This document shows positions 1 to 34,590 of a stretch of DNA of 34,590 nt, piece by piece. The stretch spans positions 1-34,590 of the forward strand of contig NZ_JADEXQ010000066.1 of assembly GCF_015207035.1 (NCBI RefSeq), in the 5' to 3' direction. Position 1 is the stretch's first letter; every line of letters starts with the position of its first letter. This DNA comes from Romeriopsis navalis LEGE 11480 (GTDB taxonomy: Bacteria > Cyanobacteriota > Cyanobacteriia > Leptolyngbyales > Leptolyngbyaceae). A model generated the notes under the pieces. That model ran no database searches. It saw only the letters and a list, made by a program, of their open reading frames with translations, and was not told the DNA's origin. A program made the translations under genes and the position numbers.

Positions 1-458
1 GGTGGCAGTAAGTAGATGGCCTCGACTTGCTTGCCGGCTCGGGGGCGGGCGACAAAGCGGCCTTCATTGATTAAATACGTAATCACTTCACCCCGGAGGC
101 TATTGCCTTCTTGGAGGATATACACGTTACCACTGAGGACCATGCGGCCTTCACGGCTGTAATAGGTGGCTTGGGCGGCAGTGGCTTTGATATCGCGGGC
201 GGGATAGTCAATTTGAACATTGCCGCTGGCCACGACGACGCCGGTTTTGGCATTGGCTTGGGTGGCGTTGGCCCGCAATTGTAGCGCGCGGGGGTTACCA
301 GATTGGGCAATCGCCGGCGGAGTGATTTGTAGTGGCGCGATCGTTGCACTCCAGAGTCCCCCCGCTAACAGCATTGGGGTCAGGCCCCGGCGGCATGCCT
401 TCAGGTTGAATGCGTTAAATCGTAAAGCGTGGCGGAGGCGGGAGAAGCGGTAGTTCAT
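1..458 (-). CDS. lptA: LptA/OstA-family LPS-transport protein, N-terminal part (gene continues past left edge)
   Basis: Reading the minus strand from the ATG at 458-456 gives an open frame of about 152 codons that reaches base 1 without a stop, so the C-terminus lies outside the window. Residues 1-20 are basic and are followed by a hydrophobic stretch (about 28-50) ending in AIAQS, which looks like a signal peptide or membrane anchor. The mature part carries OstA/LptA-type beta-strand repeats such as GVVVASGNVQIDYP and MVLSGNVYILQEGNSLRG, each a 'G-N-V' strand followed by conversion or storage motifs. In Gram-negative bacteria LptA forms the periplasmic bridge that carries lipopolysaccharide from LptBFG/C to LptD. 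Assignment rests on the repeat pattern only. It lies 116 bp downstream of the DUF309 gene on the same strand, so co-transcription is possible. Confidence 0.82.
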   Translation of the reverse strand, partial: MNYRFSRLRHALRFNAFNLKACRRGLTPMLLAGGLWSATIAPLQITPPAIAQSGNPRALQLRANATQANAKTGVVVASGNVQIDYPARDIKATAAQATYYSREGRMVLSGNVYILQEGNSLRGEVITYLINEGRFVARPRAGKQVEAIYLLP

Positions 459-574
459 GACGTAGGGAAAAAGTGCGATCGTATCAGTTGTAGACGCGGA
501 AAACGACCTGAAAGTTGCTGGGTGGCGATGGCTGATCCGCACCGCACCATGATACAGGCAAGCCGGTTTCTATT

Positions 575-1030
575 TTAGTTTTCCAGGGACGGAATCGCTT
601 TCTGGATAATTGGCCTTGGACGCATGACTTTCTGTCCATTGTCATCGTTTGTCTGATGTTGGTTGGTAATGGTGTCTGCGGTGGAGGCCCAGCGAAAATC
701 GGCGATCCGTTCGGCTCCGAGGTTTTGCAGAATTTCGAGTAATTCTGCGATTTCTTCGCGGAATTGCCCAATATCAAGTTCCGCGAATTCGTCGGGATAA
801 TGGCGCAGTCGATTCAAGCCCTCACCCATCAAAATCACCGTACCGCGCCAGTTTTGATTGCTTAAGTGGTAGATGGCCACGGCGATTTGGATAATGCCTT
901 GGTAGAGCTGTTTCTCAGGGCCAACGGATGGGATCCAGATGGCTTCGAGGGTGTCATGGCAAGCGTAAAATTCGCCTTGGTTGAATTCATTGATGCCTTG
1001 CCAAAATTCTGGGGGTAGGGATTCGTCCAT
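575..1030 (-). CDS. DUF309 domain-containing protein
   Basis: A 151-aa soluble protein. Residues about 8-70 match the DUF309 family: the segment FNQGEFYACHDTLEAIW is the family hallmark (helix with conserved E, H and W), followed by LYQGIIQIAVAIYHL and NWRGTVILMGEGLNRL. Family function is unknown; the helical fold with conserved His/Glu residues has suggested metal binding, but nothing here tests that. The C-terminal third (about 105-151) is low in conservation and rich in polar residues. The gene lies between the CNNM-type membrane protein (upstream) and lptA (downstream), all on the minus strand. The ATG at 1030 gives a product starting directly in the domain, so this start is likely. Confidence 0.85.
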   Translation of the reverse strand: MDESLPPEFWQGINEFNQGEFYACHDTLEAIWIPSVGPEKQLYQGIIQIAVAIYHLSNQNWRGTVILMGEGLNRLRHYPDEFAELDIGQFREEIAELLEILQNLGAERIADFRWASTADTITNQHQTNDDNGQKVMRPRPIIQKAIPSLEN

Positions 1031-1115
1031 GCTTTGGGGCTGATTTGGATGGTGGGTGGGCTGCAGCCTGAATCGTCATTAATTCATTGACTGCGTGTGT
1101 CAAGGACTGTGTGCG

Positions 1116-2663
1116 TCAAGTCGATGACTTGGTGGCGTTGAGCGATTTTTCCGATGCCGTTGGGTCGTTTGATTCGGCTACGGTGTCCGGCTCGGCTATG
1201 GCATCTGAGGCGGCGACGGTATCAGCCGGATTGGCTTCAATTGCCCCGGCAGCGGGGCTTGACTCAACCACTACTGGCTCTAACCGATGAATCCGCACGG
1301 ATTGGAGTCGGGGCCCATCGGCGGCCAGTAGGGTCAGCTCACAGTCGCCATATTGGAGGGTTTCGCCGATGCTGGGAATCCGCTGCCATTGATAAAACAA
1401 TAAGCCGCCTAGGCTCCGGTACTCCCCGGTAATCGGTAATTCTAAGCCTAAATCTTCATTAATATCTTCGACATCAAGATGAGCCTGGACGATCGCTGTA
1501 TTAGCATCCAGTCGTTCAATCCCCTCTTTCGCTTCGTGACCAATTTCTGGTGTTTCGCCAATAATTTGACTGATTAAGTCCTGTAAGGTGACCAGACCCG
1601 CAGTACTGCCAAATTCATCCACCACAACGCTCATATGTTGTCCGGATTGCTGCATCAGGGTGAGCAGCTCGTCGAGGGGTGTGGATTCGGGTACGAAAGT
1701 CACGGGCTGAACCCATGGGGCAATTGCTTCATCGAGGGTTAAGCGACCGGATACAAGGGGATCGGCCAGATCTTTGAGCTGAATAATCCCGACAATATCG
1801 TCGAGGGATTCATCGATCGCGATATAGCGCGAATGACGCGATTGGGCCACTTCCTCCAATAGCGAACGGACTGTCGTGAACTTGTCGATCGCGATCATCT
1901 GCGGTCGTCGCACCATAATTTCGTCGGCTTGGACTTCTCCAAACTCAAATACATTGCTGAGCAGTTCGCGTTCGTCGGCTTCGATGCCGGAGGCTTCGGT
2001 CGAAGAGGCGATGATCAACTGCAACTCTTCAGCACTGACTTGGTTGTACCAGCCTTGTCCGGTATATTTGATGCCCCCCATCCGGAGCAAAAATCGCGTG
2101 GATTGATTTAATACCCAGATGAATGGATTAAATAAGCGGCCGATCGCGATACTCACGGGGGCCACGAACCGGGCAATTTCTTCGGAATATAGTAGGGCCA
2201 GCGACTTGGGGCAAAGTTCGCCCAGGACAATCTGTAAGTAGGCAATACTAAAGAAGGCGATTGGAATGGCCAGGGAATGCACTGCCATGCGTTTGAAATC
2301 GGCATCCAGTGGGAGACTCGCCAGCCAATTAGCAACTACCTGGGCCATGGCCCGTTCACTAATCCAACCTAATGCCAGACTGGATAGCGTAATGCCTAAC
2401 TGGGTCGTGGATAGGAGCCGATCAAGGCTATCTTGCAGTTCTTGAACCGTTTTGGCTTGGACATCACCGGCATCAACCAGCTGTGAAATCCGCGATCGAC
2501 GGACTGACACCACCGCAAACTCAGCCATCACAAAGAAGGCATTAATTGCAATCAAGATCATAATGGCCAAACCCCGAGCAATGAGTTCAGCCGTTGAGAT
2601 TGAGTTGGGTGGAGACAGCACGGTAGCGGTGAAATAGCCCGGATGGGGCAAAAGGGAAAACAT
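1116..2663 (-). CDS. CNNM/HlyC-CorC family membrane protein with paired CBS domains
   Basis: A 515-aa protein with the standard order of the hemolysin-C/CorC (CNNM) family. After an N-terminal hydrophobic stretch there is a DUF21 transmembrane domain (about 25-215, including MILIAINAFFVMAEFAVVSVR and a G-W-I-S-E segment). A CBS pair follows at about 225-365 (MVRRPQMIAIDKFTTVRSLL, then VGIIQLKDL and STAGLVTLQDLISQIIGE). A CorC_HlyC transporter-associated domain occupies about 385-465. The last 50 residues are Ala/Glu/Ser-rich and probably disordered. Family members are linked to Mg2+/Co2+ efflux or homeostasis and sense adenine nucleotides through the CBS pair; the 'hemolysin' label is historical. 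Length is slightly above the usual 430-460 because of the C-terminal tail. The substrate cannot be read from the sequence. Confidence 0.88.
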   Translation of the reverse strand: MFSLLPHPGYFTATVLSPPNSISTAELIARGLAIMILIAINAFFVMAEFAVVSVRRSRISQLVDAGDVQAKTVQELQDSLDRLLSTTQLGITLSSLALGWISERAMAQVVANWLASLPLDADFKRMAVHSLAIPIAFFSIAYLQIVLGELCPKSLALLYSEEIARFVAPVSIAIGRLFNPFIWVLNQSTRFLLRMGGIKYTGQGWYNQVSAEELQLIIASSTEASGIEADERELLSNVFEFGEVQADEIMVRRPQMIAIDKFTTVRSLLEEVAQSRHSRYIAIDESLDDIVGIIQLKDLADPLVSGRLTLDEAIAPWVQPVTFVPESTPLDELLTLMQQSGQHMSVVVDEFGSTAGLVTLQDLISQIIGETPEIGHEAKEGIERLDANTAIVQAHLDVEDINEDLGLELPITGEYRSLGGLLFYQWQRIPSIGETLQYGDCELTLLAADGPRLQSVRIHRLEPVVVESSPAAGAIEANPADTVAASDAIAEPDTVAESNDPTASEKSLNATKSST

Positions 2664-2710
2664 GGTGCAGAGGGGGGTGTCCGTAATGGCGGCTTATACC
2701 GGGAAAGCCA

Positions 2711-3385
2711 TTACTGAATGGGGATATCAGCAAGACGGAACTGTAGCTTTTGTTCGGGATAGTCGCTCAGTTGCAGTGTTACGGTTTCTGCCCCTTCGAG
2801 ACTGTTATTGGGTAACTTAACCGAGCCGGAGAAGGTTTCGCTATTGGTGGGGATTTCCGAAGGTAAGCCGATCGTTTCTGCGGCGATGATCCGGCCTTGG
2901 TTATCGGTAATGGTCAAAAATGTGTAGCGAAACTGGACGGCTTTCGGACTTTTATTGCTGATCGTAATATCGAGGAGTCGTGCTTCGCCATCGCGCCGGC
3001 TAGAAAGCACTTCAAGGGTGACGCCATCAATGCTGTCGCTGAGCGGTAGTTGAGCCATTGGGACTGACGGTTTAGCTTCTTTAGTCTTGGCCGCGTCTTT
3101 TTTGTCATTGGCTTTGCTGCTGCGGCCGCCACCCTTGGCGGTGCTAGCCAGCCGTTCTTTCATCGACTTGATGATGTCGGCTTCACGCATCAGGACGATG
3201 CCATCCTTACCTTCTTTGCTATTCGCTGATTTAGCACGGGTTTTCTGGGGCCGGGAGTCTGGCTGTGTAATGCCCTTCAGTGCATCTCGGCCGATCGAAA
3301 AACCGCTAAAGGCACTTGCTAGTCCCGCACCGATCATTAGAAAGAGCAAAGCAAACGTAAAAGTGACCGTCGTGTTGAGTTTCAT
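2711..3385 (-). CDS. Hypothetical one-TM protein with C-terminal beta domain
   Basis: A 224-aa protein from the ATG at 3385; a TTG two codons upstream is an alternative start, but the ATG is preferred. Residues about 5-28 form one hydrophobic segment (TVTFTFALLFLMIGAGLASAF), a signal anchor or uncleaved signal. Residues about 40-110 are rich in Lys, Ala, Ser and Asp and look disordered. The C-terminal half (about 115-224) alternates hydrophobic and polar residues, with VTLEVLSSRRDGEARLLDIT and VQFRYTFLTITDNQGRII, typical of an Ig-like or FxLYD-like beta sandwich on the periplasmic face. I do not recognise a named family. It ends about 47 bp before the start of the CNNM-type gene on the same strand, so the two may be co-transcribed. 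Confidence 0.75.
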   Translation of the reverse strand: MKLNTTVTFTFALLFLMIGAGLASAFSGFSIGRDALKGITQPDSRPQKTRAKSANSKEGKDGIVLMREADIIKSMKERLASTAKGGGRSSKANDKKDAAKTKEAKPSVPMAQLPLSDSIDGVTLEVLSSRRDGEARLLDITISNKSPKAVQFRYTFLTITDNQGRIIAAETIGLPSEIPTNSETFSGSVKLPNNSLEGAETVTLQLSDYPEQKLQFRLADIPIQ

Positions 3386-3744
3386 GACCAACTGGGGAAA
3401 AGGGCAACAACCGTTGAAGTTTGATTCATCACGTTAGCACTGATTATGGCGGCTTTTGCCGGACTACGCTGACATAAATTGTGCGGCGTCAGTGGTAATT
3501 GCTTTGAATTCTAATCTGTCCCGTTAAGTTTGGGCGATCGGTTGATTGATTCAATCCTTTCAAGGATCCGCTGTTAGATGATGTTGCTGGGTTGGTACGT
3601 CACGGAATGTGTACGACTGTAATGTGTTGGATTGATTGAACCTGCATTAGAATAGTTGAGCGGGTGATGCGCGGAGTAATCAACCAGTTCACCTGGGATT
3701 AATCTGACTTATGCTCATCCCTCATTTGCTTTCGTGACATACCG
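3386..3744. other. Gene-free stretch upstream of the tRNA
   Basis: This 359-bp divergent interval between the minus-strand one-TM protein and the plus-strand tRNA holds no convincing coding frame. A TAGAAT hexamer at 3648-3653 could be the -10 box of the tRNA promoter, about 90 bp before the mature tRNA, but I see no good -35 partner. Confidence 0.5.
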
Positions 3745-3817
3745 CCAGGGTTGGCCGAGCGGTTTAGGCAGCGAACTCATAATTCGCCTCAGGCGGGTTC
3801 AACTCCTGCACCCTGGA
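3745..3817 (+). tRNA. tRNA with CAT anticodon, probably tRNA-Ile2 (lysidine type), otherwise elongator tRNA-Met
   Basis: The 73-nt cloverleaf folds completely by eye. The acceptor stem CCAGGGT pairs with ACCCTGG and is followed by discriminator A. The D arm is GCC...GGC, the anticodon stem GCGAA/TTCGC encloses loop CTCATAA with anticodon CAT, the variable loop is short, and the T arm is GCGGG/CCTGC with loop TTCAACT. CCA is not encoded. It lacks the three G:C pairs in the anticodon stem and the 1:72 mismatch of initiator tRNA. The D-arm region (TGGCCGAGCGGTTTAGGC) resembles plastid trnI-CAU more than trnM, so I favour the isoleucine tRNA whose C34 is modified to lysidine by TilS and which reads AUA. 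Identity as Ile2 rather than Met is an inference. Confidence 0.9.
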
Positions 3818-3836
3818 CTATTAAAAGCTGATCATT

Positions 3837-3871
3837 CGAAGCCCCCGCAAGAAGTTCTTGCGAGGGCTTCG
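3837..3871. terminator. Hairpin terminator between the tRNA and the convergent small gene
   Basis: CGAAGCCC (3837-3844) pairs with GGGCTTCG (3864-3871), and after a C/A mismatch CGCAAGA pairs with TCTTGCG around a tiny loop, about 15 pairs in all. It begins 20 nt after the tRNA and is followed on the plus strand only by GTTGTAT. Its position between convergent units suggests it serves both strands. Confidence 0.7.
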
Positions 3872-3922
3872 TTGTATAGCATTAACCAGTCAAGGACTCT
3901 GCTACATCAGGCGGGGCACCGG

Positions 3923-4129
3923 CTAGTCACTAGCAGTCGTCGTGCCTGCTGGTTTTGCTGTCCCATCTTCATTGGTTGTCTTTTCGCCGTCAGAATTGGT
4001 ATTTTCCTCTTGACGATCGTCCGGACGACGACGGTTATAACGACCAGAATTTGTCCGCTTCCGGAACTTCCGGGCATAGGCCTGGTTACGCAGTGCCTTT
4101 TCTTTCTTCAAATTGCGGCGCTTTGCCAT
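3923..4129 (-). CDS. Small conserved charged protein (68 aa), function unknown
   Basis: A 68-aa protein with two contrasting halves. Residues 1-36 are strongly basic (MAKRRNLKKEKALRNQAYAR and KFRKRTNSGRYNRRR) and likely helical. Residues 37-68 are acidic and polar (DDRQEENTNSDGEKTTNEDG) and probably disordered. From memory the MAKRRNLKKEKA start recurs as a small protein across cyanobacteria; I could not check this here. The basic half suggests RNA or ribosome binding, which is inference only. The minus strand carries AGGAG at 4142-4138 ahead of the ATG at 4129, which supports the start. It is convergent with the tRNA and divergent from yebC. Confidence 0.75.
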   Translation of the reverse strand: MAKRRNLKKEKALRNQAYARKFRKRTNSGRYNRRRPDDRQEENTNSDGEKTTNEDGTAKPAGTTTASD

Positions 4130-4544
4130 TGGGTGGACCCCTCTCCTACAGATTCAAAAGTGGTGGACAGAAAATGCTTGAGCGCGGGGGGCTTCATCCC
4201 CTGCTGATTCGTCTGACCGGGAAAGTCAACCTATCCAATTGCTCAATAGCTGGTTAACCTTTGGGCCTTAAGCGACGGAAGCCGAAAAATATGCAGCCCG
4301 AAAAAGTCACCAGTATTCGATGTTAACGCGAAATGTCATCTTATGCTCAGGCGAAATGATGAATTTGCCTGAAGCAGGGCGCTGGGGGCAGATTTTTTCG
4401 GCAGGGGCAAATGTTTGTTTATCCTAGTAGACTGAACAGGCGCAATTTTGAGTCAGCCGTATTGTCTTGCGTTGCAGGGCTCAAAGTATTGCGGCACTAG
4501 CTGCTGTCAAATCGTAGTGTTGGATTTTTTAACCATAGATCATC
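4130..4544. other. Divergent gene-free interval between the 68-aa gene and yebC
   Basis: These 415 bp must carry the promoters of both divergent genes. I find no convincing coding frame. A small GGGG...CCCC hairpin lies near 4178-4201. I could not identify a confident -35/-10 pair or a known operator. Confidence 0.5.
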
Positions 4545-5345
4545 ATGTCTGGACATAGTAAATGGGCAACAATCAAGCGCCAGAAAGCGCGGGTTGATGC
4601 GAAACGGGCCAATGTCTTTACGAAGATTGCACGGGAAATAATTGTGGCGGCCAGGCAAGGTGCTGATCCCCTGGGGAATTTCCAATTGCGGACGGCGATC
4701 GATAAAGCAAAAGCGGCCGGCATTCCGAATGACAATATTGATCGGGCGATTGCCAAGGGCGCTGGTACCTGGAGCGATGGTGAGTCCCTGGAAGCAATGC
4801 GTTATGAAGGTTATGGCCCTGGTGGTGTGGCTTTAGTGATTGAGGCGTTGACGGATAATCGCAATCGTACCGCTGCCGATTTGCGCACGGCATTTAGCAA
4901 AAATGGCGGCAATTTGGGCGAGATGGGTTGTGTCAGCTTTATGTTTGAGCAAAAGGGCGTTGTGGAAGTGACATTTGATCTGACGCCGACCGGCCGGGGG
5001 CGCAGCAAAACGGTGGCAATGATCGATGAGGATGCACTGCTAGAAGCCTGCTTGGAAGGTGGCGCTGAGACCTACGAACTCAGCGAAATTGACAATGGCA
5101 AGGTGGCCGAGATTGTGACGGATATGGCGAATTTGGAGAACTTGAGCCAAGCTTTACGGGCGCGTGATTATCAGGTGACAGGTGCCGAGTTTCGTTGGAT
5201 ACCGCAGACGACAGTGGAAGTGACGGATTTAGGCCTTGGGCAATCCTTGATCAAGCTAATTGATGTGATTGACGAGCTTGACGATGTGCAGTCCGTTACG
5301 CCTAACTTCGCCATGAGTGATGACCTAATGGCGGCGATCACCTAA
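4545..5345 (+). CDS. yebC: YebC/PmpR (TACO1) family protein
   Basis: A 266-aa protein that opens with the family signature SGHSKWATIKRQKARVDAKR, followed by FTKIAREIIVAARQGADP and KAKAAGIPNDNIDRAIAKG (N-terminal three-helix domain, about 1-80). The middle domain contains YEGYGPGGVALVIEALTDNR and TAADLRTAFSKNGGNLGEMG. The C-terminal domain includes GAEFRWIPQTTVEV and ends LDDVQSVTPNF. Members were first named as DNA-binding transcriptional regulators; YebC-family and TACO1 proteins have since been linked to relief of ribosome stalling during translation. The protein is slightly longer than the usual 240-250 aa because of an insertion around residues 145-165 (DLTPTGRGRSKTVAM). It is transcribed alone. 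Confidence 0.95.
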   Translation: MSGHSKWATIKRQKARVDAKRANVFTKIAREIIVAARQGADPLGNFQLRTAIDKAKAAGIPNDNIDRAIAKGAGTWSDGESLEAMRYEGYGPGGVALVIEALTDNRNRTAADLRTAFSKNGGNLGEMGCVSFMFEQKGVVEVTFDLTPTGRGRSKTVAMIDEDALLEACLEGGAETYELSEIDNGKVAEIVTDMANLENLSQALRARDYQVTGAEFRWIPQTTVEVTDLGLGQSLIKLIDVIDELDDVQSVTPNFAMSDDLMAAIT

Positions 5346-5406
5346 ATCGGTTCGGGTGAGTTGGCGCATCGGTGGTTATCGAATTCGTTGTCGATCGTGG
5401 CATAGG

Positions 5407-5452
5407 AAAACTCCAGCGCGATTCGGGATGCCCCTCCTAAATCATGCTGGAG
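5407..5452 (-). terminator. Terminator-like hairpin of repeat unit 1
   Basis: On the minus strand CTCCAGC (5452-5446) pairs with GCTGGAG (5417-5411) and is followed by TTTT (5410-5407). An inner GGG/CCC hairpin sits in the loop. The GTATAGAGCA box ends 4 nt before the stem. The stem bases differ from the other two units yet pairing is kept. Confidence 0.55.
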
Positions 5453-5580
5453 CCTGTGCTCTATACGTCCTCCAACCTAACAATGGGGACGTCGGTCAGA
5501 CTTCCTCTAGACGGCTCATCCGATCGGGTGAATTTGTGTCGTTTGACACAAACGGGCCGCAATATTTCGTGGTAGACCAT

Positions 5581-5641
5581 AAAAAATCTCCGAAGTCTTT
5601 ACTTCAATTGGCTAAAAGCCTCTATCTGCAAAGCTCCGGAG
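5581..5641 (-). terminator. Terminator-like hairpin of repeat unit 2
   Basis: On the minus strand CTCCG (5641-5637) pairs with CGGAG (5592-5588). CTTT/AAAG forms an inner stem (5633-5630 with 5600-5597) and GGCT/AGCC an apical stem (5620-5610). The hairpin is followed by A and then TTTTTT (5586-5581), a good intrinsic-terminator tail on this strand. Confidence 0.6.
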
Positions 5642-5752
5642 TAGTATGCTCTATACTTTCAATTTTTATATTAGGTCTTGTCACTTGATGGTGACTTCCT
5701 CTAAGTGGCTCACCCGATCGGGTGGTTCTTGGGTTGTTCAACCGGCCATAAT

Positions 5753-5811
5753 AAAAACCCCGACACGTTTACTTTGATCGGCTAAAAGCCTTTCTCAGTA
5801 AAGCCCCGGAG
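5753..5811 (-). terminator. Terminator-like hairpin of repeat unit 3, nearest the deacetylase gene
   Basis: On the minus strand CTCCG (5811-5807) pairs with CGGGG (5762-5758) using one U:G wobble; on the plus strand the same position would be a C/A mismatch, which favours the minus strand as the transcribed one. TTTACT/AGTAAA forms a 6-bp inner stem and GGCT/AGCC the apical stem. TTTTT follows (5757-5753). It lies about 140 nt past the deacetylase stop codon and could end that transcript. Confidence 0.6.
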
Positions 5812-5952
5812 CAGTGCTCTATACTTTCAATTTTTATATTAGGTCTTGTCACTTGATGGTGACTTCCTCCGATCGGGTGATTCGAGTAAAACCATTTTTG
5901 TTTGTTGAAGCGGATGCAGTCGGTCGTGCCGCAATCATCGGTCGCGCCGCAG

Positions 5953-6870
5953 TTATAAGCGGTATTGTTGGTAGACTTCGCTTGCCGCCCGTTGCAGAAT
6001 CGAGTGGCGAAAGACCAAAGCATTCATATCGTCGGTGTAGCCTCCACCAATGACGCAGGCCACGGGGTAGCCGGCGGCAAGGCAGGTTGAGAAGACTTGC
6101 ATTTCGCGACGGTGGAGGCCGCTATTGGTGAGAGCGAGCTTGCCGAGGCGGTCGGCAATATGCACATCCACGCCAGCGTCATACAGGACGAGATCCGGTT
6201 TGACCTGAGTGAGCAAGTCCGGTAGGTAGCGATCGAGGGTTTGTAGGTAGGCCGTATCTTCGGTGCCCGCATCTAAGGGAACGTCGAGGTCGCTGGTTTG
6301 TTTGGTGCTAGGGAAGTTGATGCCGCAGTGCATGGAGAACGTAAAGACGCGGGGTTCGTCCTGGAAGATATAGGCAGTGCCGTCACCTTGATGGACATCG
6401 AGATCGACGATCAAGATTTTTTGCACCAGACCTTGATTCAGCAGGGTACGGGCGGCGATTGCCAAGTCATTAAAGATGCAAAATCCTGAGCCGTAGGTGG
6501 GAAAGGCATGGTGTGTTCCGCCGGCGGTATTACAGGCCAGACCATATTGCAGTGCGAGTTGGGCAGTGAGAATTGTGCCTCCCACCGCCGTGCAGGTCCG
6601 ATTTACCAGTACGGTACTCCAGGGAAAGCCGATACGGCGTTGGGCTTTGGGATCAAGGGTGCCGTTGTGATAAGCCGCGACATATGCCGGTGCGTGGACT
6701 TGTTCCAGAATTGTCGGGTTGGCGATGTCGGGTGTATGAAATTGCTCAGGGCCGGCCACACGATCGCGCAGCAGCATTTCATGAAGTTTCTTGAATTTGA
6801 CCATCGGGAAGCGATGGCTTGATGGCAGCGGAGCAGAGTAGTTGGAATGGTATACCAGCGGCAGATCCAT
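5953..6870 (-). CDS. Histone deacetylase-family (AcuC/APAH-like) zinc hydrolase
   Basis: A 305-aa protein from the ATG at 6870, where MDLPLVYHSNY matches the usual family start; a TTG at 6912 would add 14 residues. The arginase/deacetylase fold is recognised by GGTHHAF (117-123; tandem His 120 and 121 of the charge relay), DLDVHQGDGT (156-165) and DAGVDVH (231-237). Predicted zinc ligands are D158, H160 and D235. Bacterial members deacetylate small molecules, polyamines or acyl-lysine on proteins; the substrate here is unknown. Length is typical for the short cyanobacterial form. No partner gene is adjacent: it is divergent from a small membrane protein (about 190 bp) and convergent with yebC across the repeat array. 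Confidence 0.92.
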   Translation of the reverse strand: MDLPLVYHSNYSAPLPSSHRFPMVKFKKLHEMLLRDRVAGPEQFHTPDIANPTILEQVHAPAYVAAYHNGTLDPKAQRRIGFPWSTVLVNRTCTAVGGTILTAQLALQYGLACNTAGGTHHAFPTYGSGFCIFNDLAIAARTLLNQGLVQKILIVDLDVHQGDGTAYIFQDEPRVFTFSMHCGINFPSTKQTSDLDVPLDAGTEDTAYLQTLDRYLPDLLTQVKPDLVLYDAGVDVHIADRLGKLALTNSGLHRREMQVFSTCLAAGYPVACVIGGGYTDDMNALVFRHSILQRAASEVYQQYRL

Positions 6871-7056
6871 GACTTTTAGGTGCGTGAGTGATAACTGTCG
6901 TGGTGATTGCAATTTGTTAACAAATACTGCTTAATTATTTCACTTTGTAAGAGTTCTGAGGGATTGTTTTTTTCTCCCGTAGACTTTCGATCAGGCGCCT
7001 GTTGTAAAAATGTACAGCTTGCCTGAACGTTCGATTTATTGAGTATTTTCTGGCTT

Positions 7057-7377
7057 ATGTCGCACCCTGCTATGTGGATTGAGTCCGTTCGGTTTGCTTC
7101 CTTTTGTGCCTGTGTAATTGGCTTGTTTGTGTTGTATAACGACACTTCAACACAGCAGGATTTTGGGGAAACTGATTGGAACTTTATGGCCTTTGGGTTT
7201 GGCTATTGGCTACTGAATTGTGTCATCCATGCGGCACAGCAGTGGATTTGTCCTGACTGTGGCGCGATGTGGCTGAGTCTTCGATTGACGGGCTTATTTT
7301 CATTGTTGCTGACCTTCTGCAGCGTTTTATCTTTGCCGATGAATTTGATCGCCGCGAAGAATCAAATCGAGCAGTAG
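7057..7377 (+). CDS. Hypothetical small membrane protein
   Basis: A 106-aa frame from the ATG at 7057; an in-frame TTG at 7039 would add six residues. Three hydrophobic stretches are visible: about 9-28 (VRFASFCACVIGLFVLY), 43-62 (WNFMAFGFGYWLLNCVIHAA) and 75-98 (LRLTGLFSLLLTFCSVLSLP). A CPDCG motif lies between the second and third, reminiscent of a metal-binding knuckle but with only two cysteines. I do not recognise a family and see no strong ribosome-binding site, so this may be a lineage-specific gene. It is divergent from the deacetylase gene and convergent with glcF. Confidence 0.5.
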   Translation: MSHPAMWIESVRFASFCACVIGLFVLYNDTSTQQDFGETDWNFMAFGFGYWLLNCVIHAAQQWICPDCGAMWLSLRLTGLFSLLLTFCSVLSLPMNLIAAKNQIEQ

Positions 7378-7532
7378 ATTGACGTTTACTTTGAGTCGTG
7401 TGTTTGATAGAACGGCGACGATTGATCGCATCACGATGACTCTGATCCAATAAAGGTGACCAATCGCGATCGCCTTTCCCCCTTTGACTTTACGGCTGGG
7501 GGTGGCGATGTTTGGATGCTGATCGGCTGTGG

Positions 7533-8885
7533 TTAATTGGCCGGTGGTAATAGTTGCTGACCTTGAATGGCCATATCCAGTAGTTGCATGGGATGGAGGA
7601 CGGGTACGGCTTTACCTTGCATTTCGAGATGTTTGGAGATTTGAACGTAGCAGCCGATATTGGCTGAGGCGATGACCTGTGCGCCTGTGTTCGTCAAGTT
7701 GTTGGCTTTTTGTTGGCCGAGTTCGTGGGCAACTTCGGGTTGCAGAATGTTGTAAACGCCAGCGCTACCGCAGCAGAGGGCTGCATCGATCGGTTCTCGC
7801 AGTTTTACCCCTGGAATTTGCTTCAGCAGTTGGCGTGGTTGGACGCTGATTTTCTGGCCGTGGAGCATGTGGCAGGCGTCTTGATACACCATTGTCAGTG
7901 GCGCATCTTGCAGGGGTGAGAGGGGTGTCGTCAGTCCGACTTCAGCCAGAAATTCTTGGACATCTTTGACCTTGGCACTGAAAGCCTTGGCCCGATCACG
8001 GTACTGTTCGTCATCTTTTAGAATATGGCCGTACTCTTTGAGGGTGTGGCCGCAGCCGGAAGCATTGATCAGGACGTAATCGACATTGGCGGCTGCGAAG
8101 CTGTCGATCGTTTGCCGGGCTAAATCCTCGGCTTGCGCTTCTTGGCCTTGGTGATGGGAAAGGGCCCCGCAGCAGCCCTGGCTGGGGGGAATTGCCACTT
8201 CGCAGCCGTTGGCAGTCAGCACCCGCACCGTGGCTTCATTCACGTCGGGGTTGAATAAACGTTGGACGCAGCCGAGCAGCATGCCGACGCGGTAACGCGG
8301 CTCGCCTTGGGCCGGGATGATTTCGGGCAGGGTATCGCGCCAGGCTTTATCCGGAATTTCGGTTAGCATCCCCTCCATTGCTGCGAGCTGGGGGGAGATT
8401 TTGCCGAGTAATCCAGTTGATCGCACCCATTTTTGCAGACCGAATTTTTGATACAGACTGACGGGACGTAAGAGTAAGCGCAATCGATCGGGATAGGGAA
8501 AGATGTTGAAAATTCCTTGGCGGAGCAGTCGTTCCATCAGGGGACGATCGGCATTCCGGGTGACTTGGGCGCGGGTGGCTTCGATCAGTTGGTCGTATTG
8601 CACCCCTGAAGGGCAAGTGGTGACGCAGGCGAGACAGCCCAAGCAGGAGTCGAAATGCTGGATTGAGGTGTCAGTAAACTCAACTTCACCCGTATTAATC
8701 CCGTCCATGAGATATATGCGGCCACGGGGGGAGTCGTTTTCCTTGCCAATAACGCGATAGCTCGGGCAGGTGGCGAGGCAAAAGCCACAATGTACGCAGG
8801 CATCGATCTGGTTTGGATCGGGGGGATTGGTCGGGTCAAAGCCGAGGAAATCTTGCGCAGTAGCGGGCTTTTCAGGTGCTTGCAT
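7533..8885 (-). CDS. glcF: Glycolate oxidase iron-sulfur subunit-like protein (GlcF)
   Basis: A 450-aa (Fe-S)-binding protein. The N-terminus carries two 4Fe-4S ferredoxin motifs: C30-x2-C33-x2-C36-x3-C40-P (ACVHCGFCLATCP) and C81-x2-C84-x2-C87-x3-C91-P (SCLGCLACVTTCP). Two CCG (heterodisulfide reductase-type) domains follow, with GCCGALSHHQG and ALCCGSAGVYNI plus upstream cysteine partners (LLGCVQR, DACHMLHG). This order and length match GlcF, the electron-transfer subunit that works with the FAD protein GlcD to oxidise glycolate to glyoxylate in photorespiration. No glcD or glcE lies next to it, so the partner must be encoded elsewhere. A related LutA-type lactate enzyme is less likely because LutA is shorter. 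Confidence 0.9.
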   Translation of the reverse strand: MQAPEKPATAQDFLGFDPTNPPDPNQIDACVHCGFCLATCPSYRVIGKENDSPRGRIYLMDGINTGEVEFTDTSIQHFDSCLGCLACVTTCPSGVQYDQLIEATRAQVTRNADRPLMERLLRQGIFNIFPYPDRLRLLLRPVSLYQKFGLQKWVRSTGLLGKISPQLAAMEGMLTEIPDKAWRDTLPEIIPAQGEPRYRVGMLLGCVQRLFNPDVNEATVRVLTANGCEVAIPPSQGCCGALSHHQGQEAQAEDLARQTIDSFAAANVDYVLINASGCGHTLKEYGHILKDDEQYRDRAKAFSAKVKDVQEFLAEVGLTTPLSPLQDAPLTMVYQDACHMLHGQKISVQPRQLLKQIPGVKLREPIDAALCCGSAGVYNILQPEVAHELGQQKANNLTNTGAQVIASANIGCYVQISKHLEMQGKAVPVLHPMQLLDMAIQGQQLLPPAN

Positions 8886-9310
8886 GACCGATCGAAACCT
8901 TGGAGAGCGGGAGCATAGACATCATACGAGATTTCCGATCGGCTGTGGTTCAGGTCACCGGGGTTATTCGGTGTGATGTGAATTAATTTTGCGCCTACGG
9001 TGGAGGAAGAGTGGTTTGCTTGGGTGGCTGAACTTGATTCATTGTGCCTATTGGCATTGAGTGTCCGAAAGTACCCATTCTCTAGCCTTGAGAGGCCAAG
9101 GCTAGAGAATGAGGTTGAAATCAATGCACAGCAAGCTATCGAGGTAAAACATCTTAGTGATTATCTGATGCTTCTAAAAACGTATTGCGTATCTATACTT
9201 CACGTTGATCGCGTCTACCCCGAGTTGATTTTGACCGGCCGAACCAGGATTGAGCCAACACGTAAAAAGACCCAGCGACGCGCTCCGGCTGCACCGATCA
9301 GGCGTCTCAA
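8886..9310. other. Gene-free stretch upstream of glcF
   Basis: These 425 bp separate the DUF58 gene from glcF, both on the minus strand, and should contain the glcF promoter. No coding frame looks real. The only structure is a perfect 15-bp inverted repeat at 9076-9111, listed separately. Confidence 0.5.
9076..9111. repeat. Perfect 15-bp inverted repeat with 6-nt loop
   Basis: CATTCTCTAGCCTTG (9076-9090) and CAAGGCTAGAGAATG (9097-9111) are exact reverse complements around AGAGGC. Neither strand has a T-run after the stem. It lies about 200 nt downstream of the DUF58 stop and about 190 nt upstream of the glcF start, so it could be a U-less terminator or a protein-binding palindrome. Confidence 0.85.
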
Positions 9311-10459
9311 CTAGGTTAATTGTCCCTGTAGTTGCTCACCCAAAGGCCGATCGTGCTCCACCACCATCCCCTTTGCCAGTGGTGGGACATTCAATACCAC
9401 CTGTCCTGCCGGTTGCCACAGCATCCATCGGCTTCCCGCTGGCAACGTATCCAAACTATTAATATTCTGGGTTAGCCAAATCAAGGGCAATTCTGGCATG
9501 GATTCCGCCTGTGGGGCTTCTCCGGGCATGACCCCAGCCATCACCCGCAGCACTTGTTGGGCCCCGCGTAACTGACCGCTCCCGGCAGTCCAGAGAGAAA
9601 TATTTAATTGCTGTTTGACGCCATAGAAATAGAGCGAAGTGGCGGCGGTGACGGCTTGCTCAAATAGCTCGGTATCCCAAGGCATTGCACTATCGATCGC
9701 AATCAGCACTTGCCGTCCACTGCTCATCATTTCCAGTTCTCGCACCCGCAGCTCGCCATGCCGGGCGCTGGTGCTCCAGTGAATCATCCGCATCGGATCG
9801 CCCCAACGGTAAGGGCGGAGCGATCGTGTGACGCCCTCATTGGCGGCTTTGGCGCGACGATTATCCAAGACTTGTAAACTGCGCTCGCGCCCGACGCTAT
9901 CAATCAAGGGACAGCGGGCAATCGGTAAAATTTGGGGATAAACGATCGCCGTTGTACGTTGGCCATAGGTTTGCTGTCGCCAAAACAAACCCAAGGGCGC
10001 AGCGGTGCGCACCACCAAATTTTGCCATCGATAAATGCCGCGCCGCTCGGTGGGATAGTCATAACTCACAACTTCGCGTCCCTGGGCGGGGACGATTTCG
10101 ACCGTATGGGCCTTGGCCTCACCTAGATCCGGTGGCAGTTGATCGACGACTTGCATCAAGCCCTTGGGCGTTTTGGTGGAATTCATCAATGCAAAGGAAA
10201 TCTGCAATGGATCGCCCACAGTGACGGGATCAACTGGAACCCGTCGGACTTGTAGCGAACGTAAATTGCGGTAAGACATGATGGCCGCGACCAGCAGCAA
10301 GGCCAGCATTGCCCCACTCATGACATAAAGCCAACCGGCTAAGGTGTTGGTCGCCGCAATGAAGAGAAAAACGGCCAAACAAGTCAGTAGCCAACCACTA
10401 TAAGCGGGGTTGACCCATCGGGTTTCAAGCCAAGTCGTGAAGCGCGTGCGCCAGGTCAT
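9311..10459 (-). CDS. DUF58 domain-containing membrane protein
   Basis: A 382-aa protein. Two adjacent membrane spans lie at about 18-60 (AYSGWLLTCLAVFLFIAATN and GWLYVMSGAMLALLLVAAIM), followed by a beta-rich region. The DUF58 core lies at about 190-245 and contains GVTRSLRPYRWGDPMRMIHW followed by STSARHGELRVRELE. The C-terminal part has a vWA-like start (QVLIAIDSAMPWDT). DUF58 proteins are often encoded beside MoxR-type AAA ATPases; no such gene is next to it here. Function is unknown, with envelope or chaperone-type roles proposed for the family. It is divergent from the CPBP protease gene across about 134 bp. Confidence 0.88.
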   Translation of the reverse strand: MTWRTRFTTWLETRWVNPAYSGWLLTCLAVFLFIAATNTLAGWLYVMSGAMLALLLVAAIMSYRNLRSLQVRRVPVDPVTVGDPLQISFALMNSTKTPKGLMQVVDQLPPDLGEAKAHTVEIVPAQGREVVSYDYPTERRGIYRWQNLVVRTAAPLGLFWRQQTYGQRTTAIVYPQILPIARCPLIDSVGRERSLQVLDNRRAKAANEGVTRSLRPYRWGDPMRMIHWSTSARHGELRVRELEMMSSGRQVLIAIDSAMPWDTELFEQAVTAATSLYFYGVKQQLNISLWTAGSGQLRGAQQVLRVMAGVMPGEAPQAESMPELPLIWLTQNINSLDTLPAGSRWMLWQPAGQVVLNVPPLAKGMVVEHDRPLGEQLQGQLT

Positions 10460-10593
10460 AGAGCGATGCGATCGTGGGGGATTGCTTTAAGGGTACCCCT
10501 GTTCATTGGAATTTTGCCTAGAATGGCCATAGTCCGTTGCCAAAATGGCCGATTCAAAATTCTGCCATTGCTCTGTTAGGAACGATTGATTGC

Positions 10594-11526
10594 ATGAGTC
10601 ATCACTATCTCGACGCGGTTCACCAAGGTAAGAACGATTGGTGGCGCTATTTGTTTGGCGTTTTGGTGATTGTTTTTTGTGGCTTTTTCTTTGGCTCATT
10701 GTTTGCTGCGATCGCCGGCATCGGACTGTTAGCACTGGTTAATCCTGATCCGACGGTAATGCGCAATCCGGATCAGCTTGAACCACTACTTAGGGATTTT
10801 TTAGCGGCATCGCCACTGATTAATTTCGTAGTCCAGAATTTACCGTTTATTGCGTTGATGCTAGGCATCTTCTTGGCAGTGAAGCTGCTACATGGTCGAT
10901 CGTTTCGATCGTTAATTAGTCCCATGGGGCAATTTAGCCTGTCGCGATTTTTAACTGGCTATACTTTGTGGTTTGGCCTGTTGGGGATTACGTTGTTGGT
11001 GAGTTATGCCCTCTCACCGGGTGACTTTCAATGGACGTTTGACCCCATGCAATGGGGCATGCTGCTAATCGCTTCACTGCTGTTGACGCCGATTCAGATT
11101 GCCGCTGAAGAACTGTTTTGTCGCGCCTATTTGATGCAGGGATTGGGGTTGCTGACTCGCAATCGGTTTGTGCTGGTCAGCCTGCCTAGTCTGTTATTTG
11201 CGTTGGGGCATTTTAGTAACCCGGAAATGGCGCGGGGGGCTGTATGGATGGCTTTGCTGTACTGGTCTTTGGGCGTCTTCCTGGCGCTGCTGACCCTGCG
11301 TGATAATCGTTTGGAACTGGCGTTAGGAATCCATGCTGCGCAGAATATGTTTGTGCTGTTGGTCGCGAATACTGCTGATTCGGTGTTGAAAACACCTTCC
11401 ATCTGGACCATTAAGGAAACCGGTGATCCACAGTTGAGTTTAATTTGGCTGCTGGCTCAGGGAGGATTGGTCTATTGGCTGCTATTCGGTCGTAAATCAC
11501 GCCGTCCAGTCGTGGATGCGGAGTAA
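10594..11526 (+). CDS. CPBP-family intramembrane glutamic endopeptidase
   Basis: A 310-aa polytopic protein from the ATG at 10594 (MSHHYLDAVHQG), with AGGA about 12 nt upstream; an upstream in-frame start at 10537 would add 19 residues without domain support. Hydrophobic segments lie at about 18-48, 78-100, 120-140, 154-170, 192-206, 216-234 and near the C-terminus (LLAQGGLVYWLLFG). The CPBP (CAAX protease/bacteriocin-processing, Rce1-like) motifs are E172-E173-x3-R177 (AEELFCRAYL), H206 in FALGHF and H247 in GIHAAQN. Family members cleave prenylated or membrane-bound substrates; in cyanobacteria most have no known substrate. It is a single-gene unit ended by the hairpin at 11556. Confidence 0.9.
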   Translation: MSHHYLDAVHQGKNDWWRYLFGVLVIVFCGFFFGSLFAAIAGIGLLALVNPDPTVMRNPDQLEPLLRDFLAASPLINFVVQNLPFIALMLGIFLAVKLLHGRSFRSLISPMGQFSLSRFLTGYTLWFGLLGITLLVSYALSPGDFQWTFDPMQWGMLLIASLLLTPIQIAAEELFCRAYLMQGLGLLTRNRFVLVSLPSLLFALGHFSNPEMARGAVWMALLYWSLGVFLALLTLRDNRLELALGIHAAQNMFVLLVANTADSVLKTPSIWTIKETGDPQLSLIWLLAQGGLVYWLLFGRKSRRPVVDAE

Positions 11527-11555
11527 GAATCGTGTTCTTTTGGACCTAAATTAAC

Positions 11556-11590
11556 ACGCCCCCTTCAACCACATCGGTTGAAGGGGGCGT
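11556..11590. terminator. Perfect hairpin between convergent CPBP and glgP genes
   Basis: ACGCCCCCTTCAACC (11556-11570) pairs perfectly with GGTTGAAGGGGGCGT (11576-11590) around ACATC. It lies 30 nt after the protease stop and about 140 nt after the glgP stop on the other strand, so it probably acts on both. There is no clear U-tract. Confidence 0.75.
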
Positions 11591-11731
11591 ATTGGTTATG
11601 CATTGAACCAGCGTGTTGGAGAGCATGTTGAACCAGCGGTTACGCCTGATTGGCTCGATTGGCATTTTTCCGCCATCGGTTCAACTGACAAACCTTGCTG
11701 GGAACGGCAGGGTGAGTACTGTTCCCACTGA

Positions 11732-14248
11732 CTAAAGCAAACAAACTGTGGCGGAACAGAAGCCTTCAGTTTCTTTGACGGTAACAGGTTTGACATTCCA
11801 GATGTCGTCGCAGTATTCCTGGATCGAGCGATCGCTGGAGAACATGCCCATGCGTGCGGCATTCAGGATCGACATCCTGGTCCACTTATCTTGATCGCGA
11901 TAGGCTTCGGCAACTCGATCCTGGCATTCGACATAGGACTGGTAGTCCGCGAACAACAAATAAGGATCGCTCTGCATCAGGTTGTCAACGATCGGCTGGA
12001 ATAGCGTCTTATCACCGTGGGAGAAGAAGCCAGAAGCAATCCGATCGATGACCAACTGCAGGTTGGGGTTGGCGTTGTAGTAAGCCTTCGGATCGTAGCC
12101 ACGGGCCTTCCGCTCACGCACTTCTTCGGCGGTTAAGCCAAACAGGAAGAAGTTTTCCTCGCCGGCTTGCTCCATGATTTCGACGTTGGCCCCATCGAGG
12201 GTACCGATCGTCAGGGCCCCGTTCATCGCAAACTTCATGTTGCCAGTTCCGGAGGCTTCCTTACCCGCTGTAGAAATTTGCTCGGATAAATCGGCAGCCG
12301 GATAAACATGCTGGGCGAACTTGACGTTGTAGTTCTTCAAGAACACAACTTTAATCCGGCCCCGCACATCGGGATCCCGGTTGATCACTTCACTAACGGC
12401 GCTGACCAGTTTGATCATCAGCTTGGCCATGAAGTAGCCCGGTGCCGCTTTACCGCCGAATAGGAAGGTGCGCGGGGTGATGTCGATATTGGGGTTCGCT
12501 TTAATCCGGTTGTACAGCGTAATGATATGCAGCAGGTTGAGGTGCTGACGCTTGTACTCATGAATCCGCTTGACCTGAATGTCAAAAATCGAATCAATGC
12601 TGACATCGACACCGTAGTCTTTCTGAATACTATCGGCTAAATCTTGCTTGATAGCTTGTTTGATGCTGCGCCATTGCTGACAGAAGGCGGGATCATCAAT
12701 AAACTGCTCCAGCTGGCGTAGCTGTTCCAAGTCGGTAATCCAGCCGCTGCCAATCCGATCGGTAATCAACTGGGTCAGCCGGGGATTGCTCAGCACCATA
12801 AACCGGCGGGGGGTGACGCCGTTGGTCTTATTACTGAACTTCTCGGGGGAGTACTCGTAGAAGTCTTTGAGGACAGTTTGCTTCAGCAATTCGCTGTGCA
12901 GTGCCGCCACACCGTTAATCGCATGGCTGCCAACACAAGCCAAGTTGGCCATGCGCACGTAGCGCTCGCCGGATTCATCAATCAATGACATCCGCGCTAA
13001 CCGGGCATCATCATCGATGAACTTCACCCGCACGTCATCCATGAACCGCTGGTTGATCTCATAGATGATTTCTAAATGGCGCGGCAACAAATCGCGGAAA
13101 AGATCGATTTGCCAACGCTCCAAGGCTTCAGGCAGCAAGGTGTGGTTTGTGTAGGCGAGGGTGTTTTGGGTGATTGCCCAGGCTTCATCCCAGCCGAGGA
13201 ATTCCTGGTCGACTAAGAGTCGCATCAACTCAGCAACGGCGATCGCCGGATGCGTATCGTTGAGTTGGACCGCAAACTTCTCATGGAATCGCTCCATGGG
13301 AATTTTCTGGCCCTTCATGATCCGAATCATGTCTTGCAAGGAGCAAGAGACAAAGAAGAACTGCTGTTGCAAACGCAGGACTTTTCCTTGGATTTCGTCA
13401 TCATTCGGATACAGCACCTTGGTGATATTTTCCGAGACGACTTTTGCATTCACGGCACCGTAGTAGTCACCGGTGTTGAAGGCTTGAAAATCGAAGGATT
13501 CAGGTGCTTCGGCTTTCCACAGTCGTAGGGTATTGGCGGTATTCACCTTGTAGCCGAGGGTGGGCGTGTCATAGGGCACACCTTTGACTTCCCAGGCGGG
13601 GACCCAGCGGGCTCGATAAACGCCTTGGCTATTGCGGTAGGACTCAGTATGGCCACCAAAGGGAATGCTGACCGTCCATTCGGGCCGAGCCAGTTCCCAG
13701 GGGTTGCCATTGCGCAGCCATTTGTCGGTAATTTCGACCTGCCAGCCATCGCGAATGTCTTGCTTGAAAATGCCGAACTCATAGCGAATGCCATAGCCCA
13801 TTGTGGGGATCTCGAGGGCGGCTAATGAGTCGAGATAACAAGCGGCCAAGCGACCGAGTCCACCGTTACCCAGACCGGGTTCACCTTCTTCTTCAATCAG
13901 TTCGTCAAAGTTGATGCCGAGCTCATCGATCGCCTGCTTCATGGGTTCATACAGACCCAGATTGATCAGGTTGTTGCCGAGATGCGGGCCCATTAAGAAT
14001 TCTGCCGAGAGATAGCAGACAGTACGGCTTTGGTTCTCGGTGTAGGTGATGGCGCTGTTATTCCACCGCTGCATAATGCGATCGCGGACCGTATGGGCGA
14101 GCGCCATATAGTAGTCATTTAGCGTCGCTAAGGCCGGGGGCTTACCTTGCACATAGTAGAGATTCTCTAAGAACGCCCGTTTCAAGTTATCGATCGTCGT
14201 ACCAGTGCGATCCGCTTCGACTCGGACCAGTTCATTTCGTAGTTGCAT
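11732..14248 (-). CDS. glgP: Glycogen (alpha-glucan) phosphorylase
   Basis: An 838-aa GT35 enzyme that releases glucose-1-phosphate from glycogen using pyridoxal phosphate. The PLP lysine is K672 within EASGTGNMKFAMNGALTIGT. Other family landmarks are LGNGGLGRLAACYLDSLA near the N-terminus, the QLNDTHPAIAVAELMRLL segment, and NKTNGVTPRRF in the middle. Length matches the full-size cyanobacterial enzyme, and the N-terminus starts directly in the fold without a regulatory extension. The C-terminal tail (about 825-838, ending SATVCLL) is unusual and Cys-containing. It is transcribed alone, divergent from nothing but downstream of a TPR gene that has its own terminator. It supplies carbon from stored glycogen in darkness or after stress. 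Confidence 0.97.
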   Translation of the reverse strand: MQLRNELVRVEADRTGTTIDNLKRAFLENLYYVQGKPPALATLNDYYMALAHTVRDRIMQRWNNSAITYTENQSRTVCYLSAEFLMGPHLGNNLINLGLYEPMKQAIDELGINFDELIEEEGEPGLGNGGLGRLAACYLDSLAALEIPTMGYGIRYEFGIFKQDIRDGWQVEITDKWLRNGNPWELARPEWTVSIPFGGHTESYRNSQGVYRARWVPAWEVKGVPYDTPTLGYKVNTANTLRLWKAEAPESFDFQAFNTGDYYGAVNAKVVSENITKVLYPNDDEIQGKVLRLQQQFFFVSCSLQDMIRIMKGQKIPMERFHEKFAVQLNDTHPAIAVAELMRLLVDQEFLGWDEAWAITQNTLAYTNHTLLPEALERWQIDLFRDLLPRHLEIIYEINQRFMDDVRVKFIDDDARLARMSLIDESGERYVRMANLACVGSHAINGVAALHSELLKQTVLKDFYEYSPEKFSNKTNGVTPRRFMVLSNPRLTQLITDRIGSGWITDLEQLRQLEQFIDDPAFCQQWRSIKQAIKQDLADSIQKDYGVDVSIDSIFDIQVKRIHEYKRQHLNLLHIITLYNRIKANPNIDITPRTFLFGGKAAPGYFMAKLMIKLVSAVSEVINRDPDVRGRIKVVFLKNYNVKFAQHVYPAADLSEQISTAGKEASGTGNMKFAMNGALTIGTLDGANVEIMEQAGEENFFLFGLTAEEVRERKARGYDPKAYYNANPNLQLVIDRIASGFFSHGDKTLFQPIVDNLMQSDPYLLFADYQSYVECQDRVAEAYRDQDKWTRMSILNAARMGMFSSDRSIQEYCDDIWNVKPVTVKETEGFCSATVCLL

Positions 14249-14494
14249 AAGCCATCCAGTTAGATCAATTGAAGCGCCTTACCTGGATGTTCGAATCAGG
14301 TGATAGAGCGCTTCGGAGTACCTAGTGAGCTATTAAATTGTGCTCCGTTGGTTAGCGAGCTGCTTCAACATTAGCATTTGGTTTTAGCTATTCTAGATAA
14401 CACTGCTATCATGCCCTGCATCTGTCGCCACCACTACGCTTTATCCAGGGTGAATCTTAAGAAAATCGGCAAGATTTTATGAGTAAAGTTGTAA
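14249..14494. other. Upstream region of glgP
   Basis: About 250 bp between the glgP start and the terminator of the TPR gene must hold the glgP promoter. I see no gene and no confident promoter boxes; AT-rich TCTAGAATAG (minus strand, near 14398-14389) is only a weak -10 candidate. Confidence 0.4.
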
Positions 14495-14543
14495 ACAAAA
14501 AACATTGCCCCACCACGACTTAATTAATGGTGAGGCAATGTTT
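14495..14543 (-). terminator. Intrinsic terminator of the TPR gene
   Basis: On the minus strand AAACATTGCC (14543-14534 read in reverse) pairs with GGCAATGTTT, extended past one mismatch by TGGTG/CACCA-type pairs. The stem is followed by a T-run ending at about 14497. It lies 35 nt after the stop codon of the TPR gene, in the right orientation. Confidence 0.85.
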
Positions 14544-14577
14544 AAAGCTGCTATTTAAGTTAGCTGATGCGTCGAAA

Positions 14578-15558
14578 TTAGCGCATCCAACTGTTCAAAA
14601 CATCGATGTTTTCACCCTCGCCATTGCCTTGAATAAAGCGCTGAAATTCCAGCGTAAAGCGGATGGGATCAAATCGCCGATCAGTTTTGAGCATGGATCG
14701 CACCGAAAACGGCGAGCATTTCTTGGCTTCGATCAAGTTCTCTAAGGCCGGTTCGACTAAGCCTTGAATCGCGGCAAAGCTCGCTTTGCCGTACCAAGCG
14801 CCGAAGTTGTTGCCCCGCAAGCGCAATGAGCAGTCGAAGCTTGCCTCGGCATCGGGGTAGCGACCGAGTTTGCCAAGCAGCATGCCCTGAGCGGTCCAGG
14901 CATAGTGACATTCTGGCCGGATTTTCAATGCGCGATCGAGGCTGGAAAGTGCCGCCATGGGTTTATTTTGGGCATCAAGGGCAATGGCGCGATGATACCA
15001 AGCCTTATAGCTATCGGCTTTTAATAGAAGGACCCGATCAAAGTGCGATAGGGCTTCGGCATGGCGTTCCAGACTCATCAGCACGCGGCCCATGTTTTGC
15101 CAGGCACGATAATCATTGGCATTCCAACGGGTGACGCGGCCAAAACTCATCAGTGCTTCTTCGTGATATCCCAGCTTGGCTAAGGCGATGCCCCGTCCTT
15201 GCCAAGCATCAACACAGCGGGCATCGAGGACGATCGCCCGTTCAAAACTTGTGATTGCCTCTTCGTAATAGCCCATTTCTTCGAGGGCATAGCCACGCTG
15301 GACCCAACTTTGGAGCCGTTTTTGGCTGGTTGAAGAGAGGGGTTGCAGCGCATGTGCCTCATGATCCGCCGCGAGAGCAACTGCTTTAGCAGTTAGGGCT
15401 GATGATGGTTTGACTGAGGTTGTGGGACTTGCATTCACAGGAGTATCCTTTGGGCCGTCTGATGGTTGGTGGGTAATGCTCGGTTCACCAAGGGCGGATC
15501 GATGTCTTGTGGCGGAGGGAATTGCCGCAAAATTGTCTAAATATGTCACGACACCCAT
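14578..15558 (-). CDS. Tetratricopeptide-repeat protein
   Basis: A 326-aa protein. Residues 1-80 are low-complexity and polar with no clear signal peptide. From about residue 84 there are at least five TPR units of 34 residues: RGYALEEMGYYEEAITSFER, GIALAKLGYHEEALMSFGRV, MGRVLMSLERHAEALSHFDR, RAIALDAQNKPMAALSSLDR and QGMLLGKLGRYPDAEASFDC, each with the expected G-Y/A/A spacing. A degenerate repeat follows (KASFAAIQGLVEPALENL). TPR arrays form protein-binding scaffolds; the partner cannot be told from the sequence. The gene has its own terminator and a long gene-free upstream region. Confidence 0.9.
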   Translation of the reverse strand: MGVVTYLDNFAAIPSATRHRSALGEPSITHQPSDGPKDTPVNASPTTSVKPSSALTAKAVALAADHEAHALQPLSSTSQKRLQSWVQRGYALEEMGYYEEAITSFERAIVLDARCVDAWQGRGIALAKLGYHEEALMSFGRVTRWNANDYRAWQNMGRVLMSLERHAEALSHFDRVLLLKADSYKAWYHRAIALDAQNKPMAALSSLDRALKIRPECHYAWTAQGMLLGKLGRYPDAEASFDCSLRLRGNNFGAWYGKASFAAIQGLVEPALENLIEAKKCSPFSVRSMLKTDRRFDPIRFTLEFQRFIQGNGEGENIDVLNSWMR

Positions 15559-16671
15559 AGTCTTCGAGGTTTCTGGCGGCTAACAGTTGCAACGAACTGG
15601 CCTGCCACGTAGGCAAGACAGCATCTTAGCGAAGGAAATTGAGATAATCGCTGATCAATCAACTTTGGCTGAGTCAATTAGCACCGCAGCACTGGACGCA
15701 GTGAGTTGGACTGAATCGCCTCTCAATTCTAGGGAAACACATAGATGTCAGTATCAAAGTATTTTTTGACACAAACACTGGCCTGGAGCACTAACGACTT
15801 CACATACTCAACTTGCCCAGAAAATACCGAGTCCTAACCGCACCATACCGCGTATAAATGCGTAACTCTGTATAAAGATTGATTGTGGCCTATAGCCCTG
15901 TGCGTAGGATGCCTGTCTTCTCCCCTACAGTCTCATCCCCCTCAGGGACAATATCCCTGTTGGGTGGTGCAATGGTAAATGCAACCGTGGGGCCCGCCGC
16001 CGAACATAATTGTGCCTGATACGGACAACGTGTCGCGATTATCACTTCACGTTAAAACCACTTCCATTGATCAACATCGTATCTTCATACTTGTTTAATG
16101 TCGTGTTAAGCCGCGCTTTAAGGTTGGGCATGATGCCATACGTGACATTGGGTGATCGCCAGAAATTGCGAAAAGCGTTGCACCATCGCAGGATCCAATA
16201 AATTAGGGTTGGCGGTTGATCGCTTGAACCGTACAGTTGGCTGCATGTCGCTTCTGGGATTGATTCTAAGCCAGTTTTGCGGTGCGGGTTTGCGCGCGGT
16301 CGGGGGCGTTCAGTCAGATTTGACGCGAAGAAATCCGGCGCTTTTGGCTACAATAAGTTCTGTTTAGCTTTCATAGCAGCGGGTCGAAACGTTGCACTGC
16401 ATGGTTGTCTGCGACTGGACAGCGATAGTGGTGGCCAAAATTTCTACCTGCAAGATTGCTTTAGCGATGCAATGCCTTGGATTTGACTGGGCATTGTCGC
16501 GGCGACATCAGAATTTAGCTCGGTATATTTCGGCGACCTGCGGTAGTGGCGGTATTTCACCAAGGCCAAGGGTTGCTTTGGTATATGTGAACCCCTTTAC
16601 TGGGGTGCGTGCGGATTCTTCGTTGTTGCACGGATTTCGATGCAATTCATTGGCTCCCTAACCCAGTACCT
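15559..16671. other. 1.1-kb gene-free divergent region
   Basis: No frame in this interval has a plausible start, ribosome-binding site and protein-like composition. It is the longest non-coding stretch in the window and lies between divergent genes (TPR protein and the GT2 enzyme). It contains a compact double-hairpin region at 15896-15964. A TACAAT hexamer at 16349-16354 could be a -10 box for the downstream gene, but the nearest TTGACG (16320) is 23 bp away, too far for a standard promoter. An unrecognised non-coding RNA or a decayed gene is possible. Confidence 0.5.
15896..15964. other. Candidate structured element (two adjacent hairpins)
   Basis: A first stem GTAGG/CCTAC (about 15904-15928) is followed by a stronger one: CAGGGA (15943-15948) pairs with TCCCTG (15954-15959) around CAATA, extended by CCC/GGG (15939-15941 with 15962-15964) past a small internal loop. 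Pairing works on both strands. I do not recognise it as 6S RNA, tmRNA, SRP RNA or RNase P RNA. Confidence 0.35.
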
Positions 16672-18108
16672 ATGTCCGAAAAATCCTGGCCAGACGACGA
16701 TTCTTTCAGCGCCTTGAACCCGAGCGGCACCTTGGCAGCGTCGCCCGCTGAAGATGATTTTCAGTTTGAGATTGATCCAGCCTTCTTAACCGGGTTGGAG
16801 GGGCGGCGGCTGAAGTCGGCGCTGATGTTAGGTATGGTCTGGGGCGGCACCATTGCGCTGCATCAGTTTACCTGGGGATATTGGTTGACGACGGCGTTGG
16901 CGGCATTGATGGGTGGACATTGTTTGCGCGCCTACGCCACGCGACCGCGGGCTGTGGTTGTACCCATGGACCCGAAGGCGGTGCGACCACAGGTGACGTT
17001 GATGGTGGCGGCCAAAAATGAAGAGGCGGTGGTTGATCGCCTAGTTGATCAGCTCTGTAATCTTGATTATCCGCGCGATCGCTATGAAGTTTGGTTTATT
17101 GATGATGCAAGTACGGACCAGACACCGGCCATTCTTGATCGCCTCGCGCTGCAGCATCAGAATTTACGCGTGGTGCACCGGCCAGCGGGCTCTCCCGGTG
17201 GTAAATCAGGTGCACTTAATCAGGTGTTTCCGCGAACCGTTGGCGAATTTATTGTGGTGTTTGATGCGGATGCCCAGATTGCGCCGGACTTTTTAGATCG
17301 ATCACTGCCAGCCTTCGATCACCCCTCGGTTGGGGCGGTGCAGTTACGGAAAGCGATTATTCAGGCCGAGACGCCGAATCATCCTCAAGGTAAGAACTTT
17401 TGGATTCAAGGTCAGCAGGCAGAAATGGCGTTGGATGCCTTTATGCGCCAGCAACAAATCGCCGTCGGTGGAATCGGTGAGCTGCGGGGGAATGGGCAAC
17501 TTGTCCGGCGTCAGGCGATCGAAGATTGTGGTGGTTGGAATGAAGGCACGATTACCGATGATCTGGATTTGAGTCTGCGACTACATTTGAATAATTGGGA
17601 TATTGAATGTCTGACCGCACCTGCCGTCTATGAAGAAGGTGTAACCCAAGCGATCGCCTTGTGGCATCAGCGCAGTCGATGGGCTGAAGGTGGGTATCAA
17701 CGTTACCTCGATTACTGGCGGATGCTGGTACAGAATCGTTTGGGTCTGACTAAGTCGTTTGACCTGGTGGTGTTTGTGGTGATGCAGTACATCATGCCGA
17801 TGGTGGCAGTGCCAGATTTATTGATGGCCGTGATGAAGCATCAGGCGCCGGTGTTTACGCCAATTACGATCATCACCTTTGGCTTGTTTTTTCTTAGTGC
17901 AGTGCGGGGCCTGCGGCGATCGTTTGTGTTGATGCCGTTGAAGGAACAACGGGATGTGAGTTGGTTCTGGCTCGTGAAGCAGTCGGTACTGGGGGCGGTT
18001 TATATGGCTCATTGGTTGCCGGTGATTGCCTTTACCACGGCTCGCATGGCGGTGCGTAAAAAGCGGCTGAAGTGGGTCAAAACGGCGCATAGCGGTCAGC
18101 ATGCGTAG
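16672..18108 (+). CDS. mgdA: Family-2 glycosyltransferase, probable monoglucosyldiacylglycerol synthase MgdA
   Basis: A 478-aa membrane GT2 enzyme from the ATG at 16672 (MSEKSWPDDDSFSALN); the frame is open further upstream but without support. Membrane spans lie at about 50-80 and in the C-terminal third (about 365-385, 395-415, 440-460). The GT2 motifs are in order: D144-D145 (WFIDDAS), D198-x-D200 (VFDAD), T295-D296-D297 (TITDDLDLSLR) and Q333-x2-R336-W337. The pre-TM segment FLTGLEGRRLKSALMLG and the MVAAKNEEAV motif recall, from memory, Synechocystis sll1377-type MgdA, which glucosylates diacylglycerol as the first step of thylakoid galactolipid synthesis in cyanobacteria. Another processive GT2 is the alternative. 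xseA follows after 65 bp. Confidence 0.8.
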   Translation: MSEKSWPDDDSFSALNPSGTLAASPAEDDFQFEIDPAFLTGLEGRRLKSALMLGMVWGGTIALHQFTWGYWLTTALAALMGGHCLRAYATRPRAVVVPMDPKAVRPQVTLMVAAKNEEAVVDRLVDQLCNLDYPRDRYEVWFIDDASTDQTPAILDRLALQHQNLRVVHRPAGSPGGKSGALNQVFPRTVGEFIVVFDADAQIAPDFLDRSLPAFDHPSVGAVQLRKAIIQAETPNHPQGKNFWIQGQQAEMALDAFMRQQQIAVGGIGELRGNGQLVRRQAIEDCGGWNEGTITDDLDLSLRLHLNNWDIECLTAPAVYEEGVTQAIALWHQRSRWAEGGYQRYLDYWRMLVQNRLGLTKSFDLVVFVVMQYIMPMVAVPDLLMAVMKHQAPVFTPITIITFGLFFLSAVRGLRRSFVLMPLKEQRDVSWFWLVKQSVLGAVYMAHWLPVIAFTTARMAVRKKRLKWVKTAHSGQHA

Positions 18109-18173
18109 TTATATTCTGTCTTTAGGTCAATAATTTCTGCCTGGAGGCGGAATTTTGCCCTGATAATAGAGTG

Positions 18174-19379
18174 ATGCTAGATCAAGCCATCTCGGTTGCG
18201 GGATTAACCGAATATATCCAGACGTTGCTCGAAGACGACCATCACCTCCGCCAAATTTGGGTTGTGGGGGAGGTCTCGAGTGCTAATCCGCATCGCAGTG
18301 GGATGTTTTTTGCGCTGCAAGACCCAGATAGTCAGGCGATGATTAATTGCGTTGCCTGGAAGAGTCAACTGGCAAAATTTGCGACTTTGCCAGAGAAGGG
18401 CGAGCAAGTGATTTTGCTCGGTTCGGTCAAGCTATATCCGGGGCAGGGGCGTTATCAGTTAACGGCTTGGCAATGTTTTCCGGCGGGCGAGGGGTTGCAG
18501 GCACTGCGCTACCGCCAACTCAAACAGCGTTTAGAAACTGAGGGCCTATTTGACCCAGAGGTGAAGCAGGCGTTACCGGTGCACCCGCAGACGATTGCGG
18601 TGGTCACTTCCACTAATGCGGCGGCCTGGGGGGATATTCAGCGGACTTTGCTCAGTCGTTATCCCGGCTTAGATGTTTTACTTTCGCCAGCTGTGGTGCA
18701 GGGGTTGCAGGCTCCGAAGTCGATTGTCACAGCGATTGCCCGTGTAGTGCGGGATCAGCGGGCCGAAGTGTTGCTCCTGGCGCGCGGTGGTGGTGCGGCC
18801 GAGGACTTGGCTTGTTTTAACGATGAAACCGTGGTGCGGGCGATTGCGACTTGTCCGATTCCCGTCATTACTGGAATTGGCCATGAGCGGGATGAGTCGC
18901 TCTGCGATTTGGTGGCGGATTATGCGGCCCATACGCCAACGGCAGCGGCGGCGAAGGTGGTGCCGGATTTGGATGAATTGTATGATGACCACCGCGATCG
19001 TGTCCTGTGGCTCCAGACGACTGTGCGACAGCGGTTGCGCCAGGAAGCGGAGGTGATTGAGGAACTCCAAGCCCGATTGTCGCGGGTGAAGCCCGATCGG
19101 TTGTTGGTACAAGAACGGCAACGACTGGGTTGGTTGAGGCAATCGTTGATCCAGCAGATGCGATCACGCCTTAGCCAAGCGCAGCAACGGCAACAACTGT
19201 TGCAGGAGAAAGCCTCATCGCTCGATCCTGCGGCGGTATTGCAGCGTGGCTATGCGGTGATGCGGGCTGAGGGGGAAATTGTGCGTCAGGCGGTCGATCT
19301 GCCAGTTGGTCAGGAAGTTGAAGTGCAGCTGGGTCAAGGCAAGATTCGAGCTGTGGTGAGCGAAGTTCTACCGGAATAA
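18174..19379 (+). CDS. xseA: Exodeoxyribonuclease VII large subunit
   Basis: A 401-aa protein. The ATG at 18174 is taken over the GTG one codon earlier. The N-terminal OB-fold (about 1-105) includes LRQIWVVGEVSSANPHRSGM and the FFALQD strand. The catalytic region begins around 115 with PVHPQTIAVVTSTNAAAWGD and continues through LLLARGGGAAEDLACFNDE, ITGIGHERDESLCDLVADY and AHTPTAAAAKVVPD, all signature segments of XseA. A coiled-coil part follows (about 285-350), then the C-terminal LDPAAVLQRGYAVMR motif. XseA with several XseB subunits degrades single-stranded DNA in both directions. No xseB frame follows it here, unlike many bacteria where the two are adjacent. Confidence 0.96.
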   Translation: MLDQAISVAGLTEYIQTLLEDDHHLRQIWVVGEVSSANPHRSGMFFALQDPDSQAMINCVAWKSQLAKFATLPEKGEQVILLGSVKLYPGQGRYQLTAWQCFPAGEGLQALRYRQLKQRLETEGLFDPEVKQALPVHPQTIAVVTSTNAAAWGDIQRTLLSRYPGLDVLLSPAVVQGLQAPKSIVTAIARVVRDQRAEVLLLARGGGAAEDLACFNDETVVRAIATCPIPVITGIGHERDESLCDLVADYAAHTPTAAAAKVVPDLDELYDDHRDRVLWLQTTVRQRLRQEAEVIEELQARLSRVKPDRLLVQERQRLGWLRQSLIQQMRSRLSQAQQRQQLLQEKASSLDPAAVLQRGYAVMRAEGEIVRQAVDLPVGQEVEVQLGQGKIRAVVSEVLPE

Positions 19380-19439
19380 GCCCGATCGGCTTGGAGTTAG
19401 TCAATAACTAAACCTTTGATTAGCGACAAGACTTGATTT

Positions 19440-20117
19440 ATGAAAGCACGTTTGTTCCTGATTCCGGCTGTGTTGTTGCTTTGTGTGGCCTGTAGGCCAA
19501 AACCGAATAAGGTGAGTGATGCTGCTAACACGGGCGGTAATGGCCAGCCATCGGTCAAAGTCGATCGACGTTTAGGCAACTTTAAGGCTGTGCCAGGCAC
19601 CCCATTTCAAATGGCTCCGATTGTCGCAGCGGAGTGGGAGCGGAGTTTGTTGTCCAAATCCAATTACCCGGCGGGCCAAACGGCGAATTATCTCTTCCTC
19701 GATACGGAAACGGCGACGTTTGTAAAATTACTCGATGACAATCGCCAATTGATTACGAACACTAGTCAATTTCCCACCGGGCCGAAAGCTTGTAGGCCCA
19801 AGACGGCCTGTGCCGGGCAGTCTGAAACCGTGAAATCGATCGTTTATACGATCGTCAAACAAGATACGAACAATGATCAACGGTTAACCACGGACGATTC
19901 GCAGACGATTGCGGTCTCGGACGCCAATGGCAAAAACTATACCGAGTTGATTCAGGATGCCGATGTGGTTTATCACAAAGTTTATAAGCAGGCGACACAG
20001 CGTTTACTGGTGGCCTATGCGCGGGATGGTAAACGGCTGTTGGATGTGATTGATCTGACGAAAAAGCAAGTGATCGAGACGAAGCCGATGGTGGCGCTTG
20101 GGGCCGATGTGAAATAG
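19440..20117 (+). CDS. Putative lipoprotein with EF-hand-like loop
   Basis: A 225-aa protein. MKARLFLIPAVLLLCVAC is a short signal peptide ending at Cys18; as a lipobox CVAC is imperfect (Cys rather than Leu at -3), so lipidation is likely but not certain. A polar linker follows (about 19-45). The motif DTNNDQRLTTDD (142-153) has acidic or amide residues at loop positions 1, 3, 5 and 12, like a calcium-binding EF-hand or dockerin-type loop, but I see no flanking helices of a full EF-hand. The C-terminus is beta-rich (LLVAYARDGKRLLDVIDLT). I do not recognise a family. It follows xseA by 60 bp and ends before a hairpin at 20163. Confidence 0.75.
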   Translation: MKARLFLIPAVLLLCVACRPKPNKVSDAANTGGNGQPSVKVDRRLGNFKAVPGTPFQMAPIVAAEWERSLLSKSNYPAGQTANYLFLDTETATFVKLLDDNRQLITNTSQFPTGPKACRPKTACAGQSETVKSIVYTIVKQDTNNDQRLTTDDSQTIAVSDANGKNYTELIQDADVVYHKVYKQATQRLLVAYARDGKRLLDVIDLTKKQVIETKPMVALGADVK

Positions 20118-20162
20118 ATCAACGCTGAATTGGGTGTAACGCCGAATTTTGGGTACAAAAAA

Positions 20163-20185
20163 CCCGGCATGGTTCAGGTGCCGGG
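20163..20185. terminator. Hairpin after the lipoprotein gene
   Basis: CCCGGCA (20163-20169) pairs with TGCCGGG (20179-20185). The T-run is weak on the plus strand (CTTATT) but strong on the minus strand, where the stem is followed by TTTTTT. It can therefore act on both strands and would stop antisense transcription entering the lipoprotein gene. Confidence 0.65.
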
Positions 20186-20409
20186 CTTATTCCGTGCTCT
20201 AGGAATCACATCCTGAGAAAGGGCGATACTACTCTTTACTAAATATGCGCAGCCCTGCAGCAAGCCGACATATCAAGAGATTGGTCGTACACTCTTCATG
20301 AATGTGTGACTCGCAGACAATTTTTAGTTAGTCGCGAAGGTCACTTTGAAAGATATCGGGCTATGGTGAAAAAGCCGTAAATGTGGTTTAACGATCACCG
20401 CACTGATTT

Positions 20410-22161
20410 ATGAAACGTTTTCGCTGCTTGGGTTTCAACCAAAATTTTCGGCTACTGCTGAAGTCTTCACTATTGTTGATTGGGGGATTAACTGGGCCTG
20501 CGGAGGCGCTAACGGCCCACCCCACGATGCCCCTCGATCGTGCCCAGCAGGGCATGGTGACATCGGCCCATCCTTTAGCCACGCAAGTCGGTCTAAAAAT
20601 CTTGCAGCAGGGGGGCAATGCGGTCGATGCGGCAGTCGCAACGACCTTGGCAATTTCTGTGGTCGAACCGTTTTCGGCGGGGATTGGGGGCGGTGGGTTT
20701 CTCCTATTTCATCACGCGGAAACGGGGACGATGCGATCACTCGATTTCCGTGAACGGGCACCGCTGCGGGCGACAAGGGACATGTATTTAGATGCCACGG
20801 GCAAAGTGATGCCCCGTGCCAGTGTTGATGGGTATCAAGCCGTGGGCGTGCCGGGGACAGTTGCTGGTCTGGCGGCAATACATCAGCGTTATGGCAAGTT
20901 GGCATGGGCCCGGTTGGTGGCCCCATCGGTGCAACTCGCCCAGCAGGGGTTCCCGGTCAGTGCGCGGTATCAACAGGCCTTGCAATGGCGTTCTAAGGGG
21001 ATTAAGCCGGGGTCGGAGGCCGCGAAAATTTTTCTGCCCCGTGGTCATACGCCCCGAATTGGCGATCGCATTATTCAGCTGGATCTAGCCAAAACCCTGG
21101 CGGCGGTCGGGCAAGATCCTCAGAACTTTTACCAAGGCGCGATCGCCCAGGCGATTGTGCGCGATATGGTGGCCAATCAGGGGTTGATTTCCCTGGCCGA
21201 TTTGCGCCAGTACCAACCCATCTGGCGTGAGCCCGTCTGTGGTGAATTTCATCAACATCGAGTTTGTTCGATGCCCCCACCGTCATCCGGAGGCGTGCAT
21301 CTATTGCAAATGCTGCATCTGATCCAGGCCAAAGACCTCAAACGTTGGGGCTGGAATCATCCCAATACCTTGCATCGGATGATTGAGTCCATGCGGATTG
21401 CCTATGCCGATCGTGCGACACATCTGGGCGATCCAGATTTTGTCAAAGTACCAGTAACGTCGTTAATTAGCCCCAAGTACGGGGACCAGCGCCGCTCAGA
21501 AATTCATCCCCGCCGTGCCAAATTGTCGACGCAAGTTAAAGCGGCCACGCCCGCCGTGTTAAAGCAAATTCAATCTGAGTCGCCGGAAACCAGTCATTTG
21601 ACCGTCGTCGATCAAGCGCGCAATGCCGTCAGTCTGACGTTTACGGTCAATCTCAGCTTTGGGGCGGGCGTCGTGGCCAAGGGCACGGGGATTGTGCTGA
21701 ATAACGAAATGGACGACTTTGCCGTGGCCCCAAATACACCGAATTACTTTGGGCTGACGGGCAGTCAAGCGAATGCGATCGCCCCGCGTAAAACGCCCCT
21801 TTCCAGCATGACGCCGACGATCATTACCCAAGATGGGCAAGTTCGCTTAGCGGTCGGCGCACCGGGCGGCAGCACAATTATTACAACGGTGTTGCAAGTG
21901 ATTCTAAATACGTTAGTGCATGACATGGATATTAAACGGGCTGTGGCCGCCCCGCGGTTGCATCATCAATGGTTGCCGGATCAGACCCGCTTTGATCGTT
22001 GGGGCTTTGATCCAATGACGTTAGCGGCGTTGGAACGTCGGGGACATCAGATCAAGGTGCGTGGGCCTTGGGGGAATGCTAATGGGATTCAGCTGTTGCC
22101 GGATGGCACGTTACTTGGGGCAGCGGACCCACGGGGTGAGGGCATTGCTGCTGGATACTGA
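20410..22161 (+). CDS. ggt: Gamma-glutamyltransferase (self-processing)
   Basis: A 583-aa N-terminal-nucleophile hydrolase that splits gamma-glutamyl bonds (glutathione) or transfers the group to amino acids. Residues 1-34 are a signal peptide (basic start, then LLLKSSLLLIGGLTGPAEA), so it is exported to the periplasm. The substrate-binding R114 lies in LDFRERAP. The autocleavage site is between E393 and T394 in SPETSHLTVVD; T394 becomes the N-terminal nucleophile of the small subunit. PLSSMTPT (463-470) and GAPGG (483-487) form the oxyanion hole and gamma-glutamyl site. The usual GSPGG has Ala for Ser here. Length is typical. It is preceded by a 290-bp gap and followed by the ABC transporter after 187 bp, probably as a separate unit. 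Confidence 0.96.
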   Translation: MKRFRCLGFNQNFRLLLKSSLLLIGGLTGPAEALTAHPTMPLDRAQQGMVTSAHPLATQVGLKILQQGGNAVDAAVATTLAISVVEPFSAGIGGGGFLLFHHAETGTMRSLDFRERAPLRATRDMYLDATGKVMPRASVDGYQAVGVPGTVAGLAAIHQRYGKLAWARLVAPSVQLAQQGFPVSARYQQALQWRSKGIKPGSEAAKIFLPRGHTPRIGDRIIQLDLAKTLAAVGQDPQNFYQGAIAQAIVRDMVANQGLISLADLRQYQPIWREPVCGEFHQHRVCSMPPPSSGGVHLLQMLHLIQAKDLKRWGWNHPNTLHRMIESMRIAYADRATHLGDPDFVKVPVTSLISPKYGDQRRSEIHPRRAKLSTQVKAATPAVLKQIQSESPETSHLTVVDQARNAVSLTFTVNLSFGAGVVAKGTGIVLNNEMDDFAVAPNTPNYFGLTGSQANAIAPRKTPLSSMTPTIITQDGQVRLAVGAPGGSTIITTVLQVILNTLVHDMDIKRAVAAPRLHHQWLPDQTRFDRWGFDPMTLAALERRGHQIKVRGPWGNANGIQLLPDGTLLGAADPRGEGIAAGY

Positions 22162-22348
22162 ATCTGGCCACAGCTCAATTTTTGGCGGTGGGATGGGTAT
22201 GCTGAGTCTGTCTGGGTCGCACTTGAATGACGGATTTTGCCTGGCATGATCGGATGTTGGTGGCAGCGCTGTGGCGATGCGTACATCAGTAGATCAATGG
22301 CTTGAGGGCAAAATCTCTTCGCCTAGCTGTTCTTTCTTTCCTGCTGCG

Positions 22349-24205
22349 ATGACTGCTAATCGTCTCCTCCTTAAATTTGCTCGCCGATCGCCGCGTCTCG
22401 TGATTTTGACCACGGTGTTGGGATTCTCGGGGGCGTTATTTAATGGCATCAGTACCGCGCTAGTGGTGCCAGTAATCCTTGGCTATCTCGGACAGTCGGC
22501 TGGTACGCAGTCGCTGCCAGGGCCACTGAAAAAAATATTAGATTTGACGGGCGCGCAAGGTGACCAGCAGTTTTTGGTCCTGATGGGCTTTGTTCTGCTC
22601 GCCATTATCCTCAAAAATGCGGCAACTTATGCGGGTGAACTGACCAGTGCCCGCCTGACCCAGACGTTAACGACTGGGATTCGCAACGATGGTTTGAAAA
22701 TGCTTCTGGATGTTGATCTGGAGTATTACAGTGCGAATAAGATTGGCGATATTGTGAATCAGATGGGCGGCGAAATTGCCCGGACGGCGAACAGTATCAA
22801 ATGTGCCACGCAGATTGCCACCACCGCGATCACGATTTTGGTATTTCTGGGGATCTTGCTGACGATTTCTTGGCAGTTGACCTTAGTTTCCACCAGTCTG
22901 TTGGCGATGGTTTCAGTGGCGAACCAATTCTTTATTCGCAAAGCGAAGCGCATGGGGCAGAAGTTATCGAGCTCCTCGGCCAATTATTCGATCGCTTTGC
23001 TGGAAACACTGTCGGGAATGCGGTTGGTTAAATCCACGGGCCAAGAAGCCGCGCAATATCGCCAGCTTTCACACTATGTCAATGAACGGGAGTTAGCGGA
23101 ACGCCAGTCCCAAACGAACTATGCGATCGTTAATCCGATTAACGAAGTCTCAGGCATTCTCGTCGTGTTGACGATTGTGATCACCGGTAAAGTCCTATTT
23201 GCCAGTCAGATGGCTGCCCCGACGCTGTTGCTGATGTACTTGCTGACGCTATTCCGGATGCTTCCGTCGATCGGTCGGATCAACGGACTGCGGAGTCAAT
23301 TTGCGAATACGGCTCCGAGTGTCCAAGTTGTGAATGCCTTTCTGCGCTATGACGATAAGCCGATCATGGCTCAGGGTAAGACCCCGTATCAGCCGATTAC
23401 CCAAGGTATTCAGTTTCAGAATATTTGGTTCAAATATCCCACGAGCCAAGATTGGATTTTACGGGATGTGAGTTTGAATTTGCCGAAAGGGACAACCCTA
23501 GCTTTGGTTGGTTCGTCGGGCGCCGGTAAGTCAACCTTGGCGGATTTATTACCCCGATTTTACGATTGCCAAGAAGGTGGCATTAGTCTGGATGGTCAAG
23601 ATATTCGATCGTTCGACTTGCCGTCATTTCGCAAATCGATGGGCATCGTCAGTCAGGAAACCTTCCTGTTCAATGCCAGCGTTTTCGACAATATTGCCTA
23701 TGGCTGTGAAAACGTCAGCTTTGACGCTGTGGTGTCAGCGGCACAACGGGCGAATGCCTATGAGTTTATTGAAAAACTCCCCGAGGGTTTAGATACCCAA
23801 ATTGGTGATCGGGGGGTGATGCTATCCGGTGGACAGCGCCAGCGCTTGGCGATTGCCCGGGCGTTGCTCCGTGACCCGGATATTTTGATTTTGGATGAGG
23901 CTACCAGTGCCCTCGATACCGTGTCCGAGCGGTTGGTGCAGAAAGCCTTGGATGAACTGAGCCGCGATCGCACGGTACTGGTGATTGCCCACCGTTTATC
24001 AACGATCCAAAATGCCGATCAAATTGCGGTATTCGATCGCGGTGAAGTGGTCGAAGTGGGGGTGCATGACGAACTGCTAGCCCGGAAAGGCTTGTATGCC
24101 AAGTTGTATAACATGCAATTTGGTGAAACTGTCGCTCCAGCCGGTGCGGATATGACGGTTGAGCCTCCCGCCGTTGAGCCGCCTGCGGTTGAGCCTTGCT
24201 GCTAG
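22349..24205 (+). CDS. ABC exporter with fused membrane and ATPase domains (glycan/lipid-type)
   Basis: A 618-aa half-transporter from the ATG at 22349 (MTANRLLLKFARRSPRL); an upstream GTG at 22271 would add 26 residues that look unnatural. Six membrane spans lie in the first 320 residues. The ATPase domain has Walker A G388-SSGAGKS, Q-loop Q436 (SQETFLFN), signature LSGGQ (492-496), Walker B ILILDEATS (D516, E517) and H-loop H548. This is a type IV exporter that works as a dimer, similar to MsbA and to exporters of cyanobacterial envelope glycolipids. The substrate is inferred from the four glycan genes that follow. The last 15 residues repeat VEPPA and end in Cys-Cys, which is not part of the normal fold. 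Confidence 0.93.
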   Translation: MTANRLLLKFARRSPRLVILTTVLGFSGALFNGISTALVVPVILGYLGQSAGTQSLPGPLKKILDLTGAQGDQQFLVLMGFVLLAIILKNAATYAGELTSARLTQTLTTGIRNDGLKMLLDVDLEYYSANKIGDIVNQMGGEIARTANSIKCATQIATTAITILVFLGILLTISWQLTLVSTSLLAMVSVANQFFIRKAKRMGQKLSSSSANYSIALLETLSGMRLVKSTGQEAAQYRQLSHYVNERELAERQSQTNYAIVNPINEVSGILVVLTIVITGKVLFASQMAAPTLLLMYLLTLFRMLPSIGRINGLRSQFANTAPSVQVVNAFLRYDDKPIMAQGKTPYQPITQGIQFQNIWFKYPTSQDWILRDVSLNLPKGTTLALVGSSGAGKSTLADLLPRFYDCQEGGISLDGQDIRSFDLPSFRKSMGIVSQETFLFNASVFDNIAYGCENVSFDAVVSAAQRANAYEFIEKLPEGLDTQIGDRGVMLSGGQRQRLAIARALLRDPDILILDEATSALDTVSERLVQKALDELSRDRTVLVIAHRLSTIQNADQIAVFDRGEVVEVGVHDELLARKGLYAKLYNMQFGETVAPAGADMTVEPPAVEPPAVEPCC

Positions 24206-24266
24206 TTGTCCGTGCCCGACCAGTTTGTGTCTGACGAAATCCTCTCGCTTCTTTTTCCTACGAACC

Positions 24267-25232
24267 ATGTCCTTAACCTCGATCGGTATGATCAGCAGCT
24301 ATACCGGATTACAACCCTATCCGGTCGATTGGCTGTGGCAGCAGTCGCCGAAGCCCTTTGGTCAGTGGGGAAATATCCAAATCGCCGCTGCCGATCCAAC
24401 ACCGGATTACCTATTGCTGTATCAATTTGATTTTCCCCATCCCCCTAAGCCCTTGTCTTGGAAGGATCGATTGCGTGGCCGTAAACCCCAGCCCGTGCAA
24501 GCGATTGACGATGCGTTATTTCGGGGGGTACCCAAGTCGCGCCGGATGGCTTTACTGCGGGAACCACCGTTGGATGAGGTGGTGAAATTTAATGTCTGGA
24601 ACTATGACCAGGGGCGTCAGCATTGTGACTATGTTTCGGGGCCGGATGATGCAGCACCGATGCCAGACTATATGCCGGCGATTTGGTACGTTGATGTCTC
24701 GTTTCGAGAATTGGAAACGATGCAGCCACCGGTGAAAACCCGCACCTGTAGCTGGATTACTTCCGGGATTAATCGCACCGCTAACCATCGTAAACGGCTG
24801 GCCTTCCTGCAACAACTGAGTCATAGTCAATTGGACTGTGATTACTATGGCCGCGATTTACCGGATTACATTCAGGCGAGTGGTCGGTTAAATAATAAAT
24901 GGCATGCGATGTCGCCATACTTTTATAACTTGGCGATCGAGAACTACGCTGATAATCCTTGGTATGTCAGTGAGAAACTGTGGGATTCTCTGTTGTCTTG
25001 GTGCTTGCCGATTTACTACGGTGGATCTGCTGCCGACAAACTATTGCCGCCGGGGAGTTTTTTGCGTCTACCTAGTATGGATGAAAAGGGGCTGGCTTAT
25101 ATTCAAGAAATGACGGCCACACCCGATGCTTGGTACGCCGCTCAGGACGCGATTGCCGAAGCTCGACAAATCATCTTGCACAAGCTCAACCTGCTGAATT
25201 GGTTATCTGAGTACGTTGAAAAACAGCGTTAA
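24267..25232 (+). CDS. GT10 (alpha-fucosyltransferase)-like glycosyltransferase
   Basis: A 321-aa soluble protein from the ATG at 24267 (MSLTSIGMISSYTG); upstream in-frame codons overlap the ABC gene and are not supported. The C-terminal nucleotide-sugar domain of family 10 is recognised at about 216-255: SPYFYNLAIENYADN followed by WYVSEKLWDSLLSWCLPIYYGG, which aligns with the FucT pattern F-x-LAFENS...DYVTEKLW..PVVxG; Y/C and S/W replacements make it a divergent member. The expected GDP-fucose lysine and arginine positions appear kept (K237 in SEKLW). It transfers a sugar, possibly fucose, to the glycan handled by the neighbouring exporter. It begins 61 bp after that gene and is followed by the next after 19 bp, so they are one operon. 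Confidence 0.8.
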   Translation: MSLTSIGMISSYTGLQPYPVDWLWQQSPKPFGQWGNIQIAAADPTPDYLLLYQFDFPHPPKPLSWKDRLRGRKPQPVQAIDDALFRGVPKSRRMALLREPPLDEVVKFNVWNYDQGRQHCDYVSGPDDAAPMPDYMPAIWYVDVSFRELETMQPPVKTRTCSWITSGINRTANHRKRLAFLQQLSHSQLDCDYYGRDLPDYIQASGRLNNKWHAMSPYFYNLAIENYADNPWYVSEKLWDSLLSWCLPIYYGGSAADKLLPPGSFLRLPSMDEKGLAYIQEMTATPDAWYAAQDAIAEARQIILHKLNLLNWLSEYVEKQR

Positions 25233-25251
25233 AGTGACGCACAAGTATTCC

Positions 25252-26289
25252 ATGGAAAATTCTCCTATTCCCTACGGCATTTGTACGCTGGGTAACGATC
25301 ACGTCTACGACCAAATCATTGCGTTGTTAAATAGTATCGAAGCGATGATGGGGCCAGATTTCCCCGTTTGTATTTATCCCTATGACGATCGTACCGAACG
25401 ATTGGCCGCCGCCATTGTCGATCGACCCAATGTGCAAATCTACGCTGATACTGCATCCATGGACTACTGGGATAAGCAAGCCCAGCGGATTTGGGATGTA
25501 CATCCGACGGCGGCGCTGAGTTGGCAAAAGTTGACGACGGCCAAGTACCATCGCATGGGGACGCACCGCCGGTTTTGTGCGTTTGACGGACCGTTTGAAC
25601 GCTTCATTTATATGGATGCCGATACGTTGTTATTGAACGACGTGCAGCCGATTTTTGACTTGCTTGATGAATACGACTGGTATGTCTATGACTTCCAGCA
25701 TCACGACATTACCCACATTTATGACCATAACCAGCCGCAGCTGCAGCAGGTCTTTACTTGGGAACAACTATCGCAGGATATTTTCTGTTCGGGCTTCTAT
25801 GGTGCAAAACGCGATACCTTCAGCCCCGAAAAGTTAGATGAATTATGGCAATTGCTCAAGGATGGCGAAGCGGCGATTCTCTATGCCATGGCTCCGGATC
25901 AAACAATCTTGAACTATTGGGTGATGCGATCGGGCCTCAAAATCTATAATCCAGCAATTCAATTACCGGCGGACCAAACCACGGGCTGTTGTGTCACCTC
26001 TAATCACTTTGAAGTGCGCGATCATGTCGCCTTTGATCGCGGCAACCAACTGACTTACCTGCATTACATTGGACTGCCGTCGAGTTTGTTCAAGGAAATT
26101 TGTGCTGGGGAAAACTGGATTTGTGCCTACCGCGAATTATTTTTGCACTACCGGTTTCTCCATGCGCCAGAGGAGCGGCCCCAGTTAATTGGCCCCCCCC
26201 AAATGCCACCGTCAAAATACACGCTGAAAGAACGGGTGCTCGATCGTTTGCAGCGCTATAAAGTCGCCTTTAGTCCGGCGAACATCTAA
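25252..26289 (+). CDS. Npun_R2821/Npun_R2822-family protein, putative GT-A glycosyltransferase (copy 1)
   Basis: A 345-aa protein from the ATG at 25252; an in-frame TTG at 25216 would overlap the GT10 gene by 17 bp and is less likely. The N-terminal half is a GT-A-type fold: YGICTLGNDHVYDQIIALLN (strand and helix), PVCIYPYDD, then the metal-binding D122-x-D124 in FIYMDADTLLL. Family 8-like features follow (FCSGFYGAKRDTF, APDQTILNYW). A C-terminal basic helix (TLKERVLDRLQRYK) may touch the membrane. The name refers to a paired Nostoc punctiforme family as I recall it; no substrate is known. Its neighbour 26330-27259 is a clear paralogue with the same motif order. Confidence 0.8.
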   Translation: MENSPIPYGICTLGNDHVYDQIIALLNSIEAMMGPDFPVCIYPYDDRTERLAAAIVDRPNVQIYADTASMDYWDKQAQRIWDVHPTAALSWQKLTTAKYHRMGTHRRFCAFDGPFERFIYMDADTLLLNDVQPIFDLLDEYDWYVYDFQHHDITHIYDHNQPQLQQVFTWEQLSQDIFCSGFYGAKRDTFSPEKLDELWQLLKDGEAAILYAMAPDQTILNYWVMRSGLKIYNPAIQLPADQTTGCCVTSNHFEVRDHVAFDRGNQLTYLHYIGLPSSLFKEICAGENWICAYRELFLHYRFLHAPEERPQLIGPPQMPPSKYTLKERVLDRLQRYKVAFSPANI

Positions 26290-26329
26290 AGCTTTCCCTA
26301 CACCACTTTTCTTTGAGGAGTTTCTTGCC

Positions 26330-27259
26330 ATGCAACGCGGCTATTACATCACAGCCAACGATAAAGTGACAGAGCATGCGATCGCGTTAATCAAGAGCAT
26401 TCGACGTTACGACGCTGAGACGCCGATTTGTTTGATTCCCTACGATGACAACTACCATGAGATTGCCGCTTTGCTGGGCGATCGATTTGGGGTCACGGTA
26501 TTTGAGGATTTAGAGTTAGTCGATCGACTCTCCAATCGCTTGCACCAGACCTTTGGCACAGATTTTTTCGCCCGGCCAAATGTGTTTCGCAAATGGGCTT
26601 GTTGGTTTGGCCCGTTTGAAGAATTTATCTACATCGATACCGATATTGTGGTGTTTGAACGGCTCATTGATTATCTCGATGAATATGCTGAATATGACTT
26701 CCTTTGTTGCGACTATCAGCATCAAGGCGGCATTGAAAATGTCTTCACTCCAGCGGTGTTAACGGATCAAGTGTTTAGCGAGGCTGAAGTTCAAGAAGTA
26801 TTTAATAGTGGGTTCTGGGCTTCTAAGAAGAAAGTTTTCACGGAAGCGGCGATGTATGAAGTGTTTGAAGAATGTGCCCAGCATCCCGAGTATTTTGACT
26901 TTTCCCAGAAGACCTCAGATCAGCCCATTATGAATTATCTGATTCTGTCGCGTGTGGCTGCCCGTTTTAATATTGTGCGACGACCCGGTGGTGCGCCCGG
27001 TAACTGGGGGGGGTCCAGCCATTTTGTGGCCCAGGATGGTGCCTTATTTGATCCGACCTGTGAACAGCGCTTGCAATATATCCATTGGGCAGGGATTCGG
27101 ATTCAGCCCGGTTGTCCCTACTGGGAAACCTGGGCGGAGAATCGCTATTGGGGTGAAGCGATGCCCGCGTTTGAGCTGCCGGTGGCGCCAGCGGCGACGG
27201 CGTCAACGACAGTTAAGCAAGGTGTGAAGCAGCTGTTGACGAATCTGCGGAGTCGTTAG
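26330..27259 (+). CDS. Npun_R2821/Npun_R2822-family protein, putative GT-A glycosyltransferase (copy 2)
   Basis: A 309-aa protein whose start is fixed by GAGGAG at 26315-26320, nine bases before the ATG. It parallels the preceding gene: GYYITANDKVTEHAIALIKS, ICLIPYDDNYHEIAALLG, the F-x-GPFEEFIYIDTDIVV segment with D103-x-D105, then FNSGFWASKKKVF and SDQPIMNYLIL. Copy 1 has the same order (FDGPFERFIYMDADT, CSGFYGAKRDTF, PDQTILNYW), so the pair arose by duplication and then diverged widely. The C-terminal tail is Ala/Thr-rich and basic. Both probably add sugars to the exported glycan. The epimerase gene follows after 168 bp with its own strong ribosome-binding site. Confidence 0.8.
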   Translation: MQRGYYITANDKVTEHAIALIKSIRRYDAETPICLIPYDDNYHEIAALLGDRFGVTVFEDLELVDRLSNRLHQTFGTDFFARPNVFRKWACWFGPFEEFIYIDTDIVVFERLIDYLDEYAEYDFLCCDYQHQGGIENVFTPAVLTDQVFSEAEVQEVFNSGFWASKKKVFTEAAMYEVFEECAQHPEYFDFSQKTSDQPIMNYLILSRVAARFNIVRRPGGAPGNWGGSSHFVAQDGALFDPTCEQRLQYIHWAGIRIQPGCPYWETWAENRYWGEAMPAFELPVAPAATASTTVKQGVKQLLTNLRSR

Positions 27260-27427
27260 CTGGGTCTGGCGAGTTGGCCCCGCCGGATGTTGACTAACAG
27301 CATGCGGGGTCGTGGTGCGGCCCATTTCCACAGAGGCATTTTCCCTGGTCGGGGAGCGGCACGGTAGAATTGACCTCTACGAATGCGATCGTAGGCATGG
27401 TTCTCTGGAGGAAATGGGGCATATTCT

Positions 27428-28408
27428 ATGGTCAGCATTGTTACGGGCGCGGCCGGATTTATTGGTTCCCATGTCGTTGAGGCGCTGCTGAAGCGGGGCG
27501 AAACGGTAATTGGAGTTGACCAATTTAATGATTATTATGCTCCTAAATTAAAGTGGCAAAATATTGAGCCGTTTCGCTTTCACCCTAACTTCCAACTGGT
27601 TGAAGGGGATATTCAGGCACTCGATTGGTCTCGCCTGATGGATGGGGTTGAGGTCATTTACCATCAAGCGGCTCAAGCCGGGGTTCGGGCCAGTTGGGGC
27701 GAGAGTTTTCGGGCTTATACCGAACGTAATATTAATGCCACCCAAGTGATTTTGGAAGCAGCGAAAGATGCGCCACAATTGCGGCGATTAGTTTATGCTT
27801 CGACCTCTTCGATCTATGGCAATGCGGAAACGCTCCCCACTTCAGAACTGATTCCGCCGCAGCCCGTGTCGCCCTACGGGATTACGAAGCTAGCCGCGGA
27901 GCGAATGTGCAGCTTGTATTACGACAATTTTGCGGTGCCGTTTACCGCGTTGCGCTACTTTACAGTTTATGGACCGCGACAGCGGCCAGATATGGGATTT
28001 CACAAATTCTATAAGGCCGCGATCGCTGGTGAAGCAATTCCGATTTATGGGGATGGCCAACAGACCCGTGACTTTACGTTTGTGAGTGATATTGTGCAAG
28101 CGAATTTACTGGCCGCCGCCGCGCCAAATGCGGTGGGAGAAGTGATTAATATTGGCGGTGGCAGCCGGGTTGTGTTGGCGGACGTGCTCGATATGATGGA
28201 AGAGATTGTCGGTGCGCCCATTCAACGCAATCACATTGAACGTGCCCGCGGCGATGCGCGTCATACGGCGGCAGATGTGAGTAAGGCCCAACGTATTTTG
28301 GGCTATGAGGCGAAAATTTCTTTACGTGAAGGCCTAACGCGTGAATGGGCTTGGGTGCAGCAGCTCTATCCAGTGGCGGTAGGCCAGTCAGCTCCCCTAA
28401 GCTGCTAG
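27428..28408 (+). CDS. NAD-dependent sugar epimerase/dehydratase (extended SDR)
   Basis: A 326-aa extended short-chain dehydrogenase. The N-terminal Rossmann motif is TGAAGFIGSH (G7-x2-G10-x2-G13), with VDQFNDYYAP as the adenine-ribose acidic segment (D31). The catalytic set is S127 or S128 (YASTSSIYG) and Y150-x3-K154 (SPYGITKLAAE). The YFTVYGPRQRPDM and GDGQQTRDFTFVSDI segments are typical of UDP-glucuronate/UDP-glucose 4-epimerases and nearby dehydratases; UDP-glucuronate 4-epimerase-like is my first choice, but the substrate is not fixed. GGAGGAAA lies 13 nt before the ATG. It closes the glycan cluster and probably supplies a nucleotide sugar for the transferases upstream. Confidence 0.9.
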   Translation: MVSIVTGAAGFIGSHVVEALLKRGETVIGVDQFNDYYAPKLKWQNIEPFRFHPNFQLVEGDIQALDWSRLMDGVEVIYHQAAQAGVRASWGESFRAYTERNINATQVILEAAKDAPQLRRLVYASTSSIYGNAETLPTSELIPPQPVSPYGITKLAAERMCSLYYDNFAVPFTALRYFTVYGPRQRPDMGFHKFYKAAIAGEAIPIYGDGQQTRDFTFVSDIVQANLLAAAAPNAVGEVINIGGGSRVVLADVLDMMEEIVGAPIQRNHIERARGDARHTAADVSKAQRILGYEAKISLREGLTREWAWVQQLYPVAVGQSAPLSC

Positions 28409-28442
28409 GCTTGAGAAGCGAGCAATCGCCTCCCAAGCCTAG
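28405..28442. terminator. Hairpin overlapping the epimerase stop codon
   Basis: CTAGGCTTG (28405-28413) pairs exactly with CAAGCCTAG (28434-28442); inside, GCGA/TCGC closes a GCAA tetraloop. The stop codon TAG is inside the 5' arm. There is no T-run. It separates the convergent epimerase and 77-aa genes. Confidence 0.65.
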
Positions 28443-28477
28443 TTGGTGTTTGATATCGGTTTTGGCGGCGTGAAGCG

Positions 28478-28711
28478 CTACCGTGAGAGTGAAGTGAGGC
28501 CTTGTGGTTCGACCATGTCGCGAATTAAGCAACCACGTTGGGCAACATACTCCTGTAATGCCTGGTGGTCGTCGCGATCGATGTAGACCTGTTCGGTAAT
28601 GGCTTTGAGTAGCCAGTGCGCGATTGCTTCATCGCTTAAATCCCGCAGGAAGTAGGCGTGAGATTCGATCAGATTCCAGAGGACGCGCAGTAATGCGCTG
28701 TTGTAATTCAT
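28478..28711 (-). CDS. Small conserved hypothetical protein (77 aa)
   Basis: A 77-aa protein from the ATG at 28711, chosen because GGAG lies five to eight bases upstream on the minus strand; a longer frame to 28756 lacks such a site. The sequence NSALLRVLWNLIESHAYFL, then DEAIAHWLLKAI and DDHQALQEYVAQRGCLIRDM, suggests three amphipathic helices with no signal peptide or membrane span. The N-terminal 'ALLRVLWNL-E' pattern resembles, from memory, a family of short cyanobacterial proteins of unknown function. It is convergent with the sugar epimerase gene and lies downstream of the helix-hairpin-helix gene on the same strand, separated by a terminator-like hairpin. Confidence 0.7.
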   Translation of the reverse strand: MNYNSALLRVLWNLIESHAYFLRDLSDEAIAHWLLKAITEQVYIDRDDHQALQEYVAQRGCLIRDMVEPQGLTSLSR

Positions 28712-29031
28712 GGGGACTCCGTATGCGTCCCACGGGATACTGAGGTAGTGTCCCATGAAGCGCCCAATTTATCGGCATAATACTGATAGAGGAGGATATT
28801 AAAGATTGACAGGGAACATGTAGCGTTAAAGTTCCAAATTGTCTAAACAGCGAGCTTTTTAACCAACCTCATCAATTCTAATGCTTCTTTAGATTGTTTT
28901 AAGATTTGAGTTACAAAAATTGATTCTCCTCTGGGTGGATCAATTTTGTTGTCCATTGTCAAGGGGCTGTGACCGACCTTGGGTGGTGCTTGCTTCATTT
29001 GCTGTGCTTGATATGGAAATTTTGCGGCGGG
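28712..29031. other. AT-rich spacer between two minus-strand genes
   Basis: 320 bp without a coding frame. It carries a hairpin at 28916-28947 that can end the upstream transcript, and must hold the promoter of the 77-aa gene if that is independent. AGGAGG near 28781 is followed only by a frame of a few codons. Confidence 0.5.
28916..28947 (-). terminator. Probable terminator of the helix-hairpin-helix gene
   Basis: AAAATTGAT (28916-28924) pairs exactly with ATCAATTTT (28939-28947). On the minus strand the stem runs into TTTTTG, and it lies about 85 nt after the stop codon at 29032. Confidence 0.5.
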
Positions 29032-29643
29032 CTAAAACTTTAAGTAATGCAGCAAGTCGGATGTGAGGGCGTTCGGTAGCGATAGGCGTTCCTGTAAGTC
29101 TAGCAAATCGCAAAAATCGCCACGGGAGGTGCGATCGCGGACGATCGCGCGAGCTAAGACAGGTCCAATGCCCGGTAAGGCAATCAGAGATTCGGCGGGG
29201 GCAGTATTGAGCGGGATGCGATCAATGTTCGTCAGGCTGTCGGGGTCGTAGAAGCAGAACTGCATAATTAGTTCTAAGGGTTTAAGCCGCTGGACGGATG
29301 TGCCCAATGCGGTGGCGACATCTTCGATACAGTAGAAGTGCAAACCGGCTTCAGTAATTTGGGTTAAAAGACGTGCCTGGTGGATTGAAATGCCCGGTAA
29401 ACGCAACCAGTCATCAACGGTGGCGGTATTCACATCGATCCGAATGCCATGCTCGGCAGCAATTCGTAGTTCCGTCAAGGATTGAAACCGATAGTACGGA
29501 TCATTCGTGATCTTTTGGCGCAACAGTTGCCACGGCATGATTTTGGGCAGCTGATTCTGAGGGGATTGATTCAGGGCGAGTCGTCCGAGTTGCTCAACAC
29601 GATCGAGGACCCAATCAACAATGATTCGATTCAACAGTGCCAT
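29032..29643 (-). CDS. ComEA-like helix-hairpin-helix protein
   Basis: A 203-aa protein from the ATG at 29643. Two helix-hairpin-helix units are visible: IDVNTATVDDWLRLPGISIH followed by QARLLTQI (about 75-100), and PLNTAPAESLIALPGIGPVL followed by ARAIVRDR (about 145-172). Both have the N-T-A...L-PGI-G pattern of ComEA-type DNA-binding domains. The N-terminal 60 residues are helical and amphipathic but lack a clear membrane anchor, unlike true ComEA, which is a membrane-linked DNA receptor in natural transformation. A role in DNA binding is likely; a role in competence is only possible. The SHOCT membrane protein gene ends 36 bp upstream of this start, so the two are probably co-transcribed. 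Confidence 0.85.
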   Translation of the reverse strand: MALLNRIIVDWVLDRVEQLGRLALNQSPQNQLPKIMPWQLLRQKITNDPYYRFQSLTELRIAAEHGIRIDVNTATVDDWLRLPGISIHQARLLTQITEAGLHFYCIEDVATALGTSVQRLKPLELIMQFCFYDPDSLTNIDRIPLNTAPAESLIALPGIGPVLARAIVRDRTSRGDFCDLLDLQERLSLPNALTSDLLHYLKF

Positions 29644-29679
29644 CAATGCTGCCCCTAAGCCTTACCTATCCGAATATTT

Positions 29680-30120
29680 TTAACCAATACGATCAATTAA
29701 CCGCCGCCGTTTTTGTTCAAACTCATACTCGGAAATCAAACCGTCTTGCCGGAGCTGATCGAGTTCACGCACGGCATCCGTCACATTTAATACTTTGTTG
29801 ATCGGTCCGGCGACTGCGGTCTGCATCGCCAGTTGATCGGCGGGTACATCCTGATTAAAGTTGAGATCAAAGGCCTCTGGATCTTGCATCAAATACCAAA
29901 TCCCTTCCAAGATGCTCGCGACCCAAACCATCTTGGCGATCGCTGGGATGGGGACGATCGACAGACTACCGTAGAGCAAGGCCCAACGCCATTGTCGGAG
30001 ATAAATCTTATGCCCCGCTGTCAGCAATGGCAACATCGGAATTGCCGTGAAGGCAAAAGGTAACAGCCCGGCAAACGCCAGCACTGCCGCCATCCGTTGA
30101 TTCCGGGGAGAAGTAAGCAT
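29680..30120 (-). CDS. Membrane protein with C-terminal SHOCT domain
   Basis: A 146-aa protein. Hydrophobic segments lie at about 10-35 (MAAVLAFAGLLPFAFTAIPM) and 47-75 (ALLYGSLSIVPIPAIAKMVW), with WVASILEGIWYL possibly a third partial span. A short acidic linker follows. The C-terminal 30 residues, REL-DQLRQDGLISEYEFEQ and KRRRLID, match the SHOCT (short C-terminal) domain, a small helical pair often attached to membrane or stress proteins and thought to aid oligomerisation. The first part also resembles TM2-like domains (GHKIYLRQWRWALLYG). Function is unknown. It precedes the helix-hairpin-helix gene by 36 bp on the same strand. Confidence 0.85.
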   Translation of the reverse strand: MLTSPRNQRMAAVLAFAGLLPFAFTAIPMLPLLTAGHKIYLRQWRWALLYGSLSIVPIPAIAKMVWVASILEGIWYLMQDPEAFDLNFNQDVPADQLAMQTAVAGPINKVLNVTDAVRELDQLRQDGLISEYEFEQKRRRLIDRIG

Positions 30121-30367
30121 CGAGCATCCCTGAAGTGAAATTCCTGCCTTGTCAAAGACACTCCTATCCTACTGTAGGGTTTGAATTTTCGGTCATTGAT
30201 CTACAGCGATCGCCGCCACAGGATTGGGGGATTTCATTCCGAAAAATCAGTAGTTTTGCGATTGATTGTCTGGAAGTCGTGACAGGATTCCCTACCCTAG
30301 GATAGAAATCTCAGCAATTTCCGTTAATCCTCACGCTTCTATCCCGATGCGTTTTCTGTACTTGTGT

Positions 30368-30459
30368 AAGGAGGACTAGAGTGAACCGTTTCGTTCGTTC
30401 ATGACTCAATTATGAATTTGTCTAGGGTATCGCTTGCACCTTACATTGCTCTACTGTAA
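30368..30459 (+). other. Ribosome-binding site with three overlapping mini-ORFs
   Basis: AAGGAGG (30368-30374) lies six bases before GTG at 30381, which begins MNRFVRS (stop TGA 30402-30404). The stop overlaps ATG 30401, starting MTQL, whose TGA (30413-30415) overlaps ATG 30412, starting the 15-codon MNLSRVSLAPYIALL. The spacing and both ATGA overlaps are directly visible. Translation is unproven; such chains could form by chance in AT-rich DNA, but the full Shine-Dalgarno match is rare in this window. Confidence 0.4.
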
Positions 30460-30470
30460 TGACAGACAAG

Positions 30471-30488
30471 TGTCGCGCTAGCGTGACA
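30471..30488. promoter_or_regulatory. Operator-like near-palindrome
   Basis: TGTCGCGCTAGCGTGACA equals its own reverse complement at 16 of 18 positions. It lies just after the mini-ORF chain in the divergent region and has the size of a dimeric repressor site. I do not recognise the regulator. Confidence 0.35.
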
Positions 30489-30902
30489 TGCTTGATAGCC
30501 GATTACACGCATGTGCAGGCGAAAGACAGCTACGAGTCAGTTAAAAATTTCTGATCGTCATCGAGAACTAGCATTTCGGCGGGTTGTGATTAACCGCTGT
30601 ACCTTGGGTTGACCGATATTGTTCTGGTCAATGGCTGAGTTGCTGGACTGAAATGTCGATTGTGTTTGGTCGGTGTGTTTCTCATTTATTTAAGTTTTGA
30701 CTCAAGCGACGTGGATGAAGTTGTGCTAATTGGCCTGTTAGCTTCATCTTTGACGTCTGCTGATTGAGTTTTGCGTTTGTGCATCGGCGCAATGGCCGCT
30801 GTTTTAGCATCTCGATGTGAATGCCATGACGACTGTTGCCATTGTGTCTCGCTCGATTTGGTTAACCATTCCTTTACACCACTAGCTTTCCTGCTGGCAT
30901 CT

Positions 30903-31937
30903 ATGTCACAAACTACCTTCTCAAATGATTGGCTTGAACTTTTATCTGATCCCTATGCGGTGCTGGGACTGTCTTTAGCGGCGGACGATAAGTCGGCGAT
31001 GAAGCACTATCGCAATTTGGCTAAGCAATTGCATCCTGATCGGTTTGCTCAAGCGGAACCGAAGCAGCAAGAATTTGCGGGACAATTGGTTGCGCGCTTG
31101 GTCAATCCGGCCTACGGCAAAATTAAGCAGAAGCGCGATCGCGCAGAATTGTTGGCGGTCTTGCGTTTACAAGTTCAGCAGCTTGAGCGATCGGGTGGCT
31201 TTTCGCCGACGAGTGAAGCGGCCCGCATTTTGCTACAGCAAGCGCCGACGGCGGCGGCGATGTTTTATGAGCAGCAGGTAGCACAGTTAGCTGAGCAGCA
31301 ATACAGCTCATTTACGCAGTTTGGCAATATTACACATCAGTTGCACGAACTCAATTTGGTCTATTTGCAGCGCAAGTTGGGGTCAGCGGCGCAACCCGCG
31401 ACGGTCCAACCGCTGGCGCAAACTCGGATGCCGGATGCGGCCCCCGCGGCCTCCCCTGCTCCAAGGACACCCGCGCCATCTGCGCCGGGAGCCGTGCCAC
31501 CCCAACCCGCAGGACCGCAAGCCTCCCCCTCGACGCAACCCGATGCGGTTCCAGCGCCGGTCGCGGATACGATGAGTGCTGAGGACGCAGAGCGCACGAT
31601 TAAGGAAGGCTATGCCCTGCGGCATTACGAACGCGCTCAGCAATATATCGAAAAAGGGGCTTACGATCGGGCCATTGAGGAAATGAAAGATGCCTTGCGT
31701 ATGGTTTCCTACAAAAGTGAATATCATTCGCTGCTAAGCTACGCCTACTTCTTGCAGAATTTACCGGGGATGGCGGCAGTATACTGTCGCCAGGCGCTGA
31801 AACTGAATCCGGAAGACCTGCGAGCGCAGAAGTTAGCGAAAAAAATGAAGCTTGAGTCAAAGAAAGCCCCCGCATCCAAAAAAACGGCGACAACGGGGCA
31901 AAAGCGCCGGTTACTCAGTAACCTATTCCGACGTTAG
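30903..31937 (+). CDS. J-domain protein with C-terminal TPR region
   Basis: A 344-aa protein from the ATG at 30903 (MSQTTFSNDWLELLSDPYAV); the frame is open 132 bases further up but that extension is Cys/His-rich and unlike the family. Residues about 14-70 are a J domain with the key H44-P45-D46 in AKQLHPDRF, so it should stimulate an Hsp70 (DnaK) ATPase. A helical region follows (about 75-160), then a Pro/Ala-rich linker (about 170-225). From about 235 to 325 there are TPR-like helices (YIEKGAYDRAIEEMKDALRM, then LLSYAYFLQNLPGMAAVYCR). The C-terminus is Lys-rich. It lacks the zinc-finger and substrate domains of DnaJ, so it is a class C J-protein that probably recruits DnaK to a specific partner. 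Confidence 0.88.
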   Translation: MSQTTFSNDWLELLSDPYAVLGLSLAADDKSAMKHYRNLAKQLHPDRFAQAEPKQQEFAGQLVARLVNPAYGKIKQKRDRAELLAVLRLQVQQLERSGGFSPTSEAARILLQQAPTAAAMFYEQQVAQLAEQQYSSFTQFGNITHQLHELNLVYLQRKLGSAAQPATVQPLAQTRMPDAAPAASPAPRTPAPSAPGAVPPQPAGPQASPSTQPDAVPAPVADTMSAEDAERTIKEGYALRHYERAQQYIEKGAYDRAIEEMKDALRMVSYKSEYHSLLSYAYFLQNLPGMAAVYCRQALKLNPEDLRAQKLAKKMKLESKKAPASKKTATTGQKRRLLSNLFRR

Positions 31938-32241
31938 GCCGGTGGTCGATTGCTGTTTGAAGCATGGTGGGAGGGGCCGGTGGTCGTTGGTTGATCAGAA
32001 ATTCAGGGCAATTTTGAGTAGGGAAAGCCCTACATGGTTCACACTGAGCTTCTAGCGGTTCCTCGATTACCATGAGGAATATCGACGCCTGTCCAGCCAC
32101 CTTTTGGGGAAGACCGTTGAATCTGTGCCGATCTTTGACATCACCTGGTTGTAGGAGATTGGCCAAAATCTCGATTCGCTGTTCAGCCTTGCGCTGTGTT
32201 CAAACCTTGAAGCGTGGATTCTTCATCCAAGACCAACTAAT
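31938..32241. other. Spacer between the J-protein and DUF1825 genes
   Basis: 304 bp with no convincing gene. A 12-bp direct repeat GGCCGGTGGTCG occurs at 31937-31948 and 31975-31986, just after the J-protein stop. No hairpin terminator is evident here. Confidence 0.45.
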
Positions 32242-32577
32242 ATGAGCTTTTTTGATTCAGAAATTGTCCAGAAAGAGGCAAAGAGTCTGTTTGATGACTA
32301 CCAGTCGTTGATGCAAGTTGGATCAAACTATGGCAAGTTTGATCGCGAAGGCAAAATCATGTTTATCGAGCGCATGGAAACCATGATGGAGCGCTATCGC
32401 ATTTTTATGAAGCGCTTTGAGCTATCGGATGACTTCTCGGCGCAAATGACGATCGAACAGCTCAAAACCCAACTGAGTCAAGCCGGTATGACTCCCCAGC
32501 AAATGTTTTCTCAAATGGAAATGACGCTGGAGCGGATGAAGGCGCAAATCGATGAGCCGAAGCAGCTAGGTAGCTAG
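32242..32577 (+). CDS. DUF1825 family protein
   Basis: A 111-aa all-helical soluble protein. MSFFDSEIVQKEAKSLFDDY, GKFDREGKIMFIERMETMME, RYRIFMKRFELSDDFSAQM and the Q-x-G-M-T-P-Q-Q-M turn match the DUF1825 family throughout, and the length is the usual one. The family is found mainly in cyanobacteria and its function is unknown. There is no signal peptide or membrane span. The gene stands alone and ends before a strong hairpin at 32617. Confidence 0.93.
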   Translation: MSFFDSEIVQKEAKSLFDDYQSLMQVGSNYGKFDREGKIMFIERMETMMERYRIFMKRFELSDDFSAQMTIEQLKTQLSQAGMTPQQMFSQMEMTLERMKAQIDEPKQLGS

Positions 32578-32616
32578 TCGTGCTGCGTGATTGAGTCTGA
32601 TACTCAAGTTATTTAA

Positions 32617-32666
32617 ATCAAACATCGCGGGGGTAATTGACTAGATTGTCCCCCGCGATGTTTGAT
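32617..32666. terminator. Perfect 17-bp hairpin between convergent DUF1825 and PBP genes
   Basis: ATCAAACATCGCGGGGG (32617-32633) pairs exactly with CCCCCGCGATGTTTGAT (32650-32666) around a 16-nt loop that can itself pair AAT/ATT. It has no U-tract. It is placed to act on both converging genes, 40 and 62 nt from their stop codons. Confidence 0.8.
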
Positions 32667-32727
32667 GATGAGAAAATTCTACCGTTGGTAAGACCTTCGC
32701 TTAGCCTCAACCTGATTTATTGAATGC

Positions 32728-34590
32728 CTATGGGCGGGTGAAATCATTCATTGGTCGGAACTTCTCAACCGGTTCATTCTTCAAGGCGTCAATCATAAAT
32801 CGTCGCCAAATTGGGGCGACAGTACCACCGCCAGTGGCCCCGCGTCCCAGAGTCGTATAGTCGTCATTCCCAACCCAAACGGCAGTCGAGAGCTGTGGGG
32901 TAAATCCTGCAAACCAGACATCGCGCTCGGAAGATGTTGTACCCGTTTTACCGGCGGCGGGCCGACCGATCGCCGCATTCTTGGCTGTACCACGGGTAAT
33001 CACGCCTTGCATCGAACTACTCAAGGCTGCCGTTGCCCATGGATCAAGTACGAGCCGTGGCTTGGGGCGGTTATCCCAAATCATATTGCCGCTGCTATCT
33101 GTGACTTGGACCACCATCGACGTATCAGAGTACCAACCATTGCTAGCGAAGGCGGCATAGGCGCCCGCCATTTCCATGGGGGTCAAATCAACCGCACCGA
33201 GGGGCAGCGAAATGACCGGATCGATCGGACTTTTAATCCCGATACTGCGGCAGATTTCGATGACTTTGTTCAGTCCCACCGTTTGCCCCAGCCGCACAGC
33301 TGGGATGTTGCGGGATAGCTCTAGGGCGCGGCGCATGGTCATGGCGCCGCCAAAACTCCGATCGTAGTTCTGGGGATAGTACATCGAGTAACCATCGGGA
33401 TAACCGACGCGGGTATCCATAATGGTGGAACTGGGGGTGTATTTACCACTCGCAAAAGCGGCGTAATACACAAATGGTTTGAATGAAGATCCCGGCTGGC
33501 GGAGCGCTTGGGTGGCCCGATTATATTGGCTTTTCTTGTAGTCAACGCCGCCAACGATCGCCTTGACATAGTGCGTGCGCGGATCAACTGCGACTAATGC
33601 CATTTGATCGGCATAGACCCCGCGATAGCGCAGATTCCGACTTTCACGGGTAACTAAGTCCTGTGCCCGCTTCTGCATCTTGGTATCGATCGAGGTTTGA
33701 ATCCGCATACCGCCTTTGAGCAGCGAGTCGCGGCCAAACTTTTTGGTCAATTCGGCCACGACCGCTTCAGTCACGTAGGGAATCTCACTGCGCGAGAAAG
33801 AGGCAATTTTGCCGTATTTGATCGGATAGTTGACGGCAGTTTTATACTCTTTTTGACTAATCCAATTGAGCTTCAGCATCCGCTTCAGCACCAACTTTTG
33901 TCGGGTGATGGCTTCTTTTTTGTTGACGAAGGGACTGAGGGATTCCGGGGCTTGAATTAAGCCTGCCATCATGGCACTTTCCGCCAAGTTTAATTTTCGG
34001 GCAGACTTGCCAAAGTAGCTTTTGGCCGCTGTTTCGGCTCCGTAATTGTTATGTCCCCAATAAACTTGGTTGAGATACAGGCCCAGAATCTGGTCTTTCC
34101 CAAATACCTGCTCAATCCGTAGGGCTAATACTGCTTCCGCAATTTTGCGACTGTAGGACCGCTCCGGTGAGAGGAAGAGGTTTTTGACCAGCTGCATGGT
34201 TAAGGTTGAACTCCCCTCGACCGTGCGGCCCTCCGCCATATTGGCGCGCATGGCCCGACCAACCGAAATCAGGTTCACCCCTTGGTGCTGAAAGAAGTTG
34301 CTATCTTCAACGGCAATCACGGCCCGTTTCAAGTGCGGAGAAATGTCATTCAGCTGAAGCACTTCGCGATTGGCCTCGCCGTGCAGACTTGCGAGTAACT
34401 TGCCCTTCACGTCATAAATTCGGGTGGTTTCACTGGGCGCATAGGTCCGCAGTACCCGTACATCGGGTAAGTTGCGAAAACTGATAGCCAGACCCACGAG
34501 ACCACCCGCCACCGCGGAACTGGCGAGCATCGTGACGCCGAGCAAAGTGCCACCAGTTACCTTGGTAACGCCTTTTAGAAAAGACCAAGG
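32728..34590 (-). CDS. Class A penicillin-binding protein (PBP1a family), N-terminus beyond the right edge
   Basis: At least 620 residues, continuing through the right edge: codons upstream of the TTG at 34545 stay open (WSFLKGVTKVTGGTLL), so the true start is outside. An N-terminal membrane anchor (TMLASSAVAGGLVGLAISF) is followed by the GT51 glycosyltransferase: AVEDSNFFQHQGV (catalytic Glu), GSSTLTMQLVKNLFL, then RKIAEAVLALRIEQ. The transpeptidase domain has the SxxK motif in RQPGSSFKPF, SxN in ELSRNIPAVRLG and KTG in AAGKTGTTSSERDVWFAG. All catalytic residues are present. It polymerises and cross-links peptidoglycan at the outer face of the inner membrane. It is convergent with DUF1825 across the 32617 hairpin. 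Several paralogues are usual in cyanobacteria, so the exact name is left open. Confidence 0.94.
   Translation of the reverse strand, partial: PWSFLKGVTKVTGGTLLGVTMLASSAVAGGLVGLAISFRNLPDVRVLRTYAPSETTRIYDVKGKLLASLHGEANREVLQLNDISPHLKRAVIAVEDSNFFQHQGVNLISVGRAMRANMAEGRTVEGSSTLTMQLVKNLFLSPERSYSRKIAEAVLALRIEQVFGKDQILGLYLNQVYWGHNNYGAETAAKSYFGKSARKLNLAESAMMAGLIQAPESLSPFVNKKEAITRQKLVLKRMLKLNWISQKEYKTAVNYPIKYGKIASFSRSEIPYVTEAVVAELTKKFGRDSLLKGGMRIQTSIDTKMQKRAQDLVTRESRNLRYRGVYADQMALVAVDPRTHYVKAIVGGVDYKKSQYNRATQALRQPGSSFKPFVYYAAFASGKYTPSSTIMDTRVGYPDGYSMYYPQNYDRSFGGAMTMRRALELSRNIPAVRLGQTVGLNKVIEICRSIGIKSPIDPVISLPLGAVDLTPMEMAGAYAAFASNGWYSDTSMVVQVTDSSGNMIWDNRPKPRLVLDPWATAALSSSMQGVITRGTAKNAAIGRPAAGKTGTTSSERDVWFAGFTPQLSTAVWVGNDDYTTLGRGATGGGTVAPIWRRFMIDALKNEPVEKFRPMNDFTRP

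Follow-up and report, generated by a model that had tools for sequence, protein, structure and literature searches.

The minus strand of positions 5407-5880 in the window (the whole 34,590-nucleotide stretch of Romeriopsis navalis LEGE 11480 DNA analyzed here) holds three tandem units, in the transcription order U3, U2, U1, which we read, with a probability of roughly 75%, as three sister copies of one small RNA (sRNA) gene, each having its own promoter and each specifying a trans-acting RNA of which the conserved box GTATAGAGCA is the 5' tail. Together with their relatives in other genomes, the three would make up a multicopy sRNA family that is new, though of a known kind, that is known from sequence alone and that has so far been met with in a single bacterial family. 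A sequence-only reading of this DNA had described three minus-strand units carrying GAGGAAGTC, GTATAGAGCA and a hairpin followed by a T-run, and all of these elements were found at those sequences; its suggestion that each unit is a predicted tiny RNA, consisting mostly of a hairpin whose pairing is kept while its sequence changes, agrees with what the comparisons below point to. The anatomy of the array and its neighbors is as follows.

5753-5880, minus strand: U3, the 5'-most unit; a palindrome-like site at 5880-5865 overlaps GAAGTC at 5866-5861
5841-5836, minus strand: -10 element TAATAT of U3, followed by the predicted RNA tail GTATAGAGCA at 5824-5815
5812-5758, minus strand: hairpin of U3, with its T-run at 5757-5753
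5581-5725, minus strand: U2, with the palindrome at 5725-5710 and GAAGTC at 5698-5693
5673-5668, minus strand: -10 element TAATAT of U2, followed by the predicted RNA tail at 5656-5647
5641-5587, minus strand: hairpin of U2, with its T-run at 5586-5581
5407-5531, minus strand: U1, with the palindrome at 5531-5516 and GAAGTC at 5504-5499
5479-5474, minus strand: -10 element TAGGTT of U1, followed by the predicted RNA tail at 5466-5457
5453-5411, minus strand: hairpin of U1, with a GGGGCA loop and its T-run at 5410-5407
5861-5869, 5693-5701 and 5499-5507, minus strand: GAGGAAGTC, one per unit
5815-5824, 5647-5656 and 5457-5466, minus strand: the box GTATAGAGCA, one per unit
5647-5701, minus strand: 55-nt block identical to 5815-5869, the upstream region common to U2 and U3
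4545-5345, plus strand: yebC-family gene, convergent with the array
5953-6912, minus strand: deacetylase-like ORF upstream of the array, named after the sequence-only reading and without an NCBIfam match

The hairpins of the window are 42-54 nt long, where a short CTCC/GGAG stem had been proposed, begin 3, 5 and 4 nt behind AGAGCA in the three units, and fold with z-scores of -3.15, -3.70 and -2.93 against dinucleotide shuffles. As had been said of the wobble pair of the third unit, this U-G wobble favors the minus strand, and the T-runs do too. A hairpin with a T-run is not rare in itself, and a loose hairpin-plus-T rule, applied to both strands of the whole window, returned 76 sites, the three units included; what is rare is the fixed place of the hairpin behind shared boxes. 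The identical 55-nt upstream block points to U2 and U3 being recent copies and would be the sign of a recent duplication or conversion; over a 63-nt stretch spanning their hairpins the two are 76% identical. The octamer GCGATCGC was counted 17 times against 0.6 expected, an abundance that is a cyanobacterial habit.

Further copies were found in the same genome. BLAST with the U2-U3 region led to a further place, on contig C153, where two tandem units, V1 and V2, lie on one strand; the interval is bounded by the gene for a UbiH-family FAD hydroxylase and by a divergent, J-domain-like gene that has partial matches to DnaJ. Lying between divergent genes, V1 and V2 have no co-directional gene upstream and precede the J-domain-like gene, which is co-directional with them and for which they may serve as a leader or an attenuator. 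The pattern CACCCGATC-N(2-28)-GAAGTC occurred at five sites in the 6.47 Mb genome and at none in the reversed control; the five sites are U1, U2, U3, V1 and V2, and at all of them the box comes next (exact in four, degenerate in V1), followed by a hairpin with a T-run. The same five units were returned from the genome by R1, a sequence model of the palindrome-plus-GAAGTC region, in a run that scored 150 of 419 candidates. For TGCTCTATAC, to which the box is reverse-complementary, the genome has 14 sites against 2 in the control: four are known units, two more, X6 (contig C115) and X7 (contig C70), have a hairpin and a T-run, and the remaining eight lie in or beside ORFs, with no hairpin and T-run in the stretches read. 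X6, having the common box and hairpin, is a convincing candidate for a sixth unit because the independent model R3 (described below) finds it at E 6.4e-8, and X7, which has no -10 element and an R3 E-value of 2.7, is a tentative seventh.

The palindrome itself, at up to two mismatches, occurs at nine places in the genome (five at units and four elsewhere) against 2 in the control, and an R1 scan of 61 loci that included the four places outside units found only V1 and V2. Another genome search, in which V1 was missed, gave nine matches, three of which were dropped (C70:25274, C17:33288 and C157:6168). On the plus strand of locus L133 (contig C157 of the source genome, about 1500-1620) we observed TTATAGAGCACAATACTC with a distant inverted repeat (GAGTATTG) and no T-run directly after the repeat, a possible degenerate copy.

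The distribution of the family extends to 11 other genomes of seven other genera, all within the window's own taxonomic family, which gives 21 units (seven of them in the source genome) in 12 genomes and eight genera as a lower bound, the tail-to-loop pattern described below having matched only one of the source genome's seven units. The units of the relatives represent at most about nine independent cases, since the five g7 units are orthologues, and they are not fully independent, coming from one family. Model R2, which comprises the box plus the stem and was built from composites of the genome's seven copies, was run on 39 family genomes and matched at E <=0.5 in nine of them, the source genome included. 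Six of its 12 matches outside the source genome were accepted (two in tandem in G031, two in G023, one in G009 and one in G007), and the other six (G284, G015, G026, G018, G009:C78 and G007:C82) were dropped because the box was mismatched or lay inside the hairpin, or because the hairpin was weak. Units found later in G006, G029, G033, G020 and G011, as well as the second G007 unit, were missed by R2, and G273 and G290 were outside its 39-genome set. The tail-to-loop pattern, ATAGAGCACA-N(12-42)-GGGCATYC, occurred at 15 sites in 13 of the 388 class genomes and at none in the control. We accepted 12 of these sites, in 10 genomes, and dropped those in G012, G325 and G351, which overlap ORFs and are without such a hairpin and T-run. 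In G325 and G351 (L165 and L166, about 1499-1538) the pattern lies at the start of a predicted pseudouridine-synthase-like ORF, named by eye, where GGGCAT overlaps the complement of the ORF's ATG, a coding coincidence. The unit of G011 was found through reading the yebC-ubiH interval; after it, on the minus strand of L106 at about 1160-1280, stands a second hairpin with a T-run, which opens with a further GAGCACAGGGG and looks like the result of a fusion of two units or of the addition of a second terminator. Three of the carrier genomes, G006, G029 and G033, are near-complete, with 4-5 contigs each.

BLAST with the U2 region against 58 genomes returned a single outside place (G031:C282, E 0.013), where no hairpin was seen; G031 carries two units elsewhere, and because this search missed them, the hairpins evidently diverge too fast for BLAST. 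R1 gave three weak outside matches in the 388 class genomes (G007, G107 and G342), with no unit at those in G007 and G342. In G007 (contig C247, L073, about 1530) the tail-like AAATATAGAGCACC stands behind GGTTAGAAAATGAAA, but the stretch that was read there shows no evident hairpin and T-run. Exact matches to GAGGAAGTC-N(30-38)-GTATAGAGCA were present in 21 stretches of named genomes, none cyanobacterial by title, and in 2 of viral contigs, and we take these outside stretches as chance or coding. Thirteen of the 21 (within L044-L063) are in Bradyrhizobium records, all in the same 50-base span, and are probably one conserved coding stretch.

The relatives carry a -10 element separate from the box. 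An element TANNNT starts 12-13 nt upstream of the box in all 13 tabulated relative units, in the forms TATTCT, TATCGT, TAATCT or TATCCT, against a background of 25 in 1300 upstream positions, and each of these 13 units shows the sequence -10, tail, hairpin, T-run. Reading of the G011 unit by eye gave TATCTT equally far from its box. In the source genome the element is found at -13 from the box in U1, at -12 in X6, at -15 in V1 and V2 and at -17 in U2 and U3, X7 having none. The sequence-only reading had called the box-to-hairpin spacing constant; across the five U and V units, AGAGCA to hairpin measures 3-10 nt and GAAGTC to AGAGCA 36, 38 or 40 nt, and the constant spacing is instead GAAGTC-19-TANNNT (n=5). 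Likewise, among the 19 units that have a -10 (X7 being left out of this promoter set), the distance from the end of GAAG to the -10 is 20-21 nt in 17. Because the separate -10 of the relatives keeps a fixed distance to GAAG and the box does not, GTATAGAGCACA most likely represents the first bases of an RNA and not the TATA-like promoter it had been taken for.

Upstream of these elements lies a 16-bp palindrome, TCACCC-N4-GGGTGA, which is present at >=10 of its 12 fixed bases in 18 of the 19 units, as compared to 20 of 9500 shuffled upstreams. Measured from its end to the -10, the palindrome lies at a distance of 35-36 nt in eleven units and of 23 nt in five, whose GAAG box is overlapped by the palindrome's right half; of the other two units, one has 46 nt and one 59 nt. 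The 13-nt difference between the two common spacings suggests that a half-site, GGRKGAAG, is repeated, and palindrome and GAAG together look like a candidate site of one shared regulator.

Counted from the box, the predicted RNA is 57-76 nt long (tail, hairpin and U-run) and begins with an unpaired 5' tail, continues into a hairpin whose stem covaries and ends in a U-run. The 12-nt box has a mean unpaired probability of 0.40-0.97 across 20 units. In 15 aligned units 11 of the 12 tail columns are invariant, position 2 being the exception, in an alignment of which seven rows come from the pattern demanding ATAGAGCACA and GGGCAT and others from R2; the conservation of tail and loop is thus partly built in, the relatives having been found either by the box-trained R2 or by a pattern that demands both. 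Among the copies found without the box, U1 and V2 carry GTATAGAGCACA exactly, U2 and U3 end differently (CATA and CACT), V1 has TAAAAGAGCACA and G011 has GTATGGAGCACA, with one change; the tail is kept with small changes. The apical loop is GGGG in 9 of 20 units, all of them in other genomes (9 of the 13 tabulated relative units), and the apex GAAUG-GGGG-CAUUC of G020 is a compensated change from GGAUG-GGGG-CAUCC. The other apices are UUU (U2, U3), UUGU (X6), GAGGUA (X7), CGGGCAUUA (V1), GGUA (V2) and UUUU (G009), and none of the seven copies of the source genome has the exact GGGG loop, U1 having GGGGCA.

The pairing of the stem is maintained across these changes. In ten rows taken from relatives only, 95.0% of the cells are paired, a percentage that is partly by construction, the rows being trimmed composites chosen with the hairpins in view, and 11 of 14 pairs show a two-sided change; none of 500 shuffles scored as high on any measure, and slid versions were 35.0-55.7% paired. 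The counts of two-sided changes rest on trimmed rows, gapped stem-composite alignments being excluded from them. RNAalifold, run on the untrimmed MAFFT alignment, returned only a 4-pair stem without two-sided change, which we put down to stems misplaced by one base in the alignment. As to the compensatory changes that had been claimed for the array, the comparison of U2 and U3 (CTCCG/CGGAG versus CTCCG/CGGGG) proved to be one-sided, whereas two-sided changes do occur among the source genome's seven copies and among the relatives; in the homologues of related genomes, a check set beforehand, the pairing is kept.

Model R3 was built from the ten relatives-only rows, without any source-genome sequence, and found the ubiH-side unit of G023, absent from its rows, at E 3.3e-6. 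Its E-values for X6 and for U1, which ranked first in the window at E 0.0097, place these two near the family consensus. U2 was found at E 0.15, V2 at 0.51 and U3 at 0.82, with an unrelated window site at 0.49, and V1 was not listed at E up to 5; R3 does not separate U2, V2 and U3 from noise, and it is promoter, box and position, not R3, that would tie U2, U3, V1 and V2 to the family. The best non-unit match of R3 in the window is a GC-rich hairpin at 32599-32666 (CATCGCGGGGG...CCCCCGCGATG), perhaps a terminator or a repeat.

The family also shows synteny. The order yebC >, < unit, ubiH-like > is present in six genomes, the five g7 genomes and G011, and yebC adjoins units in the window, G023, G007, G011 and the five g7 genomes (the g7 genes being named from N-terminal sequences, those of G006 also by search). 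The source genome has three units at yebC and two at ubiH; in G023 the two genes, on different contigs, have a unit each, both G031 units are at ubiH, and one G007 unit is at yebC. The yebC array and the C153 pair look like the halves of a split locus that once had yebC on one side and a ubiH-like gene on the other; in the simplest history that we infer, one ancestral locus was duplicated in tandem and later broken, each side keeping copies. G007 and G020 also share a unit location downstream of a nucleotidyltransferase gene (the G020 gene being judged by its N-terminal sequence). Absence of the unit at yebC-ubiH is common: the ubiH loci of 29 relatives have a unit at only three, and where yebC stands next to ubiH, as it does at six of these loci, four (G021, G002, G040 and G036) are without a unit. 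No unit was found beside the deacetylase homologue at any of 27 loci in other genomes (L011-L037). Near ubiH-side units of both Romeriopsis navalis and G031 we observed genes for hypothetical proteins (L009, 4241-5335; L147, 2665-3906) with similar N-termini (PDPED...FQQQI) and no NCBIfam match.

Several other accounts of the units were weighed against this one. It is quite unlikely, in our estimate, that the box GTATAGAGCA is itself the -10, with the RNA starting at the hairpin base as a bare hairpin that acts via its loop or via the act of transcription. X6, in which TTGACA-16-TATAGA would make the box its -10, and X7, which has no other -10, leave some room for such a promoter; the box is also close to the hairpin in every unit, and in U2, U3, V1 and V2 the separate -10 lies 15-17 nt, not 12-13, from it. 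Nevertheless, all 13 relative units have the separate TANNNT at 12-13 nt, GAAG keeps its distance to that element and not to the box, and the V1, g7, G007 and G020 copies alter the TATA part (TAAAAG, GAATAG) while keeping AGAGCACA, which argues against a -10, in which the key T and A positions would be retained. We consider it very improbable that the array is a stack of intrinsic terminators, devoid of RNA function, that ends the deacetylase transcript and shields yebC from convergent transcription, an alternative the sequence-only reading had itself named. All 20 tabulated units do end in terminator-like hairpins, the window array does lie downstream of the deacetylase ORF and face yebC, and 4 of the 14 units in other genomes (both of G007, that of G020 and the yebC-side one of G023) also follow a co-directional gene. 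However, the C153 units have no such gene upstream, the upstream gene is divergent in the rest of the 14 units (the second G031 unit following the first), and GAAG stands at a fixed distance in 17 of the 19 units with a -10. Furthermore, a terminator does not need the tail, and its retention in copies whose discovery relied solely on position or upstream region (U1, V2 and, with one change, G011) therefore counts against a terminator stack.

The nature of the RNA's action and the origin of its copies could also be read differently. An RNA that titrates a protein or ribonucleoprotein via GGAUG-GGGG-CAUCC, with the tail serving stability or processing and no base-pairing involved, is unlikely. 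Titrating RNAs are often multicopy within a genome, as the units are in several genomes, and the nine GGGG loops, together with the compensated closing stem of G020, speak for this possibility; against it, seven of the nine were found only through the pattern that demands GGGCAT, the other apices vary, and the exact loop is missing from the source genome's seven copies. A mobile repeat of the MITE or REP kind, spread in the source genome, is barely credible: it would account for several copies, palindromes and the identical 55-nt block, but the copies are syntenic between genera, the upstream region is common to only five copies genome-wide, and there was no phage match for the window array and no plasmid match for the G006 unit.

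We compared the sister sRNA genes proposed here to known systems. Rfam 15 returned only a tRNA for the window at gathering thresholds, no match for positions 5300-6000 at E up to 5, and, with E up to 1 allowed, none for eight loci of sisters and relatives. Rfam has models of Yfr1 and Yfr2, and the array and the eight loci differ from these RNAs in being without any Rfam match. Among the matches listed from the open-licence literature, no paper announced such a family, and none that printed TATAGAGCAC was cyanobacterial by title. Nearest in architecture is NsiR1 of Nostoc sp. PCC 7120, an RNA of ~60 nt encoded by 12 tandem copies that have separate promoters, some of the copies being identical and some divergent, located upstream of hetF and HetR-dependent, with a DIF1 motif in the promoters (PMC9045159). 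Both are cyanobacterial tandem copies with individual promoters, those of the array being known from sequence only, whereas the array's neighbors are yebC and a UbiH-family hydroxylase gene, not hetF, and TCACCC-N4-GGGTGA plus GAAG is what its promoters have in common. The search for a sequence link to NsiR1 found none, Rfam returning nothing, a result that is informative only if Rfam includes NsiR1. LhrC1-5 of Listeria monocytogenes are RNAs of 111-114 nt that pair through UCCC motifs, and the copies are said to act additively (PMC6794450). They resemble the present family in having several sister sRNAs per genome and a common short conserved motif (used for pairing in LhrC), and differ from it in their greater length and UCCC motifs; no sequence relation is claimed. 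Finally, Yfr1, Yfr10 and Yfr2 are likewise cyanobacterial sRNAs recognized via a short conserved motif, Yfr10 having the motif of Yfr1 and not its synteny or remaining sequence (PMC6778093).

To summarize how the sister sRNA genes might work, each copy would be driven by its own promoter, made up of the TANNNT -10 and of GAAG(TC) ending ~21 nt upstream, and the TCACCC-N4-GGGTGA palindrome above or overlapping GAAG(TC) would allow one shared regulator to use both elements. Transcription is predicted to start at, or a few bases from, GUAUAGAGCACA, which would give the 5' end G(U/A)AUAGAGCACA, and to stop at the hairpin's U-run, which would leave a terminator hairpin preceded by an unpaired 5' tail. 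Both the array and the C153 pair would descend from a single yebC/ubiH-like locus that was multiplied and then split. The RNAs would most likely act in trans, with the tail as a putative seed pairing with target mRNAs and perhaps a second contact made through the G-rich apical loop; the stem, needing only to pair, would drift. At start codons of the source genome, the exact 10-base complement of the tail, TGCTCTATAC, gave no convincing site.

It is possible, though doubtful, that one regulator drives sister RNAs that have the same 5' seed and different hairpins, the loops giving extra targets or a protein partner. If true, one signal would launch several RNAs with common core targets, and the family would be a two-site RNA module still evolving, with sequence selection confined to the tail and the apical loop. 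The case also illustrates that a conserved box beside a hairpin can pass for a promoter until relatives are seen. A start site, a seed, a terminator and a site for a regulator are predicted for the family, some of whose carrier genomes are near-complete, and, as diverging copies of one ancestral locus, its units may make a good case for learning what selection keeps in an sRNA.
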